Assembly (NCBI GenBank): GCA_009377605.1
Contig: WHTT01000028.1
Location: 1 to 64,000 of the forward strand
Source of the DNA: Luteitalea sp.
GTDB lineage: Bacteria > Acidobacteriota > Vicinamibacteria > Vicinamibacterales > Vicinamibacteraceae
Direction of reading: 5' to 3'
DNA: 64,000 bases
Below, one piece after another: positions 1-64,000 of this stretch. The first letter of the stretch is position 1; each line of letters begins with the position of its first letter. The translations under genes were made by a program, and so were the position numbers. The notes under the pieces are model-generated. The model did not search any database and had not been told where the DNA came from. It saw only the letters and a list, made by a program, of their open reading frames with translations.

Positions 1-432
1 GGTCGACAGCGTGATGTCGCTTTCCGTCTCCTCGGTGGTCCAGACAGCGCGCGGCTCGCCACCGTCGACTGCCACCTCCCACAGGTCGCCCGAGCGCGCG
101 AAGGAGATCGCCTTGCTGTCGGGACGCCAGGCGAGCGAATCGATCACGTCTTCTACGTACTGCGTAAGGGCGCGAGGCGCCGCAGGGGAGCCCGAGCCGG
201 CGTCGGCCACGAACAGGTTCTGCACGCCTGCACGGTCCCAGATGAATGCCACGCGGCCGCCGTCTGGCGACCAGATGCCCTGCGACGGGTGCTTGATCTC
301 GATCAGATCGTCGATCGTGATTGTCTTCGTCTGTTCGGCTCGAGAGCCGGCCGGCTCGTTGCTTTGCTCGCCTCCGACGAGGCCAAGCGTGCAGGCGAGC
401 GCAACACTGGTGAATTGCGCGCGTGAGGTCAC
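1..432 (-). CDS. Secreted beta-propeller protein, N-terminal part (probable S9 peptidase)
   Basis: Partial gene; the C-terminus lies beyond the left edge, so 144 codons are visible. The GTG start at 432 is preceded by AAAGGAG in the 17-base gap after the TonB receptor gene, which indicates one transcript. The N-terminus is a hydrophobic export signal. It is followed by two PD40/WD40-like blades (motifs IWSPDGGRVAF and LAWRPDSKAISFAR), as at the start of prolyl-oligopeptidase (S9) or TolB-like proteins. The catalytic domain is not in the window, so the peptidase assignment is inference from the propeller and from how common such proteins are in Acidobacteriota. Confidence 0.7.
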   Translation of the reverse strand, partial: MTSRAQFTSVALACTLGLVGGEQSNEPAGSRAEQTKTITIDDLIEIKHPSQGIWSPDGGRVAFIWDRAGVQNLFVADAGSGSPAAPRALTQYVEDVIDSLAWRPDSKAISFARSGDLWEVAVDGGEPRAVWTTEETESDITLST

Positions 433-449
433 AGTGGCGCGACTCCTTT

Positions 450-3224
450 CTAGAAGGTGAGCTTCAGGCCGAGCCGAGCGATGCGGGGCGACAGGATGGC
501 AATTGGCTGGCCGAAGGTCGGGCCCGCGTTCGGGTTGATGGTGGTCTTGCTCGATTGGTTGAGCAGATTGAACACATCGATCATCGCTTCCAAACGGATT
601 CCGTTCCGGAGCGAGAAGACCTTCGAGCCGCGAAGATCCCACATGGTGACGTTGTCGAGCCGCGTGGTGCCGCGAGGCTCGGCCAGCACGCTAACGTTGC
701 CCTGATTCAGACCACGGAGCTGGACCTGCTTGGTGACCGGCTGGCCCGTGAAGTACCGGAAGTTCGTGCTGATCGTGTAGTCGCGAGGCAGCACATACGT
801 ACCGATGATCTTCCCGATGTACGTGCTGTCGAGACCGATGGCCCCCTCCTCACGATTGAGATTCAAGTTGGGATCGTTGAGGTCGTCGTTGAGGCCACGA
901 TCGAAGAGCCCCTCGTCTTTGCCGACTGTGAGGCCAGCGAGCAACTGCCAGCGATCCGCCATCCGCTTGGTGACCGTCAGCTCGATGCCGTTGTAGGTGT
1001 CATCCAAGCCGTCGGCATGCGTGATGATCCGGTCTGCCAGACCAAGGGTCGCAGGACCCTGATCGAACACCGTGAGAGGACCTTCCGGACCATCGACCTG
1101 CACCGGTGTGTAGTCGCTCGGGGTCACCGCGAGGTTGACGCCGCTGAAGCGGCGCCCGTTGTGCCTGCGATAGTATGTCGCGGCGACCGAGAGATTCCGG
1201 ACGACCTCGCGCTCGATCCCGACAGTGAGCTCGTCCGAGTACGGCTGTTCCAGATCGGGATCGATGCGGTTGACCCGTCCTCCATATGGCCGCGTGGGTG
1301 GCCCGAGCTCGTCGAGCTCGGCGACGTCGTTCCCGTTCCGATCGGCCCAGCTCCTGAAGTCGCCCCCGAGATTGTTCGGGTTCACCTGCTCCACGAGGCG
1401 GGTGCCCTCTTGCACCATGAACCTGCCGACGAAGCCCTTGAGAGCGGTCTTGCCGTCTCCGGTGAGGTTGTAGGACGCACCGATACGCCACGCGCCGTCG
1501 CTCCAGCTTGGGATGTCATCGATGCGGGCAAAGCGCTCCGCCGGAAAGAAGGCGTTGTCCGGACGCGACTGCTCAGGGGCGTACCCAACGAGTCGCTCGA
1601 ACCGCGCGCCATAGTTGATGGTCAGCCGCTGGGTAACGGCCCACGCATCCTGCACGTAGAGCGCGAGCGTGTCGATGTAGTTCTTCGAGGTGACCGGGGT
1701 GTTGTAGGTTTGCACCTCGAGCGGCGCGCCATCGAAGTACCGCAGCACGTAGTCGCCGTTGGCGGCGTAGAAGTTCTGATTGAAGGCACGGCCGAGCTCG
1801 AAACCCGTCTTGAACGTGTGGGATCCGGCCCAGTCGTCCACGAAATAGGAGGCCGAGAGGTTGGCTTGGTGTCGAGTGGCTTTGTTCTCGAAGTCGTAGA
1901 TGGCGGCTCCGTTGAGCGTCTGGCGGACGATGTCCTGTCGCGCGAAGTCGCTCGGGCCCACGTCGTCTTGGTAACGCAGTGGGAAGATGAGGTGAAGGAA
2001 CCCGTAACGCGCGTCCAGGAACAGCCTCGGCGTGACAACCGACGTCCATTGCGCCTGCGCGATGCTGGCCGGCTCGATCTGACGCCAAGAGGCCTGTTCC
2101 TCCACCAGATCGCCCGTGGGGCGGCGGAAGAAGCGATTCTGATAGTTGAAGCTGTAATCTGCGCTCAGCTTGTTCTGGTCGTTGATCTGCGCCGTCACCT
2201 TGCCGAGGACGTTGGACTGGTGGTTGATGTCTGCGGCGGGCGAGCCGTCCGGCCGCAGGATGCCGAGCACGCCCGTGTTGATGTCGAAGCGCCGATACGA
2301 GGAAAAGAACCAGATCTTGTCGCGGCGAATCGGACCGCCGGCGTGCGCATTGAAGTCGTAAATGAAGTTGATGGGATTGCCACTCGAGGCGCCCAGCTCG
2401 CGCAGCTCGTCGGTGACGTTGTCGCCTTGAAACGAGTCGTCTTCCCAGAAGATGCTCGACCCGCCGGCGAAGCGGTTGCCACCGGACCTCGTCACCATGT
2501 TCATGTACACGCCGCCGGTGGCGACCTCCGCTGGCGCGCCGTTGGTCATCACGTTGATCTCGGCCATGCTGTCGTGATCGAAGTAGAACGCCGTGGCGCC
2601 ACCGTTGCCGCCAGGCCAGTTCAACTTCAGGCCGTTGATGGCGTACTCCTGTTGGCCGGCCGCGGACCCGTGGACCTGCATCACACTCTGCTGGGCACTT
2701 GCCGTCCCGCCGACGTTGAACGTGCTCATCGTCGCACCCGGCACCTGTTCGACGGTCGACCAGATCTCACGCGCCTGCGGGATATTGGCGAGCAGATCGG
2801 CGTCGAAGTTCGTGCCCTTGCTCGTGCTCTTGACATCGACGGCCGGCGATTGACCAGAGACGGTCACCGCCTCCGTGACGGAGGCGACCGTGAGCGCTTG
2901 GTCGACGCTCGTGACCACGGCGACGTTGACGCGGATGCCGGCACGCTCGACCGGCTGGAAACCATCGAGCTCGAAGCGTACCGTGTAGACGCCGGGTGGC
3001 AACGCGATGACGCTGTACGTTCCCTGCTCGTTCGTGGCGGTTGACTGCGACCGAATGAGCGCCGGGCTCTCGAGCGTCACCGTCACACCTGGCAGGATGG
3101 CGCGCTGCTCATCACTGATGAGGCCCGTGATGGTGCCGGTTTGAGTTTGTGCGACCACCGGTGCGGTGGTTGCCAAGATGCCCGCGGTGAGCACGAGCAG
3201 ACGGAGCGAGATCGAGCGCAGCAT
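450..3224 (-). CDS. TonB-dependent receptor, Oar-like
   Basis: Outer-membrane receptor of about 924 residues. The chosen ATG at 3224 follows GGGGGAGG and opens a clear signal peptide (MLRSISLRLLVLTAG, cleavage near VVAQ); a longer reading frame exists but adds unlikely sequence. Residues about 30-110 form a carboxypeptidase-regulatory-like beta-sandwich (TGTITGLISDEQ to PPGVYTVRFEL), about 140-270 the plug, and the rest a beta-barrel ending in the outer-membrane signature LKLTF with terminal Phe. This architecture is typical of the large Oar/SusC-like receptor sets of Acidobacteriota, usually linked to uptake of oligosaccharides or peptides. The substrate cannot be read from the sequence. It is followed 17 bases later by the propeller/peptidase gene. 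Confidence 0.9.
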   Translation of the reverse strand: MLRSISLRLLVLTAGILATTAPVVAQTQTGTITGLISDEQRAILPGVTVTLESPALIRSQSTATNEQGTYSVIALPPGVYTVRFELDGFQPVERAGIRVNVAVVTSVDQALTVASVTEAVTVSGQSPAVDVKSTSKGTNFDADLLANIPQAREIWSTVEQVPGATMSTFNVGGTASAQQSVMQVHGSAAGQQEYAINGLKLNWPGGNGGATAFYFDHDSMAEINVMTNGAPAEVATGGVYMNMVTRSGGNRFAGGSSIFWEDDSFQGDNVTDELRELGASSGNPINFIYDFNAHAGGPIRRDKIWFFSSYRRFDINTGVLGILRPDGSPAADINHQSNVLGKVTAQINDQNKLSADYSFNYQNRFFRRPTGDLVEEQASWRQIEPASIAQAQWTSVVTPRLFLDARYGFLHLIFPLRYQDDVGPSDFARQDIVRQTLNGAAIYDFENKATRHQANLSASYFVDDWAGSHTFKTGFELGRAFNQNFYAANGDYVLRYFDGAPLEVQTYNTPVTSKNYIDTLALYVQDAWAVTQRLTINYGARFERLVGYAPEQSRPDNAFFPAERFARIDDIPSWSDGAWRIGASYNLTGDGKTALKGFVGRFMVQEGTRLVEQVNPNNLGGDFRSWADRNGNDVAELDELGPPTRPYGGRVNRIDPDLEQPYSDELTVGIEREVVRNLSVAATYYRRHNGRRFSGVNLAVTPSDYTPVQVDGPEGPLTVFDQGPATLGLADRIITHADGLDDTYNGIELTVTKRMADRWQLLAGLTVGKDEGLFDRGLNDDLNDPNLNLNREEGAIGLDSTYIGKIIGTYVLPRDYTISTNFRYFTGQPVTKQVQLRGLNQGNVSVLAEPRGTTRLDNVTMWDLRGSKVFSLRNGIRLEAMIDVFNLLNQSSKTTINPNAGPTFGQPIAILSPRIARLGLKLTF

Positions 3225-3496
3225 ACACGCCTCCCCCGGGTGGCAGGTCTCGTAGGGACTATACGACGGCGCGGCACGGAATGCTGACGGCTGAGTATGG
3301 GCCCCACGGAACGTCAACCCAGACCCGGCGACGAGATCGCGCACGGTGCGTGACAACGACGACATCGCCGGGAGGCGCCTGCCGAGCCACTTGCCCGGCG
3401 GTAGCGACAGTCAGGATAGGCAAATAAAAAGCGAAAGTCAATCGGAACCCTCTATACTGCGCGGACGCGCGTCGAGCGCGCGCAGGAGGGAAGCGG

Positions 3497-4846
3497 GTGC
3501 TGGAGCTCATCGAAGCGGGGAACGCGTGGCTCAATGGTCTCGTCTGGGGTTGGCCCACGATTGGGTTGCTCCTTGGAACGGGCATCCTCCTGACGATCGT
3601 CACCAGGGCAGTTCAGTTTCGTTATCTTGGCGTCGCGCTCCGCGAAGTGCTCGGCAAGCTCACGCAAAAGGGCCAGGGGCGCGGTAGTGTGTCGCCCTTC
3701 CAGGCAGTAGCGACCGCGCTCGCCTCGACGGTGGGCGTTGGCAACATCGCGGGTGTCGGCACCGCGATCGCGATCGGCGGACCTGGCGCGCTGTTCTGGC
3801 TGTGGGTTTCGGGCCTGCTCGGGATGTGCACGAAGTTCGCCGAGATCGTCATTGCCCTCCACTATCGCGAGCCGGACGCCGCCGGCGTGATGCGCGGCGG
3901 CGCGATGTACACGTTGAAGAACGGGCTCGGAGTGCCGTGGCTGGGCACGATCTTCGCGGGCCTCGTCTCGCTGGCGGCGTTCGGGATCGGCAACATGGTG
4001 CAGGCCAACTCGGTTGCCGATAGCCTGCGCGCGACGTTCGGCGTCGCCCCGTGGTTGACTGGCGTGGCGCTCGCGCTGGTCACGGCCGCCGTCATTCTCG
4101 GCGGCATTCGCCGCATCGGAGAGGTGACGGAGATTCTCGTCCCGGGCATGGCGTTGTTCTACCTGGGCGGCGCGCTCGTCATTCTGGGGCGTCACGTCAC
4201 GGAGATACCGGCCGCGCTCGGCTTGGTCTTCGACGGCGCGTTCAGCGGAACGGCGGCTACCGGCGGCTTTGCCGGCGCCACGATCATGATGGCCCTGCGC
4301 TTCGGCGTGGCGCGCGGGCTCTTCTCGAACGAGGCGGGCCTCGGCAGCGCGCCCATGGTCCATGCTGCCGCGCAGACCGACCATCCGGTGCGTCAGGGGC
4401 TCTACGGAATCTTCGAGGTGTTCGTCGACACATTGCTCGTGTGCACGACGAGCGGTCTGGTCATCCTGGTGACGGGCGCCTGGAGCTCCGGGGAAACCGG
4501 CGCTGCGCTGTCCGGTCAGGCATTCTCCCTCGGACTGCCCGGAACTTGGGGCAACATCGTCGTTACGACAAGCCTCGTCCTGTTCGCGTTTTCGACGGTG
4601 ATTGGCTGGAGCTACTACGGCGAGACTGGGATCGTGTACCTATTCGGTGCAGGGGCGGCAGTACCCTACCGTCTGGTCTGGCTCCTCTTCATCTTCCTCG
4701 GTGCAGTGGGCTCGCTGCACCTCGTCTGGGACATCGCGGATACGCTGAACGGCCTCATGGCGATTCCGAATCTGATCTCCGTGCTAGCGTCGCTCCCGCT
4801 CCTACTGCGGTTGCAACGCGAGTTCTTCGGGAAGCGCGGTTCCTGA
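3497..4846 (+). CDS. Sodium:alanine/glycine symporter (AGCS family)
   Basis: Inner-membrane secondary transporter of 449 residues, the usual length for the family, coupling sodium entry to uptake of alanine or glycine. The GTG start has AGGAGG seven bases upstream. Family hallmarks are visible: a first transmembrane segment (PTIGLLLGTGILLTI), the block GNIAGVGTAIAIGGPGALFW, the conserved MRGGAMYTLKNGLG, and FSNEAGLGSAPMVHAAA, followed by more hydrophobic segments to the C-terminus. It is divergent from the TonB receptor gene; the 272-base spacer holds a possible -10 box (TATACT, 3453-3458) without a convincing -35. The DUF1080 gene begins 18 bases after its stop and may be co-transcribed. Confidence 0.92.
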   Translation: MLELIEAGNAWLNGLVWGWPTIGLLLGTGILLTIVTRAVQFRYLGVALREVLGKLTQKGQGRGSVSPFQAVATALASTVGVGNIAGVGTAIAIGGPGALFWLWVSGLLGMCTKFAEIVIALHYREPDAAGVMRGGAMYTLKNGLGVPWLGTIFAGLVSLAAFGIGNMVQANSVADSLRATFGVAPWLTGVALALVTAAVILGGIRRIGEVTEILVPGMALFYLGGALVILGRHVTEIPAALGLVFDGAFSGTAATGGFAGATIMMALRFGVARGLFSNEAGLGSAPMVHAAAQTDHPVRQGLYGIFEVFVDTLLVCTTSGLVILVTGAWSSGETGAALSGQAFSLGLPGTWGNIVVTTSLVLFAFSTVIGWSYYGETGIVYLFGAGAAVPYRLVWLLFIFLGAVGSLHLVWDIADTLNGLMAIPNLISVLASLPLLLRLQREFFGKRGS

Positions 4847-4864
4847 GTTGTGGGAGTACGAGAC

Positions 4865-6043
4865 ATGCGATCCATCGGCGCTGTCCTCCTAGTGGCGTTG
4901 ACCGGCGTGAGCGTGCCTTTCGTCGCACAGACGCCCGATCCCGTCGGCGACGTGCCAATGTTCAGCGGCCGGGATCTCTCTGGCTGGGTGAACATCAATT
5001 GCGCTCCGGATACGTGGTCCGTTGAAGATGGCATCGTGCACTGTACGGGCGCGCCCATTTGCGAGCTGCGCACCGACCGCATGTACGAGAACTTCATCCT
5101 CGAGCTGGAATGGCAGCACCTGAAGCCGAAGGGCAACGCGGGTGTCTTCGTGTGGGCCGATGCGTTGCCTGCGCGCGGCGGGCCGTTCTTGCGGGCGGTC
5201 GAGGTGCAAGTGCTGGACGGGAGCGAGACGGCGAATTCTACCAGCCATGGCGACGTATTCGCGATTCACGGTGCTCGAATGACGCCAGACCGTCCGCACC
5301 CGGCTGGATGGATGCGCAGCCTCCCGAGCGAGAAGCGCGCGCGTCCAGCAGGGCAGTGGAATCACTACCGCATCACCGCGAACAACGGAACCGTCAAACT
5401 GGCCGTCAACGGCAAGGAGGTGTCTGGCGGCTACGACATCACGCCGCGGAAGGGCTACATCGCCCTCGAATCGGAAGGGTCGCTTGCGCTATTCCGGAAC
5501 GTCCGGATCAAGGAGCTGCCGGCCTCGAGCGGACTGAAACCTGATGAGGTCGCTCGACCAGACGAGGGTTTCGTTTCACTCTACAACGGTAAGGACTTGA
5601 GCGGATGGCGCCCGGTCGCGCGCACCCGCTCGGCTTGGTACGCGAAGGATTGGACGATCGTGTACGCGGGAGCGAATGGCGCAGCGTCCGGGGCCCTCTG
5701 GAGCGAGGAGGAGTACGGCGACATCGTCCTCATGGTGGACTGGCGGTACACCAGCGAGCGCGGGCCTGACGTGATGCGGGCGTTGGCGCCCGGCGAGGGT
5801 TGGTCTCCACCTCGAGGGGCACGCGTCGCCGTCGTGCCGCGACCGCTGCCAAGTGGCGACCGCGGCGCCTGGCATCGCGCGCTGGTCACCATGAAGGGAC
5901 AACGCCTCACGGTGGATGTGGACGGGCACACACTCGTGGACAATGTCGAGCAGCCGGGTGTCCCTGAGCGTGGCCCCTTCCTCATTCAATCAGGTGAGGC
6001 GGCCATGGAGCTCGCGAACATCTTCGTCAAACGACTCGACTGA
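4865..6043 (+). CDS. Secreted protein with two DUF1080 domains
   Basis: About 392 residues. ATG 4865 is chosen over an in-frame GTG at 4850 because it opens a clean signal peptide (MRSIGAVLLVALTGVSVPF) after a GGGAG. Two concanavalin-like DUF1080 (3-keto-disaccharide hydrolase) domains follow: residues about 30-215, with FSGRDLSGW and the VEVQVLDG core, and about 225-390, starting SLYNGKDLSGW. DUF1080 proteins are secreted or periplasmic and are linked to hydrolysis or binding of glycans, including 3-keto-sugars. The second domain looks diverged, so one copy may be catalytic and the other accessory. The exact substrate is not visible. Confidence 0.85.
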   Translation: MRSIGAVLLVALTGVSVPFVAQTPDPVGDVPMFSGRDLSGWVNINCAPDTWSVEDGIVHCTGAPICELRTDRMYENFILELEWQHLKPKGNAGVFVWADALPARGGPFLRAVEVQVLDGSETANSTSHGDVFAIHGARMTPDRPHPAGWMRSLPSEKRARPAGQWNHYRITANNGTVKLAVNGKEVSGGYDITPRKGYIALESEGSLALFRNVRIKELPASSGLKPDEVARPDEGFVSLYNGKDLSGWRPVARTRSAWYAKDWTIVYAGANGAASGALWSEEEYGDIVLMVDWRYTSERGPDVMRALAPGEGWSPPRGARVAVVPRPLPSGDRGAWHRALVTMKGQRLTVDVDGHTLVDNVEQPGVPERGPFLIQSGEAAMELANIFVKRLD

Positions 6044-6057
6044 GCGCTGAACCTCTT

Positions 6058-6218
6058 AGGGCCTGTCAGGGAATAAGTGCACCATTCTGGCTGCCGATGC
6101 ATCCCGTCTGGCAGCGTTGCTCGTCGCTTACATACTCCCGGTATGCGCACACTCCTCGCGCCTTGCCAGACGGGCGCCTCGACACCCAGAACGGCACACT
6201 TATTCCCTGACAGGCCCT
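6058..6218. repeat. Inverted-repeat element with structured core (copy A)
   Basis: A 161-base palindromic unit with perfect 22-base outer arms (6058-6079 and 6197-6218). The inner core at 6093-6180 has an 11-bp stem, CCCGTCTGGCA (6103-6113) with TGCCAGACGGG (6164-6174), and conserved flanks GCGTTGCTCGTC and CTCGCGCCTT. The right arm reaches the stop codon of the convergent hydrolase gene. Related cores occur at 7275, 39976 and 46491. It carries no gene. It resembles a MITE or large REP and may also act as a bidirectional terminator. Confidence 0.8.
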
Positions 6219-7255
6219 CAGCGCCCGGGCGACAGGTACTTTGCGAGAAACGCATAGACCTCCGCACGTGACTCGCGTGCCAGCTTCGTGTCGAGGCGGT
6301 TGAACGCATGCCCCCCCGGCGCGTCCTCGTACACCTTCGACTCGAACGACTTGCCTGCCGCCTTCAGCGCCGCGATCAGGTGCGCGACCTCCATGACGTT
6401 CACATCCTCGTCGTTCGAGTTCGTGTGAAGCAGAAGGGGCGTCTGGAGCTTGTCGACGTGATAGACGGGCGACCGCTTTCGGTACTCCATCGGGTTATCG
6501 ACCGCCTCTTTGCCGATGAACCCAGCAAAGAGGTCGCGATAGCGTTGTGACTTGTACCCCATGCGCTGAACGAGGTCGCTCACCGGCACGCCGGCGTAGG
6601 CGACTTGATAGGCCGAGGGCCACCGAAAGACGTTGAACAACGTGTGGAAGCCGCCATGGCTCCAGCCGAGAATTCCGACGCGCGTCGGGTCGGCCTGGGT
6701 CAGATTCTCCACCGCCCAGTTGCGCGCCGCGTAGGTGTCGTCGATCTCGGTTCCACCATAGTCAATCTGATCGTAGAAGCCGCCGCCGTACCCCGTGCTT
6801 CCGCGATACTCTGGTGCGACCACGATGTAGCCCTGATCGATCAGCTCGCGGACTATGTGGGCGTTGCCGGTGTCGAAGTCGCCGTGCACGCCGCCGTGAA
6901 CGAAGACGAGGAGAGGCGCCTTGGACGAAGCGTCGAGCGACTTCGGCACGAACGTGTACGCGTAGATGATGAGCGGGTTGCCCGCACCCTGGCCGGTGGG
7001 ATTGTCCATCCGCACCGGGGCGCTGGTGAGCCGCACCTTGTCGATGGCGGCAACCTCTCCGAGGCGGAAGTGCCACAGCACGTCGTCGATTTTCTTCTCC
7101 AGAGCGTCGAACCGATGTGAAGTCGCACGCTGACTCCGCACCAACTGCCTCAGCTCTGCCAACTCGTCGGCGGGTTCCGGATCGGGCTGTGCGAAGGCGG
7201 GCGACACACAAACGAGAACAGCGACGGACACGACCAACGGCGCAACGCGGTGCAT
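6218..7255 (-). CDS. Secreted alpha/beta hydrolase, S9 (prolyl oligopeptidase-like) family
   Basis: 345 residues. ATG 7255 lies eight bases after GGAGG; a TTG one codon earlier is less likely. A signal peptide (MHRVAPLVVSVAVLVCVSP) is followed by a short helical region and then the peptidase fold: oxyanion segment VFVHGGVHGDF, nucleophile elbow GWSHGG, a late Asp in NSNDEDVNV and His in GGHAFNR, a complete Ser-Asp-His triad. There is no beta-propeller in front, so it resembles the stand-alone S9-type esterases/peptidases exported by Acidobacteriota. Peptide or ester substrate is undetermined. The stop codon touches the palindromic element at 6058-6218. Confidence 0.87.
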   Translation of the reverse strand: MHRVAPLVVSVAVLVCVSPAFAQPDPEPADELAELRQLVRSQRATSHRFDALEKKIDDVLWHFRLGEVAAIDKVRLTSAPVRMDNPTGQGAGNPLIIYAYTFVPKSLDASSKAPLLVFVHGGVHGDFDTGNAHIVRELIDQGYIVVAPEYRGSTGYGGGFYDQIDYGGTEIDDTYAARNWAVENLTQADPTRVGILGWSHGGFHTLFNVFRWPSAYQVAYAGVPVSDLVQRMGYKSQRYRDLFAGFIGKEAVDNPMEYRKRSPVYHVDKLQTPLLLHTNSNDEDVNVMEVAHLIAALKAAGKSFESKVYEDAPGGHAFNRLDTKLARESRAEVYAFLAKYLSPGR

Positions 7256-7274
7256 CAAGAGTACCTCCGCCGCT

Positions 7275-7386
7275 CATCATGCACTATTCGGGCCCGACGC
7301 CGTAACTCCCGGTATTCTTCCTCCTCGCGCCTTGCGGGCCGGGCGCCTCGGCGCCCTCGGTGCGTGGCCGTATTTATGCACCGGAC
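7275..7386. repeat. Decayed copy of the structured repeat (copy E)
   Basis: The core flank CTCCTCGCGCCTT and the tip ACTCCCGGTAT match copy A, and the stem is GGCCCG (7291-7296) with CGGGCC (7335-7340), a different but still complementary sequence. The outer arms are poorly preserved. The unit sits just upstream of the hydrolase start, between two minus-strand genes. Confidence 0.5.
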
Positions 7387-7401
7387 CACTGAGGCCGCGC
7401 C

Positions 7402-8655
7402 CTACCAATCCACGACGGAGCCATCGTCTTCGTCGTAGCTCTCGGGGTTGCGCCAGTCATGGCCGATCTTGTCGGCCATCGCGTTCTCGTCGAGCTCGAC
7501 CCCGAGACCAGGACCGGTCGGCAGATCGAGATAGCCTTCCCGCACGGTAAACGGCTTCGTCAGGTAACCCTCGCCCAGTGAGACCTGTTCCTGGATGAGG
7601 AAGTTGTTGATCGACGCCGCCAATTGAACGCCGGACGCCAGTGAGATCGGCCCCAGCGGATTGTGCGGGGCAATCGCGGCGTAATACGCCTCGGCCATGC
7701 CCGCGATGATCCGCACCTCGCTGATGCCGCCGGCGTGGCTCAGATCTGGTTGGAGAATCGTGGCCGCCTTCTTCTCGAGGACCTCGCGGAAGCCCCACTT
7801 CGTGAAGACGCGCTCGCCAGTCGCAATCGGCAGGTACGTGCCGCGCGCGATCTCCGCCATGACGTCGTGATTCTGCGCCTGGCAGGGCTCTTCGATGAAC
7901 ATCGGGCTGTACGGCTCGAGCTTTTCGATCAACACCTTCGCGAGGGCTGGAGAGATACGGCCGTGGAAGTCGATGCCGATGTCCACATCGTCGCCGACGG
8001 TCTTGCGCAGCTCGGCGAACTGCTCGGCAGCGTAGTCCACCTCCGCCGGCGTCTCCATGTAGCGGTTCCAGATGCGGCCGGAGGTGCCGCGGCGCCGGCT
8101 GGCGGGGCCGGTCTTGAAAGCCGTGAACCCCTGTCCGATGGCCTGCGTCATCTGCTCTGGGGATCTGGCATGGGCATACACGCGGACCCGATGTCGGGTC
8201 GGTCCGCCGAAGAACTCGTAGACCGGAATGCCAAGCGCCTTGCCCTTGATGTCCCAGAGGGCCTGGTCGATGCCGGACAGCGCGCTCGTGAGAATCGGGC
8301 CGCCGCGGTAGAACGCGTGGCGATAGATGGCTTGCCAATGGTGCTGTACAGCGCGCGGGTCCTTGCCGGCCAGATAGGCCTCGACCTCTTTGACGGCGGC
8401 CGCGCACGTCACGGCGCGCCCCTCCGTGATCGGCTCACCGAGGCCGACGATGCCCGCGTTGGTGTGGATCTTGAGGAACAGCCAGCGCGGCTTGACCAGG
8501 AAGGTCTCCAGCTTCGTGACCTTCAGCGCGTCCTTGGCCGGAATAGGCGCGTCCTTCAGCGTTTGCTGGGCGCGGACGAGTTGTTCGTCCGTCGTGACCA
8601 TGATGCCGGAAGCGGCGAAGATCCCGGCGATAGCTTGACGGCGTGTCACACTCAT
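7402..8655 (-). CDS. Enolase-superfamily dehydratase, D-galactonate dehydratase-like
   Basis: 417 residues from ATG 8655; no strong ribosome site is visible. The N-terminus has a possible Tat signal (SVTRRQAIAG then a hydrophobic stretch), unusual for this cytoplasmic family. The rest aligns by eye with DgoD: the lid segment PRWLFLKI, then FYRGGPILTSALSGIDQALW, the metal and catalytic segments DFHGR, IEEP and TGER, the DLSHAGGI strand and the APHNPLGP loop with the catalytic His, ending PGLGVELDE and DWRNP. DgoD dehydrates D-galactonate to 2-keto-3-deoxygalactonate. An insertion rich in Arg and Gly before the barrel (about residue 185) and the export signal suggest a different acid-sugar substrate is possible. 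Confidence 0.83.
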   Translation of the reverse strand: MSVTRRQAIAGIFAASGIMVTTDEQLVRAQQTLKDAPIPAKDALKVTKLETFLVKPRWLFLKIHTNAGIVGLGEPITEGRAVTCAAAVKEVEAYLAGKDPRAVQHHWQAIYRHAFYRGGPILTSALSGIDQALWDIKGKALGIPVYEFFGGPTRHRVRVYAHARSPEQMTQAIGQGFTAFKTGPASRRRGTSGRIWNRYMETPAEVDYAAEQFAELRKTVGDDVDIGIDFHGRISPALAKVLIEKLEPYSPMFIEEPCQAQNHDVMAEIARGTYLPIATGERVFTKWGFREVLEKKAATILQPDLSHAGGISEVRIIAGMAEAYYAAIAPHNPLGPISLASGVQLAASINNFLIQEQVSLGEGYLTKPFTVREGYLDLPTGPGLGVELDENAMADKIGHDWRNPESYDEDDGSVVDW

Positions 8656-8681
8656 GGGCGTCAATCTATCACGGCCCGAAC

Positions 8682-8794
8682 GGACGCCTCGGCGAGGCGT
8701 CCCTACCGGCGCCATGGTAGGGCGCGTCAGCCTCCCGCGCCGCGAACCGGAGGCCTCGGCGAGGCGTCTCTACGTGCGCGATGGTAGGGCGCGG
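8682..8794. repeat. GCCTCGGCGAGGC palindromic repeats
   Basis: Two copies of the ACGCCTCGGCGAGGCGT palindrome, each followed by a GGTAGGGCGCG motif. This is the most frequent dispersed repeat here; relatives are at 12009, 13966, 25262, 34748, 35082 and 40143. It separates the dehydratase gene from the truncated receptor gene. Confidence 0.75.
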
Positions 8795-8798
8795 CTCG

Positions 8799-11618
8799 CT
8801 AGAAGAGGAACTTCACCATCACCTGGACCCTCCGCGAATAGTTGTCCTGGGTCGACGCCACCGCCGAGCCGAACGCCGCTGCCGTCGGACTGATATTGGG
8901 CGCAGGGAACAACGGATGGTTGAGCGCGTTCAGCGCTTCCAGCCTGATCTGCAAGGACTTGTCGCCGATGATTCGTGTGTTCTTGACGAGCGAGAGGTCG
9001 AGGTTGTTGATCGCGGGCCTCCGCAGGAAGTCGAACCGGAGCGGGAACGTGCGAACGTTCGAGGCGAGCTGCTCGCCGCTGGCGCGATTGAATCCAGCCT
9101 CCGTGTTGAACCAGCGCTCGACCGACCGCTCGCTCGAAGACAACGCGATGTCCTCGGGGTCGCCGGTGAAGATGATGTTGCCCCAGTTCTGGAGGGGGCG
9201 GCCTTGTTGATAGGTGTAGATGCCAGAGACCTGCCAACCGCTGGTGAGCGTCGACACAGCGCGGCTCGCCTGTGCCCCAAACCGGCGGCCCTCGCCAAAC
9301 GGGAGCTCCCAGATGCCGTTCAGCGTGAGTCGATGTGGGACATCGTGGACGCCGATGAACTCGCTCGGCTGCGGGTCGTCCGCATTCAGGAACTCCACTT
9401 GCTCGGTGAAGCGCGAGAACGTATAGCTCCCCTCGAGGGTGTAGCCGGCCGCGAAGCGGCGGTTGAGGCGGAGTTGCAGTGCGTGATACCAGGACGAGCC
9501 GAGGTTGGTCGTCGTGATCACATCACCAAACTGCGGGAAGGGCCGAAGCAGCCGCTCGCGAGCGATGGTCTCGCCGCGCAGCGCTCCGATGGCCGTCTCC
9601 GGCAGCAGGCCGAAGAACGGATTGGGGACCTGCTCGGTCAGGTAGTCGATCGTCGCCTGATCGCGGACCCGGCTCGTGCTCAAATACTGCTGGGGGATCG
9701 CGTTGAGGTTACGCCTGCAGCAGGTGTCGGCCGACGTTTCGAGATCTGTTCCGTGGTTGCCGACGTAGGCGACTTCTCCGACCCAGCCTCCGGGGAGCTC
9801 GCGCTGGATGCCGATCTGCCAGCGCTGCATGCGGGGCGAGCGCGGCTCCGGATCGAAGAAGGAGATGTTCTGCCCGAGGAAAGTCTCGATGCCCTCCGCC
9901 GCACCAAGCGGCTCCTGGATGCTGTTCTGGAACGGGTTCGACAGCGTCTCGACGAACGTCAGACCGTTGTCGAGGGTCGGCACGAGGTTCGTCCTCTGGC
10001 TGAAGCCGCTCTGAATCACGTCGCCGCGGCGCTGGCCCAGAAAGCCGTAGAACATGCCGTAGCCGCCGCGCAGGACGGTCTCCTCATCGAGCTGGTAGGC
10101 AAAGCCGAGGCGTGGCATGACGTGGTTCTTGGGCGTCTCGTAAAGCCCGCGCGGCTGCCCGTCCACGCCCGCAAAGAGGAGGCCGCCGCGGACGTCGAAC
10201 TGATCGGGGGAGATCTCCAGCGTCGGATTGCGCACATACGCTGCGCGCGCCGCCGCCTCGATCGGCTGAACAGCAGTCGCATCGAAGCCGCGAACACTGC
10301 GATTCTCGGCCTCGACCATCGGCGTCTCGAATTCGTAGCGCAGGCCGAGATTGAGCGTCAGGCGGGGGCCGACGCGCCAGTCGTCCTGTACAAAGAAGCC
10401 CCACGTTTGCGACCGCTCGTCGTAGCTCGCGGCGCGGTTCACCCAGCCGGAGCTCGGTAGCCCGAGCAGGAACGACGCGAACGACTGGCCGAGCTCACCG
10501 GGCGACGACGGCGAGTTGTCGAGCGGCCCGAGGGTCCACGTCGAGTCGAAGTTGAACTCACCGGTTTGATCGTTGCCGAAGAACGTCTGCGTCTCGCGGT
10601 AGCGCCGAAACTCCATGCCCGTCCGGAGGGAATGGGTCCCCGCTGACTTGTTCAGCGTGGCGATGAACGATTGCGTCTCGGTTGGCCGGTCGAAGCCGCC
10701 CACGGCCGTGCTCTGATATCCCTCGATGTCGATGCGCGGAAAGCGCCGGATGTCCGCTGGAATGGCGTTGTTGTAGTCGGCGGGGAAGCCGAGGGTCGCC
10801 AAGTCGAAACCGTGGTTGCCGGAGTTCGAGTCGCTGCTGCGGATGAACCGGTCGTAGCCGTACCTCACGTTCAGCACCGTGGTCCCATTGAAGGCGTAGA
10901 CGTGGTCCAGCGCAACCTGCCGCGAGGCGAACCCAAACTCCTGGCCCGTCGCGATGGTGTCGAAGTAGTTGTTGTAGTCGCTGTCGCGGTCGTACCAGCT
11001 CACGCGTCCGTACATGCGCTGCTTGTCGGTCGCCACGTGGTCGATGCGGATCGTGTGCGTGCCGTACGCCGTGTTCTCCTTCAGCTCGGGCCGCTGAAAG
11101 TTGTTCGTGCCGTCCGGATTGCCTGCGGTCCTGGGCGCGGCGACGTAGCCAAGGATCTCTTGTGCGACTGGGTTGATGAGCGCTGGCGGGATGATGTTGC
11201 CGGGAAAGGGGTCCTGTTCGTACCGTCCATCGCCAACCGCTCGTCTCGTGAAGGGGTTGTAGATCTGATATTCCGGTCCGAGCGCGAGGAGCTCCGAGAA
11301 GTCGCCATTGCGCATCTTCTCGGTCGGGACCGTCGGAGTGCCGTTGTTGCGTGGCCGTGCCTCATCGATGCCTTCGTAGCCGTACATGAAGAAGGTCCGC
11401 TGCCGCAGGATCGGACCGCCCGCTGTCCCACCCCAGCGGTTGTAGGAGAAGTCGGGCAGAGGAATGTCGTTGGCGTTGGCGAAGAAATCGTTGGCGAACA
11501 GATCGGCCGGCATCTTGGTGAAGTACGCGGTGCCGTGCAGCTGGTTCGTTCCAGACTTCAAGCTCAAGTTGGTCACGCCGCCCTCGGTATTGCCGAACTG
11601 TGCATCGAAGTGCCTCAC
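8799..11618 (-). pseudogene. TonB-dependent receptor lacking its 5' end
   Basis: About 939 codons remain open, covering the second half of the plug ([20 protein letters not shown] onward), the whole beta-barrel and an intact C-terminal outer-membrane signature ending VKFLF. The signal peptide, the carboxypeptidase-regulatory domain and the start of the plug, roughly 150-200 residues, are absent. Upstream of FDAQFGN the frame soon meets a stop, and the DNA there belongs to another gene, a nucleotidyltransferase. Without an export signal the product could not reach the outer membrane, so I call a pseudogene made by a deletion or rearrangement. The body shows no further frameshift, so the event looks recent. 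Confidence 0.8.
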
Positions 11619-11724
11619 CCCAGCGATGCACCGCGAGTGCGCCGATTATGCAGGCCGGAACACCGGCCGCGCCGAGGCATGCGAGCACTTCCGCAGCGGC
11701 TCTCACGAGGTGGTTGGCGTTCAT
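11610..11724 (-). pseudogene. Nucleotidyltransferase gene, N-terminal fragment
   Basis: From ATG 11724 about 37 codons read as the start of a minimal/AbiEii-like nucleotidyltransferase: a helix (LVRAAAEVLACLGAAGV) then the conserved strand [14 protein letters not shown]. In family members that block is followed by PR and the TxDxDLTL metal-binding strand. Here it runs directly into TonB receptor sequence in another frame, so the catalytic aspartates are lost. The ATG overlaps the stop of the 86-residue gene by four bases (ATGA), so the pair was translationally coupled. The family assignment rests on one short motif and on gene order. Confidence 0.6.
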
Positions 11725-11981
11725 CGTCTGGATCCGCGCTCACGCGCGCGGGTGAAGACGCGCTGATGGAGCAGGAGCTCTTCGCCTTGATCACCCTCCC
11801 AATCCGGGCGCCAGAGATCCAGGACGTAGCCTGAAACGCGCTGTGCTTCTTCGTCGGTCATGGTGGCGAGGTGCTCCCAGCGCTCAGCCTCGAGGATCGG
11901 CCCAACGCGCTTCCAGTTGTCGAGCCACCGCTTCATTTGTTGGCGAGCTTCCGGAGACAACGTCGACTTATGGGAGGTCAC
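11721..11981 (-). CDS. Small protein, former partner of the broken nucleotidyltransferase
   Basis: 86 residues from GTG 11981. No characterised domain is recognised. The sequence is charged and helical, with a WLDNWKRVGPILEAERWE segment and the end ELLLHQRVFTRARER. Small proteins of this kind (xxWKxxGPxLE near the start, QRLFARLRR-like end) commonly precede AbiEii-like nucleotidyltransferase genes, and the ATGA overlap here fits that arrangement. A toxin-antitoxin-like or regulatory role is only inferred from the arrangement, and its partner is now truncated. Confidence 0.55.
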   Translation of the reverse strand: MTSHKSTLSPEARQQMKRWLDNWKRVGPILEAERWEHLATMTDEEAQRVSGYVLDLWRPDWEGDQGEELLLHQRVFTRARERGSRR

Positions 11982-12008
11982 GACCCCATATTACTTCGGC
12001 TGGACCTG

Positions 12009-12071
12009 CGCGGCGCGCTCGGCGAGCGCGCCCTACCATCGCAGCGGTAGGGACGCCTCGCCGAGGCGTCC
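12009..12071. repeat. Paired GCGCGCTCGGCGAGCGCGC / GCCTCGCCGAGGC palindromes
   Basis: Two adjacent palindromes of the dispersed family, in opposite arrangement around CCCTACCATCGCAGCGGTAGGG. No promoter or gene is seen in this spacer. Confidence 0.75.
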
Positions 12072-12088
12072 GCAGGCGAATCGGCAAC

Positions 12089-12576
12089 TCACGGCGCGTC
12101 GTTCAGGCGGCGGGCCGTCGTAGACCCTGCCAAGACGAAGGCGATTCCACTCATCGCGAGGGCTTCGACGACGGCGGTCCACTCGTTGCCATCGCCGGCC
12201 GACGTGACTGCTCTCGGGATGTGCAGCACGATGACCCAGATGAAGATCATGATGCCCGAGAGCGTCGCGGCCAATCGCCGTGTCTTCTCGACAAGGAGCC
12301 CGGCGCCTCCAGCGATGAGGGCGATGCCCGCGAAGTAGGTCCAGAAGAACGGCCCAGGAATCCAAGCGGGCACCAGGGTGTGCACGAACTCGACGAGCAC
12401 GAAATGCTCGATCCCGCAGATGATCATGAAGATTACGCCCACGCGAGCTGCCCGGGCAGCATGGCGGGCCACGCGGGCGCCCTGCCGGTAATGAAATCGC
12501 CATAGACGGCGTGCTCGACGCCAAAGGCCATCAGGGCGACGGCGACAAACGACCGGCCGACTCGTGCGATGTCGAT
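12089..12576 (-). pseudogene. Collapsed two-domain DoxX-like membrane protein
   Basis: Two reading frames give different halves of one protein. The first (12576 to 12433) has IDIARVGRSFVAVALMAFGV, then EHAVYGDFITG and PGQLAWA, then a stop. The second (from about 12445 to 12089) gives GVIFMIICGIEHF, VPAWIPGPFFWTYFAGIALI and LHIPRAV, a DoxX-like unit of four membrane segments. Intact relatives carry two such units in tandem, so an internal deletion with frameshift has fused the start of unit one to unit two. The first half also lacks ATG/GTG/TTG: an AGGAGG at 12586-12591 sits nine bases before ATC, suggesting a lost ATG. The second unit alone might still be made from an internal GTG (12472). 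Confidence 0.65.
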
Positions 12577-12589
12577 GTTCGCGGTCCTC

Positions 12590-13399
12590 CTATGAGGCTG
12601 GCGTTGAGAGCTGACGCGCCGCGAGACCAATGACGCGCCCTGAATCCTTCTCCTGGACGACGAGAATGACCTTGAGCGCCTCGCGCTGCCAGTCTCGATC
12701 GAGATCGATTCGGCGGCTCTTGGTGAATGCCTTCTTCCCGTCGAACGATCCGACGCGATCGAACGAGCGAACGACAGCCACGTGCGACAGACGACGCGTC
12801 GCGTTCTCACCCCGCTCGACGTTGGTCACCAAGCCGTCTTCGGTCACGGCCAACAGCACGTCGCTCTTTTCCACGTGACCGCCTGGAGCGGCGACCTCGA
12901 TCTCGACCGACGCGCGATCCCCACGCGAGCGATCAGCAGCCACGTCGAGCGTGACGTCCACTTTCGGTGCCGCCGCCGACTCGTGAATGAGTTGTAAGGC
13001 AGCGTTCCGATCGTGGCCGACTGTCTGTGTGACGCCGTCAACGACGAGCTGCGGTGTATACGGCCCCTCGAGCTCCAATTTCTCCGCATACGTGCTCTGC
13101 CGGCGCGAGTGTGCAGACGAGGAGAACCGGTCACGCCATCCCAGGTCGTTCCAGTAGTCCACATGGAAGGCGAGCGGGATGATCTGCACCTTGGGAACGG
13201 GCTGCTCCGCCAGCAGCGTGGCGAGCAGCTGGTCCGCAGGCGGGCAGCTCGAGCACCCCTCGGACGTGAACAGCTCGATGAGCACTGGTCTGCCCGCGGT
13301 GCTGCTCTCCTCTTTGGCCTCCACGTGAACCGCCAGCAGGCAGGCGGCGAAGGGCAGGAGGGTCAGGACGCTGAACACGACGAGACTCCGGGACTTCAT
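12590..13399 (-). CDS. DUF1223 family secreted thioredoxin-like protein
   Basis: 269 residues; ATG 13399 follows GGAGGTGA at ideal distance. A signal peptide (MKSRSLVVFSVLTLLPFAA) precedes a DUF1223 domain: strand VLIELFTSEG, the CSSCPP active-site-like motif near residue 52, LAFHVDYWNDLGW, and the PQLVVDG strand. The C-terminal third is a beta-rich extension. DUF1223 proteins have a thioredoxin-like fold and CxxC motif and are placed in the periplasm, suggesting a thiol redox or metal-handling role; the reaction is unknown. It lies three bases after the DsbD-alpha-like gene and just before the DoxX remnant, an apparent redox operon. Confidence 0.85.
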   Translation of the reverse strand: MKSRSLVVFSVLTLLPFAACLLAVHVEAKEESSTAGRPVLIELFTSEGCSSCPPADQLLATLLAEQPVPKVQIIPLAFHVDYWNDLGWRDRFSSSAHSRRQSTYAEKLELEGPYTPQLVVDGVTQTVGHDRNAALQLIHESAAAPKVDVTLDVAADRSRGDRASVEIEVAAPGGHVEKSDVLLAVTEDGLVTNVERGENATRRLSHVAVVRSFDRVGSFDGKKAFTKSRRIDLDRDWQREALKVILVVQEKDSGRVIGLAARQLSTPAS

Positions 13400-13402
13400 A
13401 AA

Positions 13403-13948
13403 TCACCTCCGTTCCTCTCTTGGTCGTTCTGCGGTCCAGACCAGCTCCACCGTTTGTGGCTTGAAGCACACGCGGTCGTCGCAGGCTTGATAACGCAGCA
13501 GCGCAGGAATGCGGGCCAGCCGGCGAGGACGTGTGTCGGATGACACGGTCACGTGCTGGGTCACGGGGAACGTTCCGCGATACACGAGAAACCGCTCACC
13601 CGTCAGCGTGAAGACGTGTGGCTCCGGCGTTGGCAGCTCCAGCCGTCCGGCCTGGACCGGTGACTTCTCGGGAAACGAGATCGAGAGCGGGTAGTAGCCA
13701 CGCTGGCCAGGTGCGAGGATGTGGACGCCAGCGCGGAGACGCACCGACAGGCGCAAGGCGAGGGTCCCGTCCGACCGCGTCTCGATCGGCGCCAGCTCGA
13801 TGTCCGCGAACGACGATCGTACCCTTCGCTCGTCGCTCAGGGGCCGCGACGAGGACGGCGAAGGCGGCGCGGGAGGGCCGTCTCGCGGTCCCACCTGTAC
13901 CGACGCGAGACCAGAGACGAGGGCCGCGCAAAGCAGCAGCAGCGACAT
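13403..13948 (-). CDS. Secreted DsbD alpha-domain-like protein
   Basis: About 181 residues from ATG 13948, chosen because it begins a signal peptide (MSLLLLCAALVSGLASV). The longer open frame upstream runs through a dispersed repeat. The mature part is an immunoglobulin-like beta-sandwich and ends with RYQACDDRVCFKPQ, the Cys-x4-Cys motif of the N-terminal periplasmic domain of DsbD (YQACxxxxCYPP in the family). The membrane and thioredoxin domains of DsbD are absent, so it is a stand-alone alpha domain. It is probably a thiol-disulfide acceptor working with the DUF1223 protein encoded three bases downstream. Confidence 0.78.
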   Translation of the reverse strand: MSLLLLCAALVSGLASVQVGPRDGPPAPPSPSSSRPLSDERRVRSSFADIELAPIETRSDGTLALRLSVRLRAGVHILAPGQRGYYPLSISFPEKSPVQAGRLELPTPEPHVFTLTGERFLVYRGTFPVTQHVTVSSDTRPRRLARIPALLRYQACDDRVCFKPQTVELVWTAERPREERR

Positions 13949-13965
13949 TTCAGCGAACACCCGCC

Positions 13966-14008
13966 ACGGCGCGTTCGGTGAACGCGTCCTACCTCCTTGG
14001 TAGCGGCC
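13966..14008. repeat. GGCGCGTTCGGTGAACGCGTCCTACC repeat
   Basis: A variant of the dispersed palindrome (GCGTTCGGTGAACGC) followed by CTACC/GGTAG, placed directly upstream of the DsbD-alpha-like start. It explains why the upstream extension of that frame is not trusted. Confidence 0.6.
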
Positions 14009-14107
14009 CTTCATCGAAGCGTCCGTTCTCGGGTCGATTGTGTCCCCCGCGCTCATGGCCGACAAGGGCCAGTTCTGTGAAATCGGATAGAGCCACTTCG
14101 CGTCCAT

Positions 14108-16717
14108 CTACTCCCAGCCGCACGCCTCCGTCGGCGGAAGCCAGTCCGGCCCTGGATCACCGATCGGTGCCCCGGGTGGAGCAACGGGAGCGGCTGGTCG
14201 CTCCTCGACGGGTGCCGCTGGACGCTCCAAGAATCGCGTGATGTCGGCCGCGAGCAAGCTCCGCGCCGGCTCCGCCCCCTCCGTGTCGTTCGTTGTCTCG
14301 CCGGACTCGCGAGGCGCGGTCGCGACCAGCTGTCGCAGCCGGTCCGTGGCGACTGCCCGCACCTGCGCCATTCGTGCCCCCGCTGCCAGATCCATCAACC
14401 GCTCGGCCAGCACCCGCTCGACCGCCCATTTGATCTGCGCGTCGTACGGCGTCGAGACCTCCGCGCGGAAGCTCCCTTCGACGAGCCCGTCGATCACGTC
14501 GCCCAGGCCGGGAAGCGACGGGTCCAGCGCGTGTTGCTGAACCAGCCGAGCGGCCCGCTCGGCGTCGAGGACGTTCGAGATGGTGAGGTCGGCGGCAACC
14601 ACCGCCGGTGTGATCGCATCGAACGCGCCACCCGTGTGTCGTGGGAAGAGCTCCCGATGCGGCCCGTACCCCATGGGCCGCGGCGGCAGCGACTCGACGA
14701 TCGCCTGCGGGACGCGGAGGTTCGCCGCTTGTATCGTTGTAACGAGGGCGTCGAGCGCGGCACGTTGCTGAGCGGCGGGCACGCGCTGGGTCGGCGGGCG
14801 ACCATCGCCGCGCGTGGCGTACTCGTACTCGAGGCCGCCGAGCGTCGACGCCGCCGCCTCGACCTGGTAGCGGTGGTGCAAGAACAGCGGGACGAGCACC
14901 TCCTCCATGGTGGCCATCGGTCTGCCGTGCTTGATGGACTGCTCGCCGAACTGCGCGAGGGCGACGCGCCGCACCTCGAGCATGCGCGTCAGCTCCGCTG
15001 CCTGGTCGGTGCCGTTCGCCCATTGATCGGCTTGCGGCGTGTTGCCGGTGTCCTGATTGGTCAGGAAGCGAACGTCCTGCTTCCAGGCTTCGTCCAGGAT
15101 CGACGCCAGCTCTGTCTCTTCGTTGGTGCCTGGCGCGAAGTCTTGATAGCCGTACGCAATCGCAGCGTTGTCCCACTCGCCGATGTCGTGCGCGTAGACA
15201 CTCGAGGAGTCGAGGGAGCCGTCGGACCCGAGTGTGACGAGCGGGTGCGGGTAGTCCATGACCGAGATACGACCGGCCCGGCTGTTGTAGTAGTTGTGCG
15301 CAAGGCCAAGCGTGTGGCCAACCTCGTGTGCCGAGAGCTGGCGGATCCGGGCGAGCGCCCACTCGCTAAGCGCGGGCGGTGTCTCGGTTCCCTCCTTGTA
15401 CGGGGAGAGCAGGCCTTCGGCGAGCAGATAATCCTGGCGCACGCGCAATGAGCCGAGCGTCACGACGCCCTTGATGATCTCGCCCGTGCGCGGATCGGTA
15501 ATCGATGCACCTGTGCTCCAACCGCGTGTCGATCGGTGCACCCAGTTGATCACGTTGTAGCGCGCGTCGAGCGGATGCGCATCCTCCGGCAGCATCTCCA
15601 CGCGGAACGCGTCGCGGTAGCCCGCTGCCTCGAACGCCTGGTTCCACCAGCGCGCACCCTCGAGAAGCGCGGAGCGAATCGGCTCTGGCACGCCGGGGTC
15701 GAGGTAGTAGACAATCGGCTCCACCGGATCGCTCACCTTCGCCGTTGCGTCCACTTTGGCCAAGCGGTGCCGCCGGATGAACCGCACGTCCATGGGCTCG
15801 CCGAGAGGCGCAGCGTAGTCTTGAAACCGGACGGGGCTGTAGCCGGCGCGCGGGTCGTGGCGGCGCGGCTCGTAGCTCCCATCAGGCAGCTCGATGAACG
15901 AGTGGTGAACGCGAATGCTGGCCGCCTCGTCCGTCGCCGCGACGTCGGCGACCCCTTCGAAGAAGCCACCACCCGCGAAATCTGCTCCCGGGCCTGGCGC
16001 TGGGCCCCCTTCCGGAGCACCTTCCTGCCGCTCCTGCACGAAGGTCAGCTCCGCCTCGATCTCGGTGTTCTTCGGAAAGCCGAACGTGCCAGGCAGGTAT
16101 ACGGCGCTCCGCGTCTCGTCGAAGCGGTAGGTACCGGGGCGCAGACGTCGCGCCAGGCTCAACCCGTCACGCACCAGCCACTCGGTGGCGTCCACCAACA
16201 CGCGCCCGTCCGATTCGGCGCCAACCGTGAAGCCCCAGAGCACTGATCGCGCGAAGGCGTCTCTCACCGCGCGCACCTCGGCGGCGTTGTCGCTCGACGC
16301 CCGGAATTGGTAGTTCGGCTGCACCATCAGCACCTTCGGCCCAACGCGCTCGAACAGGACGATGCGCGAGCCAGCGAGCTGACCGCGGTCGAGGCCAATG
16401 TCGTTGGAGCCGAGGCCGGAGCCGAAGCCGGCCGAGTGCAGCATCTCGACGTCGAGCCGGGAGATCTCCATCCAGATTTGGCCTGCCCGCTCGTCCCAGT
16501 AGAGCGGGATGAAGCCGTCGAGCTTCTTCATGCCAGCGGTCTTCTCCGCGATGGATGGCGGGGCACCTCGCGGTTCATCCTGCGCCGGCTGTGCGAGCGC
16601 GACGTGCGCTGCCAGGGTCACGGCGAGCGTCCCGACCGCTGCCCGCCCCCACCTCGTGGAGCGGGCGGCGGGGCGCGCAATCGGGCAAGAGAAGTTGCGG
16701 ATCAACGAATCGAGCAT
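14108..16717 (-). CDS. Secreted zinc-dependent metalloprotease (DUF5117/DUF4953 type)
   Basis: 869 residues; ATG 16717 is five bases after GGAGG. A long signal region (RSTRWGRAAVGTLAVTLAAH) ends near ALAQ. Residues about 30-400 correspond to the DUF5118/DUF5117 region (GFIPLYWDERAGQIWMEI onward). The catalytic part has WVHRSTRGWSTGASITDPRTG and then the extended zinc motif HEVGHTLGLAHNY near residue 455, followed by SVMDYPHP, a Met-turn-like segment of metzincins. Proteins of this build are large periplasmic or outer-membrane zinc proteases common in Acidobacteriota and Bacteroidota. The substrate is unknown. No partner gene is evident; it is separated from the redox genes by a repeat. Confidence 0.88.
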   Translation of the reverse strand: MLDSLIRNFSCPIARPAARSTRWGRAAVGTLAVTLAAHVALAQPAQDEPRGAPPSIAEKTAGMKKLDGFIPLYWDERAGQIWMEISRLDVEMLHSAGFGSGLGSNDIGLDRGQLAGSRIVLFERVGPKVLMVQPNYQFRASSDNAAEVRAVRDAFARSVLWGFTVGAESDGRVLVDATEWLVRDGLSLARRLRPGTYRFDETRSAVYLPGTFGFPKNTEIEAELTFVQERQEGAPEGGPAPGPGADFAGGGFFEGVADVAATDEAASIRVHHSFIELPDGSYEPRRHDPRAGYSPVRFQDYAAPLGEPMDVRFIRRHRLAKVDATAKVSDPVEPIVYYLDPGVPEPIRSALLEGARWWNQAFEAAGYRDAFRVEMLPEDAHPLDARYNVINWVHRSTRGWSTGASITDPRTGEIIKGVVTLGSLRVRQDYLLAEGLLSPYKEGTETPPALSEWALARIRQLSAHEVGHTLGLAHNYYNSRAGRISVMDYPHPLVTLGSDGSLDSSSVYAHDIGEWDNAAIAYGYQDFAPGTNEETELASILDEAWKQDVRFLTNQDTGNTPQADQWANGTDQAAELTRMLEVRRVALAQFGEQSIKHGRPMATMEEVLVPLFLHHRYQVEAAASTLGGLEYEYATRGDGRPPTQRVPAAQQRAALDALVTTIQAANLRVPQAIVESLPPRPMGYGPHRELFPRHTGGAFDAITPAVVAADLTISNVLDAERAARLVQQHALDPSLPGLGDVIDGLVEGSFRAEVSTPYDAQIKWAVERVLAERLMDLAAGARMAQVRAVATDRLRQLVATAPRESGETTNDTEGAEPARSLLAADITRFLERPAAPVEERPAAPVAPPGAPIGDPGPDWLPPTEACGWE

Positions 16718-16779
16718 AGGAACCTCCGTCCGAGCGCAGCGGGCAGTGTGCGATCCCGATGCGGAGTGTACATCGCGAG

Positions 16780-16831
16780 AAAAAGGAACCGGGTACCTTT
16801 TCGCGACCGAAAAGGTACCCGGTTCCTTTTT
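16780..16831. repeat. REP hairpin AAAGGAACCGGGTACCTTT
   Basis: Perfect 22-base inverted repeat (16780-16801 and 16810-16831) with an eight-base loop. Its left boundary coincides with the last codon of the membrane-protein gene, where it would act as a terminator. A second copy is at 38742-38793 and a trace lies at 37620. Confidence 0.8.
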
Positions 16832-17520
16832 CAGGCGCGTGCCGCGCGAAGGAGCAAGAGAGCCCAGGCGAGGCAAACGAGCAGGTAGAAGAGCGCCAGC
16901 TTCGTTCCGATGAACGCCAGCTCAATCCAATTGGGAGGGAGGCCGGGCGGCCGCCAGTGGATCGCGCGCCAGGGGAGCCACACGAGAACGGCCAGCACGG
17001 CAAGGGCGAACAGCAGCCTCCCTGGGCCGCACGCCTGCCAGAGCCACCGGAGATGGCCCAAGCTGCGCGCGCCCTCGGCGCTGCCCGCCGCGAGCAGACC
17101 CGCGGCAATCGATGGTGCCACCACCCACCGGACGAACCGCGTGAACAGAAAGAAGCCGCGATGCAGCCATCCGACATCGGCTAGGCCGAAGGTTGTGATG
17201 AACCACGCGTCGATTTCACCGCGGTGAGTGTTCCACCACACGTCGCCATACCGCGTGAGGAGCATCATCAGTCCGAGAAGCAACAGCGCAACGGCGAACG
17301 CTGGAAGAACCGTGGCGCTTCGACGCAACGCCTCCGTCAGGCGGGTGCCTTCCCGCTGCCAGTGGAGCGCGGTGCCTGCCGAGATTGCCAGCAGTGCGAG
17401 GGCGAGGATGGCGGCGGAGGCCGAGACGAGGAGCAGGAAGACCGTGGACTCCGGCGTTTGGAGCAGCCACCAGTAGCAGGCTGCCGCCAGGGCGTGGCCG
17501 ACCGCAATTGCGAGCGTCAT
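16831..17520 (-). CDS. Hypothetical polytopic membrane protein
   Basis: About 229 residues. The frame is open to a TTG at 17571, with a GTG at 17541 and ATG at 17520; none has a convincing ribosome site, and ATG 17520 is chosen because it immediately precedes the first membrane helix (MTLAIAVGHALAAACYWWLL). About six hydrophobic segments are visible, including LLLVSASAAILALALLAISAG, AFAVALLLLGLMMLL and the C-terminal LAFIGTKLALFYLLVCLAWA. A tryptophan/arginine-rich loop lies before the last helix. No family is recognised. It follows the alpha-2-macroglobulin gene but a repeat array lies between them. Confidence 0.7.
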   Translation of the reverse strand: MTLAIAVGHALAAACYWWLLQTPESTVFLLLVSASAAILALALLAISAGTALHWQREGTRLTEALRRSATVLPAFAVALLLLGLMMLLTRYGDVWWNTHRGEIDAWFITTFGLADVGWLHRGFFLFTRFVRWVVAPSIAAGLLAAGSAEGARSLGHLRWLWQACGPGRLLFALAVLAVLVWLPWRAIHWRPPGLPPNWIELAFIGTKLALFYLLVCLAWALLLLRAARA

Positions 17521-17569
17521 CTTGGTCAGCGCAGGAATCACAGGTTTCAACGCCTCAGGTTGTTTGCAC

Positions 17570-17783
17570 AAGGGCTCAAGGGCTCAAGGGCTCAAGGGAT
17601 CAAGGGATCAAGGGATCAAGGGCTCAAGGGCTCAAGGGCTCAAGGGATCAAGGGGGGCTCTTCAGGCATATGTAGCTCGGGCCTTTCCGGCCCGTGGCCG
17701 AGCACCCGTAAAACCTTGTCTACACCCCCGTTTGAGCAAGTCTCCACCCTCGATCCCTTGATTCCTTGATCCCTTGATCCCTA
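17570..17783. repeat. CAAGGGAT/CAAGGGCT tandem array with inverted counterpart
   Basis: About ten direct 8-9 base units (17570-17656) face a shorter array of the complementary CCCTTGAT unit (17748-17783), so the region can form a long imperfect hairpin across about 90 unrelated bases. It starts at the stop codon of the alpha-2-macroglobulin gene and could end its transcript. The same unit builds a larger hairpin at 32258-32459. Confidence 0.85.
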
Positions 17784-20700
17784 ATTCCCCCCGCCCTTTG
17801 CCGCAGCCTCCGGCGTTTCGTCTGCCTCAGCCACCGTCACCCGCGCGGCCGTGGTCGATGCAAAGAGGCCTGGCTGGTACATCGGCGCGACCCTGGCAGG
17901 CATCGATCGAAACTCACCGGGCGTGACGACCCTGAGCAGATACGTCAACTCTTGACGCCCATCGTGGAGCTGCTCGAGAAACGCCGCAACGTGCGTGTCG
18001 CGCAGCTCCCGATATCCAACGAACCAGTCGTATCGCCCCTCGTCTTCATCGGCGGGCTCCAGCGTGTAGCGCTCTGGATTTGCCACGGCCTCCGCGCCGG
18101 CTGGCAGCGGGTCCTCGATCATCAGGTGCCGCCAGTCGCGGGATCCTGCGACCACGAGCCGCACGAGCACGAGATCTCCAGGCTTGGCGACACCGCGAAA
18201 CGGCTGGCGCCGGTAGACGATCTTGCCGTCAGACGAGGAGGCCGCTAGCAGAGAGTACTGCCGGCTGATGGCGAGCTTGCGGGTTCCCGTCGCCGGCAGT
18301 CCTTCCGCGGTGTCGTAGTAGTGAGCGGCCGCCGACCAATACAGCGCGCCATCGCCCTTCCTCACGAGGCGGATGTCGTTTGCTCCCTCCTGCGCCGGCG
18401 CTGTGACAACGATCGGATCCGGACTCGTCCAATCAGACGGCGTGAACGTGTGCTGACCAGCACGCTGACCGTTGACCATCACGTCCACGCTGTACGTGCT
18501 CGGCTGTTCACGGCGCGCCCGCATATAGTCGAGGAGCCCGTACAGCACCATCGCGGTTTGCTTGGTGGAAAGCCAATACCCGCCGGTCCGGCTCGCCAGG
18601 AGAAATCGCACCGCGCGCTCGAGGGTCGGATCCTTTGGCGCGTGCGGGGCCAGCGCGCGCACAGCCCAAGCGGTGGCCTCGACAGAGGTATCGATCCAGG
18701 AATCGCCGAGCAGGGGATCACCCTCGGTCGTCCACCACGTGAGCCCGCCTTTGGTGATCGCGGTGTCCAGCAGCTCTCGCGCGAGTGTCGACGCGCGTCG
18801 GTCCTTGGCAAGATCGAGCGCAAGGAGGAGGAGCGCACGCCCGTAAGCGCTCATACGGCCGCGAGCCGCCCAGAGCGTCTCGAGCGCGGCGCGCTGGTCG
18901 AATGCCGCCGCCTCGAGGCCCTCCCCGCGCCCGAGGGCGAGGACATACGTTGCGTACGCCTTCAACTCTGGCACGGCGCGCGGATACGCGGCGTACAGGG
19001 CAGCGAGCGCGTCCGCCGCACGCTGCAGTCGTGATTGATCGACCGCGAGCCCGGAGCGCCGCGCTTCGATCAACGCCCAGAGCGCGTAGGCCGTCATGAA
19101 CGGATCGCTCTCCGCCGTCTTCCACCAGCCCCAGCCGCCCTCGTCATTTTGCAGGTCGACCAGCCGTTTCAGCCCCTCGGCTGACCTGCGGTCGACGAGC
19201 TCGGCTCGTTCCGTTGGCGCGATCTGCAGATCCGTGAGGGTACGCAAGACCAACAGGTTCGGCACGAAGCTCGAGACGGTTTGCTCGGTGCACGCGTACG
19301 GGTAGCTCACCAGATAATCGAGGGCGCCGAGCATCGCGCCCGCCAGTGATGGAGCCAGGGTCACCCGAATCTGCCGCGCGGCGGGATTGGCACGATCCGG
19401 GACCGCGAGCGACACACGGTCGGCCGTCTCTGCGTGAAGCAACCCGGAGACGCCCTCTTCCCGTGCAAGCCCGTAGGGGAGGACGGGCAGCGTGAGCTCG
19501 ACGTTGTCGGAGTCTGGTCCGGCGGTCAGCGCCGATCCAAGGAGGGTGGCATTTCCAGGCCGCTGGGCGACGAGCGGCCACGAGTGGCGCTGTGCTCCCC
19601 CTTGATTGAGAATGGAGCTCTGCGTGTCGACAAAGCCCTCGTCTCTGGCAAGGCCCTTCGTTTGGAGCGACACATTGACCTTGGTGGCCCCCTCGAGATA
19701 ACTGTGTGCGACGGTCGGCACTCGCACGCGGTCGCCTTCTGTCAGGAAGCGCGGTGGCACGATCCGAAGGATGACGTCCTTGGTGGTCGTGGCGCGCGCC
19801 ACCGCGGTGCCCGCCCGTGTATCCGTCGTGATCGCACGCGCCGTCACTCGCCAGGTCGTGAGCGAGTCGGGGTAGTCGACCTGCACGGTGGCCGTTCCCG
19901 TATCGTCTGTCATCAGGTCGGCCACCCAGTAGATGGCGTCCGGAAACTGCTTGCGAACGAAGGGGCGCTCGGGGCGCTCCGCTTTGAAGTCGGCGAGTGT
20001 CAGCGGCCGACGTCTCGTCGCGAGCTTCAGCGTCCGCGTCCCGGCATAGCCGATGAACGAATAGTTGCGGGAGAACTGCGTGCCGACCCGGCTGTACTCG
20101 TTGCGATAGAACACGCGCAGCGGATCCGGCGTCGTATCCGGCTTGACTCCGTAGACGGCCTCGTCCACGACGCCAACGCTCACCTGCGCTGGCACCGGAT
20201 TGCCGGAGCTATCGAGCGTTCGAATGGTGAAGACGCCAGGCTCCCGCGGCTTCGAGAGTGCCGCTCGAGCGGTGACCGTCACCTGGAGCCCACGCGTCAC
20301 GGGTGGCACGTCGACACGCCGCTCCGCCTGGTACACGCGATCATCCTTGAGGAACACCATGTTGACCCACGTGTTACCCAGATCCAGCTCTTCGATCGGG
20401 ACCTCCAGCAGCGCGCCGGCCGGCAGCCGCGAGACTCGATGCCACGTAATCGTCCGCCCTTCCTTGGTCACGAGCATCGGTCCGGTGGCATCAGCGCCAC
20501 GGATGACGAATCGTGCGGTATCCCCCGGTTGATAGCTCTTACGGTCGGGAATCAGCTCGAGCTGTTGCTCGCGATCCCACGTGCTCTCTTCTCCGGTCGT
20601 CGGGACCCACAGCCAGGTGCTGCTCTTGACGATCCGATCGCCCGAGCGCGCGCTTGCGTAGAGACGATAGCTCCCACCTTCAGCGGGGACCCTGGTGTTC

Positions 20701-22526
20701 CACACCGCCCGCCCCGAGGCGTCCGTGGACACAACCCCCTGAGCCATCACCTCCTCGCGCTCCTCGCTACGTCCGGCGGCGTCATCATAGGTATACCAAT
20801 GGCGTGCGAGCCAGACGTTCACCGGAAGATTCACCTGGGGTTGACCTGCATAGTCGACGACCCGAAGCCTGAGCGACGCGGGCGTTCCGGGACGGAAGAC
20901 GAAACGGCCGGCCGTGGCCGCAATGAGAAAATCGCCGTAGGTGGCAACCGTGCGCCCGGCCCCCGAGACTTCCTGCGCGCTCTGATCGGTGACGCGCGCT
21001 TCAATCGTTGCCGTGTAATCACTGGCTTGGTCGTCCACGGCAAGTGGGACCTCCACGGTCGCCTCTCCGCGGGCATCGAGCTTGGCGGTCGTGGCAAAGA
21101 TCTGCTCGCCACCGTAGCCGTAAACCGGCCCGCCCTCCTCATCGGCCTCGTCTGCCGAGTCCACCCACTGGAGCGGGGAGCTGTAGAACGATTTGTGAAG
21201 AACGATCTTGACCGGCGCGCCGCTGACGGGTTGACCGAAGTAATATCGCGCGCGGACCGTGGCACGCACGCGCGTGCCCTGTCGCGCGAATCTCGCAGAC
21301 GAGTCGACGGTCACCTCGAGCTCGGGCTTGCGATACTCCTGAACCTCGAACGACCCGAGATAGGTTTCCTCGCCACCGCTCGTCATGGCGATGGTGTAGT
21401 AGCCCAAAGCGGCGGAGGGTGGCAGTGTGAGGTCGGCCGCGATGGCGCCAAACGCGTCGACGCGCCGCGTGCTCCGCAACAGCACCTTGTCGCGCGCATC
21501 TTTCACGCGCAGCTCCACCTCCGGCGACCCGAACGGCTGCAGCTGGCTTCCCTCCCGCGAGCGGAGGATGGCTTTCAGGTGCACCTCGTGGCCAGGGCGG
21601 TAGATGGGGCGGTCTGTGTAGACGTAGGCCACCGGCTCCGCTGCGGGCGCTCTGAAGTTCCAGGCATAGGGATCGGTGGCCACGGCCTGGCTGCCGCAGT
21701 GCGCCACCGCGACGACCTGGTCAGAGGCGATCTGACCGACGCTGGCCGTGAAGAGGCCGTCTGCATTCGACGCGCCTTCGGCGATCGGCTTTTGGCCGGC
21801 GAGCAACCGCACGCGGCAATCGGGCACCGGCTCGCCCGTGAAGCGGTTGACGGCATACGTGAGAAAGCGGCCGGGCGCCGCTTTGGTGACGAGGCCGATG
21901 TCGGAGACGAGCACGATCGTGTACGCGCGAAGCGGCGGATTGACGGCTTCGACGACGTACACACCGGCGCCTGGAAGGTCGAGAGGCAAGTGCCGGTACT
22001 CTGCCTCGCGGACGGGGGGCAACTGCTCGCGCCACGATGCCACCAGTCGCTCCCGATTGAGCAGCGGGACCTGGGCAAAGGCGTTGTAGCTGAGGACCTG
22101 GCGCTGCTGCACGGCGGCACGGTCGAGGCGCGCACGGCGCGCCTGCCGCTGCTCGAGGCTCACCTGCCGGCGCAGGAAGTCGCGGAGCTCTTGCCGGCGG
22201 GCAGCCTTCCATCGAGCGATCCGCTCGAGCCAGGTCTCCTCTTGGGGAACGACCGGCTCGGGGCTCCCGAGCACGTGCGGGTCCCGGAGACCTTCGAAGA
22301 ACGCGATGGGGTCCTTGACGCGATAGATGCGAAAGTCCAGGTGGTCCACTTCCTGGAACGTCAGCCACACCTGCGCGCGCTCACGTGTGTTGAAGATCTC
22401 GCTGCTCGCCAATGAGAAGCCGGCGCGTCGCTGCGGCTTGGTTTCCTGGCCGAGCGCGGGCGTGCCAAGACACGATACGAACAGGAGGATCGCCGCGGCA
22501 CGAGTCATAAAGAAGTGCGCCCTCAT
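17781..22526 (-). CDS. Bacterial alpha-2-macroglobulin with thioester motif
   Basis: 1581 residues from ATG 22526, which overlaps the preceding stop as ATGA and so is probably translationally coupled. A signal peptide is followed by MG-type domains (bait region around residues 500-700 by analogy) and an alpha-2-macroglobulin core segment (ITTDTRAGTAVARATTTKDVIL). The thioester sequence PYACTEQTVSSF has CTEQ at residues 1079-1082, in an alpha/alpha-toroid domain with EGGWGWWKTAESDPFMTAYA. The family traps proteases covalently in the periplasm. The upstream neighbour encodes a DUF1175 protein, the same pairing as yfaS-yfaT in Escherichia coli. Expected location is periplasm or membrane-anchored; no lipobox is evident. 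Confidence 0.92.
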   Translation of the reverse strand: MRAHFFMTRAAAILLFVSCLGTPALGQETKPQRRAGFSLASSEIFNTRERAQVWLTFQEVDHLDFRIYRVKDPIAFFEGLRDPHVLGSPEPVVPQEETWLERIARWKAARRQELRDFLRRQVSLEQRQARRARLDRAAVQQRQVLSYNAFAQVPLLNRERLVASWREQLPPVREAEYRHLPLDLPGAGVYVVEAVNPPLRAYTIVLVSDIGLVTKAAPGRFLTYAVNRFTGEPVPDCRVRLLAGQKPIAEGASNADGLFTASVGQIASDQVVAVAHCGSQAVATDPYAWNFRAPAAEPVAYVYTDRPIYRPGHEVHLKAILRSREGSQLQPFGSPEVELRVKDARDKVLLRSTRRVDAFGAIAADLTLPPSAALGYYTIAMTSGGEETYLGSFEVQEYRKPELEVTVDSSARFARQGTRVRATVRARYYFGQPVSGAPVKIVLHKSFYSSPLQWVDSADEADEEGGPVYGYGGEQIFATTAKLDARGEATVEVPLAVDDQASDYTATIEARVTDQSAQEVSGAGRTVATYGDFLIAATAGRFVFRPGTPASLRLRVVDYAGQPQVNLPVNVWLARHWYTYDDAAGRSEEREEVMAQGVVSTDASGRAVWNTRVPAEGGSYRLYASARSGDRIVKSSTWLWVPTTGEESTWDREQQLELIPDRKSYQPGDTARFVIRGADATGPMLVTKEGRTITWHRVSRLPAGALLEVPIEELDLGNTWVNMVFLKDDRVYQAERRVDVPPVTRGLQVTVTARAALSKPREPGVFTIRTLDSSGNPVPAQVSVGVVDEAVYGVKPDTTPDPLRVFYRNEYSRVGTQFSRNYSFIGYAGTRTLKLATRRRPLTLADFKAERPERPFVRKQFPDAIYWVADLMTDDTGTATVQVDYPDSLTTWRVTARAITTDTRAGTAVARATTTKDVILRIVPPRFLTEGDRVRVPTVAHSYLEGATKVNVSLQTKGLARDEGFVDTQSSILNQGGAQRHSWPLVAQRPGNATLLGSALTAGPDSDNVELTLPVLPYGLAREEGVSGLLHAETADRVSLAVPDRANPAARQIRVTLAPSLAGAMLGALDYLVSYPYACTEQTVSSFVPNLLVLRTLTDLQIAPTERAELVDRRSAEGLKRLVDLQNDEGGWGWWKTAESDPFMTAYALWALIEARRSGLAVDQSRLQRAADALAALYAAYPRAVPELKAYATYVLALGRGEGLEAAAFDQRAALETLWAARGRMSAYGRALLLLALDLAKDRRASTLARELLDTAITKGGLTWWTTEGDPLLGDSWIDTSVEATAWAVRALAPHAPKDPTLERAVRFLLASRTGGYWLSTKQTAMVLYGLLDYMRARREQPSTYSVDVMVNGQRAGQHTFTPSDWTSPDPIVVTAPAQEGANDIRLVRKGDGALYWSAAAHYYDTAEGLPATGTRKLAISRQYSLLAASSSDGKIVYRRQPFRGVAKPGDLVLVRLVVAGSRDWRHLMIEDPLPAGAEAVANPERYTLEPADEDEGRYDWFVGYRELRDTHVAAFLEQLHDGRQELTYLLRVVTPGEFRSMPARVAPMYQPGLFASTTAARVTVAEADETPEAAAKGGGN

Positions 22527-23299
22527 GGTAACCGCAGACGATACACACCGAGAAACCGCGGGTTGACGGCGAGCGGCCGCCACCGCGGCTCTGGATGACG
22601 CATTAGATCGCCGAGCCGGACTTTTCGTGCTTCGCCTTGCGCGGCCTCGTCTATTTCCTCGGTAATCGGACCTGTGTGGTAGACGACCCAGTCGTTCCCT
22701 TCTTCTTCGAAGACCGACCGCCCCACGAATACCATCAGGTGATACGGCTCGTCCTGCTGGGGCTGGTAGAAGACGAGCAGATCGCCTGGCCGCCGCGCGG
22801 CGACATCGCGACCGACCCGCGTGGCATTGTCGCGCACGATCGTCTGCGCATCCGCGAACTCGGCATGGCGTACATCGCCGTCGTCCGACACGCGAAAGAT
22901 CGGCACCATCCCATCACGCGCCGCCGGACGGTTGACGACTTCGGGGTACACGCGCGTCATGGGAAGGCGCATGCGTCGGAGCCACTCCGTGGTGTGCGGG
23001 CGCAGCGCCTCGCGTGCGGCGTGACGCACGAGTCCCGCACAATCGGTCACGTCAGTCGTCGGCCGGTAGAACTGCGCATCTGCGAGCAGCACGAACCATG
23101 CGCGAAATGCTTCGCGATCCGCGGCGTCAGGCGACCGACGCGCACTGTCACCGCCCCTCTCGCGCGGAGACGAGGCTGGCGTACCGGATCGTCGTGCCGC
23201 GCCATCCACGCGCTCGCCAGGCCCGGGACCAGCACCGCATGCCGCAGTCAAGCTGGCCGCTAGGACGGCGCCGCTCGCGAGGAGAACGTGCTTGAACAT
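22523..23299 (-). CDS. DUF1175 (YfaT-like) lipoprotein
   Basis: About 258 residues; ATG 23299 (or 23305) opens a lipoprotein-type signal (MFKHVLLASGAVLAASLTAAC). After a Ser/Arg-rich linker comes the DUF1175 domain: FRAWFVLLADAQFY, the motif TDCAGLVRHA with the cysteine at a position like that of NlpC/P60 enzymes, ARRPGDLLVFYQP, a conserved PYHLMVFVG and a late WRPLAVNPRFLGVYR. DUF1175 genes accompany alpha-2-macroglobulin genes of the YfaS type, and here the two genes overlap by four bases. Peptidase activity is suggested by Cys and His placement but is not established for the family. Confidence 0.82.
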   Translation of the reverse strand: MFKHVLLASGAVLAASLTAACGAGPGPGERVDGAARRSGTPASSPRERGGDSARRSPDAADREAFRAWFVLLADAQFYRPTTDVTDCAGLVRHAAREALRPHTTEWLRRMRLPMTRVYPEVVNRPAARDGMVPIFRVSDDGDVRHAEFADAQTIVRDNATRVGRDVAARRPGDLLVFYQPQQDEPYHLMVFVGRSVFEEEGNDWVVYHTGPITEEIDEAAQGEARKVRLGDLMRHPEPRWRPLAVNPRFLGVYRLRLP

Positions 23300-23302
23300 C
23301 GG

Positions 23303-23435
23303 CATACGGCCCAACGATCCGCTGAGCTTCGCGGCTGTGTCGCTGCTGCTTCTCGCCGTGGGCATGGCCGCAAGCTACCTCCCCGCGCGCCGCGCCACGA
23401 AGACCGACCCGATCGTCGCCCTCCGGTGCGAGTGA
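23303..23435 (+). pseudogene. 3' end of a MacB/FtsX-type ABC permease gene (copy 1)
   Basis: Read on the plus strand the DNA encodes RPNDPLSFAAVSLLLLAVGM, then ASYLPARRATKTDPIVALR and a TGA at 23433. This is the last helix and conserved tail (PARRAxxxDPxxALRxE) of the macrolide-export-type permeases abundant in Acidobacteriota. Nothing of the preceding gene remains. The left edge coincides with the start codon region of the DUF1175 gene on the other strand. A second copy lies at 23870-24003. Confidence 0.75.
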
Positions 23436-23642
23436 GCCGCACGAGCAACACGTTCGTTTCCTCTGCCGACGACTGCCACAGCTCAGCCGTCGAAGACGTA
23501 CCGATCACACAAATCAGATGTATGCTGACACAAAGCTGATCACGCATAGGTTGGACCGCCATCGATGATCTGAGGGGTCTCATCGGCCGGGTCGTCGGGT
23601 TGCATGTAGCGACGCGAACGCCAGGCGTGGAAGGAAGCCAGA

Positions 23643-23846
23643 ATGTCGGTTGCGAAGGTGTCCGAGATCAGCGCGACCTCGTCGAAGAGCTTCGAGGACG
23701 CGATACAGCAGGGTCTCGACCGAGCCGCCAAGACGGTGCGCCATATTCGTGGCGCGTGGATCAAAGAGCAGCACGTGCGCTGTGACGAGGGCCGCATCAC
23801 GGAGTATCAGGTGAACATGATGGTGACGTTCGTGCTCGACGACTAA
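23643..23846 (+). CDS. Dodecin family flavin-binding protein
   Basis: 67 residues, the usual dodecin length, with AAGGAA before ATG 23643. The sequence runs through the whole fold: SVAKVSEISATSSKSFEDAI, then VRHIRGAWIKEQHV with the tryptophan that stacks on the flavin, and ITEYQVNMMVTFVLDD. Dodecins are dodecameric cytoplasmic particles that store riboflavin, FMN or coenzyme A. The gene stands alone between two direct copies of an ABC-permease 3' end. No promoter is evident in the 207 bases upstream, where I see nothing else. Confidence 0.95.
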   Translation: MSVAKVSEISATSSKSFEDAIQQGLDRAAKTVRHIRGAWIKEQHVRCDEGRITEYQVNMMVTFVLDD

Positions 23847-23869
23847 TGCAGCACGCACACGGGAACTGC

Positions 23870-24003
23870 CATACGGCCCAACGAGCTGCTGAGCTTCGCG
23901 GCGGTCCCGCTGCGGCTTTTCGCCGTGGGCATGGTCGCGAGCCATCTCCCAGCACGCCCGCGCCACGAAGACCGACCCGATTGTCGCTCTTTGCTACGAG
24001 TGA
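23870..24003 (+). pseudogene. 3' end of a MacB/FtsX-type ABC permease gene (copy 2, frameshifted)
   Basis: A diverged direct repeat of 23303-23435, starting at the same CATACGGCCCAACGA boundary and ending at the equivalent TGA. Translation begins RPNELLSFAAVPLRLFAVGM, but an extra base in the PAR-PRH segment shifts the frame, so it is non-coding. Together with copy 1 it brackets the dodecin gene. Confidence 0.7.
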
Positions 24004-24090
24004 GCAGAAATGGGGCGGGATCCCAGCCGACAAGGCGGGCGTCAAATTGCCAGAGAGCCCGATTGCGTCGCACTATGACAACACTGCGGC

Positions 24091-24162
24091 TTGACCTGGC
24101 GTCCATGGGGCTTGTAGCGTACTGAAAGTAAAGACTCGGTGTGCTCGAGGCGAAGATAGAAT
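24091..24162 (+). promoter_or_regulatory. Possible promoter region of the cysteine leader
   Basis: TTGACC at 24091-24096 could be a -35 element with a weak -10 near 24113-24118. Alternatively TAGAAT at 24157-24162 resembles a -10 without a good -35. Either would give a transcript that includes the leader ORF starting at 24177. The two predictions are weak and mutually exclusive. Confidence 0.25.
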
Positions 24163-24176
24163 CTTGTGGTAGAGTA

Positions 24177-24281
24177 ATGTCAATGCGTATCGCGCAGCCC
24201 AACTGCGTCTGTTGTTGTTGGATGGCCAGAATTGGCCCCTTGGGCTGCGGGTTGTGCGTACAGACTGAACAAGTGCACTAA
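24177..24281 (+). CDS. Cysteine-rich leader peptide of the sulfur assimilation operon
   Basis: A 34-codon ORF (a second in-frame ATG is at 24183). Its cysteines are at positions 10, 12, 13, 14, 24 and 27, with the run NCVCCCW encoded by TGC GTC TGT TGT TGT TGG (24204-24221). It ends at TAA 24279-24281, 29 bases before a strong intrinsic terminator, and 124 bases before cysH. This is the layout of an amino-acid-sensing leader: ribosomes short of Cys-tRNA would stall on the cysteine run. Polycysteine leaders are known upstream of sulfur genes in mycobacteria; I know of none described in this lineage. The ribosome site is weak (GGTAGAG). Confidence 0.75.
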   Translation: MSMRIAQPNCVCCCWMARIGPLGCGLCVQTEQVH

Positions 24282-24325
24282 AGACGAGACGCACCACACG
24301 CAAGGGCTTCGAAAGGCCCGGGGGC
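24235..24325 (+). promoter_or_regulatory. Predicted antiterminator pairing
   Basis: GCCCCUUGGGCU (24235-24246), inside the leader ORF six codons after the cysteine run, can pair with GGCCCGGGGGC (24315-24325), the left arm of the terminator. The helix has eleven pairs, two of them G-U, with one bulged U. The two structures are mutually exclusive. A ribosome halted at codons 12-14 would leave the segment free to pair, whereas a ribosome reaching the stop codon or past codon 20 would cover or release it and allow the terminator. Confidence 0.55.
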
Positions 24326-24360
24326 TCAGGTGAACGAGCTCCCGGGCCTTTCTGTTTTTT
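24311..24360 (+). terminator. Intrinsic terminator in the cysH leader
   Basis: A 17-bp stem (24311-24327 with 24336-24352, a single G-U pair), eight-base loop and the tail TGTTTTTT, followed by a second T-run at 24366-24372. It lies between the cysteine-rich ORF and cysH with no other gene in front that needs terminating on this strand, so it is best explained as a conditional terminator. Confidence 0.9.
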
Positions 24361-24405
24361 CGGGCGTTTTTTCTGGTGCCGGCGAATCGTGGAACAGGTG
24401 GCGTG

Positions 24406-25146
24406 ATGACAGACGTTGTGAATGCACCACTGAGTGTCGAGCAGCTTGAAGAGGCCGCTACCCGTTTGGAAGACTGGTCCGCCGCCGACATCCTCGGTTG
24501 GGCTTGCGACCAGTTCGCGCCGCGGCTGACGATGGCCACGGGCTTTGGCGCCGAAGGATGCGTGCTGGTCGATATCATCGGCACCAACCGGCTTCCGATC
24601 GATCTGTTCACCCTCGATACCGGCCTGCTGTTCCCCCAGACCTACGCGCTCTGGCGCACACTGGAGACGCGCTACGGCGTCACGATTCGCGGCGTACGGC
24701 CAGCGCTCACGGTTGAGCAGCAAGCTGCAGCGCACGGGGCCGCCTTGTGGGCGCGCGACCCGGACGCCTGCTGCGCGATTCGCAAGACGGTGCCGCATCG
24801 TGCCGAGCTCCAAAAGTTCGACGCGTGGATCAGCGCGATCCGGCGCGACCAGACGCCTGAGCGCCGCACGGCTCGCGTGGTGGAGTGGGACGCGAAGTTC
24901 GGCCTCGTGAAGGTCAATCCGCTCGGGCGCTGGACCAAAGAGGAGATCTGGAGCTACATCGAAGCGCACGAGGTGCCAGTGAACCCGCTGCACCAAGAGA
25001 GCTATCCGAGCATCGGGTGCATGCCGTGCACGAGTCCGGTCGCCCCCGGGGAGAACGAGCGCGCCGGACGGTGGCGCGGACGGTCGAAGACCGAGTGCGG
25101 CTTGCACGACCGCGCGGTGTGGCGGCTCGCGCAGGTAACCGGGTAA
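24406..25146 (+). CDS. cysH: Adenylyl-sulfate (APS) reductase
   Basis: 246 residues; ATG 24406 follows AGGTGG. Cytoplasmic enzyme reducing APS to sulfite with thioredoxin-type electrons. Seen: the PP-loop-type nucleotide region (LTMATGFGAEGCVLVDII), FTLDTGLLFPQTY, the CCAIRKTVP cysteine pair and GCMPCTSP pair that together bind a 4Fe-4S cluster (marking APS rather than PAPS specificity), and the C-terminal catalytic motif KTECGLH. First structural gene after the attenuator. The next genes make siroheme and the sulfite reductase, so this is the assimilatory sulfate branch. No ATP sulfurylase gene is in the window. Confidence 0.94.
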   Translation: MTDVVNAPLSVEQLEEAATRLEDWSAADILGWACDQFAPRLTMATGFGAEGCVLVDIIGTNRLPIDLFTLDTGLLFPQTYALWRTLETRYGVTIRGVRPALTVEQQAAAHGAALWARDPDACCAIRKTVPHRAELQKFDAWISAIRRDQTPERRTARVVEWDAKFGLVKVNPLGRWTKEEIWSYIEAHEVPVNPLHQESYPSIGCMPCTSPVAPGENERAGRWRGRSKTECGLHDRAVWRLAQVTG

Positions 25147-25261
25147 GAATCTGCGCCGCGTGATGTGGACGAATCCTTTTGGGGAGGGCTCGTCCGCGGG
25201 AGCGCGCGGAGACGGGGGCAGGCGCCCTGACTGGGGGAAGGGGCCTGCCTCCGACGTTGTG

Positions 25262-25318
25262 GGTAGGGCCGCCTCGCCGAGGCGGCCGTGACGGCGCGGG
25301 AGGCTGACGCGCCCTACC
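25262..25318. repeat. GTAGGGCCGCCTCGCCGAGGCGGCC repeat
   Basis: Palindrome GGCCGCCTCGCCGAGGCGGCC plus a GGCGCG...CGCGCCCTACC partner in the 210-base gap between cysH and the siroheme gene. Nothing else is seen in the gap. Confidence 0.8.
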
Positions 25319-25356
25319 TTGCGGGCCAGGTGGTATGAGGACCAAGAGGTATGTGC

Positions 25357-26031
25357 GTGAGCACTGACGTTCGGTTGTTTCCGGTCTTCCTCAAGCTGGC
25401 TGGCCGGCCAGTGTTGCTCGTCGGCGGGGGCACCGTCGCGGAGAGCAAGCTGGACGGCCTGCTGCAGGCGGGTGCCGAAGTGACGGTCGTTGCGCCGGCG
25501 ATCCGCTCGGGGCTCGCGGGTCCCAACGTCACCCTGATCCGTCGCGCGTTCGCGCCCCAGGATCTGAATGGCAAGTGGTTCATCGTCGCCGCGGCGCCGC
25601 CCGCGGTGAATCGCGCGGTCGCGGAGGCGGCGGAGGCGCGCAACCTGTTCGTCAATGCCGTCGACGATCCGCCGAATGCCGGGGCGTACCTGGGTGGGGT
25701 GCTTCGGCGGGGCGACGTGACGGTGGCAATCTCGACGAGCGGCCACGCGCCCGCGTTGGCCGGTCTGGTGCGGGAGGGCCTGGACGGCCTGCTGCCGCGT
25801 GAGCTCGACACATGGGCATCGCTGGCGCGCGCCGTGCGTGCGAAGTGGCTTGCCGAGCGCGTGCCCATGCCAACCCGCCGACCGCTCCTGCTCGATGCGC
25901 TGAACCGGCTCTACGAGCCGATTCGGGTCGCGTTGCCGGGAGGCCGCGGCGTTGCCGCGTCTACCGGGCGCCAGGGCCAGCGCCAGGCGGGGCGCGCGGT
26001 CGAGCCCGAGGTAGGGGTAAGGATTTCGTAA
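25357..26031 (+). CDS. Siroheme synthase N-terminal domain (precorrin-2 dehydrogenase/ferrochelatase)
   Basis: About 224 residues. GTG 25357 is seven bases after AGAGG; ATG 25351 is the alternative but sits too close. The Rossmann motif LLVGGGTVAESKLDGLL and the segments FVNAVDDPPNAGAYLGG and VTVAISTSGHAPALAG are those of the CysG N-terminal/Met8 domain, which oxidises precorrin-2 with NAD and inserts iron to give siroheme. The C-terminal helical part is followed by a Gly/Arg-rich tail. The methyltransferase half of CysG is encoded separately by the next gene, whose ATG overlaps this stop by one base. Confidence 0.9.
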   Translation: MSTDVRLFPVFLKLAGRPVLLVGGGTVAESKLDGLLQAGAEVTVVAPAIRSGLAGPNVTLIRRAFAPQDLNGKWFIVAAAPPAVNRAVAEAAEARNLFVNAVDDPPNAGAYLGGVLRRGDVTVAISTSGHAPALAGLVREGLDGLLPRELDTWASLARAVRAKWLAERVPMPTRRPLLLDALNRLYEPIRVALPGGRGVAASTGRQGQRQAGRAVEPEVGVRIS

Positions 26032-26801
26032 TGCGTGGATGTGTGTTTCTCGTTGGTGCTGGGCCGGGCGATCCCGAGCTGCTCACGCGCAAGGCCGCAC
26101 GTTGTCTTCAGGAAGCAGATCTGGTGCTCTACGACGCGTTGGTGTCGCCCGAAGCGCTCGCGCTTGCGCCTCGAGCCCAACGCTTTCAGGTCGGGAAGCG
26201 CGCCGGCCGACCCTCCATCCAGCAAGGAACCATCAACGAGCTGATGATTCGTGCAGCGCGGCAGGGTAAGCGTGTCGTGCGGCTCAAGTGCGGCGATCCG
26301 TTCGTGCTGGGACGCGGCGGGGAGGAGGCGGTTGCGCTGCGTGCCGCAGGTATCCCCGTGGAGGTCGTGCCCGGCGTGACGAGCGCCTCCGCCGCACCGG
26401 CGCTGGCCGGCATTCCGGTCACCCACCGTGGTTATGCGTCAGGCGTGCTGCTCGTATCGGGCCATGATCCAGAGGTCTACGGCGAGCTGCTCGGTGCGGC
26501 GCCGCCGCAGCATGTGACGATTGTCGTGCTCATGGGCATCCAGCACCGCGATGACATTGCGCGCCGGCTCATGGCTCATGGCTGGGCGCCGACCTCGCCG
26601 GCGGCCATCGTCTTTGGCGCGTCGACGTCCAGTGAAAGCACGTGGACAGGCACGCTTGGTGAGATTGGGAATGCGGCACTGCCGCCGGGCGATCTGCCGG
26701 GAACGATCATCGTCGGCGAGGTGGTGCGGTTGCGCGCGCTGATTCACACGGTGGAAGCAGAGGAAGGTTCGGACTACGAGGGCTTCGCGTGCAGAGAATA
26801 G
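26031..26801 (+). CDS. cobA: Uroporphyrinogen-III C-methyltransferase
   Basis: 256 residues; ATG 26031 shares its A with the upstream TAA, with AAGGA just before. Uses S-adenosylmethionine to methylate uroporphyrinogen III to precorrin-2. The SUMT signatures are complete: FLVGAGPGDPELLT at the N-terminus, LVLYDALVSPE, VRLKCGDPFVLGRGGEEA and VEVVPGVTSASAAPALAGIP with the T-H-R that follows, then VLMGIQHRDDIARRL. With the upstream gene it supplies siroheme to the sulfite/nitrite reductase encoded 154 bases downstream. Confidence 0.95.
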   Translation: MRGCVFLVGAGPGDPELLTRKAARCLQEADLVLYDALVSPEALALAPRAQRFQVGKRAGRPSIQQGTINELMIRAARQGKRVVRLKCGDPFVLGRGGEEAVALRAAGIPVEVVPGVTSASAAPALAGIPVTHRGYASGVLLVSGHDPEVYGELLGAAPPQHVTIVVLMGIQHRDDIARRLMAHGWAPTSPAAIVFGASTSSESTWTGTLGEIGNAALPPGDLPGTIIVGEVVRLRALIHTVEAEEGSDYEGFACRE

Positions 26802-26933
26802 AACCACGAAGAGCATGGAGGATTAACCACGAAGAACACGAAGGACACGAAGAAGAACCCATGAATTCTCTTCGTGATCTTCGTGGTTGATCCTTCGTGA
26901 TCTTCGGGTTGATGCCTCGTGAGCTTTGTGGTT
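26802..26933. repeat. ACCACGAAG-type repeat hairpin
   Basis: Several units of ACCACGAAGAACACGAAGG followed by complementary CTTCGTGATCTTCGTGGTT units, forming an imperfect hairpin between cobA and the reductase gene. It could tune downstream expression; it encodes nothing. Confidence 0.8.
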
Positions 26934-26955
26934 ACGGCGCGCAAGGAGAAAGACA

Positions 26956-28806
26956 ATGGCGGCTATCGACGACATCAAGACGCTGGGGCGAGGGCAGCTC
27001 TCGTTTGCGGATGAGCGAGAGGTCGACGACTTCGTCGAGGTGCTCGGCCGCTACGAGCGCGGGGAGATCTCGCCCGACGAGTGGCGGAAGTATCGCCTCG
27101 TGCGTGGCACCTACGGCCAACGGCAAGAGGGCACGCTGCAGATGCTGCGCGTGAAGGCTCCGCAAGGCATCCTCAGCGGGGACCAACTTCGCGCCTTGGC
27201 AGACGCCGCCGAGCGATACTCGCGCGGGTTCGGCCACATCACGACGCGACAGAACATCCAGTTCCACTTCATTGAGCTGGACGATGTGCCGGATGTCATG
27301 CGGGATCTGGCGGCAAGCGGCATGACGACCCGCGAGGCGTGCGGCAACTCGGTCCGCAACATTACGGGCTGCCCGTTTGCCGGTGTGGCGCGGGACGAGG
27401 TGTTCGACGTCACACCGTACGCGGAGGCGCTCACGCGTTACTTGCTCAGGGGTCCGCTCAGCGCGATCCTGCCGCGCAAGTTCAAGATTGGCTTTGAAGG
27501 CTGTCAGGAAGATCACGCGTTTGCCTCCATCAACGACATCGGTTGGTGGGCGCAGGTGCGCGAGGTGGACGGCCGCACCGAGCACGGATTCCGCGTCACG
27601 GTCGGTGGCGGCACGTCGATCTTGCCGCGCTCCGGCATGGCGCTGTTCGAGTACGTGCCGGCCGCTCGCATGTTCAACGTCGCCGACGCGATCCTGCGCG
27701 TCTACCATCGCTTCGGCGACTACGAGCACAAGCAGCGGAACCGCATGAAGTTCTTGATCAAGGCGATGGGGTGGGAGAAGTACCGCGAGGAGGTGCTGCG
27801 CGCGTACGAGGAGCTGTGCGCGGAGGGCGGCGGCACGCCGCTTCCGTTCGATCCAAACGATCCACCTGTTGAGAATGCGCCAGATTGGGGATCACCAGAG
27901 GCGCCGGCGCTCGAGGCGACGGCGGCGCGGGCAGCGGCATCGTCCGTGAAGGGGCCTGGCATCATGCCGCAGGTGAGCCCATGGCTGGTCTGGGATGCGC
28001 GCGCCTTTGCCGCGTGGCAGGAGACCAATGTCCTTCCACAGAAGCAAGAGGGGTACGTCAGCGTTCTCGCGCGCGTGCCGCTCGGCGACGTGACCGCGCA
28101 GCAGTTTCGCGTGCTGGCAGACCTGGCCATGGCGTTTGGCGACGGGATGGTCCGGATGACGCCGGATCAAAACCTCGTCTTCCGTTGGGTACGGGAAGAG
28201 CAAGTAGCGGGGTTCTATCGCCACCTCGCGGCGGCGAGCCTCGGTCGCCCCGACGCGCAAACAATCGCGGATGTCGTCAGCTGCCCGGGAGCCGAGTCGT
28301 GCCGACTGGCCGTGACCGCGTCGCGGGGGCTGGGACGCCTGCTGACCGACCACCTCGAGGCGCACCCAGAGATCGTCGAGGCGGCCCGGTCGTCGCACAT
28401 CAAGATTAGCGGCTGCCCGAACGGCTGCGGTCAGCATCACGTCGCCGACATCGGGTTCCAAGGCAGCATTCGCAAGTTGGGGGATCGCGCCGTACCACAA
28501 TATTTTGTGATGGTCGGCGGCGGTGTGGCTGCCGAGGGAGCCAACTTCGGCCGTGTCGCCGCCAAGGTGCCGGCGCGTCGAGGTCCTGAGGCGCTGGAGC
28601 GTCTCATTGCCCTGTATCGCGATCAGCATGCACCGGAGGAGACTGCCGGCGAGTTCTTCCGCCGTATCGATTTCGCGGTCGTCAAGAAGACGCTCGCGGA
28701 CCTCGAGCAGTTGTCCGCCGAGCAGGCGCAGCCCCAGGACTTCATCGACCTCGGTGAGGACACCGAGTACAAGCAGGTGATCCTCGATGGGGAGTGCAGC
28801 GCGTGA
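26956..28806 (+). CDS. Siroheme/4Fe-4S sulfite or nitrite reductase (hemoprotein)
   Basis: 616 residues; ATG 26956 follows AAGGAG. Two ferredoxin-like half-domains (ARYSRGFGHITTRQNIQFH type, and again GMVRMTPDQNLVFRWV) flank siroheme-binding regions. The cluster ligands are Cys443-x5-Cys449 (SCPGAESC) and Cys487-x3-Cys491 (GCPNGCGQH), the last also carrying the siroheme. This is the six-electron reduction of sulfite to sulfide (or nitrite to ammonia) with ferredoxin. The operon with cysH and siroheme genes favours sulfite. An Ala-rich linker of about 40 residues joins the halves. The convergent glycosyltransferase gene begins 13 bases after the stop. Confidence 0.92.
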   Translation: MAAIDDIKTLGRGQLSFADEREVDDFVEVLGRYERGEISPDEWRKYRLVRGTYGQRQEGTLQMLRVKAPQGILSGDQLRALADAAERYSRGFGHITTRQNIQFHFIELDDVPDVMRDLAASGMTTREACGNSVRNITGCPFAGVARDEVFDVTPYAEALTRYLLRGPLSAILPRKFKIGFEGCQEDHAFASINDIGWWAQVREVDGRTEHGFRVTVGGGTSILPRSGMALFEYVPAARMFNVADAILRVYHRFGDYEHKQRNRMKFLIKAMGWEKYREEVLRAYEELCAEGGGTPLPFDPNDPPVENAPDWGSPEAPALEATAARAAASSVKGPGIMPQVSPWLVWDARAFAAWQETNVLPQKQEGYVSVLARVPLGDVTAQQFRVLADLAMAFGDGMVRMTPDQNLVFRWVREEQVAGFYRHLAAASLGRPDAQTIADVVSCPGAESCRLAVTASRGLGRLLTDHLEAHPEIVEAARSSHIKISGCPNGCGQHHVADIGFQGSIRKLGDRAVPQYFVMVGGGVAAEGANFGRVAAKVPARRGPEALERLIALYRDQHAPEETAGEFFRRIDFAVVKKTLADLEQLSAEQAQPQDFIDLGEDTEYKQVILDGECSA

Positions 28807-28819
28807 GGTGCCCGCGTGC

Positions 28820-29749
28820 CTACGTGGGCTCGCCCGACCTAAAGGTCGGGCGGACAACATCCCGAAGTACCCCGAGGTACGCCTTGGCATCCTGCGGGCG
28901 GCCGGTGACGATCGACGCAGCCGCGCGCATGATCATGCCCACCGTGATGAGTACCCGCAGCGTGACACGGGTGCCAGTGCCGTGGTGCTTGTCCGCGTAC
29001 CTCAGCAAGTTCCGATACCACACGCGTGAGAATGCCCCCAGGCCCAGCGCGCGCATCGCGACGCCGCCTTCATGCACGAACGGCGCGTCTGGCGTGTAGC
29101 CGATGCGCCAACCGGCACGTTTCAAGCTCCGGCAGAGATCGACGTCCTCGTACCACGCTGGATGGAACTGCTCATCCAAGCCGCCGGCGCCGGCGAATGC
29201 TTCACGACGCAGCATCAGACAGGCAGCGGCCGGCTGATCCACGTCCTGCGGCTTGGTGAGGTCGAGATCGAGTGCGAGGTAGCGCCGGCTGATCGGGTTG
29301 CCAGGCCAAAGCTTATCGATCAGCAGCAAATCGACTACCCACGTTGCGAGCGTGGGAAAGCGGCGGACGGTGAAGCCCCGCTGAATGCCGCCATCCTCAT
29401 CGACGAGGCACCCTCCGACGGCGCCGTAATCAACGTGCGCGTCGAGAAATGCCGCGAGACGATCGATGCCTCCCGGCTGTGCTCGACAATCGGGGTTCAG
29501 CAAGAGGAAGAAGCGGCCACGGGCCCGTGCAGCCGCCCCATTCACGGCGCCGGCAAATCCAAGGTTGCGCGCCTCGCGAACGATTGTCGCACGCGGTGAC
29601 GCGCGCGCCGCCTCGTCTGCGCTACCGTCCGTCGATGCGTTGTCGACGACGATGACCTCGTAGCGATCGGGATCCAGGGAGCCTAGACAGCGGCCAATGT
29701 ACGCGCCGGCGTTCCAACTCGCGATCAGGATGGAGACCTCCGGCGGCAT
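28820..29749 (-). CDS. Glycosyltransferase family 2
   Basis: 309 residues from ATG 29749. The GT-A start EVSILIASWNAGAYI, VIVVDNASTDGSADE, the DXD-like LLLNPDCRAQPG and the later HPAWYEDVDLCRSLKRAGWRI define a rhamnosyl/N-acetyl-transferase-like GT2 of the cell-surface type. A hydrophobic C-terminal segment (VLITVGMIMRAAASIV) suggests membrane association. It stands alone, convergent with the reductase gene. The last residues (RPTFRSGEPT) are encoded by a palindromic repeat, so the natural C-terminus may have been replaced. Confidence 0.9.
   Translation of the reverse strand: MPPEVSILIASWNAGAYIGRCLGSLDPDRYEVIVVDNASTDGSADEAARASPRATIVREARNLGFAGAVNGAAARARGRFFLLLNPDCRAQPGGIDRLAAFLDAHVDYGAVGGCLVDEDGGIQRGFTVRRFPTLATWVVDLLLIDKLWPGNPISRRYLALDLDLTKPQDVDQPAAACLMLRREAFAGAGGLDEQFHPAWYEDVDLCRSLKRAGWRIGYTPDAPFVHEGGVAMRALGLGAFSRVWYRNLLRYADKHHGTGTRVTLRVLITVGMIMRAAASIVTGRPQDAKAYLGVLRDVVRPTFRSGEPT
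28831..28852. repeat. CGCCCGACCTAAAGGTCGGGCG hairpin (copy 1)
   Basis: Palindrome with a three-base centre, within the 3' end of the glycosyltransferase gene. Its partner copy lies at 29799-29818, so the gene is bracketed by the same hairpin. Confidence 0.8.
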
Positions 29750-29798
29750 CGGCGTGGTTTACCTACAGGCGGTCGTCCTCGTGCCTGGGCGCTGTAGG

Positions 29799-29818
29799 CC
29801 CGACTTTTAGGTCGGGCG
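29799..29818. repeat. GCCCGACTTTTAGGTCGGGC hairpin (copy 2)
   Basis: Second copy of the palindrome at 28831, six bases after the stop codon of the SGNH hydrolase gene on the minus strand, in terminator position but without a T-run. Confidence 0.75.
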
Positions 29819-29823
29819 CAAGC

Positions 29824-32223
29824 TCACTGGCCCAGGATCTGACTGATCTTGTTGTAGACCTGCTGTGCCATGGCGTTGTACCCGTCCTGGGACGGATGCA
29901 GCCCGTCGGCGCTCATCTCAATCCCACTCCAGTTGATGCGGAAGATGCCCTCCGCCTGCGTGAGGGCCTCGATCCGATTATTCAGCTGTGCGACCAACGC
30001 GGGGTTCCTTCGGGGCTCGCCGGTTATCTCATCGTCTTCGACCGGTGTGAGCTTGCAAATGACAACGACCTTCGCTCGTGCCTGTGCTTCGCGCACCATG
30101 TTGCGCAGTGCACCGTGCGCCCGTTCGATTGCCGTCGACGGGTCGGGTCGTGAGAGATCGTTGACGCCTTCGAGCAAGACGACGAGGTCGTACTCCGGAT
30201 CCTCGTCCAGGACGTCAGGAAAGCGCGTCTCACCGGAGTTGCCGCCGCAATTGGCGCTCGATGCGCACTCTCCGCCGACACCCCGGTTGCGAACGGTCAC
30301 ACCGCCAGCAGCGAAGCGAGGGGCGTCCGCCAGGCGCTGCAGGAGACCTGCGGGATACGGCGTCATGGCACGCATCGACTGAATCGTGCAGCCGCTCCCG
30401 AGACTGCACTCGCGAAACGAGGTCGTCCCCGCCGTGATGCTGTCTCCGAACGTCAGCACATGGAAGTTGTAGCTGAAGGCAGAGGAGGCGGTCTCGCCGT
30501 GACCATCGGCATTGGTCACGGCCACCGACACGGGACCCGTGCGCTTACCGGGCGCGGCCGGCGTCACCGCCACGATCGTGGCATCGTCGATCACACGGAC
30601 GCTACGGGCGGCCGTACCGCCAACGGCAACCGTGGCGCCCTGCTGGAAGCCGCGTCCGCGGATTGTGATCTGCGTGCCGCCACTGAGGCGGCCAGTGTCC
30701 GGCGCGACTGACGAGATCTGCAGGGGCGAGGCCGGCGATGGCGATCCGACCGGCAGTGCACCCCACGGCACACCCGCGCTGGCGTGGCCGCCATCCAAGC
30801 CTCCCCAATAGACGGCTCGCTCGGCCAGGAATGGCAGCGGCGAGCTGCCAACGGAGCGGATCGTGGTTGCGAACCGCTGGTTGCTCGCTTCTGGGTAGAG
30901 CGGTCTGCCGTTGTCGTCGGTCGCCCCCATGTACAACGTGTAGCGGGACTGGGGCGGCACGGTGAGTGGATGCACGGCGCCTGTCCCGTCCCAGCGGACC
31001 ACGTGCACGCGCAGCTCCAGCGGCGTCGCATGAGGGTTGGAGATCAGAAAGAACGTGTCATAGGGACCGCCGGCGAGGCCGGCGAGTGCGCCCTGGATGC
31101 CTTCGGCGAAGGCCCACGCGGGCGACAGCGCTGGAACGCCCTGCACGGTGTGACCGTCGGCAGGGACCAGGCTTCCGTTGACGAGCCAGTACATCGCCCG
31201 TTCCGCGACAATCGGCAGGCTCGGGTCGGCGCTCTGCGCCGTCATGGAGAACCCGGTCGCGCCGAGCTCCGGCACGTCGAGGCGGACCGAGATGGTTCGG
31301 CGGTTCTTTGCCTGGACGGGGAAGTCGCGCTGCACCACGCCGCCGCCATCCTTGAAGAACGAGACGTGCACGGACGTGTCTTGCGCGTTGGGGTTTTCGA
31401 GCAGCAGAAAGGTCTCGAATTGCAGCGACGCGTTGCCACTGGTGGCGCCCTCGCCGAAGTACCACGTCTGCGCCGGCGTGCGTGTGCCGGTGCTGTCGGT
31501 GCCGCCGGCAAAGCCGTTCCAGTACATGGCGCGCTCGACCGCGATTGGGTGGTCCGACGTGATTGTCGTCGAGAACTCCGCATTGCGGAACTCGGCCGGG
31601 ACATCCTCCTGGCCATTGACCCACACGGTGTTGCGCGAGAGCGGCTGCAGGACGCGCGTCATCGAGCGAGGCGCGCCGCCCGCGGCCGGCAGGAACGTCA
31701 GCGTCACGGTTGCCGGCACCTGGTGCGGATTGACCAGAAGGATGAACGTTTCCCAGAAGCCGGAGGCGCCCTCCGCGAGTTGCCAGCTGGTTGACAACGC
31801 CGTGAGCCCGAGGGCGTTGTGGCCAGCGCCACGCTCACCGTTCGGCCAGTACATCGAGCGCTCGACGACGATCGGTACGTTGTTGGTGGAATCGACGCGC
31901 GCGGACACCGCGCCATTGATGTTGTTGGGGAAGAACTGCGCGAGGCGCAGCGTGTACCTGCTGTGCGCACCCACCGCGAGGGGGACGGATGTCTCGGTGC
32001 CGGCTCCTGGCTCCGGGAGGAGCGTCACGGTGACCTCGGCGTTCTCCGCGGTCGGATTCGCGATCAGGATCTCTTCGTCGAAGACGGCGTTCTGTGCGCC
32101 CTCGGCGAGATACCAATGGACGTAGTCGCCCGGCGTTTGCCCGGCGACCGGCGCGGTCGAAATGGTGACGAGCAGGAGTGCGAGAAGGCTGATTTGAATG
32201 AAAAAAGCGTAATGCCGCTGCAT
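29824..32223 (-). CDS. Secreted SGNH/GDSL hydrolase with repeated beta modules and an IPT domain
   Basis: 799 residues; GGAG before ATG 32223, then a signal peptide. Four repeats of about 110 residues follow, each with WxxAEG, ETFxLLxNP and a closing VERxMYW block (residues about 35-475). Next comes an IPT/TIG immunoglobulin-like domain (ISSVAPDTGRLSGGTQITI), then a GDSL esterase domain: block I VLTFGDSITAG with the Ser, GVNDLS as block III, and DGLHPSQDGY with Asp and His. Cysteines near the active site may form a disulfide. Likely an extracellular esterase acting on acetylated polysaccharide, with the repeats for adhesion. The substrate is inferred only. Confidence 0.88.
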   Translation of the reverse strand: MQRHYAFFIQISLLALLLVTISTAPVAGQTPGDYVHWYLAEGAQNAVFDEEILIANPTAENAEVTVTLLPEPGAGTETSVPLAVGAHSRYTLRLAQFFPNNINGAVSARVDSTNNVPIVVERSMYWPNGERGAGHNALGLTALSTSWQLAEGASGFWETFILLVNPHQVPATVTLTFLPAAGGAPRSMTRVLQPLSRNTVWVNGQEDVPAEFRNAEFSTTITSDHPIAVERAMYWNGFAGGTDSTGTRTPAQTWYFGEGATSGNASLQFETFLLLENPNAQDTSVHVSFFKDGGGVVQRDFPVQAKNRRTISVRLDVPELGATGFSMTAQSADPSLPIVAERAMYWLVNGSLVPADGHTVQGVPALSPAWAFAEGIQGALAGLAGGPYDTFFLISNPHATPLELRVHVVRWDGTGAVHPLTVPPQSRYTLYMGATDDNGRPLYPEASNQRFATTIRSVGSSPLPFLAERAVYWGGLDGGHASAGVPWGALPVGSPSPASPLQISSVAPDTGRLSGGTQITIRGRGFQQGATVAVGGTAARSVRVIDDATIVAVTPAAPGKRTGPVSVAVTNADGHGETASSAFSYNFHVLTFGDSITAGTTSFRECSLGSGCTIQSMRAMTPYPAGLLQRLADAPRFAAGGVTVRNRGVGGECASSANCGGNSGETRFPDVLDEDPEYDLVVLLEGVNDLSRPDPSTAIERAHGALRNMVREAQARAKVVVICKLTPVEDDEITGEPRRNPALVAQLNNRIEALTQAEGIFRINWSGIEMSADGLHPSQDGYNAMAQQVYNKISQILGQ

Positions 32224-32257
32224 AGGCTCCGAGGAGCATTGTAAACGAAAGGGGCAA

Positions 32258-32459
32258 GGATCGAGGGGGCTAGGGGTCTAGGGATCAAGGGATCAAGGGA
32301 TCAAGGGATCAAGGGATCAAGGGATCAAGGGATCAAGGGGACAAGGGGTCTAGGGGACAAGGGGTCTAGGGGTCTAGGGCTTCGGCGTAGCTCCTAGATC
32401 CCTCGATCCCTTGATCCCTTGATCCCTTGATCCCTAGACCCCTAGCCCCCTCGATCCCT
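32258..32459. repeat. Long perfect-arm hairpin built from ATCAAGGG units
   Basis: The left side (32258 onward) reads GATCGAGGGGGCTAGGGG, then TCTAGGG and repeated ATCAAGGG. The right side (ending 32459) is its exact reverse complement for at least 45 bases, with a middle of ATCAAGGG, ACAAGGGG and TCTAGGGG units. It fills most of the 384-base gap between two divergent genes, so it is not a terminator for either; it may insulate them. Unlike a CRISPR it has no spacers. Confidence 0.9.
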
Positions 32460-32607
32460 CGCCCCTCCTTTTGCCAGTTCAGGCCCGAAAACTGCCCGAT
32501 CGCGGGAATCTTGACGGGGCACGACCGGCTGTGGCTGATAATTCAGCCGATCACGACCCTGCCGGCTGTAGCACCAGTCTGCCCAGAGGTCGCTTGAAGG
32601 AGAGAGC

Positions 32608-34701
32608 ATGCCGAAGCCGATCAAGTACGCGGAGAAGGGATTGAGCTACCTGGCCAATGGCGCCTGGTATGCCTTCGACACCCTGAACCACCTGCGGCCC
32701 GGTGCTGGATTCACTCCAGCCTGGTCCGAGAAGCCCTTGCTCAAGTCGTGGCAGAAGGTCAAGCCGCCGCTCGGCTGGCCGCGGGAGACCGACTCTCTCT
32801 GCCCGCAGTGCGTGCGAGAGGCGCGTAAGGAGATCCTCGACGGCAAGAAGGACATCAGCGTGCTGCTCAACGAGAAGGTGGGCGAGATCAAGGCCACCGT
32901 TCTCGAGCGCGACGGCAAGATCCTCATGGTGAAGGACTGCCCGATTCATGGCCACTTCGAGGATGTGATGGCCATCGACACGGCCTTCTTCAAGCACCTC
33001 GAAGACGTGTTTCCAGGCAGCGACATCGCCGCGCACAACGACGAGAAGCTCCACAACCACGGCACCAGCACGATCAAGTACGGCCGCGGGTCGGTGCTGA
33101 CGGTCGACCTGACGAACCGCTGCAACATGATGTGCGATCCCTGCTTCATGGATGCGAATCAGGTGGGGTTCGTGCACGAGCTGTCGTGGGAAGACATCAA
33201 GACGCTGCTCGACAACGCCATCACGATCAAGCCGCGCCGGCAGATGTCGGTGCAGTTCTCCGGCGGCGAGCCGACGCTGTCGCCCTACTTCCTCGACGCG
33301 GTGCGCTACGCGAAGAAGGTTGGCTACAACAGCGTCCAGGCTGCCACCAACGGCGTCGAGTTCGCCAAGAGTCCTGAGTTCGCCACGGCGGCCGCGGAGG
33401 CTGGCCTGCGCTACGTGTATCTACAATTCGACGGCATTGGCAATGCCGCCAACTCCCATCGTCTCGTGGGCAACCTGTTCGACGTGAAGCTGCAGGCGAT
33501 CGAGAACCTGTGGAGCGCCGGCGTGGACATCGTGCCGGTGACGACGATCCTCAACGGCATCAACAACGAGCAGGTCGGTCGCATCGTCAAGTTTGGCATC
33601 GACAATCCGAGGAAGATCAACTTCCTGTCGTTCCAACCGGTCTCGTTCACGGGACGTGACGAGGAGATCAGCGACGAGCGGCGGCACGCACAGCGCTATA
33701 CGCTGTCGCACCTGGCACACGACGTGAAGCAACAGACCGGGCTGGGCGAGCCGATACGCGACTGGTTCCCGATCTCCTTCATGAGCACGTTCACGGACTG
33801 GGCTGACCTCGTGCACGGTCCGCAGGCTCAGTGGGGACAGCTCACCTGCGGGTGCCATCCAAACTGCGGCGTGGGCATGGCCGTGATGATCGACAAGGAG
33901 ACAAAGGAAGCGGTGCCGGTAACGGCGTTCCTCAAAGGCGAGCAGCTGGCGCGAGACGTCGCGCGCGTCAACGACGCGGCGCGTGGCAAGTTCCTGTCGG
34001 TCGTCGGCATGGCGCTCGCGCTGCTGCGGAACTACGATCCGTTCAAGGCACCCACGCACTTCAAGATCATCGACCTCTTCAAGAAGTTCGACAAGACGTT
34101 CGGCGCGACGGGCCGCGATTATGGCCGCGTGGACGGCAAGCGGACGCAGGAGGACATCGAGAAGCGGCGTGCGGACCGCTGGAACTTCCTGTTCGTGGCT
34201 GGCATGTGGTTCCAGGATCTGTTCAACTACGACTTCCGCCGCACCGAGCGCTGCATCATCCCGTATGCCACGCAGATGGGGGAGATTTCCTTCTGCGCGT
34301 ACAACACCGGCATCGGCTGGCGCCAGATCATCGAGAAGATGCACATGACCGCCACGCTGAGCAAGTGGTACGAGGAGCACGGACGCCATCAGATTTATGC
34401 GGGTGGCAAGAAGGTGGAGCTCGAAACCACGGCGCACTCGCTGTTGCTCGATCGGGAGGCGGTGAATGTTGGCCGCCAAACCGACCTCGATGAGCTCGGC
34501 ATCGCCAAGACGGCACGCGAGGAGAAGCTGCGCGCTCGTGCACAGAGCAAGCAGCAACAGCAGGAGCAGGCCGAGCAAGAGCGGATGATGCAGCTCTATC
34601 GCCAGCAGGTGCTCAAAGAGCAGCTCGGTGGCAAAGAAGAGGATCACGTGATTCCGCTCGATACGCTCCGGAAGAGCAAGACACCGCAGACGGTCGCCTA
34701 G
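32608..34701 (+). CDS. Radical SAM protein resembling tetraether/membrane-spanning-lipid synthase
   Basis: 697 residues; GAAGGAGAG before ATG 32608. The N-terminal region has a Cys-x2-Cys (CPQC, residues 65-68) and DCPIHGHFED with Cys111, as in archaeal Tes (MJ0619 family). The radical SAM cluster motif is Cys172-x3-Cys176-x2-Cys179 (NRCNMMCDPC), followed by SGGEPTLSP. A Cys-rich segment (TCGCHPNCG) near residue 415 may bind another cluster, and the C-terminus is a Gln/Glu-rich coiled tail. Tes and its bacterial relatives join fatty chains tail to tail, making membrane-spanning lipids such as iso-diabolic acid in Acidobacteriota. Assignment is by motif pattern. A weak TTGACG/GATAAT pair lies at 32511-32542. 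Confidence 0.72.
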   Translation: MPKPIKYAEKGLSYLANGAWYAFDTLNHLRPGAGFTPAWSEKPLLKSWQKVKPPLGWPRETDSLCPQCVREARKEILDGKKDISVLLNEKVGEIKATVLERDGKILMVKDCPIHGHFEDVMAIDTAFFKHLEDVFPGSDIAAHNDEKLHNHGTSTIKYGRGSVLTVDLTNRCNMMCDPCFMDANQVGFVHELSWEDIKTLLDNAITIKPRRQMSVQFSGGEPTLSPYFLDAVRYAKKVGYNSVQAATNGVEFAKSPEFATAAAEAGLRYVYLQFDGIGNAANSHRLVGNLFDVKLQAIENLWSAGVDIVPVTTILNGINNEQVGRIVKFGIDNPRKINFLSFQPVSFTGRDEEISDERRHAQRYTLSHLAHDVKQQTGLGEPIRDWFPISFMSTFTDWADLVHGPQAQWGQLTCGCHPNCGVGMAVMIDKETKEAVPVTAFLKGEQLARDVARVNDAARGKFLSVVGMALALLRNYDPFKAPTHFKIIDLFKKFDKTFGATGRDYGRVDGKRTQEDIEKRRADRWNFLFVAGMWFQDLFNYDFRRTERCIIPYATQMGEISFCAYNTGIGWRQIIEKMHMTATLSKWYEEHGRHQIYAGGKKVELETTAHSLLLDREAVNVGRQTDLDELGIAKTAREEKLRARAQSKQQQQEQAEQERMMQLYRQQVLKEQLGGKEEDHVIPLDTLRKSKTPQTVA

Positions 34702-34747
34702 GCGTCTCCACCACGCGTACCGTCTCGTGAAACCGAGGATGTTTTAG

Positions 34748-34823
34748 GTAGGGCCGCCTCGCCGAGGCGGCCGTTATCTCGCCGAGGCGGCCGGACGGCG
34801 CGTCCGGCGAACGCGCCCTGCCG
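34748..34823. repeat. GCCTCGCCGAGGC repeats after the radical SAM gene
   Basis: Two GCCTCGCCGAGGCGGCC palindromes and a CGCGTCCGGCGAACGCGCCCT partner. A further hairpin, AAGGGCC (34830-34836) with GGCCCTT (34856-34862), may end the upstream transcript. From 34863 to 35081 I see no gene or recognised element. Confidence 0.75.
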
Positions 34824-35081
34824 ATTCTCAAGGGCCTCGTGGCCGAACGTCACGGGGCCCTTCGTGTGTACGCCGCTCTACCTGTCCGCCTGCGAACGCT
34901 CGGTTCCAACCCCGAACAGTTCGCTCGTGCCATGTCCCCATGTTGGGCGTGACTGACTCCGTGTAGCGTCCTTTTCGTCCCAGGCAGCGAACCATCCGTG
35001 ATGCGCTGCCGTCCAACCCTGCTAAGTGACGGTTCTGGTTGCTTCGGCGAACTGATTGCCGACGCGTGCGTCGTTTCGATC

Positions 35082-35176
35082 ACGGCGCGTTCGGCGAACG
35101 CGCCCTACCGTGAGAGCGGACGGTCGCCTCGCGGAGGCGGATGATGACGGTAGGGCCGCCTCGCCGAGGCGGCCGC
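35082..35176. repeat. Dispersed palindrome cluster before the PD40 gene
   Basis: GGCGCGTTCGGCGAACGCGCC, a GCCTCGCGGAGGC variant and GTAGGGCCGCCTCGCCGAGGCGGCC in a row. In-frame extensions of the downstream gene across this block are therefore unlikely to be coding. Confidence 0.8.
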
Positions 35177-35209
35177 GTGAAGGTTGCAGAGACTTCACCG
35201 AGAACAGTT

Positions 35210-36568
35210 ATGGGTCTGCTGCACGGAATTGGCCTGCTCGCGACGTTCGCCCTTGCTGTCGCAGAAACGAGTGGGGCGCTCGTGCTGCAGCAAGCGGATG
35301 GCTGGCGCATTGAGATCGAGGCGCCCAGCGTGGCGGTGAGCGCGGATGGGCGGTTCGTGGCGTTCGTGTCGTACGCGCGCCTGCTCCCAGTCGACACGAA
35401 TCAAATCGCCGATATCTATGTGTTCGACACTCGATCGGGCCAAATGACCTTGGAGAGTGTAGGGAAGGACGGGCGGCCGGCCGACGCGGCAAGCTTTCAT
35501 CCGACACTGAGTGCAGATGGCCGCATCGTCGCATTCGATTCCTCGGCGCGGAACTTGGTCGATGTGCCGCTCGCCGAAGGTCAGTCTCATGTCTACGTGC
35601 GTGACCGGGCCCGCGGAGAAACACGGCTGGCGAGTGTCGCGGTGGACGGCTCGACGCCCGACGCCGGAAGCTTCTTGCCGTCGATCAGTGGAGATGGTGC
35701 GACGGTGGCGTTCGAGTCGAGCGCGACGAATCTCGTTGACCTACCCGATGCGAACTCAGTGGGCGCAGACATCTACGTCGCCGACCTCGATGACGGCGCG
35801 ATCGAGCGCGTCAGCGTCAACAGCGCCGGCGAGCAAGCACCGTTGGGGACGAGCTTCACCCCGGGCCTCAGCGCCAATGGCACACGCGTGGCCTTCACGT
35901 CGACTGCGGACATCGAGTGCGCTGGAGGAAGGACGTCGTGCCCGCCGTGGCGCCAGGATACGAATGGACTGCCGGACGTGTACGTGAGAGATCGGCGCGA
36001 CGGCTCGACTCGCCGCTTGAGTCGCGGCGCCGACGGTGACGAAACACTGGCGCCGAGCCATCATCCAGCCCTGGACCAGAACGGTCGGTTCGTCGCGTTC
36101 GTGTCGGTGGCGGGGAACCTCGTCGCGGGCGATCGGAATCGCGCCGAGGATGTGTTCCTCTACGATCTGGAGACCGGTAAGACGACGCTCGTGAGTCGCC
36201 GTGCGGGAGGGGGCGTGTCCGGAAATGGGCGCAGCCTACAGCCCGACGTGTCGGCGGATGGACGGTTCGTCGGCTTTCAGTCGAAGGCATCGGATCTCGT
36301 CTGCGCCCGTAGCTGCGCGCCCACCGATGTCGACGACAACAACACGTGGGACGTGTTCTTGTTCGACGCCGAGACCGGACGCATGACTCGCGTGAGCGCG
36401 GATCCGGGCAGGCAGGCCTGGCGCGAAGCAAGCGCAGGCGTCCGGCTGGACGCCGCCGGCCGGCTGGTGGCCTTCCAGTCCAGCAAGCCCAGCGGCCCGC
36501 ACGATTTGCGGGCCGATTACGATTTGTTCCTGCGATGGATGAGAGGGTTTGGTAGCCCCCAATCGTAA
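35210..36568 (+). CDS. Secreted TolB-like PD40 beta-propeller protein
   Basis: 452 residues from ATG 35210, which opens a signal peptide (MGLLHGIGLLATFALAVAET); no strong ribosome site. The rest is a series of six or seven blades built on the motif PxxSxDGRxVAFxSxxxNLV, seen at VAVSADGRFVAFVS, PTLSADGRIVAFDS, PSISGDGATVAFES, PGLSANGTRVAFTS, PALDQNGRFVAFVS and PDVSADGRFVGFQS, each followed by DIYVxDxxxG. No enzyme domain is attached, so a scaffold, binding or assembly role is most likely. A disulfide is possible in the longer blade with ECAGGRTSC. Confidence 0.86.
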   Translation: MGLLHGIGLLATFALAVAETSGALVLQQADGWRIEIEAPSVAVSADGRFVAFVSYARLLPVDTNQIADIYVFDTRSGQMTLESVGKDGRPADAASFHPTLSADGRIVAFDSSARNLVDVPLAEGQSHVYVRDRARGETRLASVAVDGSTPDAGSFLPSISGDGATVAFESSATNLVDLPDANSVGADIYVADLDDGAIERVSVNSAGEQAPLGTSFTPGLSANGTRVAFTSTADIECAGGRTSCPPWRQDTNGLPDVYVRDRRDGSTRRLSRGADGDETLAPSHHPALDQNGRFVAFVSVAGNLVAGDRNRAEDVFLYDLETGKTTLVSRRAGGGVSGNGRSLQPDVSADGRFVGFQSKASDLVCARSCAPTDVDDNNTWDVFLFDAETGRMTRVSADPGRQAWREASAGVRLDAAGRLVAFQSSKPSGPHDLRADYDLFLRWMRGFGSPQS

Positions 36569-36633
36569 TCGTCTCCCGGTACCTTCGGCGAGTCGAGGGG
36601 GCGCGGCAGACGATTCAAGCCAGGGGGTGTGCC

Positions 36634-37197
36634 GTGCCCTCTGCGGTCATTGCTCTTGCGAGCATGCTCGCCCTCATGTCGCCGGGCGGTTCGATGCCCG
36701 GTCCGCCGCCCAACCTGCGCGTCGATCCCGCTCTCGAGCGGGTTGTCGCGCGGATGTGGAGGACATCGCCGGTATTCCGTGCACAGTGCGCCCGCATTGC
36801 CGACGAACCGACACTCTTCGTGGCAGTCTGGTACGATGAGAGGGCTTTGCACGGCCGCCGGCGCGCCGTGACGACCTTCGTCCGCCACGCACGACGGCTC
36901 GTGTCTGCCCAAGTGCGTCTGTCGCGTGGTCACGATCCGGTCGAGCTCTTGGCTCACGAGCTCGAGCACATCGTCGAGCAGCTCGACGGGGTGGATCTGT
37001 CCGTCGCAGTCTTGAGGGGGGATCAGGTCAGGCGTGCAAGGGACGGAAGCTTTGAAACCAGGCGTGCCATTGAGGCAGGGTTGCGGGTGCAGCGTGAAGT
37101 CCGGCACGGCCGCGGCTCGCTGGCCAGCGCGGATCCGGCTCCGGACGTAGCAGCAACCCATTCGCAGCAGCGGCTACCGCCACTGCGCCCACGCTGA
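36634..37197 (+). CDS. Hypothetical exported protein with HExxH motif
   Basis: 187 residues from GTG 36634, six bases after an AGGGGG; ATG 36664 is an alternative. A hydrophobic start (AVIALASMLALMS) suggests export. The centre has a WRTSPVFRAQCARI segment and then ELLAHELEHIVEQLDG, where HELEH is a zincin-like zinc site. The C-terminus is Arg-rich. No family is recognised. The short length and single motif fit a minigluzincin-like or regulatory zinc protein. The cupin gene begins one base after its stop, so they are co-transcribed. Confidence 0.7.
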   Translation: MPSAVIALASMLALMSPGGSMPGPPPNLRVDPALERVVARMWRTSPVFRAQCARIADEPTLFVAVWYDERALHGRRRAVTTFVRHARRLVSAQVRLSRGHDPVELLAHELEHIVEQLDGVDLSVAVLRGDQVRRARDGSFETRRAIEAGLRVQREVRHGRGSLASADPAPDVAATHSQQRLPPLRPR

Positions 37198-37198
37198 T

Positions 37199-37561
37199 AT
37201 GCCCCGACTGATCGAGCGTCCCACAATCGTGACCGCGGCCGGCAACAAGCCGAAGCTCATTCGGGAGTTCGCCGGGCGGGTGAACAGCGGCCACGCCAAT
37301 GTCAGCGTCGCGTACATGGTCTCGCCGGAGGGTTGGCGGGAGCCGGGGCAACGCCCGGACTTCGAGGAGATTACGCTCGTGCTACGCGGCACGCTCCGCG
37401 TCGAGCACGAGGGTGGTGTTGTCGACGTGCACGCAGGCCAAGCTGTCGTCGCAGCGCCTGGCGAGTGGGTGTGCTACAGCAGCCCGGAGCCTGGCGGTGC
37501 CGAGTATGTCGCCGTGTGCGTGCCCGCCTTTTCGCCAGATACGGTCCATCGGGACGAGTAA
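37199..37561 (+). CDS. Cupin-domain protein
   Basis: 120 residues, single-domain cupin. The fold is visible as REPGQRPDFEEITLVLRGTL (motif 1 with Glu residues in place of the usual His pair), VHAGQAVVAAPGEWVCYSSP, and AEYVAVCVPAFSP (motif 2 remnant). The metal-binding histidines are mostly missing, so this is more likely a small-molecule binding or EutQ-like protein than a dioxygenase. ATG 37199 follows the preceding stop by one base. Confidence 0.8.
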   Translation: MPRLIERPTIVTAAGNKPKLIREFAGRVNSGHANVSVAYMVSPEGWREPGQRPDFEEITLVLRGTLRVEHEGGVVDVHAGQAVVAAPGEWVCYSSPEPGGAEYVAVCVPAFSPDTVHRDE

Positions 37562-37644
37562 TCCTTGGTCCTTGGTCCTTGGTGCGAGCAGGCCAGAGCT
37601 GCGGGGCGGGCCGCGAGCAGAGGAACCGGGTACTATTGCGTCCG

Positions 37645-38673
37645 ATGCGCGCGATGCAACTCGATTCACTTCATCAGCTCCTTCGAGAGGTGGAGCTGCC
37701 GACACCACTGCCTGGCCCTGACGACGTCCTGCTGGAGGTGCTTGCTTGCGGCGTCTGCCGAACCGACCTCCACATCATCGATGGCGAAGTGCCGGCGCCG
37801 AAGCTGCCGCTCACCCCAGGTCACGAGGCGGTTGGGGTTGTGGCGGCGCGTGGTACGGCGGTTGACCGCTTCCAGATCGGCGACCGCGTCGGCGTGCCCT
37901 GGCTCGGTTGGACATGCGGCGTCTGTGAGCACTGTCGCGCCGGCCGCGAGAACCTCTGTACGGACGCACAGTTCACCGGTCTGCATCGCGCTGGTGGCTA
38001 TGCGACCCACATCATTGCGGACGCCCGCTACTGTGTTCCTATTCCTCGGGCGTATTCGGATATCGGGGCGGCGCCCCTCTTGTGTGCCGGCCTCATCGGC
38101 TATCGCTCCTATACACGAGCCGGCGAGGCACGCCGCATAGGGTTCTACGGGTTTGGTGCCGCGGCGCATCTCCTCGTGCAGGTTGCCCGCCACGAGGAGC
38201 GTGAGGTCTACGCGTTCACGCGTCCCGGCGACGTCGAGGGGCAGGCGTTCGCGCGCGGGCTCGGCGCCGTCTGGGCAGGCGATTCGGCAACAGCCGCGCC
38301 CGTGCAACTGGATGCGGCCATCATTTTTGCTCCCGTGGGTGCGCTCGTACCCGTGGCGCTTCGTGCAGTCCGAGCGGGCGGCGTCGTCGTGTGCGCCGGC
38401 ATCCACATGAGCGATATCCCTGCATTTCCGTACGAGCTGCTGTGGGGGGAGCGGACCGTCTGCTCTGTTGCCAACTTGACCCGTCGTGACGCCGAGCTGT
38501 TCTTCGCGCTCGCACCGCAGGTGCCGGTCGAAGCAGAGCACGACGTGTGGCCGCTCCAGCAAGCCAACGAGGCGATCGCAGCATTCAGGACCGGGCGCGT
38601 GCATGGTGCCGCGGTGCTCGTCCCTTCGACGCTCAGTCGGGGCCCAACAACTTTCCGCTCCGGGGCCGAGTGA
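37645..38673 (+). CDS. Zinc-dependent alcohol dehydrogenase
   Basis: 342 residues from ATG 37645 (ATG 37654 also possible). Medium-chain dehydrogenase: catalytic zinc site in CGVCRTDLHIIDG and GHEAVG, the structural-zinc cysteines in CGVCEHCRAGRENLC, then the cofactor domain, which begins IGFYGFGAAAHL in place of the usual GxGxxG. The pattern PxPxPGPDDVLLEVLACGVC and substrate-side segments resemble AdhA-like alcohol dehydrogenases. The final 13 residues (STLSRGPTTFRSG and so on) are out-of-frame translation of a xylanase remnant, so the natural end has been replaced. Alcohol specificity cannot be read. Confidence 0.9.
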   Translation: MRAMQLDSLHQLLREVELPTPLPGPDDVLLEVLACGVCRTDLHIIDGEVPAPKLPLTPGHEAVGVVAARGTAVDRFQIGDRVGVPWLGWTCGVCEHCRAGRENLCTDAQFTGLHRAGGYATHIIADARYCVPIPRAYSDIGAAPLLCAGLIGYRSYTRAGEARRIGFYGFGAAAHLLVQVARHEEREVYAFTRPGDVEGQAFARGLGAVWAGDSATAAPVQLDAAIIFAPVGALVPVALRAVRAGGVVVCAGIHMSDIPAFPYELLWGERTVCSVANLTRRDAELFFALAPQVPVEAEHDVWPLQQANEAIAAFRTGRVHGAAVLVPSTLSRGPTTFRSGAE

Positions 38674-38742
38674 ACTATCCGCTGCTCTTCGATCTTCAGG
38701 GCCAGCCCAAGCCAGCGTTCAATGCCGTCGTCGACGTCCTGA
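38625..38742 (+). pseudogene. C-terminal remnant of a GH10 xylanase gene
   Basis: In a frame different from the dehydrogenase, 38625-38742 encodes FDAQSGPNNFPLRGRVNYPL followed by LFDLQGQPKPAFNAVVDVLK. NYPLLFDxxGQPKPAFxAV is the end of family 10 endo-xylanases. The rest of the gene is absent, and the remnant overlaps the last codons of the dehydrogenase gene and ends in the REP hairpin at 38742. Confidence 0.65.
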
Positions 38743-38793
38743 AAAGGGAACCGGGTACCTTTTCGGTCCCGAAAGGGTACCCGGTTCCTTTTT
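38742..38793. repeat. REP hairpin AAGGGAACCGGGTACCTTTT
   Basis: Second copy of the element at 16780-16831, with two mismatches between arms. It separates the plus-strand remnant from the minus-strand moaA gene and overlaps the moaA stop codon, so it can serve as a shared terminator. Confidence 0.8.
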
Positions 38794-39814
38794 AGCCGCC
38801 GCGCGTGTGCATCTCGAGATGCGGCGCGCGGCGCAGCTCGTCGACCGGCACGAGCGTGCTGCGGTCTGGGAGCGCGAGGCGCTGCTCAGCGCCGCGGTCG
38901 ATGCGCCCATGCCAGGCGGAGGTGATGATCTCACGGAGCTCGGCGTCGCTGGCACCCTGGCGAAGTGGCCCGCGAAGGTCGGTGCCGCTCGTGGCATAGA
39001 GGCACAGGAGCAGCATGCCGTCAGCAGTGAGGCGCGCGCGGTCGCACGTCGAGCAGAAGGGCTCCGTGGTGGATGCAATGATGCCAAACGTCAGGCCGTC
39101 GATGCGGAATCGCCGCGCAGGAGCGGATGAGATCTCATCGAGGTGGGTGATGGAGCCATAGTGGCGCGCGAGGCGCTCGAGGATCTCCGCACGGCTCACG
39201 ACCAGGTCGGACTGCCAGCGTGTCGCGCCGCCGACGTCCATGTACTCGATGAACCGGACTTCCGCGTTCATCTGGCGCCCAAACTCCAGGAGCTCCACGA
39301 GCTCATCGTCATTGATCCCGCGCATGACGACGGTGTCGATCTTGAGCCCACCGAAGAGCGCGCGTGCTGCAGCGATCCCGTCCAGCACGTCGCCGTGGCG
39401 ATCGAGGCGTGCCAGGGCGCGAAATCGCTCTTGCCGCAGCGTGTCCAGACTGACCGTCACGCGACGCAAGCCGGCGGCCTGGAGCGCCGCTGCCTGCGGG
39501 GCGAACAGGACGCCGTTGGTTGTGAGCGCGAGGTCCTCGAGGGTGGGACAGCTTGCTAGCCGCTGCACGAGATCCGACAGGTGACGCCGCAAGAGCGGCT
39601 CGCCGCCGGTCAGACGAATACGCGTCACCCCCAGCTCGCCGAAGAGGCTCACCAGCCGTGCGATCTCCTCGAAGGACAGCAGGTCTTCGCGCGGCAGCCA
39701 CACGTACTCGTCTTCTGGCATGCAGTAGAGGCACCGGAGGTTGCAGCGGTCCGTGACTGAGATCCGGAGGCTCCCGAGTGGCCGGTCGAAGCGATCGTGC
39801 AGCATCCCTTCCAT
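38792..39814 (-). CDS. moaA: GTP 3',8-cyclase (molybdenum cofactor biosynthesis)
   Basis: 340 residues from ATG 39814 (ATG 39805 is nearly equal). Radical SAM enzyme converting GTP to the cyclic pyranopterin precursor. The N-terminal cluster motif is CNLRCLYC with DRC before it, then LTGGEPLLRRHL. The C-terminal cluster has CSTCDRARLTADGMLLLC, and the protein ends in the conserved Gly-Gly that inserts into the active site. Family length matches. No other moa/moe gene is nearby. It was probably co-located by rearrangement, as it is flanked by a REP hairpin and a large inverted-repeat element. Confidence 0.95.
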   Translation of the reverse strand: MEGMLHDRFDRPLGSLRISVTDRCNLRCLYCMPEDEYVWLPREDLLSFEEIARLVSLFGELGVTRIRLTGGEPLLRRHLSDLVQRLASCPTLEDLALTTNGVLFAPQAAALQAAGLRRVTVSLDTLRQERFRALARLDRHGDVLDGIAAARALFGGLKIDTVVMRGINDDELVELLEFGRQMNAEVRFIEYMDVGGATRWQSDLVVSRAEILERLARHYGSITHLDEISSAPARRFRIDGLTFGIIASTTEPFCSTCDRARLTADGMLLLCLYATSGTDLRGPLRQGASDAELREIITSAWHGRIDRGAEQRLALPDRSTLVPVDELRRAPHLEMHTRGG

Positions 39815-39975
39815 TATGCAGGCGAGTAGGACCTCGAGACCAGATTTCCTTGGGACGTGCATCTGCTTCGGCAATTGTGCGGCGATGCGTCGAGACCGGC
39901 GACGCCTTGGCCGGCCAAGCCCAAGAAGGCACGTCACACGCCTGGCGATCAAGCAGCTGGCGGGTTCCCACGATT

Positions 39976-40143
39976 CCTAGTGTCCTGTCCGCGTGATTCG
40001 TTGCATACGTCCCGGAGCGCGGCGCCCGGCTCGCCAGGCGCGAGAAGGGAGCATACAGGCCGTATTCGACCGACGAGCAACGCCGCGAGCCGGGATGCCC
40101 CGCCCGGGACGTATGTGACGAATCACGCGGACAGGACACTAGG
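39976..40143. repeat. Inverted-repeat element with structured core (copy B)
   Basis: A 168-base unit with perfect 26-base arms starting CCTAGTGTCCTGTCC, extended to about 39 bases with two mismatches. The core lies in reverse orientation, with stem CCCGGCTCGC (40025-40034) and GCGAGCCGGG (40085-40094), different from copy A yet fully complementary. The same conserved flanks occur. The spacer from 39815 to 39975 shows no gene. Confidence 0.85.
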
Positions 40144-40214
40144 TAGGGCCGCCTCGCCGAGGCGGCCGTTATCTCGGCGCGGCTTCCGGACGCGCTCGGT
40201 GAATGCACCGTACC
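40143..40214. repeat. GTAGGGCCGCCTCGCCGAGGCGGCC repeat
   Basis: Palindrome of the dispersed family directly abutting the right arm of the inverted-repeat element, with a degraded CGCGCTCGGTGAATGC partner. Confidence 0.75.
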
Positions 40215-40246
40215 ACGTGCAGAACTTCAGCCTGGGAACTTTCCAC

Positions 40247-40287
40247 TTGACGCGGTGTCTACTAATTACTAAGAAGTTAGTAATTAG
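40247..40287 (+). promoter_or_regulatory. blaI promoter and BlaI-type operator
   Basis: TTGACG (40247-40252), 17 bases, then TAAGAA (40270-40275) forms a promoter. Over the -10 lies a perfect 11-bp inverted repeat, CTAATTACTAA (40262-40272) and TTAGTAATTAG (40277-40287), around GAAG. It ends three bases before the blaI start. Dyads of this size bind BlaI/MecI dimers, so autoregulation by occlusion of the -10 is expected. Confidence 0.72.
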
Positions 40288-40290
40288 AAG

Positions 40291-40665
40291 ATGCGAAAGC
40301 CACACCCGACGCTGACGCCGCAGGAGCTGGCCATCATGAAGGTGGTCTGGCGCCTGGGTACCTCAACCGTGCGAGACGTTCACGATACGCTGCGGGCGCG
40401 TCGCCCGATCGCCTACACGACGGTGCTCACGATGATGCGCATCCTTGAGGCGAAGGGCTACGTGAAGAAGAGCAAAGGAGAGCGCGCGCACGTCTATCGA
40501 CCGGCCAAGCCTCGGCATCAGGTGGTGGGCGGCATGGTGCGTGAGTTCGTCAATCGTGTCTTCGACGGCGCAGCCGAGCCACTGCTCTTGCATCTCGCCA
40601 AGGATGCGCGCCTCACAGACGAGGAGCGGGAGGAGCTGCTCCGAATCATCAAGGAGAGCGAATGA
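40291..40665 (+). CDS. BlaI/MecI-family transcriptional repressor
   Basis: 124 residues from ATG 40291. Winged-helix start LTPQELAIMKVVWRLGTSTV with RDVHDTLRARRPIAYTTVLT as recognition helix, then a C-terminal dimerisation helix region (VREFVNRVFDGAAEPLLLHL). BlaI repressors are cleaved after signalling by BlaR1, whose gene overlaps this stop by four bases (ATGATG). The operator found upstream implies self-repression. In Acidobacteriota such pairs are widespread and not restricted to beta-lactam response; the target genes here may include the tonB gene downstream. Confidence 0.92.
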   Translation: MRKPHPTLTPQELAIMKVVWRLGTSTVRDVHDTLRARRPIAYTTVLTMMRILEAKGYVKKSKGERAHVYRPAKPRHQVVGGMVREFVNRVFDGAAEPLLLHLAKDARLTDEEREELLRIIKESE

Positions 40666-42422
40666 TGCTGCCACTGTCGCTGGGCAACGTATGGGCGTAC
40701 TGCGTGCAAGTGGCGGTGTTGACGCTGGTTGGGGCGGCGCTGGTGACGCTGCTGCGAGTGCGCACGCCGGCGGCGCGTCTGGTGTGCTGGCGGGCGCTGC
40801 TGGCCGCCTGTCTCGGGCTGCCGCTGCTCCAACCGTGGGGCGAACCGCCGAGCCACACTGCGGCCGCAGTGGCGTCGGTCATTGACGGTGCGGCGCTCGC
40901 GACGACCGCGGCCAGAGGCGAGGCGTGGTGGGTCGCGATTGGCTGGGCGCCGCTGCTTCTGGCGGTGTGGCTGGCGGGCACCGCGGTCTGGCTCGTGCGG
41001 CTCATCATAGGGCTCGTTCACTTGCGAGCGTTGCGGCGTGCCGGGGCGCCGGCCTCGCTCTCACCCGCCGTAGCGGAGGTCGGGGAGCAGATCGGCGCCT
41101 CCGCGGACATTCGCTGGGTCGCGGGTATTCCGCAACCGGTGACCTTCGGCATGCGGCATCCGGTCGTGCTGTTACCCGCGGCGCTTCACGGCATGTCGAC
41201 TGAGGTCCAGCGTGCTGTTGTCGCCCATGAGCTGATTCACGTGATCCGTCGCGATTGGGTGTGGGTCCTTGCCGAGGAGCTCGTTCGCGCTGTCCTCTGG
41301 TTTCATCCGGCGATCTGGTGGCTGCTCGGGCGAACGCAGCTCGCGCGTGAACAGGTCGTCGATGCCTACGCCGTTCGCGTGCTCGGCGCGCGGCGGCCGT
41401 ACATGGAAGCGCTGCTGGCCTGCGCAGACCGTACATCGTTCGTGCCGGTGCCCGCGTTTGCTCGCCGGCGCGAGCTCTTCCAACGACTGACACAGCTATC
41501 CAGGGAGGTCGAGATGTCGCGCGCGAGAGTGCTTGTGTCGTTCGCGGCTCTGGCGTTGGGCGTCATCTGTGCGGAGCGTTACACGGTGGCGGCGTTCCCG
41601 CTGCACGCCGCTTCGCCGGCGGGCGGCACCGAACAGGCTTCTTCGAAGGATGAAGCTCAGGGGCTCAGGAAGATCGTACACGTGGACCCGCAGTATCCGC
41701 CGCACGTCTCACTGGACGACGTTCGAGGAGTGGTGACGCTGAACATCACCGTGGACGAGCGGGGAAGCGTCATCGATGCGCAAGTCGCGTCCGCGAAGAT
41801 CATCGAGGGCGCGTCGGCCGAGGGGCAAAGCCACGTACCCGGCGAGGTGGCGGAGGCGGTACGCACGGCCGCTCTACAGTGGAAGTACGAGCCGCTGCCG
41901 CAGCCAATGGCGACCGTCGTTTCCGTGGCGTTCGGCAAGGGTACGGACCGCCCGGTGAGCCCTGGCGACGAAAGCAGCCTGCCGAGCCACATCCAGGCAG
42001 GCGAGCCAGAAGGCAAACTCAGGATGGTCTATGACGTCGAGCGCGACAACGACAACAGGCAGGTCGTGATCCAACCAAGGCTGCAGGTTCGCACCGAGCC
42101 GCCGGCGGGTACCGGCGGAGTGGCCGACCCCAGGAAGCCGTTGCGCATCGGCGGCGCCATCAAGCAGCCGAGGAGGATCCACAATGTGGATCCGATCTAT
42201 CCAGCGGAGGCGCAAGCGGCGCGCGTGCAGGGAATAGTCATCCTCGAAACGATCGTTGGGACGGACGGCACGGTCACGGATGCCCGGACTCTCGAGTCCG
42301 TGCCAATGCTCGACCAGGCTGCGCGCGACGCCGTGCTGCAATGGACGTACACGCCAACCATCGTCAACGGCGTCGCCGTGCCCGTTATCGTTACCGTGAC
42401 CGTGAACTTCACCCTACGTTAG
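40662..42422 (+). CDS. BlaR1-type M56 membrane peptidase with two TonB C-terminal domains
   Basis: 586 residues; start overlaps blaI. Membrane helices in the first 120 residues (WAYCVQVAVLTLVGAALVTLL, WAPLLLAVWLAGTAVWLVRLI), then the M56 zinc site HELIHVIRRDW at residues 188-198 and a WFHPAIWWLLGRTQLAREQVVDA block. A further helix (LVSFAALALGVICA) leads to the periplasmic part, which has no penicillin-binding sensor. Instead two TonB C-terminal folds are seen: VDPQYPPHVSLDDVRGVVTL (about 345-425) and VDPIYPAEAQAARVQGIVIL (about 505-585). The protease would cleave BlaI; the signal sensed is unknown. Confidence 0.9.
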   Translation: MMLPLSLGNVWAYCVQVAVLTLVGAALVTLLRVRTPAARLVCWRALLAACLGLPLLQPWGEPPSHTAAAVASVIDGAALATTAARGEAWWVAIGWAPLLLAVWLAGTAVWLVRLIIGLVHLRALRRAGAPASLSPAVAEVGEQIGASADIRWVAGIPQPVTFGMRHPVVLLPAALHGMSTEVQRAVVAHELIHVIRRDWVWVLAEELVRAVLWFHPAIWWLLGRTQLAREQVVDAYAVRVLGARRPYMEALLACADRTSFVPVPAFARRRELFQRLTQLSREVEMSRARVLVSFAALALGVICAERYTVAAFPLHAASPAGGTEQASSKDEAQGLRKIVHVDPQYPPHVSLDDVRGVVTLNITVDERGSVIDAQVASAKIIEGASAEGQSHVPGEVAEAVRTAALQWKYEPLPQPMATVVSVAFGKGTDRPVSPGDESSLPSHIQAGEPEGKLRMVYDVERDNDNRQVVIQPRLQVRTEPPAGTGGVADPRKPLRIGGAIKQPRRIHNVDPIYPAEAQAARVQGIVILETIVGTDGTVTDARTLESVPMLDQAARDAVLQWTYTPTIVNGVAVPVIVTVTVNFTLR

Positions 42423-42426
42423 GTAG

Positions 42427-42482
42427 AAACGGGGACAGCCCCCGTTTTCCGCCTCGCGGAAAACGAGGGCTGTCCCCGTTTT
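42427..42482. repeat. REP hairpin AACGGGGACAGCCCCCGTT
   Basis: Long inverted repeat with near-perfect arms and a T-rich right end (CCCGTTTTTGTTTTC), just after the blaR1 stop. It works as an intrinsic terminator shape between blaR1 and tonB. A second copy is at 43468. Confidence 0.85.
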
Positions 42483-42507
42483 TGTTTTCTCCACTGCAGG
42501 AGGTGTC

Positions 42508-43452
42508 ATGTCGAGACGGTATCTGATGAGCCGCACGATGGTTCTGAGCGTGTCGCTCGCTGGCGCGATTGGAGTGACCCTCTGGGCGGGTACGCCACAA
42601 TCCGGCGCTGTCTCACGAGAAGAGGCCGAAGCGCTCGTGGCAGACGATCCGGAGATGACGCCGCTCGAGCGCGAGGGTTTCGTAAACGCACTGCTGTTAC
42701 GCCCGCCCAAGGTGCGCAAGGAGAGCGAGAGCATCGAGAAGGCGGCAAACGCCGTGCCCGCGGATGTCTTGGCGGAGCTCCAGGCGGCTGGCGGCCGAGG
42801 CACGGCGATCGTGCATCTCGTGCTGGGCGAATCTGGTGATGTGCTCGAGACACGCTACGTCCCGCAGACACCACGGGAGGGCTCATCCGGTCGCGACGCA
42901 GGCGCCCTTCCGCTGGACGGGTACGGTCAGTGGGCGGCCGAGGTCGGCCGCGCCTGGCGCTTCGAGCCGCCCGCAGCCGCTCCGTACAGCTTCATTCTGG
43001 AGCTATCACACCACGTCGATGAGAAGGGCACGACCTACGAGTGGAGGCTGCGCTCGACAGGGCGGTTGACCCGTCAGACGGCGGCCACCGTAGAAACTGG
43101 GGGTCCGACGCCCTCTCGTGACGTCCAGGGCGGTCGCGAGGGGGGCGAACCGCATGATCCCACGAAGCTGGTGCGCGTGGGTGATGGGGTCGAATCGCCG
43201 ACGAAGACTCACCACGTGGATCCCATCTATCCGTCGGAGGCGAAAGCCAATGGTGTGGAGGGTGTGGTCGTCATCGAGGCGACGATTGGGACCGACGGCA
43301 CGGTGACGGATGCGCGGGTTCTCAAATCGATTCCGGCGCTCGATCAAGCCGCACTCGACGCCGTCCTGCAGTGGGAGTTCAGGCCCACCCTGCTCAATGG
43401 CGAGCCCGTCGCCGTCGTCATGACGACGACAGTCAATTTCACGCTGCAGTAA
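42508..43452 (+). CDS. Energy transducer TonB-like protein
   Basis: 314 residues; GGAGG before ATG 42508. A short membrane anchor/signal (MVLSVSLAGAIGVTLWA) precedes two TonB C-terminal-like units. The first, weaker, is around residues 90-170 (GTAIVHLVLGESGDVLET to WRFEPPAAAPYSF). The second is canonical: HHVDPIYPSEAKANGVEGVV to PTLLNGEPVAVV. The second unit is nearly identical in pattern to that of BlaR1, indicating recent exchange or duplication. It probably couples proton-motive force to receptors, or senses with BlaR1. Confidence 0.85.
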   Translation: MSRRYLMSRTMVLSVSLAGAIGVTLWAGTPQSGAVSREEAEALVADDPEMTPLEREGFVNALLLRPPKVRKESESIEKAANAVPADVLAELQAAGGRGTAIVHLVLGESGDVLETRYVPQTPREGSSGRDAGALPLDGYGQWAAEVGRAWRFEPPAAAPYSFILELSHHVDEKGTTYEWRLRSTGRLTRQTAATVETGGPTPSRDVQGGREGGEPHDPTKLVRVGDGVESPTKTHHVDPIYPSEAKANGVEGVVVIEATIGTDGTVTDARVLKSIPALDQAALDAVLQWEFRPTLLNGEPVAVVMTTTVNFTLQ

Positions 43453-43467
43453 TCGGCCTGCCGGCTG

Positions 43468-43525
43468 AAACGGGGACAGCCCCCGTTTTTCGAATAGCGG
43501 AAAACGGGGGCTGTCCCCGTCCCCG
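43468..43525. repeat. REP hairpin AACGGGGACAGCCCCCGTT (copy 2)
   Basis: Same element as 42427-42482, with loop TCGAATAG. It lies between the tonB and TPR genes, so the tonB gene is bracketed by two copies. Confidence 0.85.
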
Positions 43526-43548
43526 TTTGTGGGTTTGTGGAGCAGTCG

Positions 43549-45444
43549 ATGTCGACCTCCCTGCGGTGCCTGGCAGCGGTGGTGGTGTTGGGCCTCCTGT
43601 CCGGCGCGTGTGCTGCACGCGCTCGCGCGCGCGAGCACCGGACGCGTCTCGCACGGGCAGATCGCCTGGCCGCGGCCGGCTGTTACCGATGCTTGACGAG
43701 GGCGTTTGCGGCCTATGAGACGCTGCTCGAGGCCAACTTCCAGCGCGAACAGGTGCTGCCGCGCGCCTACGACACGGCCCTGCTGCTGGCCGCCCGGGAG
43801 AAGGAGCTTGGCCTGGCAGCAGCACCATGGATCGACCGAGCCAGGCAGCTTCCCATCACTCAGTTGAAGGGTGAAGAGGCGCGCTTGCTGCTCGAGGTGG
43901 CGGACGGGCTGCCCTGGAATCGCGGTCGCTTTGGTCCGGAATCTGGCCAGTCCCTGTCGAAGCACAGTCGTGAGAGCCGTCGGCACGCTGCGGCATGGTA
44001 CGCAGCACTGTCCAAGCTCTCGACGTCCAGCAGAGTGAGCGCTTATATGCTGGCCGCAGTCACTTGTGAGTATCGGTCCGACATTCCGCCCGCCGAGGAC
44101 TTCGATCCGATGAGCCTGCTCCGCGCTTACCCGAAACAGGCGCTCTTGCTCTATCGGATAGGCGCGTGTGAACAGCAGTATGGGCGGCAGCTCGAGCGGG
44201 CGCTGGCAATCGAGCCTCGCTTCGTCGAGGCCAACTATTTCCTCGGAATCTACGAGCTCGGCTCGAGGCGCCGCGATGCTGTCTGGCGCGCGATCGAGCC
44301 GCTGCGCAAGGCGCGTGAGGGAATTCCGGAGTCACCGGCGCTGGCTCTTCAGCTGGCCGATGCCTACCTTGCGGCGTCCCAGTTCGCGCCGGCACTCGAG
44401 AGCTATCAGCACGCGCTGAAGCTGATGCCAGCACAGCGTGATGCGCTGCTCGGCAAGACGATGACGCAGAGCTACCTGACGCGACACGGCGAGGCGATCG
44501 CCACGGCAACGAGGCTCATCGAGCTGGGGGCGTTTCACATCGGTGAAGCCTACTATTGGCGCGCGTGGAACAAGTATCACCAGCAGCAGCTCGAGACGGC
44601 GGACGACGATATCGAAGAGGCGAAGAAGCGCTGGTATCACACCGATGTGTTCACGCTTGCCGGCATCATTGCGTACGACCAGAAGAAACTGGAGGATGCG
44701 CATCGAGATCTGGAGGCAGCCGTCGAGCTCGACAGCGGCAATTGCCAGGCCACCTGGTATTTGGGCTTGACGTTTGCAGGGCTCGAGCGCTGGCCAGACG
44801 GTGGCAACCTGTTCGCGCAGGCACGTGCCTGCGCCGAGGGCGCAGAGCAAGAGCTGAGGAACACTCTCGCCCTGATCGAGAACGCTGAAATGGCGCCAGA
44901 TCTGAAGGCACGCCAAATTGCTGCCCAGCAGGCGTCCATCGAGGAGAGCCGGCAGATGCAAGGTAAGGCGGCGTACAACGCCGGCTGGTGCTACGTCAAG
45001 GTCACGGACGGGGCGCGCGCGGCCGCAGCTCGATCGGGCGCTGCAAGATCCTGCCATGAAGGCGAAAGCAGAGGAGCTGCTGGCGTTCCTGAACGACCAG
45101 CCACGCCGGTGACCGAGACACATCAATGGAGACCTGATTTGTCGCCATCTGCCGGGCTGTTTGTTCTGATCGGCGAGCGCGGTCTGTGCGTTGGCAAGGT
45201 CATTGCTGGCGCAGCCAGTGCGACGTGGGTCGCCAGAGATAGCGGGGGCGCTGCCCTCGAGGATGCCGCTGACCAGCCAAGGTGCGCTGCCTTGATAGCG
45301 GGCGCCCCTGGATCGTTGCCCACCCCAACGCGCACAAGCCGCGCGTTGGGGCCCCGGTTTGGCGCGCGTTGCCCCTCGGCTGTGCTCACGGCATCCCGAG
45401 CCTCGTCCAGGGCCGCGTGCCGGGACCGTGATGCGGGCGCATAA
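43549..45444 (+). CDS. TPR-repeat lipoprotein, frameshifted near its C-terminus
   Basis: ATG 43549 opens a lipoprotein-like signal (CLAAVVVLGLLSGAC). The rest to about residue 485 is a helical solenoid of tetratricopeptide repeats (LALQLADAYLAASQFAPALE, ALLLYRIGACEQQYGRQLER, ATWYLGLTFAGLERWPDGGN). After VTDGAR (about 45011) the frame turns into Ala/Arg-rich unlikely sequence up to a stop at 45442. In another frame QLDRALQDPAMKAKAEELLA is followed by FLNDQPRR and a stop at 45112, a normal TPR ending. A frameshift between 45011 and 45024, by mutation or sequencing error, best explains this. Confidence 0.75.
   Translation: MSTSLRCLAAVVVLGLLSGACAARARAREHRTRLARADRLAAAGCYRCLTRAFAAYETLLEANFQREQVLPRAYDTALLLAAREKELGLAAAPWIDRARQLPITQLKGEEARLLLEVADGLPWNRGRFGPESGQSLSKHSRESRRHAAAWYAALSKLSTSSRVSAYMLAAVTCEYRSDIPPAEDFDPMSLLRAYPKQALLLYRIGACEQQYGRQLERALAIEPRFVEANYFLGIYELGSRRRDAVWRAIEPLRKAREGIPESPALALQLADAYLAASQFAPALESYQHALKLMPAQRDALLGKTMTQSYLTRHGEAIATATRLIELGAFHIGEAYYWRAWNKYHQQQLETADDDIEEAKKRWYHTDVFTLAGIIAYDQKKLEDAHRDLEAAVELDSGNCQATWYLGLTFAGLERWPDGGNLFAQARACAEGAEQELRNTLALIENAEMAPDLKARQIAAQQASIEESRQMQGKAAYNAGWCYVKVTDGARAAAARSGAARSCHEGESRGAAGVPERPATPVTETHQWRPDLSPSAGLFVLIGERGLCVGKVIAGAASATWVARDSGGAALEDAADQPRCAALIAGAPGSLPTPTRTSRALGPRFGARCPSAVLTASRASSRAACRDRDAGA
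45323..45351. terminator. Hairpin CCCCAACGCGC/GCGCGTTGGGG
   Basis: An 11-bp perfect stem with a seven-base loop, 211 bases after the natural end of the TPR gene. There is no T-run, so termination would be weak or Rho-dependent. The rest of 45113-45486 shows no gene I can support on either strand. Confidence 0.5.
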
Positions 45445-45487
45445 CCAGATCAGAATTCGCCGAAGGCGCCGCATCGCGGGGCAAATG

Positions 45488-45510
45488 CACTACTCGGGTC
45501 GTGATATAGT
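45488..45510 (+). promoter_or_regulatory. Shared 23-base motif ending in TATAGT, before the sulfotransferase
   Basis: CACTACT, then CGGGTCG and TGATATAGT. Nineteen of 23 bases match the sequence at 47129-47151 in front of the polysaccharide operon. The end resembles an extended -10 box, 76 bases before the sulfotransferase start. No clear -35 is seen, so an alternative sigma factor or an activator site is possible. Confidence 0.5.
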
Positions 45511-45586
45511 TTCGGGCGCCGGTCAGACCTGGTCTCCGAGTTCCTGCAACGACGAATCAACGATTAGTGAAGGAGGACTCCTATCG

Positions 45587-46372
45587 ATGAATAAGTGGAT
45601 TCTTGTGAGTTCTCATCGGCGATCAGGGACGCACTTCTTAATAGATTCACTTCAAGCGAACCTGAAGGATTCGATATTTCCAGCACATCGCAGACTTCCG
45701 AAAGACTTCAATATCGGTTCGCTTCTGAGAAAGGATGAAACGATATATGAGGTAGTCAAGAAGTTATTGTCGGCTGATACGTGGGTTATCATCAAGAGTC
45801 ACTTGTTACCTGACGAAACCAGAATTATCACACCTAAAGATAAGTATGAAGAGTTTGTCAGCTACATTTACGCACACGCTTTCAAGCTCTATGTGTATCG
45901 CAATGGAAGGGATACATTGGTTTCGTTATATCATTTCTTGAACAAGAGCGACTTCAAGCAATTTCTGAGAGAACAGAACGACCATTTCGCTTGTACTCGG
46001 AGCTTCGACGATTCGATTGATGCGAACAGGGTAACGTACTGGTCCTACCACGTGCATTCCTGGCTCAATGAAGAGAACGTGTGTTCGATAAGATTTGAAG
46101 ATCTGAAGGATGATTTTAGCGAAACGATGGGTAAGGTGATCGCTTCCCTTGGGCAGACTCCTCCTGATCGGCTGACGAAGCCTGAGCTCCCGAAGAACCG
46201 GGCGACTCATTATTTGCAATTGATGCTATTCAAGCAGGGATTGTTAAACAAGGTCAAAAGTACTTCTGTACGGCCGCGCAGAGGACGAATCGGGGATTCC
46301 TCGAGCCATTTCGATGACGAGGATGAAAAGTACTTCTTGGAGAACTCACGTCTATTTCAGCAGCATTCATAA
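45587..46372 (+). CDS. Sulfotransferase
   Basis: 261 residues; AAGGAGG ten bases before ATG 45587. PAPS-dependent sulfotransferase fold: the 5'-phosphosulfate loop in HRRSGTHFLIDSL near the start, the 3'-phosphate site VYRNGRDTLVSLYHF about residue 105, and the SIRFEDLKDDFSETM helix with the family Phe-Glu-Asp-Leu pattern. The tail is Lys/Ser-rich. Codon use and base composition are markedly AT-richer than all neighbours, a sign of horizontal acquisition. It sits between the TPR gene and the polysaccharide operon and shares a promoter-like motif with the latter, so sulfation of the exported polysaccharide is a reasonable inference. Confidence 0.88.
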   Translation: MNKWILVSSHRRSGTHFLIDSLQANLKDSIFPAHRRLPKDFNIGSLLRKDETIYEVVKKLLSADTWVIIKSHLLPDETRIITPKDKYEEFVSYIYAHAFKLYVYRNGRDTLVSLYHFLNKSDFKQFLREQNDHFACTRSFDDSIDANRVTYWSYHVHSWLNEENVCSIRFEDLKDDFSETMGKVIASLGQTPPDRLTKPELPKNRATHYLQLMLFKQGLLNKVKSTSVRPRRGRIGDSSSHFDDEDEKYFLENSRLFQQHS

Positions 46373-46379
46373 GTCCCAT

Positions 46380-46457
46380 CTAGTGTGCTGTCTCAGTGAT
46401 TCGTGGCATAAGCCCCGCCCGGGAATTATGTCGCGAATCACTGAGACAGCACACTAG
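46380..46457. repeat. Short inverted-repeat element (copy C, no core)
   Basis: Perfect 24-base arms starting CTAGTGTGCTGTCTCAGTGA and a 30-base middle. The arm pattern and the inner GCCCCGCCCGGGA match copy B, as if the core had been deleted. It begins seven bases after the sulfotransferase stop. Confidence 0.85.
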
Positions 46458-46490
46458 CAGCCCGCGACGAAAGGCCGGCTGCATTCGGCC

Positions 46491-46568
46491 GCCGATGCAT
46501 CCCCGCTGGCGGCGTTGCTCCTCCCTTAAATATTGCCCGATATTCTCGGTCGTCGCGCCTTGCCAGGT
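46491..46568. repeat. Structured core without outer arms (copy D)
   Basis: GCCGATGCATCCC, stem CTGGC (46506-46510) with GCCAG (46562-46566), and the conserved flanks GCGTTGCTCCTC and TCGTCGCGCCTT. The order and spacing equal those of copy A. From 46576 to 47128 no gene, RNA or other repeat is recognised on either strand. Confidence 0.65.
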
Positions 46569-47128
46569 TGGTTACCCTGCGACGCGCCCGTGTATGCTGG
46601 GCCACGGCGGTGTCGTGGGTCCCGAGACGCTTGCCTTCGGAGAAAGGGACTCGGGATGCGCGTTGTCGCTCTCGAGGTGTCGCGGGGCGTGTATCTCGGC
46701 GACAGCCAGTCTCGCGCGGTGGCCGAGCAGCGCGGTAGCACCTGCTGGGCCCGGCGCGCAGTGTCCCGTGGAAGCGGCCGACATGGCCCGCGACGCCACC
46801 GACAACGACGTACCGAGTGCGTGCCGGGAGTCCGGATCGGGTGCGTGCCGCCATGCGGAATAGCAGACCGTTCCTCTACGTGGTTGTGTGGGACTGAAAC
46901 GGAACCCACAAAACTGTCAGGGGCCGCGCGTCGCGCTAGCACGACTGTGGCGCGCGACGAGACGGGCGGTGGCGCGAAGAACGCCTTGACTTTCCTTGCG
47001 ATTCGCGGGGAGTCGGCCGGCCGGGCCCCCCTGCCCGGTTTGTGGCAACGCCCTTGCTGGCTCCAGGGACGATGCGCGCCGTCATCACAGATTTACGCCC
47101 GGGTGCCATAGTGGGGTTTGGATGGATA

Positions 47129-47151
47129 CACTACTTCGGTTGTGATATTGT
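47129..47151 (+). promoter_or_regulatory. Shared 23-base motif ending in TATTGT, before the polysaccharide operon
   Basis: CACTACT, TCGGTTG, TGATATTGT: 19 of 23 bases as at 45488-45510. It is 295 bases ahead of the first operon gene. The intervening 47152-47445 has only weak open frames without ribosome sites, so a long untranslated leader is likely. Confidence 0.5.
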
Positions 47152-47445
47152 GCCCCTCATCTTCGGAGGTCCACACGGCGATGCCGGTGCTGTTCGTGAC
47201 ATCCCGAGGCAGAGCGCTTGGCTCGACGCTAGCCCAGCTATTGCTTCCCGCGCCAGATTGAGGGGATCTAGTCGCTCTTCAACCAGACGGGAACCACGTC
47301 CCTTCGCACGAAGGCAGGTCGTCATGTCACCACGTGCTCGCAGCCGCTTTCAGGGGCCACAGCCTCCGGCCCTGCCCCACGCTCATCTCGAGGCACGTCA
47401 TCGATTGGATCCGCTTGCCCATTGGAGGCAGCCCGAGGTGCGGCC

Positions 47446-48882
47446 ATGACGTATAGGTTTCGCTCCGCGTTACCGCTGGCCAACCGCGTGTTCGACGCGC
47501 TCTGCGCATTCTTGCTCCTGCTGGCGATCTTTGCCGTGGCGAATCTCGACCACATGCCGGAAGGCGTCGAAGACTTCCTGTCGGCGCGCGTCACGGTTGA
47601 GAATGTCCTGCTGCTGGTGCTGTTCCTGGTCGCGTGGAACACCGCCTTTGCCACCGCAGGCCTGCACACCTCACCGTCGCGGCAGCCTCTCTGGCGCCAG
47701 GCTCTGCTCGTCGTGCACGCCAGCACGGTGGGCACGCTGCCGCTGTCGCTGTTCGTGCTCACGAGCCAGACCGGCGCGTTCCGCCTCTCGATGGTCGGGG
47801 CATTCTGGGTGGCCGCCATGGTCGTGGAGGTCGCCGGGCGAACGCTCATCACGATGATCGCGCGCGACCTGTCGCGCCGCGCGGCCGCGCGCGTGAACGT
47901 CCTCATTGTCGGCACCGGGCCACGGACGCGCGCCCTCTTCCACGGCATCCGGAGCCGACGATTCGTGCAGCACCAGCTCCTCGGGTTCGTGGACTCGCCC
48001 GGTGATCACGAGGTGCCGCCAGAGGTTCGCGAGCGGATTGTCGGGACACTCGACGATCTTGAAGCAATCCTGGCGCGCAATCCCGTGGACCTGGTCCTCG
48101 TCAGCCTGCCAGTGCGGTCGTGCTACGCGAAGATTCAGCAGGCCATCAGCATCTGCGAACGTGTCGGCGTCGAGGTCCAGATCGACCTGTCCGACTTCTT
48201 TTCCTTGTCACTTGCCAGAGCCATGTTCGAGCAGGGCGAGGAGTTTCCGGCGTTGCGCCTGACGCTGGTCACGGAAGACTATCGGACCGTGATCAAGCGG
48301 CTGTTCGATGTCTGCGCGGCCGCAGCCGGCCTGGTGGTGTTGTCCCCCGTGATGGCTGTGTGCGCCCTGCTCATCAAGCTGGGCGACGGGGGGGCCGTCT
48401 TCTTTTCGCAGCAGCGGTACGGCTACAACAGGCGTGTGTTCCGGATGTACAAGTTCCGCACCATGGTGGTCAACGCCGAGAGCTTACAGGCCAGCCTCGA
48501 ATCGCAGAACGAAGCCCAAGGGCCAGTGTTCAAGATCCGTCGCGATCCCCGCATCACGCCAATTGGGCATCTCCTCCGCAAGACGTCGCTCGACGAGTTG
48601 CCGCAGCTCTTCAATGTCCTGAAGGGTGACATGTCGGTTGTCGGACCGAGGCCACTTCCGTTGCGAGACGTCGCGCTCTTCGGCGAGGCGCGACTGATGC
48701 GTCGCTTCAGCGTCCGTCCTGGTCTCACCTGCGTGTGGCAGGTGAACGGTCGCAGTGATACGAACTTCGATACGTGGGTCAACATGGATCTGGCGTACAT
48801 CGACAACTGGTCGTTGTCGTTGGACGCGCGCATTCTCCTCAAGACCGTGCCTGCGGTTCTCTCGGGCGCAGGGGCCGCCTGA
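47446..48882 (+). CDS. Undecaprenyl-phosphate sugar phosphotransferase (initiates polysaccharide)
   Basis: 478 residues; GAGGTG before ATG 47446. Four or five membrane helices in the first 150 residues, a CoA-binding-like Rossmann domain (ARVNVLIVGTGPRTRALFHG), and the bacterial sugar transferase domain from about residue 275: KRLFDVCAAAAGLVVLSPVM, the MYKFRTM motif, TPIGHLLRKTSLDELPQLFN and GDMSVVGPRPLP, ending PGLTCVWQVNGR. This is the WcaJ/ExoY/PssY family: it puts the first hexose-1-phosphate onto undecaprenyl phosphate. First gene of a tightly packed operon running to 61229 or beyond. Confidence 0.93.
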   Translation: MTYRFRSALPLANRVFDALCAFLLLLAIFAVANLDHMPEGVEDFLSARVTVENVLLLVLFLVAWNTAFATAGLHTSPSRQPLWRQALLVVHASTVGTLPLSLFVLTSQTGAFRLSMVGAFWVAAMVVEVAGRTLITMIARDLSRRAAARVNVLIVGTGPRTRALFHGIRSRRFVQHQLLGFVDSPGDHEVPPEVRERIVGTLDDLEAILARNPVDLVLVSLPVRSCYAKIQQAISICERVGVEVQIDLSDFFSLSLARAMFEQGEEFPALRLTLVTEDYRTVIKRLFDVCAAAAGLVVLSPVMAVCALLIKLGDGGAVFFSQQRYGYNRRVFRMYKFRTMVVNAESLQASLESQNEAQGPVFKIRRDPRITPIGHLLRKTSLDELPQLFNVLKGDMSVVGPRPLPLRDVALFGEARLMRRFSVRPGLTCVWQVNGRSDTNFDTWVNMDLAYIDNWSLSLDARILLKTVPAVLSGAGAA

Positions 48883-48904
48883 TCGCGCGGTGGGGTGAAG
48901 AGCA

Positions 48905-50494
48905 ATGGCATATATGGACTCTGACACGACGATGCAACGGAGCTCGTTCGATTCCGTCGGACAGCAGGCCACGATGAACGGGGGCGAGTCTGCCAGCCCT
49001 CATTCGCAGGACGGCGCGGCGAGCATGGCACTCACCCAGGATGTCGGCCGCCTGGTGCTTCCCGAGGATCTCATCGACTGGGTGAGATTCGCGCGGCGGC
49101 ACTGGGCGCTGATGCTCATCGTGTGGGCCTTCGTCATGGTGCTCGTGGCCATCGCCCTCTACTTGTGGCCAAGAAAGTACGAGTCCACCGCGAAATTCCT
49201 GGTGAAGCATGCGCGGGAGACTCTTGTGGTCGGCCCAAGCCAAGACGCGACGCCTGTCTACACCCAGCAATTGTCGGAAGGGATGATAAATACCGAGCTG
49301 GAGTTGATACGAAGCTGGGACGTCATGGCCCGGGTCGTCAAGGAGCTGCGGATGGATCAGCCGCTCATCGATCAAGGCGAGGAGCCCGCGGTCGCCAGGG
49401 AGCGCGCCGTTCGCGGGTTGACGGGTGGGTTGCGGGCCGAGGCGCTTCGGAAGACCAGCGTCATCTACCTGTCCTATATGAGCAAAGACCCGGAGCGAGC
49501 GGCCACCGTTGTCAAGCACGTCTCGGATGCCTATCTTACCGCCCATGTCGCCATGCACAGCATGCCCGGCACCTACGAGATGTTTCGGGGACAGTCGGCT
49601 GACGCGAGCGTTGACCTGCACAAAGCGGAAGAGGAACTGGCGGCCCTGGCGCGCAGCGCGGACTTGGTGAACCAGGACGCGCAGAAGCAGGAAGCGCTCG
49701 CAGCCGTTCAGGAAACCGAAGCGGAGCTTCGCGCGTTGGGCGCCCAGACGCAAGAACACAGCAGTCGGGTGCGCGTCGCCGACGCGCAGATGGCCAAGAC
49801 GCCGGAGCGTGTGCCGACCACGCTCCGCAACATCCCAAACGTCCGCTTGGTGGAGCGGTTGCACGAGACGCTCGTCAACCTGCGCAACGAGCGCACCGAG
49901 CTCTTGATGAAGTTCAATGCCAACGACCGGTTCGTCCAGCAGGTGGACCAGAAGGTTGCCGATACGAAGGAGGCGCTCGAGCGCGCCCTGACGATGAGCA
50001 CGAACGAGGAATCGACCGGCATCAATCCTGCCTGGCAGCAGTTGGAACGTGAGCGCGCCGCAGCCCACCTCCAATTGGCGGGTCTCCAGAGCAAGGCGGC
50101 CGAGCTGAAACGCGCGCTTGCCAAACAGCGCGAGCGCCTGATCGGGCTCGCGGAGGCCGGCCCACGTTACGAACAGCTCCTCCGCAACGTCGCCGATGCG
50201 AAGAGCCGGTACGAGCTCTTTGCCAAGCGGCAGGAGGAGGCTCGCGTGGCCGACGTGTTGGACCGGCAACGGATCGCGAACGTGGTGCTGGCCCAGTCGC
50301 CGGTGGTCTCGCATATCCCCGCCAGCCCCAATGTGCGGCTGGGCGTGGTCGCCGGCGCGATCATGGCCGGGATGCTCGCCGTCTGCGCGGCATTCGCACG
50401 TGAGTTCCTCGTGTTCCAGCTGTCGAGGCGTCGAGTCCAGTCGGAGACGCACTCCATCCTCGGCGTCTCACCGGCGGCCGTTGAATCGCGTTAA
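48905..50494 (+). CDS. Polysaccharide chain-length determinant (Wzz/GumC-like)
   Basis: 529 residues from ATG 48905. Cytoplasmic N-terminus, first helix WALMLIVWAFVMVLVAIALY near residue 70, then a periplasmic domain starting RKYESTAKFLVKHARE, long coiled coils (about 230-430, rich in Ala, Glu, Arg and Gln), and a second helix near the end (VVAGAIMAGMLAVCAAFA). No kinase domain is fused and no separate BY-kinase gene is present in the window. It controls chain length and bridges the inner-membrane polymerase to the export channel. Confidence 0.9.
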   Translation: MAYMDSDTTMQRSSFDSVGQQATMNGGESASPHSQDGAASMALTQDVGRLVLPEDLIDWVRFARRHWALMLIVWAFVMVLVAIALYLWPRKYESTAKFLVKHARETLVVGPSQDATPVYTQQLSEGMINTELELIRSWDVMARVVKELRMDQPLIDQGEEPAVARERAVRGLTGGLRAEALRKTSVIYLSYMSKDPERAATVVKHVSDAYLTAHVAMHSMPGTYEMFRGQSADASVDLHKAEEELAALARSADLVNQDAQKQEALAAVQETEAELRALGAQTQEHSSRVRVADAQMAKTPERVPTTLRNIPNVRLVERLHETLVNLRNERTELLMKFNANDRFVQQVDQKVADTKEALERALTMSTNEESTGINPAWQQLERERAAAHLQLAGLQSKAAELKRALAKQRERLIGLAEAGPRYEQLLRNVADAKSRYELFAKRQEEARVADVLDRQRIANVVLAQSPVVSHIPASPNVRLGVVAGAIMAGMLAVCAAFAREFLVFQLSRRRVQSETHSILGVSPAAVESR

Positions 50495-50516
50495 CCCTTG
50501 AGAACGTGAGCCAGCC

Positions 50517-51269
50517 ATGTATCAGAGAGAGAAACGCCCTCTCGTCACCCTGTTGCTGCTCGTCGTGGCACCCGTTCCTGGAGCGCTGCCGGCGGCGGCT
50601 GAACAGGCTCGGGATCCGGCTGCAGCCGCCATTGAAATCGTGGGGGGGGCGCGGTCAGGCGGGTCGGGAAGTCCCACAGGGGCACGCGGTTCGGCCGCCG
50701 CCGCCGAGTCGTTCTACCGTCTGCAGCCGAGCGATGTCTTCGACGTGAAGTATCGCTACACGCCTGAGTACGACGTGACGGTGATGGTGCGGCCGGACGG
50801 GTTCGTGACGCTTCCGATTGTGGGAGAGGTCCGGGTCGGGGGCTTGACCACCGCCGAGGCGCGCCGAGCCATCGTCAAGCACGCGAATGCGCGCTTGCGC
50901 GACCCGGAGCTCGAAGTCGAGCTGAAGGACTTTCAGAAGCCTCGCTTCGTCGTGGGGGGGCAGGTCGGAGAACCTGGCCAGTTTGAGCTGCGCGGCCGCG
51001 TGACGCTGCTCGAGGCGATCGCCATGGCCGGCGGATTCACCAGAAGTGCCAAGCATTCACAAGTGGTGCTGTTTCGCCGCTATAACGACGAGAAGGTGGT
51101 CACGCGCGTGGTGAATGCCAAGGCCCTCCAGCGTCCGGAGAACATGACGGAGAACCCCCTGGTTCTGCCAGGCGATTTTCTCTTCGTGCCGCAGAACCGC
51201 ATTAGCAAGGTCGAGCGCTTTATCACCCTCGGGTCGCTCGGCTGGGTGATCAATGCCCTGACGCGCTAG
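50517..51269 (+). CDS. Outer-membrane polysaccharide export protein (Wza/SLBB)
   Basis: 250 residues, ATG 50517, with a signal peptide (PLVTLLLLVVAPVPGALPAA) but no lipobox cysteine. The Poly_export domain starts YRLQPSDVFDVKYRYTPEYD and runs through VMVRPDGFVTLPIVGEVRVG. One SLBB domain follows (FVVGGQVGEPGQFELRG to LEAIAMAGGFTRSAKHSQVV) and LVLPGDFLFVPQNR closes it. The protein forms the export pore with the GumC-like partner encoded immediately upstream. Shorter than enterobacterial Wza, as is usual for single-SLBB versions. Confidence 0.92.
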   Translation: MYQREKRPLVTLLLLVVAPVPGALPAAAEQARDPAAAAIEIVGGARSGGSGSPTGARGSAAAAESFYRLQPSDVFDVKYRYTPEYDVTVMVRPDGFVTLPIVGEVRVGGLTTAEARRAIVKHANARLRDPELEVELKDFQKPRFVVGGQVGEPGQFELRGRVTLLEAIAMAGGFTRSAKHSQVVLFRRYNDEKVVTRVVNAKALQRPENMTENPLVLPGDFLFVPQNRISKVERFITLGSLGWVINALTR

Positions 51270-51300
51270 CGCGTCGGCTCCATGTGAACAGGAACACCCT

Positions 51301-52422
51301 GTGGGCGACATCGCGATCTTTCACGACAATTTCGCGCAGATGGGCGGCGCCGAGCGCGTGGCCGCCGCGCTGACGGCCGCGCTGCCCGGCGCCAGGCTGC
51401 ACACGACGCTCGCAGCGACCGCGAAGCTCATTCCCGCCCTGCGCGACCGAGAGATTCGCACGACATGGATGCAGCACCTGCCAGAGCCGGGTCGCTATTA
51501 TCGGCACTACTTCCTGCTGTACCCGTTCGCGATCGAGGGGGCCGACCTGCGGGCGTACGATCTCGTCGTATCGAGTTGCTTCGGGTACGCAAAGGGCGTG
51601 CGCACGCGACCCGACGCGCTGCACGTCTGCTACTGCCACACGCCGACGCGGTGGATCTGGCGCCGCGACGACTATCTCGCGCGCGAGCGATTCAGCCGTC
51701 TAGAGAAGCGCGCACTGTCCATGGTGCTCGCGCCACTCCGGCGATGGGATCTCCACGCGGCGACACGGCCGGATTTCTTCGTGACGAACTCCCAGGTCGT
51801 GGCCGAACGGATTCGCACCTGTTACGGCCGCAACGCGACGGTCATTCCCCCGCCGATCGATGTCGATCGGTTCCGAATCAGCCGTGAGACGGGGGATTTC
51901 TACCTGATCGTGGCCCGCATGTCCGCGTACAAGCGCATCGATCTCGCGGTGCAGGCGTGCAACCTGCTGCGACGGAAGCTGATCGTGATCGGTGATGGCC
52001 CAGACCGGGCACGGCTCCAGCAGATGGCCGGGCCAACGGTCACGTTCATGGGAAGACAGCCTGACGACGTGGTGACCGAGGCGGCGTCGACCTGTCGAGC
52101 GTTGCTCTTCCCCGGCGAAGAAGACTTCGGGATGGCGCCACTCGAGGTCAACGCGTCCGGCAGGCCGGTCGTCGCCTGGCGGGGCGGCGGGGCAGCGGAA
52201 ACCGTGCGTGAGGACGAGACCGGCGTGTTCTTCGATGCGCCCACGCCGGAATCGCTCGCACACGCGATCGAACGGCTCGAGCGCCGCGAGTGGGCGCCCG
52301 ACAGACTGCGTTCGCATGCGGCGGCATACGACCGGCCCGTCTTCGTGCGGCGGATTCGCGACTTCTTGCACACCGTGGCGCCCTCGGGCCACGTGAGAAG
52401 GCTGTTGGCTGCGCATGGCTGA
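51301..52422 (+). CDS. Glycosyltransferase family 4
   Basis: 373 residues from GTG 51301. GT-B fold: FHDNFAQMGGAERVAAAL at the start, CYCHTPTRWIWRRDDYLAR as in mannosyltransferase-like GT4 (WbaZ type), then VIPPPIDVDRF, YLIVARMSAYKRIDLAVQAC and the E-x7-E motif EDFGMAPLEVNASGRPVVAW. Transfers a sugar from a nucleotide donor to the growing lipid-linked chain on the cytoplasmic face. Its last 8 bases overlap the flippase start. Confidence 0.9.
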   Translation: MGDIAIFHDNFAQMGGAERVAAALTAALPGARLHTTLAATAKLIPALRDREIRTTWMQHLPEPGRYYRHYFLLYPFAIEGADLRAYDLVVSSCFGYAKGVRTRPDALHVCYCHTPTRWIWRRDDYLARERFSRLEKRALSMVLAPLRRWDLHAATRPDFFVTNSQVVAERIRTCYGRNATVIPPPIDVDRFRISRETGDFYLIVARMSAYKRIDLAVQACNLLRRKLIVIGDGPDRARLQQMAGPTVTFMGRQPDDVVTEAASTCRALLFPGEEDFGMAPLEVNASGRPVVAWRGGGAAETVREDETGVFFDAPTPESLAHAIERLERREWAPDRLRSHAAAYDRPVFVRRIRDFLHTVAPSGHVRRLLAAHG

Positions 52423-53815
52423 GGACATCGCGCGCGGGAGCGCGACCCCAGACGGCGGGGCTCACCAGCGGGGACGGCGCGCCGGCAGGTGGCCGCTGTC
52501 GATGATTGCGCTGCGGTCCATCGCGTCCAGGTTCACGTGGATCGGCTTGAACACCATCACGGGCATTCTCGCGGCGCGCGCGCTGCAGCCGCAGGGACGC
52601 GGAGAGCTGGCGGCGATGATCCTCTGGCCGACACTGGTGGGCGGCCTGACGGCCTTCGGTCTCCCGAAGGCGCTCATCTACCACGTGCGCCGTGATCCGA
52701 AACAGGCGTCGGCGCTGGCGGGATCCGCCGCGCTCTTGTGCTTCCTGGCCACGATTATCGGAACGGCGATTGCCTGGCACGTCATCCCGCTCTGGCTACG
52801 CCGCCAGCCGGAGCACACCATCTTCGTGGCGCAGCTGTGCCTGTTGGTGGTGCCCATCCACGCGCTGTCGATGCTGGGCCGATCCGCGTGGGAGGCGAGC
52901 GGCCACTTCGGCCGGTCGAATCTGTCACAACTGATTCCACCGAGCCTCGTCGTCGTCGGTCTCGGCGTCCAGACCTGGTACGGCGTGTTGACCCCGGTAT
53001 CGGCAGCGGCCACCTACGTGCTCGCGGGGGTACCGCCCTTCGTCTGGATGCTGGTATCGGTCGCGCGCGACTATCGTCCCACGCTGCGCGGCGTGACACA
53101 CATGTGGCGACGCCTGCTTCACTACGGCGGTCGCTCGTACGGCGCCGATCTCGCCGGCATCCTCGCCCACTACCTCGATCAAGCGCTCGTCGTGGGTCTG
53201 CTGAGCTCGGCATCGATGGGCATTTACGTCGTGGCCCTGAGCCTCGCCAATGTCGTGGCGGCCGTGAACCAGTCCGTCTCGATGATCGTCTTCCCTCGGG
53301 CGGTGGGTCTCGAGCCACGCGAGATGGCCAGGAAGGTGGCGCAATCCGCGCGGATGGGCTCGATGGCCGGATGCGCCATCGGCATCACGGTGCTCACCGC
53401 TGGCCCCTTGTTGCTCCGGGTGCTGTACGGCTCGGCGTTCGCGGCGGCTGCCCAGATTCTGCCTATCCTGGTCTTCCGGATCATCATTGGGGGGTTTGGA
53501 AACATGCTCCGGCAGGGCTTCCTTGCGGCTGGACGCCCCGGCATCGTGACAGGGATCCAGGTCGCTGGTATCAGCCTCACCGTGCCCCTTCTTCTCGTGC
53601 TCGTGCCGCGGTTCGGCCTGGTCGGTGCGGCGCTCACGCTCTTGACTGTCGCGATCACGCGCCTGGGGCTGACACTCGCCTGCTACCGATGGATCTTGCG
53701 CGTGCCGATGCCCCGCCTGTGGATCAACGGAACGGATCTCGCGGTGCTCGCGCGCTATCGGGCGGAGATCGTCAGCTCGGTGCTCCGGCCGCGGACGGCC
53801 GCGGGGGTGAAATGA
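52415..53815 (+). CDS. Polysaccharide flippase (Wzx-like, MOP superfamily)
   Basis: 466 residues; ATG 52415. After a charged N-terminal tail of about 30 residues come roughly 12 to 14 hydrophobic helices, including the first RFTWIGLNTITGILAARALQ with PQGRGELAAM typical of the family, LAGILAHYLDQALVVGLLSS and GIYVVALSLANVVAAVNQSV. It moves undecaprenyl-linked repeat units across the inner membrane. Overlaps both neighbours (8 bases and ATGA), indicating translational coupling. Confidence 0.9.
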   Translation: MAEDIARGSATPDGGAHQRGRRAGRWPLSMIALRSIASRFTWIGLNTITGILAARALQPQGRGELAAMILWPTLVGGLTAFGLPKALIYHVRRDPKQASALAGSAALLCFLATIIGTAIAWHVIPLWLRRQPEHTIFVAQLCLLVVPIHALSMLGRSAWEASGHFGRSNLSQLIPPSLVVVGLGVQTWYGVLTPVSAAATYVLAGVPPFVWMLVSVARDYRPTLRGVTHMWRRLLHYGGRSYGADLAGILAHYLDQALVVGLLSSASMGIYVVALSLANVVAAVNQSVSMIVFPRAVGLEPREMARKVAQSARMGSMAGCAIGITVLTAGPLLLRVLYGSAFAAAAQILPILVFRIIIGGFGNMLRQGFLAAGRPGIVTGIQVAGISLTVPLLLVLVPRFGLVGAALTLLTVAITRLGLTLACYRWILRVPMPRLWINGTDLAVLARYRAEIVSSVLRPRTAAGVK

Positions 53816-55089
53816 GATCGCGCACCGGCCGCCGCCTCACGATCTTCATTGCGCATCCGTCGGAGCTGCTGACCGACCACCGGCCGCACGGCGACGGGCT
53901 GGTGTCGTTTGCTTTTCTCAGCAGACTGGCGGAGCGCGGACACGAGCTGCACGTGGCGGCGCAGGTGGTGGATGTGCTGGCCGCGCTCCCCGCCAACTTT
54001 CACGTGTACGAGCTCCTGCCGGGCAGCCGGCTGTCGATTTGGGATCGGCTCAGGTTCATGGTGCGCATGCGCGTGCTGTTCGCGCGTTTGCGCGCCCGCG
54101 TCTCGTTCGACGTGATTCACCAGATGAACCCGGTCTTCACGGGGATGAGCTTGGTGTTCATCGGGGTGCGCACGCCGATCGTCCTGGGGACGTTCGTGCC
54201 GACGTGGCAGAGCGAAGCCGACAGGTTGGACCTCGGCCGGCGGAAGCGTTCCGGCGTCAAGGCGATGATTCTGAGTGGGCTTGCCAGACTGCAGCAGGCA
54301 CGAGCGGCGGGTCTGTTGATTGCTTCGCCGGCGGCGCGGTCGCGCATCGCGCAACCGAGCCGGCACGAAGGGCGCATTTTCGAGGTTCCGCACGGCATCG
54401 ATCTCACGGGCTTCCCCGAGCGCCGCGCGGTGCCCGCGCGTCCGTCCGTGCTGTTTCTTACGAGCGTGATCTATCGCAAGGGGATCTTCACGCTCTTGGA
54501 TGCATTTGGCGAGGTTGCGCGCGCGGTACCGGACGTCACGCTGGTCATCGCGGGGCCCGGTGAACAGTGGGAAGAAGTGCGGGCGCGCGTCGCCGAGATG
54601 AACGACGGCAGAATCCGCCTCCTGGGCCCCGTGGATCGCCGTGATGTCCCTGCCCTGATGCAGGCGCACTCGGTGTACTGCCTGCCCTCGTACGGGGAAC
54701 CGTTGGCCACGAGCCTGCTCGAGGCGATGGCGTGCGGCGTGCCCATCGTGGCGACCTCCACGGGCGGCACGCCGTTTCTCCTCGACGAGGCGGGAGCGCG
54801 GCTCGTGCCGCCGCGAGATCCACGCCGATTGGCGGCGGCCTTGATCGAGGTCCTGACCTCGCCAGCGCTGCAGCGCTCGATGGGCCGGCACAATCGCCGG
54901 CGCGTCGAAGACGAATTCGAGATCGAACGAGCGGTGGACCGTCTGGAGGAGGCGTATACCGCGGTCCTGCGCGCGGACGCTCGGCCGTCGGCGTCGCGCG
55001 GAGGCGTCAATGGGCCCGGACGACGGACGGAGCCTGTTCAGCACGGACTCTCGGTTTCTGGACGTGCCGATCATGACATGAGGCTATGA
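53812..55089 (+). CDS. Glycosyltransferase family 4
   Basis: 425 residues; ATGA overlap with the flippase sets the start. N-terminal half: DGLVSFAFLSRLAERGHELH. C-terminal half: VPHGIDLTGFP, LFLTSVIYRKGIFTLLDAFG, RIRLLGPVDRRDVPALMQAH and the E-x7-E motif in EPLATSLLEAMACGVPIVAT. The C-terminal 30 residues are Arg/Gly-rich and poorly conserved-looking. Acts in assembly of the polysaccharide repeat unit; donor and linkage unknown. Ends in an ATGA overlap with the next gene. Confidence 0.9.
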   Translation: MRSRTGRRLTIFIAHPSELLTDHRPHGDGLVSFAFLSRLAERGHELHVAAQVVDVLAALPANFHVYELLPGSRLSIWDRLRFMVRMRVLFARLRARVSFDVIHQMNPVFTGMSLVFIGVRTPIVLGTFVPTWQSEADRLDLGRRKRSGVKAMILSGLARLQQARAAGLLIASPAARSRIAQPSRHEGRIFEVPHGIDLTGFPERRAVPARPSVLFLTSVIYRKGIFTLLDAFGEVARAVPDVTLVIAGPGEQWEEVRARVAEMNDGRIRLLGPVDRRDVPALMQAHSVYCLPSYGEPLATSLLEAMACGVPIVATSTGGTPFLLDEAGARLVPPRDPRRLAAALIEVLTSPALQRSMGRHNRRRVEDEFEIERAVDRLEEAYTAVLRADARPSASRGGVNGPGRRTEPVQHGLSVSGRADHDMRL

Positions 55090-56315
55090 ACATTGTCGTG
55101 GCGACCGACTTCGCCTACGTGAACGGCGGCGCCTCGAACATCGCACTTGGAAGCGCGAAGGGGCTCGCCGCACGCGGTCATCAGGTGATTCTCTTCTCCG
55201 CGGTGGGGCCCGTCGCCGAGGACCTTCAGGATGTGCCGGGACTGAGCCATGTGTGCCTCGACCAGATTGACGTGTGGCGAGATCCGAATCGCCTGCGCGC
55301 CGCCGCGCGGAGCGTGTGGAATCAGGCGGCCGCCCGTCACCTGGCCGAGGTACTCGCGCCCTTGGATGCCACCCGCACCATTGTGCACGTCCACTCGTGG
55401 ACGAAGGCGCTCTCCTCGGCCGTCGTGCGGGTGGCTGCGTCGCGCGGGTTTCAGGTCGTGATCACACTCCACGATTTCTTTTCCGTGTGCCCCAACGGGA
55501 CGTTCTTCCATTACCGGAAGGGGCAGCGCTGCCATCTGCGGCCGCTCTCGGTCGCGTGCGTGACGAGCAACTGCGATGCGAATAGCTATGGGCACAAGTT
55601 GTGGCGGGTGGGCCGGCAGATCGTGCAGCGGTCACTCGGGCTTCCGCCGCCGGGTGGCGACTTCGTCTCGGTCTCGGCCGCGAGCGAGCCCATCTTGAAG
55701 AAGTTCTTGCCGCCCGGCAGCCGGCTGCACCAGGTGCAGAACTTCACCGAGATGCCACGGTCGGAGCGGGTTCCCGTCGACCGGAACAACAGCCTGATCT
55801 ACATCGGACGGTTGTCGGCAGAAAAGGGACCACACCTACTCGCAGAATGCGCGCGACGGCTGAGCGCGCCGGTCGTGTTCGTCGGCGCGGGACCGTCGGA
55901 GACGGCAGTTCGCAAGCAGTGCCCGTGGGCGGAGGTGACGGGGTGGCTCTCCGCTGTGGAGGTGCGTGATCGCCTGCGCGCGGCCAGGGCGCTCGTGTTC
56001 CCCTCGCTGTGGTTCGAGACGCAGGGACTGGTCGTTGCCGAGGCCGCCGCCATGGGCGTGCCCTCCATCGTGCCGGACACGAGCGCCGCGCGCGACTGGG
56101 TCACGCATGGCGTGACCGGCCTGTGGTTCAAGGGCGGCAACATCAACGATCTCTGTCGCCAGGTGGCGAGGGTGATGGCGGAGCCGGCGTGCGCCGCACA
56201 GATGGGGCAGGCCGCGTATCGCACGTTCTGGTCAGCGCCACCTACGCTCGACCGGCACGTGCGGCGACTGGAAGACGTGTACGGGTCGATCCTCGCGGGG
56301 AGAAACGGCGCATGA
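55086..56315 (+). CDS. Glycosyltransferase family 4
   Basis: 409 residues. Typical GT4 opening VVATDFAYVNGGASNIALGS, acceptor-side HVHSWTKALSSAVVRVA and LHDFFSVCPNGTFFHYRKGQ with a Cys-rich segment (CHLRPLSVACVTSNC), as seen in GT4 enzymes of capsule clusters. Then SLIYIGRLSAEKGPHLLAEC and the E-x7-E motif in ETQGLVVAEAAAMGVPSIV. Start and stop both lie in ATGA overlaps. Confidence 0.9.
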   Translation: MNIVVATDFAYVNGGASNIALGSAKGLAARGHQVILFSAVGPVAEDLQDVPGLSHVCLDQIDVWRDPNRLRAAARSVWNQAAARHLAEVLAPLDATRTIVHVHSWTKALSSAVVRVAASRGFQVVITLHDFFSVCPNGTFFHYRKGQRCHLRPLSVACVTSNCDANSYGHKLWRVGRQIVQRSLGLPPPGGDFVSVSAASEPILKKFLPPGSRLHQVQNFTEMPRSERVPVDRNNSLIYIGRLSAEKGPHLLAECARRLSAPVVFVGAGPSETAVRKQCPWAEVTGWLSAVEVRDRLRAARALVFPSLWFETQGLVVAEAAAMGVPSIVPDTSAARDWVTHGVTGLWFKGGNINDLCRQVARVMAEPACAAQMGQAAYRTFWSAPPTLDRHVRRLEDVYGSILAGRNGA

Positions 56316-57814
56316 GCGTACACGACCTCCTCGCCGGAGCGCAGCGGAGACAGGGAGGGGACGCCGGAGACGCACCACAGACGCCGTCGACGGTGTGGCC
56401 ACAGATCCTCTTCTGGCTGGTGATCGGGGGGCTCATGGCGGCGCGCACCGGTGGGCCCCTCAGGTTCGCGTATCTCGTGGGCGGTGTCGCGGTCGGGTGG
56501 CGCCTGCTCCGCACGAGCCCGGTGGCGTATGTGGGCTTTGTGTTGTGGTTGTGGGTCCTGACCGCGTTCGTCCGCCGCGTGTCAGACCTCTACGCGAACT
56601 GGCAGGACCCGAGCATGGTGCTCCTGACGCCCTATCTCGTGACAGCGCTCTCGTTCGTGCCGTACATGGGGCGCGTGCTTCGACGAGGCCGCAGCCCCGT
56701 CTCCGACCGCCCCCTGGGGCGCGAGGTGTTCATTCTCGCGGCGATGGGGGCGGGCGTCGGCGTGCCGTTCGGGTTCCTGGCGTGGTGGTTCGACGCGTTC
56801 TTGGAATCGCTCAATTACTTCACGCCGCTGCTGCTTGGCCTGTATATCGCGACGCAGTCCGATCATTTGCGCGCGATCGAGCGTCGGGTCGTGACCACGT
56901 TTCAGCGCGCGGCAATGGTGGCTGGTGCCTACGGCATCTATCAGTACACGACCGCCCCGCCGTGGGACACGAGCTGGATGATCAACGCGGAGATGGGGAC
57001 CATTGGACTTCCCGAGCCCTTTGGGATACGCGTCTTCAGCACCATGCACAGTCCGGGCGCGCTCGCGCCCTTTCTCGGCATGGCCTTGCTGCTCTGGATC
57101 GCCAAACCGCGCGCGCGGGATATTCCGGCCGCGGGCATCGCCGGGGTCACGCTGCTTCTCAGCAACGTGCGCTCGGCGTGGGTGGCGTGTCTGGTCGGCG
57201 TGCTGTTCCTGGTGGCCGCGCTCAGACCTGCGCAACGGCTGCGTGTCGGCCTGACGGTTGGCCTGGCCATCGTGCTCGCCGGGCCGCTGTTCGTGACGCC
57301 GGAAATGGCGGAACGGTTCGATGCCAGAATCGCGACTTTCGGGCAGCTCGGCGAGGATTCGAGCGCCCGGGCCCGCATTACCGGCCATCAGCTTGCTCTC
57401 GACCTCGTCACGAGACGGCCACTCGGTCTGGGCATGGGCCAAATCTCTCGGACGATCGAGAGCTACATCTCGATACGAGACAGCACCATCGTCGCTGCGC
57501 TCGTCCAGTTCGGGCTTGTCGGCTCGCTGTTCTACTTCATGGCTCTGTGGTTGGTCTTCATGCAGATATGGAAGTACTACCGGCGGGCGGCGAGTGCTGA
57601 CAGCGTGGGGTTGGCGTGCGGCGGCCTCGCCCTCCTCGCCATGGCGCCGCTCGGCGTTGTGGCGGCGGGGCCGACCGGCATGCTGTTCTGGCTGGTGGCG
57701 GGACTGGCCATTGCAGATCGGCATCTGGCGAGAGTGGGGGTGACGCGAGTCGTGCCGGTGGCACAGCGGGCGTGGCGATCGGCCGTTCCGCCGCACGATC
57801 CGGCGCCGGCATAG
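56312..57814 (+). CDS. O-antigen ligase/polymerase family membrane protein (Wzy-like)
   Basis: 500 residues, about 11 or 12 membrane helices. A cytoplasmic N-terminal tail precedes WPQILFWLVIGGLMAA. The Wzy_C region includes LLLSNVRSAWVACLVGVLFL with the conserved Arg, followed by the large periplasmic loop with ARARITGHQLALDLVTRRPL and GLGMGQISRTIESYISIRDS, and closing helices. As the only such protein in the operon it is the probable polymerase joining flipped repeat units. ATGA overlap at the start; ten bases to the next gene. Confidence 0.88.
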   Translation: MSVHDLLAGAQRRQGGDAGDAPQTPSTVWPQILFWLVIGGLMAARTGGPLRFAYLVGGVAVGWRLLRTSPVAYVGFVLWLWVLTAFVRRVSDLYANWQDPSMVLLTPYLVTALSFVPYMGRVLRRGRSPVSDRPLGREVFILAAMGAGVGVPFGFLAWWFDAFLESLNYFTPLLLGLYIATQSDHLRAIERRVVTTFQRAAMVAGAYGIYQYTTAPPWDTSWMINAEMGTIGLPEPFGIRVFSTMHSPGALAPFLGMALLLWIAKPRARDIPAAGIAGVTLLLSNVRSAWVACLVGVLFLVAALRPAQRLRVGLTVGLAIVLAGPLFVTPEMAERFDARIATFGQLGEDSSARARITGHQLALDLVTRRPLGLGMGQISRTIESYISIRDSTIVAALVQFGLVGSLFYFMALWLVFMQIWKYYRRAASADSVGLACGGLALLAMAPLGVVAAGPTGMLFWLVAGLAIADRHLARVGVTRVVPVAQRAWRSAVPPHDPAPA

Positions 57815-57824
57815 CGAGGATCTG

Positions 57825-58967
57825 ATGTCCATTCGTGTGCTGCAAATCGGGTGCGTGTGGCCCTCGGAGCGAGCCGGGGGTGGGGACCGTGTCTTCGCGG
57901 ATCTCGCGAAGTACCTGCCCTCGTCCGGCATCGCCCTGGAAGCGGTCGTGGCGGGCCAGACCGCGCGCGGGGGGGCGCTCGTGGCGAAGCTCGCGAGCTT
58001 CGGCGCCGAGACGGATGGCACGCGTGCGCGCTGGCTGGGCGCGCGGCGAGTCATTGCGGAACGCCTGGAGGCCGGTGCTGTGGATCTGGTCGCATCGCAC
58101 TTTGCCCTCTATGCGTCAGCGGCCCTCGGCCGGCTGCGCCGGCCGCCGCACGTCGTCCATTTTCACGGCCCGTGGGCGGCCGAGTCTCGCGAAGAGGGCG
58201 ACAGCCGGCTCTCAGCCCTGGCGAAGTGGGCCATCGAGCGCGCCGTCTATCGATCGGCCCGGTGTGTGATTGTTCTGTCCGAGGCGTTCGCCGCGGTCGT
58301 GACTCGGGACTACGGTGTGCCATCGGAACGCATTCGGGTCATCCCGGGTGCGGCCGATCTGGAGCGCTTCATGGTCAGCGAGAGTCGGAGCGAAGCCCGG
58401 CGTGCGCTGGGATGGCCGAGTGAAGGACGGCTGCTGCTCTCCGTGCGGCGCCTCGTGCATCGTACTGGTGTGGATCGGTTGATTGACGCGATGCGGCGTG
58501 TGCGAGCCGCGGTGCCGACCGTGCGGTTGTTCATCGCGGGCACGGGCAGTCTCCGACCTGCGCTCGAAGCGCGTGTCAGCGCTCTCGGCCTGAACGACGC
58601 CGTGCAATTCCTCGGATATGTCCCCGATGAGATGCTGCCTCTGGCCTACCGAGCGGCCGATCTCAATGTCATTCCGACGACGGCGCTCGAAGGGTTTGGG
58701 CTCACGGCCGTCGAAGCGCTCGCCGCCGGGACGCCGTCATTGGTCACGCCGATCGGCGGACTTCCGGAGATCATCACGCCGCTCTGCGCGGAGCTCGTCT
58801 GCCGGTCAGCGGACGTCGACGACATCGCGCGCGGGCTCACTGACGCGTTGTCGGGCCAGGTGGCGGTTCCGAGCGCCGCCGCGTGCCGGTCTTTTGCCGT
58901 CGAGCGATTCTCCGCCGAGCTGATGGCCCGCCGCGTGGCCGGTGTCTACCAGGAGCTCTGTGCGTGA
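57825..58967 (+). CDS. Glycosyltransferase family 4
   Basis: 380 residues. VLQIGCVWPSERAGGGDRVF and HVVHFHGPWAAESREEGD belong to the N-terminal acceptor domain; CVIVLSEAFAAVVTRDYGVP and VIPGAADLERF lead to the donor domain with LLSVRRLVHRTGVDRLIDAM and the E-x7-E motif EGFGLTAVEALAAGTPSLVT. Similar to GT4 enzymes of slime and capsule clusters. Donor not identifiable. The next start is four bases after its stop. Confidence 0.9.
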   Translation: MSIRVLQIGCVWPSERAGGGDRVFADLAKYLPSSGIALEAVVAGQTARGGALVAKLASFGAETDGTRARWLGARRVIAERLEAGAVDLVASHFALYASAALGRLRRPPHVVHFHGPWAAESREEGDSRLSALAKWAIERAVYRSARCVIVLSEAFAAVVTRDYGVPSERIRVIPGAADLERFMVSESRSEARRALGWPSEGRLLLSVRRLVHRTGVDRLIDAMRRVRAAVPTVRLFIAGTGSLRPALEARVSALGLNDAVQFLGYVPDEMLPLAYRAADLNVIPTTALEGFGLTAVEALAAGTPSLVTPIGGLPEIITPLCAELVCRSADVDDIARGLTDALSGQVAVPSAAACRSFAVERFSAELMARRVAGVYQELCA

Positions 58968-58971
58968 TCCC

Positions 58972-60126
58972 ATGAGGTCTAGGGTGCTCTTCATCGACCA
59001 CGTTGGCACGCTCGGCGGCGGCGAATTGTCACTCATCGACGTGGCCCGCGCCTACCGCGGAACATCCACTGTCGTGCTGCTGGCAGACGGACCGTTTCGC
59101 GAGCGCCTCGCGAAGGAAGGCATTCGTGTCGTCGTCATCGACGGGGGCGACGCCCTGCGAGCCGTGCGGCGCGAGACTGACTGGCCTGGCTTTCGGGCCA
59201 CCTCGCGTGCCCTCGCACTCGGCTGGCGCATCGCCGGTCTCGCGCGGCAGCACGATTGCCTCCACGCCAACTCGCAGAAAGCGTTCGTCGTCGCCTGTTT
59301 GGCTGGCGTGCTCGCTCACCGGCCGGTGATCTGGGATCTCAACGACTTGCTGATCCCGGCGCACTTCAGCCGCACGAACATCCGAATCGACGTGGCGCTG
59401 GCGAACTACGTGGCGCGCCGGGTCATCGCCAATTCCCAAGCCTCGGCCGCAGCCTTCGTCGCCCAAGGTGGTCGCCAGGACAAGGTGCGCGTCGTCTACA
59501 ACGGGATCGCGTCCGACGCGTTCGATGCCGTGACCGAGGCTGACGTCGAGGCCGTGCGACGAGAGCTGCAGTTGGATGGGAAGCCGCTGGTCGGCCTGTT
59601 CGGTCGCTTGGGAGAGTGGAAGGGACAGGACGTCGCGCTCGAGGCCATGTGCCACCTGCCCGACGTGCGGCTGCTGCTGGTCGGCGACGCCTTGTTCGGT
59701 GAAGAACGCTACCGCGCCGCGCTACGGACGCAGGTCACCAGACTCGGGCTGACCGATCGCGTCCGATTTCTCGGCTTCCGGTCCGACGTCCCCCGCCTCA
59801 TGCGTCTCGTGCAGGCGGTGTTGCATACCTCCAAGGCGCCTGAGCCGTTCGGCCGCGTCATCGTTGAGGGCATGCTGGCCGAGCGACCGGTGGTCGCCAC
59901 GCGTGCCGGCGGTGTCGAAGAGATTCTCGAAGACGGCGTGACGGGCATTCTGGTGTCGCCCGGAGACCCGGTAGAGCTCGCCACCGCCGTGCGGGACCTG
60001 CTGGCGAACCCTCAGCGCGCGAATGAGCTGGGGAAAGCCGCGCGTCGCAGCGCCAAGGCGCGCTTCAGCGTCGACACGATGGTACGGGGTATGACCGAAT
60101 ACATGGAAGAGGTGGTGTACTCATGA
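58972..60126 (+). CDS. Glycosyltransferase family 4
   Basis: 384 residues from ATG 58972; GTG 58963, closer to an AGGAG, is an alternative start overlapping the previous gene. VLFIDHVGTLGGGELSLIDV, the acceptor region CLHANSQKAFVVACLAGVLA, then VRVVYNGIASDAF, LVGLFGRLGEWKGQDVALEA and the E-x7-E motif EPFGRVIVEGMLAERPVVAT. The end overlaps the GT2 gene as ATGA. Confidence 0.9.
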   Translation: MRSRVLFIDHVGTLGGGELSLIDVARAYRGTSTVVLLADGPFRERLAKEGIRVVVIDGGDALRAVRRETDWPGFRATSRALALGWRIAGLARQHDCLHANSQKAFVVACLAGVLAHRPVIWDLNDLLIPAHFSRTNIRIDVALANYVARRVIANSQASAAAFVAQGGRQDKVRVVYNGIASDAFDAVTEADVEAVRRELQLDGKPLVGLFGRLGEWKGQDVALEAMCHLPDVRLLLVGDALFGEERYRAALRTQVTRLGLTDRVRFLGFRSDVPRLMRLVQAVLHTSKAPEPFGRVIVEGMLAERPVVATRAGGVEEILEDGVTGILVSPGDPVELATAVRDLLANPQRANELGKAARRSAKARFSVDTMVRGMTEYMEEVVYS

Positions 60127-61229
60127 CCCTCCTTGGAGCCGCCGCGGGTGAGCGTGGCTCGTCGAAGCTCCTCGACCGCGGGCTTTCCTCGCCGAACGCA
60201 TGCGACGGCAGGCTTGCCCGCCGAAGCGCGGAGCGCGAAGGCGGTCCACGCGTCAGCGTCGTGGTGCTCAACCACAACTACGGGTGCTATCTGAAGCAGT
60301 GCCTCGACAGTGTGCTGGCGCAAGACTACGAGCCGCTGGAGGTCATCGTCGTCGACGATGGGTCGACCGACGACTCCCGCGCGGTGATCGAGTCATACGA
60401 CGGCCGCGTCATTTCCGCATTCAAGCCGAATGGCGGGGTGGCCTCCACGATGAATCGCGGGTTCGCGCTGAGCCACGGCTCCGTCGTGATCTTCGTGGAT
60501 GCCGACGACTTTCTCCTGCCGGGTGCCGTGGCGGATCATGTGCGCGCACATCGCGATCCGGAGGTCGTCCGATCGCAGGCGTACCTCACGATCCTGAAAG
60601 AGGCCCCGTATCCGCTCGACACGATTCCCGGCGAGCCACCAGGTGAAGGCGACTTATGCGACCTGGTCCTGGCCCGAGGGCCAGGGGCATTCATCTCGGC
60701 GCCGCAATCGGGCAACGCCTGGGCTCGCCGTTATCTCGAACAGGTGATCCCGCTTCCCGAAACGCTGAAGGGGATCGGCGCGGACTCGTTGCTGATGGAC
60801 ACGGCTCCCCTCTTCGGAAAGATCGTGGCCTTGAAGACGGGACCCCGCGCGGTCTACCGCGTCCACAACAACGGGATGAACGCGGCCAAAGCCGGTCTGA
60901 CGCCGGCGCAGATCCGCAAGACCGTCGCCCGGCAGGAGGCGCGCGCGTGCCGGCTCGAGGAGGTCGCCACGTCGCTGGGCCATGCCGTGGACAGGTCAGA
61001 GTGGAAGTCCCGGAGCTGGCGACTGCTGACGTTGGACTACTTGGCTGGTCGTCTCGGTGATGAGGGCATGATCGTGCCGCTCACCACCCATTTGCGACCG
61101 GTGTGGAGGGTCCGCGGGAATGCGCTGAAGCGGCTCTTCCTGGCCGCGGCGCTTCTGTGTATCCGCATCGCGCCCACGCGCCTGTCGCTCGTGCTGACCG
61201 GCCGAATCATCAACCCTCGATATTTATAG
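60123..61229 (+). CDS. Glycosyltransferase family 2
   Basis: 368 residues. The GT-A core begins only at residue 43: RVSVVVLNHNYGCYLKQCLD, VIVVDDGSTDDSRAVIES, NGGVASTMNRGFALSHGSVV and the FVDADDF acidic motif. The first 42 residues are Ala/Gly/Arg-rich and look like translated intergenic repeat, so initiation may really occur nearer the core even though the ATG overlaps the upstream stop. A hydrophobic C-terminus (LFLAAALLCIRIAPTRLSLV) suggests membrane attachment. Last of the six glycosyltransferases of the operon. Confidence 0.88.
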   Translation: MTLLGAAAGERGSSKLLDRGLSSPNACDGRLARRSAEREGGPRVSVVVLNHNYGCYLKQCLDSVLAQDYEPLEVIVVDDGSTDDSRAVIESYDGRVISAFKPNGGVASTMNRGFALSHGSVVIFVDADDFLLPGAVADHVRAHRDPEVVRSQAYLTILKEAPYPLDTIPGEPPGEGDLCDLVLARGPGAFISAPQSGNAWARRYLEQVIPLPETLKGIGADSLLMDTAPLFGKIVALKTGPRAVYRVHNNGMNAAKAGLTPAQIRKTVARQEARACRLEEVATSLGHAVDRSEWKSRSWRLLTLDYLAGRLGDEGMIVPLTTHLRPVWRVRGNALKRLFLAAALLCIRIAPTRLSLVLTGRIINPRYL

Positions 61230-61239
61230 CGCTCACTTC

Positions 61240-62508
61240 ATGGTCGACCGTTGTGCTCGTGTCGCCGTGCTTGTCGCCGCCCTGGTGCTGGCGTGCTCGT
61301 GGCTGAGGCCGTCCCGGTCAGCCAGCGTGTCGCTGCCGGCGGCGGCCGATAGTCTCGTCGACTCGGTCGGGGTCAACATTCATCTGCACTACGACAAGAC
61401 GCCATATCGCGACCGGTTCGCGCTCATCAAGCGTCGGCTGCTAGAGCTCGGCGTCCGTCACGTGCGGGATGGGCTCGTCGACACGACATGGCGGCGCTAC
61501 TACGAGCGGCACAACGAGCTCGGTGAAGCGGGCATCAAGGGCACGTTCATCACGGCACCAGAGCAGAGTGTCGAGCTCTGGACGGACTATCCCACGCGGG
61601 TGAAGAGGAGTTTCGAAGCCTACGAGGCGCCCAATGAGTACGACATCAAGGGGAGGAGGCCCGACTGGGCGCCCGTCCTGAGGGATACACTCAGGCGCTT
61701 GCACGGTCTCAAGGCGGATCGTCGCGTTGCGCGCTTTCCGATCTACGGCGCGTCGTTGACGTCGGAGAAGGCGTACGCGCAGCTCGGTGACTTCAGCGAC
61801 TACTACGATTTCGCCAACCTCCACAACTACTACGGCGGACGTCACCCGAGCACACGCGGCTGGGGGCCAAAGCGCTACGGGAGCCTCAGCTGGCACTTCA
61901 ACCTCACGACGCAATACGCGCGGGGCAGGCCGATCGTCACCACGGAGACGGGCTACAAGGACCACCCGTCGGAAGAGAACTGGGTGCCACAAGATGTCGC
62001 CGGTCGCTACATGCCAATCGTGGTTCTGGAGCAGTTTCGCGCCGGCATCGTGCGGACGTACCTGTACGAGCTGATTGACTTTCCCAAGTCCGGCCACTTC
62101 GGACTCCTCAATCAGAACGGCTCGCCGAAGCCTGCGTTCAACGCGGTCAAGAGCCTGCTCAACCTGCTGGCTGATCCGGGGCCTCCATTCACGCCGAGCG
62201 ATCTCGCGTACACCGTGCGCAACGACAGCGGCGACGTGCGTCACGTGGCCTTCCAAAAGCGTAACGGCACCTCCTTCGTCGCGCTCTGGCTGGCCAAGCA
62301 GAGCTATAGCCAGGAGGACGGCAAGCGCGTGAACGTAGCCACCGAGCACGTCGTGATGACCGTGCCGCGTGACGTGGAGCGCGTGCGCACGCACGAATGG
62401 CAGATCGATGGCTCCGTCTCGACCTCACCTTGGTCGAGGGCGTGGGCGATGGAGCCGGTGCCCGTCGCTGATCGGCTCGTGGTTGTGGAGATGGCGTCGA
62501 ACCGTTGA
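61240..62508 (+). CDS. Secreted glycoside hydrolase (clan GH-A-like), paralog 1
   Basis: 422 residues from ATG 61240, with an export signal (VAVLVAALVLACSW). The TIM-barrel reads DSVGVNIHLHYDKTPY at strand 1, VRHVRDGLVD, the acid/base-type FEAYEAPNEYD (Asn-Glu) and the nucleophile-type IVTTETGYKD, with FANLHNYYGGRHPSTRGWG between. After the barrel comes PKPAFNAVKSLLNLL and a beta-sandwich C-terminal domain. The arrangement suits a retaining glycosidase such as GH39/GH5-like enzymes. At the end of a polysaccharide operon it probably trims or releases the product. Close paralog of the next gene. Confidence 0.85.
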   Translation: MVDRCARVAVLVAALVLACSWLRPSRSASVSLPAAADSLVDSVGVNIHLHYDKTPYRDRFALIKRRLLELGVRHVRDGLVDTTWRRYYERHNELGEAGIKGTFITAPEQSVELWTDYPTRVKRSFEAYEAPNEYDIKGRRPDWAPVLRDTLRRLHGLKADRRVARFPIYGASLTSEKAYAQLGDFSDYYDFANLHNYYGGRHPSTRGWGPKRYGSLSWHFNLTTQYARGRPIVTTETGYKDHPSEENWVPQDVAGRYMPIVVLEQFRAGIVRTYLYELIDFPKSGHFGLLNQNGSPKPAFNAVKSLLNLLADPGPPFTPSDLAYTVRNDSGDVRHVAFQKRNGTSFVALWLAKQSYSQEDGKRVNVATEHVVMTVPRDVERVRTHEWQIDGSVSTSPWSRAWAMEPVPVADRLVVVEMASNR

Positions 62509-62643
62509 GAACGACACACTGGACTCGCCAGGTCATGTTCGAGCGCTCGAGAGAGCGTCGGGGAGTCGGGCCGAAGGCCGCCGTTCGCGGGGCGGGAACC
62601 GCTGAGCCAAGTGTTGTCGAGAACCTGAAGCACAAGGAACCGT

Positions 62644-63957
62644 ATGGAGACGAGAGACCGTGCTCGTGTTGCCCCGCTCACCGTTGCTGCGCTGCTCACG
62701 GTTGGTGCCGCGCTGGCGCCGTCCGCGTCGACGGTCGCGCCGGACACAATCGCAGCGGACCGCTTTGTCGACGCGGCGGGCGTCAACATCCACCTGCACT
62801 ATGACAACACGCCGTACAGGAGTCAGTTCCCGCTGATCAAGCGCCGCTTGATCGAGCTGGGCGTACGCCATGTGCGCGATGGTCTCGTGGACACGACCTG
62901 GCAAGGGTACTACGACCGCCTCAACGAGCTCGGTGCGGCGGGCATCAAGGGCACATTTGTCACGAGTCCCGAGCAGAGCACAGCGCTCTGGATCGACTAT
63001 CCCACGCGCGTGAGCCACAGCTTCGAGGCGTACGAGGCGCCAAACGAGTACGACAGGTCGAATGACCCGGATTGGGCGCAGGTCCTGACCGCGACGCTCA
63101 CGCACCTCCGCAAGCTCAAGAGCGACGCGCGCGTCACCGACTTCCCGGTGTATGGGCCGTCGCTGACGAGCGAGAACGCGTACGAGACGCTGGGGGACGT
63201 CAGCGCATACTTCGACTTCGCCAACCTCCACAACTACTTCGCTGGACGGCAGCCGAGCACCCAGGGCTGGGGCGCGAATGGATTCGGAAGCATTGCGTGG
63301 AATCTCGACCTGGCGGCCAGGCACGCTCCGGGCAAGCCGGTCGTCACGACCGAGACAGGCTATCAAGACAGCGCTTCGCAGGTGGACTGGGTGCCAGCGG
63401 ATGTGGCCGGCCGCTACATGCCAATTGTCCTCTTGGAACAGTTTCGCGCGGGCATCGTGCGGACGTTCCTGTACGAGCTCATCGACTTCCCCAAATCAGG
63501 CAGCTATGGGTTGCTCGAGCAAGATGGATCGCCCAAGCCTGCGTTCACGGCCGTCAAGGGACTCTTGAGCCTCTTGGCCGATCCGGGTCCGGCGTTCACA
63601 CCGCAGCGCCTGCAGTACACCATCGGAGACGAGCGTGGTAACGTGCGTCACCTCGCCTTCCAGAAGCGCGACGGCACGTACTTCCTGGCGCTCTGGCTGC
63701 CTCGGCCAAGCTACGACCTGAGCACGGGCACTCGCATCACCGTAGCAGCCCAGCGCGTCGAGGTGACGCTGCCGAGCGCCGAGCGTCGCCTGCGCACGCA
63801 CGAATGGCAGACCGCCGGCGCCGTGTCGACGACGCCCTGGTCGACACCAGGGGAGACGATTCCAGTGGCCGTTGCCGATCGACTGGTCGTGATCGAGCTC
63901 GCGCAGAGCGCACCAGCAGCGCCAGGAAACCTGCGGGTCGTGAGCGATAAGCCGTGA
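62644..63957 (+). CDS. Secreted glycoside hydrolase (clan GH-A-like), paralog 2
   Basis: 437 residues from ATG 62644; signal (VAPLTVAALLTVGAALAPSA). Shares the architecture of the preceding protein nearly throughout: AAGVNIHLHYDNTPY, VRHVRDGLVDTTW, FEAYEAPNEYDRSN, VVTTETGYQDSASQ, FLYELIDFPKSGSYGLLEQD. Both putative catalytic glutamates are kept, so it should be active. The C-terminus has a short extra tail (PAAPGNLRVVSDKP). The 135-base spacer before it shows no terminator. Tandem duplication is the clear origin. The last 43 bases of the window contain nothing recognised. Confidence 0.85.
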   Translation: METRDRARVAPLTVAALLTVGAALAPSASTVAPDTIAADRFVDAAGVNIHLHYDNTPYRSQFPLIKRRLIELGVRHVRDGLVDTTWQGYYDRLNELGAAGIKGTFVTSPEQSTALWIDYPTRVSHSFEAYEAPNEYDRSNDPDWAQVLTATLTHLRKLKSDARVTDFPVYGPSLTSENAYETLGDVSAYFDFANLHNYFAGRQPSTQGWGANGFGSIAWNLDLAARHAPGKPVVTTETGYQDSASQVDWVPADVAGRYMPIVLLEQFRAGIVRTFLYELIDFPKSGSYGLLEQDGSPKPAFTAVKGLLSLLADPGPAFTPQRLQYTIGDERGNVRHLAFQKRDGTYFLALWLPRPSYDLSTGTRITVAAQRVEVTLPSAERRLRTHEWQTAGAVSTTPWSTPGETIPVAVADRLVVIELAQSAPAAPGNLRVVSDKP

Positions 63958-64000
63958 GGACCCGAAACGAAGTGTCTGGATCCCCAGCGAGCGGCGCATC

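Follow-up and report, generated by a model that had tools for sequence, protein, structure and literature searches.

We found that the cysH-MET8-cobA-sir operon in the window (the whole stretch of 64,000 nucleotides analysed here) is very probably controlled by a ribosome-mediated transcription attenuator, which is predicted to sense charged tRNA-Cys. An earlier reading made from the letters of the DNA (the sequence-only reading) had proposed such attenuation, and both the sequence and the computations support it through the anatomy of the leader, its conservation, its recurrence in relatives and its predicted folding. Classical trp/his attenuators combine alternative 1:2, 2:3, and 3:4 helices with regulatory codons and masking by a stalled ribosome. 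The leader in the window contains a run of codons for the end product, a terminator between the ORF and the first structural gene, a protector 1:2 helix, and an antiterminator that folding favours when the ribosome is on the regulatory codons.

Overall organization of the leader and the operon

The elements of the leader and the genes that follow it are arranged as below.

24167..24175, + strand: extended -10-like element TGG-TAGAGT, a putative promoter element read from the sequence
24183..24281, + strand: leader ORF of 32 aa, MRIAQPNCVCCCWMARIGPLGCGLCVQTEQVH and a stop codon, opening MRIAQPNCVCCCW..., placed by sequence and sister-species comparison
24193..24202, + strand: segment 1, CGCAGCCCAA, just before the Cys codons; 10/10 conserved in the sister species
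24204..24218, + strand: regulatory codons TGC-GTC-TGT-TGT-TGT (Cys-Val-Cys-Cys-Cys); 15/15 identical in the sister species
24231..24249, + strand: segment 2, ATTGGCCCCTTGGGCTGCG, pairing with segment 1 (via 24240-24249) or segment 3 (via 24231-24247)
24311..24327, + strand: segment 3, the left arm of the terminator; 16/17 conserved; the antiterminator pairing uses 24314-24330
24336..24352, + strand: segment 4, the right arm of the terminator; 17/17 conserved in the sister species
24353..24371, + strand: T-rich tail, TGTTTTTT and then a second T run at 24366-24371
24406..25146, + strand: cysH, phosphoadenosine/adenosine phosphosulfate reductase (PF01507, E 4e-45)
25351..26031, + strand: MET8/SirC-like siroheme synthase, precorrin-2 dehydrogenase (PF13241, E 7e-25; PF14824 weak)
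25812..26801, + strand: CobA-like uroporphyrinogen-III methyltransferase (PF00590, E 9e-50)
26956..28806, + strand: sulfite reductase, NIR_SIR (PF01077, E 2e-55; PF03460, E 3e-45)

The Pfam domains agree with the earlier naming of all four downstream genes as cysH, siroheme genes, and sulfite reductase. CysH has, by eye, the CC and CxxC motifs of the 4Fe-4S type, and the listed start of the CobA-like ORF is probably too early. The window comes from the genome of a soil bacterium of the class Vicinamibacteria (Acidobacteriota); the closest named genome is that of Luteitalea sp. Dino_bin50, with a CysH identity of 78%.

In the proposed mechanism, the leader ORF would be translated from a leaderless or nearly leaderless mRNA that starts at the ATG at 24183 or immediately beside it. 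With ample cysteine, the ribosome would pass the Cys run and segment 1 (24193-24202) would pair with segment 2 (24240-24249), upon which segments 3 and 4 would form the 17-bp terminator and RNA polymerase would stop before it reached cysH. Under a shortage of Cys-tRNA, the ribosome would stall on 24204-24218 and cover segment 1; with segment 1 masked, segment 2 would pair with segment 3 (24314-24330), the terminator would not form, and the operon would be transcribed.

The leader ORF and its start

The ORF of 34 codons with a Cys-Val-Cys-Cys-Cys run and six Cys residues reads at 24177-24281 as it had been described (MSMRIAQPNCVCCCWMARIGPLGCGLCVQTEQVH and a stop codon). The reading frame stands, but 24177 is the less likely start codon: the sister species has ATA in place of this first ATG, which makes the one at 24183 the probable true start. 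Counted from 24183, the Cys residues of the run are codons 8, 10, 11, and 12.

The -10-like element ends 7 nt before the ATG at 24183, and the stretch 24162-24176 is identical to the sister species at 14/15 positions, compared with 22/54 for 24105-24158. The leader L172 carries the same TGGTAGAGT at 9 nt before its start. A generic sigma-70 scan found no promoter at the leader of the window. TTGAC is situated 30-110 nt before the Cys run in 31 of 40 leaders versus 5% of random stretches; such a -35 box is absent at the leader of the window, which has the extended -10 element instead. In a search that was free in its choice of start, most of the best-scoring -10 boxes were placed 6-14 nt ahead of an in-frame start codon. 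Leaderless translation is likely because these promoter elements sit just before the start codons, and the mRNA of the window's leader probably begins at the 24183 ATG or directly beside it, with little or no untranslated sequence in front. The order of ORF and terminator given earlier is kept, with the correction that the transcript is probably leaderless.

Terminator and alternative helices

Segments 3 and 4 form an intrinsic terminator (24311-24352) of 17 pairs, 12 of them G-C, followed by TGTTTTTT, in agreement with the 17-bp terminator with T-runs that had been placed at 24311-24360. The lone difference of segment 3 in the sister species is a deleted G at 24311, and the first T run of the tail is kept there while the second is not. 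The 11-bp antiterminator described between 24235-24246 and 24315-24325 is also present, with one bulged T, and the best 2:3 duplex is longer: 24231-24247 pairs with 24314-24330 at -23.3 kcal/mol, where shuffles give -17.5 (p = 0.043, a value for this single leader). While these two helices were borne out, the sequence-only reading had overlooked a protector helix, in which segment 1 is the perfect 10-bp complement of TTGGGCTGCG (24240-24249). Since the 1:2, 2:3, and 3:4 helices are all present, the leader contains the full set of four segments known from classical attenuators. The entire leader is more stable than 200 dinucleotide shuffles (z = -3.6).

We performed a folding walk on the transcript as it stands before segment 4 is made, giving the ribosome a footprint of 29 nt. 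The probability that segment 3 is paired upstream reaches 0.70-0.71 when Cys codon three or four (24213/24216) occupies the A site and is 0.09 with the ribosome at the stop codon. Accompanying this change, the 1:2 pairing is 0.92 with the ribosome at the stop and 0.00 with the ribosome on the Cys run. With the A site at 24204-24210, the antiterminator pairing rises little, to 0.27-0.30. In the completed transcript, the terminator has a probability of 1.0 at equilibrium wherever the ribosome sits; hence, the switch would rely on the 2:3 helix forming before segment 4 is made, an assumed order of events under which the dominance of the terminator at equilibrium is what a kinetic switch would be expected to give.

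A different output is conceivable for the same elements. The polycysteine leaderless ORFs of mycobacteria (Canestrari 2020) control the translation of the downstream gene, as cited in PMC9031893 and PMC13236596, and the leader of the window likewise looks leaderless; a stalled ribosome might thus expose the ribosome-binding site of cysH, with the hairpin acting as a translational block or being incidental. However, a strong GC stem with a T tail exists before the operon and after nearly every Cys-rich leader found, and the complement of segment 2 is located in the terminator arm, not at the cysH start codon. In addition, the stem leaves the start of cysH uncovered, as it lies 54 nt upstream of it. 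We give translational attenuation a small chance and retain transcription attenuation as the preferred reading.

Conservation and recurrence in Vicinamibacteria

Compared with the sister species, segment 1 and the Cys run are unchanged, the stretch 24229-24250 around segment 2 is identical at 22/22 positions, and the terminator arms are identical at 33/34. In contrast, divergence is marked in the rest of the ORF, its tail part (22/31 identical), as well as in the spacer (10/19) and the upstream DNA (22/54). Nine aligned leaders of one family gave no useful covariation, since the subgroup that can be aligned shows no variation in segment 2 and hardly any in the terminator. A DNA similarity search with the leader reaches the sister species only (2/193 genomes), which means that an ordinary homology search misses this class of leaders.

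Short ORFs with Cys runs and terminators nevertheless exist upstream of cysH-region operons in many relatives, where the leaders no longer align. We examined 58 cysH-region loci of the class, taking an ORF as Cys-rich when it has at least three or at least four Cys within six residues. A strong terminator follows 25 of the 33 short ORFs under the stricter rule and 32 of the 133 under the looser one; for the other 19 amino acids pooled, the looser rule gives 75 of 12,794 ORFs at the same loci. The distance from the Cys run to the terminator arm is nearly constant across the leaders, at 80-111 nt. A pattern built from the Cys codons and the terminator arms only was then scanned over 192 Vicinamibacteria genomes (Acidobacteriota) and matches 72 of them, in 52 of 104 genera, while the reversed pattern gives two matches. 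The next gene at 28 of 30 examined loci belongs to sulfate assimilation or cysteine synthesis, namely cysH, cysD, siroheme synthase, a TauE-type permease, or a cysK-family PLP-dependent synthase; the other two loci have a redoxin gene and a gene whose protein matches no Pfam family. The search upstream of cysH/cysD/sir in related genomes that had been suggested along with the attenuator was thus strongly positive. The window's own genome has no second site with the strict or the looser pattern of Cys run plus terminator, and no leader of this kind at its ATP sulfurylase locus.

These counts also bear on whether the Cys-rich ORF is a chance frame, the hairpin being a plain terminator of upstream transcription or the expression platform of an unrelated riboswitch. 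Cys-rich short ORFs do arise in GC-rich DNA, and about 100 of the 133 have no terminator; even so, the association of ORF and terminator is specific for Cys, the genome-wide pattern exceeds its reversed control, the Cys codons are conserved, and the downstream genes are sulfur or cysteine genes at nearly all examined loci. A plain terminator of upstream transcription fits poorly with the neighbouring upstream gene, DUF1175 (22523-23365), which is on the opposite strand, and a riboswitch platform with the Rfam search, in which no riboswitch or T-box matched at curated thresholds in positions 20000-32000 of the window and ten related loci. The probability of this explanation is close to negligible.

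Copper-responsive Cys motifs are thought to act via the nascent peptide in some bacteria, and a Cys-rich nascent peptide might here sense the state of a metal or redox instead of Cys-tRNA. Polycysteine leaders with terminators precede genes for redoxin (TlpA-like), peroxiredoxin, and possibly rhodanese at L185, L220, L221-L223, and L211, as such sensing would lead one to expect. On the other hand, the peptide outside the run is not conserved between lineages, in contrast to the consecutive Cys codons and their fixed spacing to the terminator, and nearly all targets make cysteine, which makes metal or redox sensing very improbable. That thiol-redox genes lie behind polycysteine leaders suggests that they share the cysteine signal.

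Recurrence outside the class and helices across leaders

Raw matches in other Acidobacteriota occur in 16 genomes, close to the reversed-pattern control, and for this reason a site was counted only if it combined a Cys ORF and a terminator with a sulfur gene. About nine sites show this full arrangement before sulfite reductase or cysH; L204-L207, L213, and L219 were rejected as leaders under the same demand. In a class that contains an Ignavibacteria genome, the pattern matches 19 of 197 genomes, and the genes behind the polycysteine leaders include sulfite reductase, cysK-like genes, and what looks like a serine acetyltransferase (genes named by eye). The leaders of this class are L225-L231, L233-L240, L243, L244, and L250, with three in a single genome (G545). 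At L037, on a contig that is filed under Pleurocapsa (cyanobacterium, MAG), sulfite reductase follows a terminator and a short, Cys-rich ORF with a weaker Cys run; the assignment of this contig is putative.

The 2:3 duplexes of 39 leaders are more stable than those of their shuffled versions (mean z -1.54), with a Fisher p of 3e-12 that is overstated because the leaders are related. In a set of 74 leaders, the pairing of segment 3 falls from 0.68 for a ribosome on the Cys run to 0.49 for one at the stop and is higher on the run in 59 of them (Wilcoxon p 5e-8, for related and not independent leaders). The difference between stall and stop was not significant against shuffled leaders in the first 39 (p 0.087), while both the set of 74 and the direct duplex comparison reached significance. 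The 1:2 protector was not above shuffles across the 39-leader set (mean z -0.46), compared with the 10 perfect pairs of the window's own helix.

Comparison with known attenuators

In the case of uORFC-8-2, located before cysS in Rhodobacterales, tandem Cys codons and an intrinsic terminator led to a prediction of ribosome-mediated Cys-tRNA attenuation (PMC8632094). Both systems place an upstream ORF with Cys codons before an intrinsic terminator, but there are clear differences. uORFC-8-2 concerns only cysS in one alphaproteobacterial order and has two Cys codons, at positions 14-15, whereas the leaders here have 3-6 Cys codons, precede sulfate assimilation and cysteine synthesis genes, and occur in other phyla, with several operons per genome among the relatives; the leader of the window lies upstream of cysH and has no Rfam match at its site.

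Mycobacterial polycysteine leaders were first predicted without a conserved terminator hairpin (PMC1262725). The leaders described here resemble them in the polycysteine ORF, in being apparently leaderless, and in placing several cysteine-metabolism operons under one signal, and differ from the translational leaders of mycobacteria in the intrinsic terminator and the complementary antiterminator segment. With the trp/his attenuators the leader of the window shares the three helices and regulatory codons that a stalled ribosome would mask; unlike those, it has cysteine as its predicted amino acid signal, starts probably without a 5' UTR, and has segment 2 inside the ORF, about 30 nt before the stop.

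We found no cysteine attenuator described for Acidobacteriota in a literature search that covered mainly freely accessible papers, so an earlier prediction is possible. The sequence-only reading had taken the terminator version to be undescribed, which holds for Acidobacteriota as far as this search goes and not for the kind as such, given the prediction for Rhodobacterales cysS. Terminator-based cysteine attenuation is thus a known kind, found here in an apparently unreported form that is used repeatedly across the phylum.

It is likely that leaderless polycysteine leaders with intrinsic terminators define a cysteine-responsive set of operons that spans much of Acidobacteriota and the Ignavibacteria lineage and controls cysH, cysD, siroheme genes, sulfite reductase, TauE-type permeases, cysK, serine acetyltransferase, and some thiol-redox genes; this set may replace a CysB/CymR-like regulator. 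In a 2010 survey, almost no predicted attenuator of Acidobacteria had an assigned function (PMC2965389). One class now has, by way of a simple search, a clear signal, target pathway, and predicted mechanism, which makes cysteine regulation directly testable in an abundant, little-studied soil phylum. Our results suggest that polycysteine leaders are found repeatedly in phyla that are far apart, acting on translation in mycobacteria and on termination here; these two outputs bear on the repeated origin of attenuators.

Additional observations

In one family of the order, a small protein of about 100 aa, DUF2061-like by eye, is encoded between the polycysteine leader and cysH (L118, L119, L121, L125, L128, and L129); it may be part of sulfate uptake or assimilation. 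In a sister genus (G002, G003, and G004; leaders L256, L257, and L157), the polycysteine leader precedes the gene of an ABC-type substrate-binding protein and not cysH. Upstream of the cys operon in the window, two direct repeats of ~135 nt (23303-23437 and 23870-24005), 85-88% identical, lie 567 nt apart. One of them translates to ...LLLLAVGMAASYLPARRATKTDPIVALRCE and a stop codon, the other is a decayed version, and both look by eye like remnants of the C-terminal end of a MacB/FtsX-type ABC permease.
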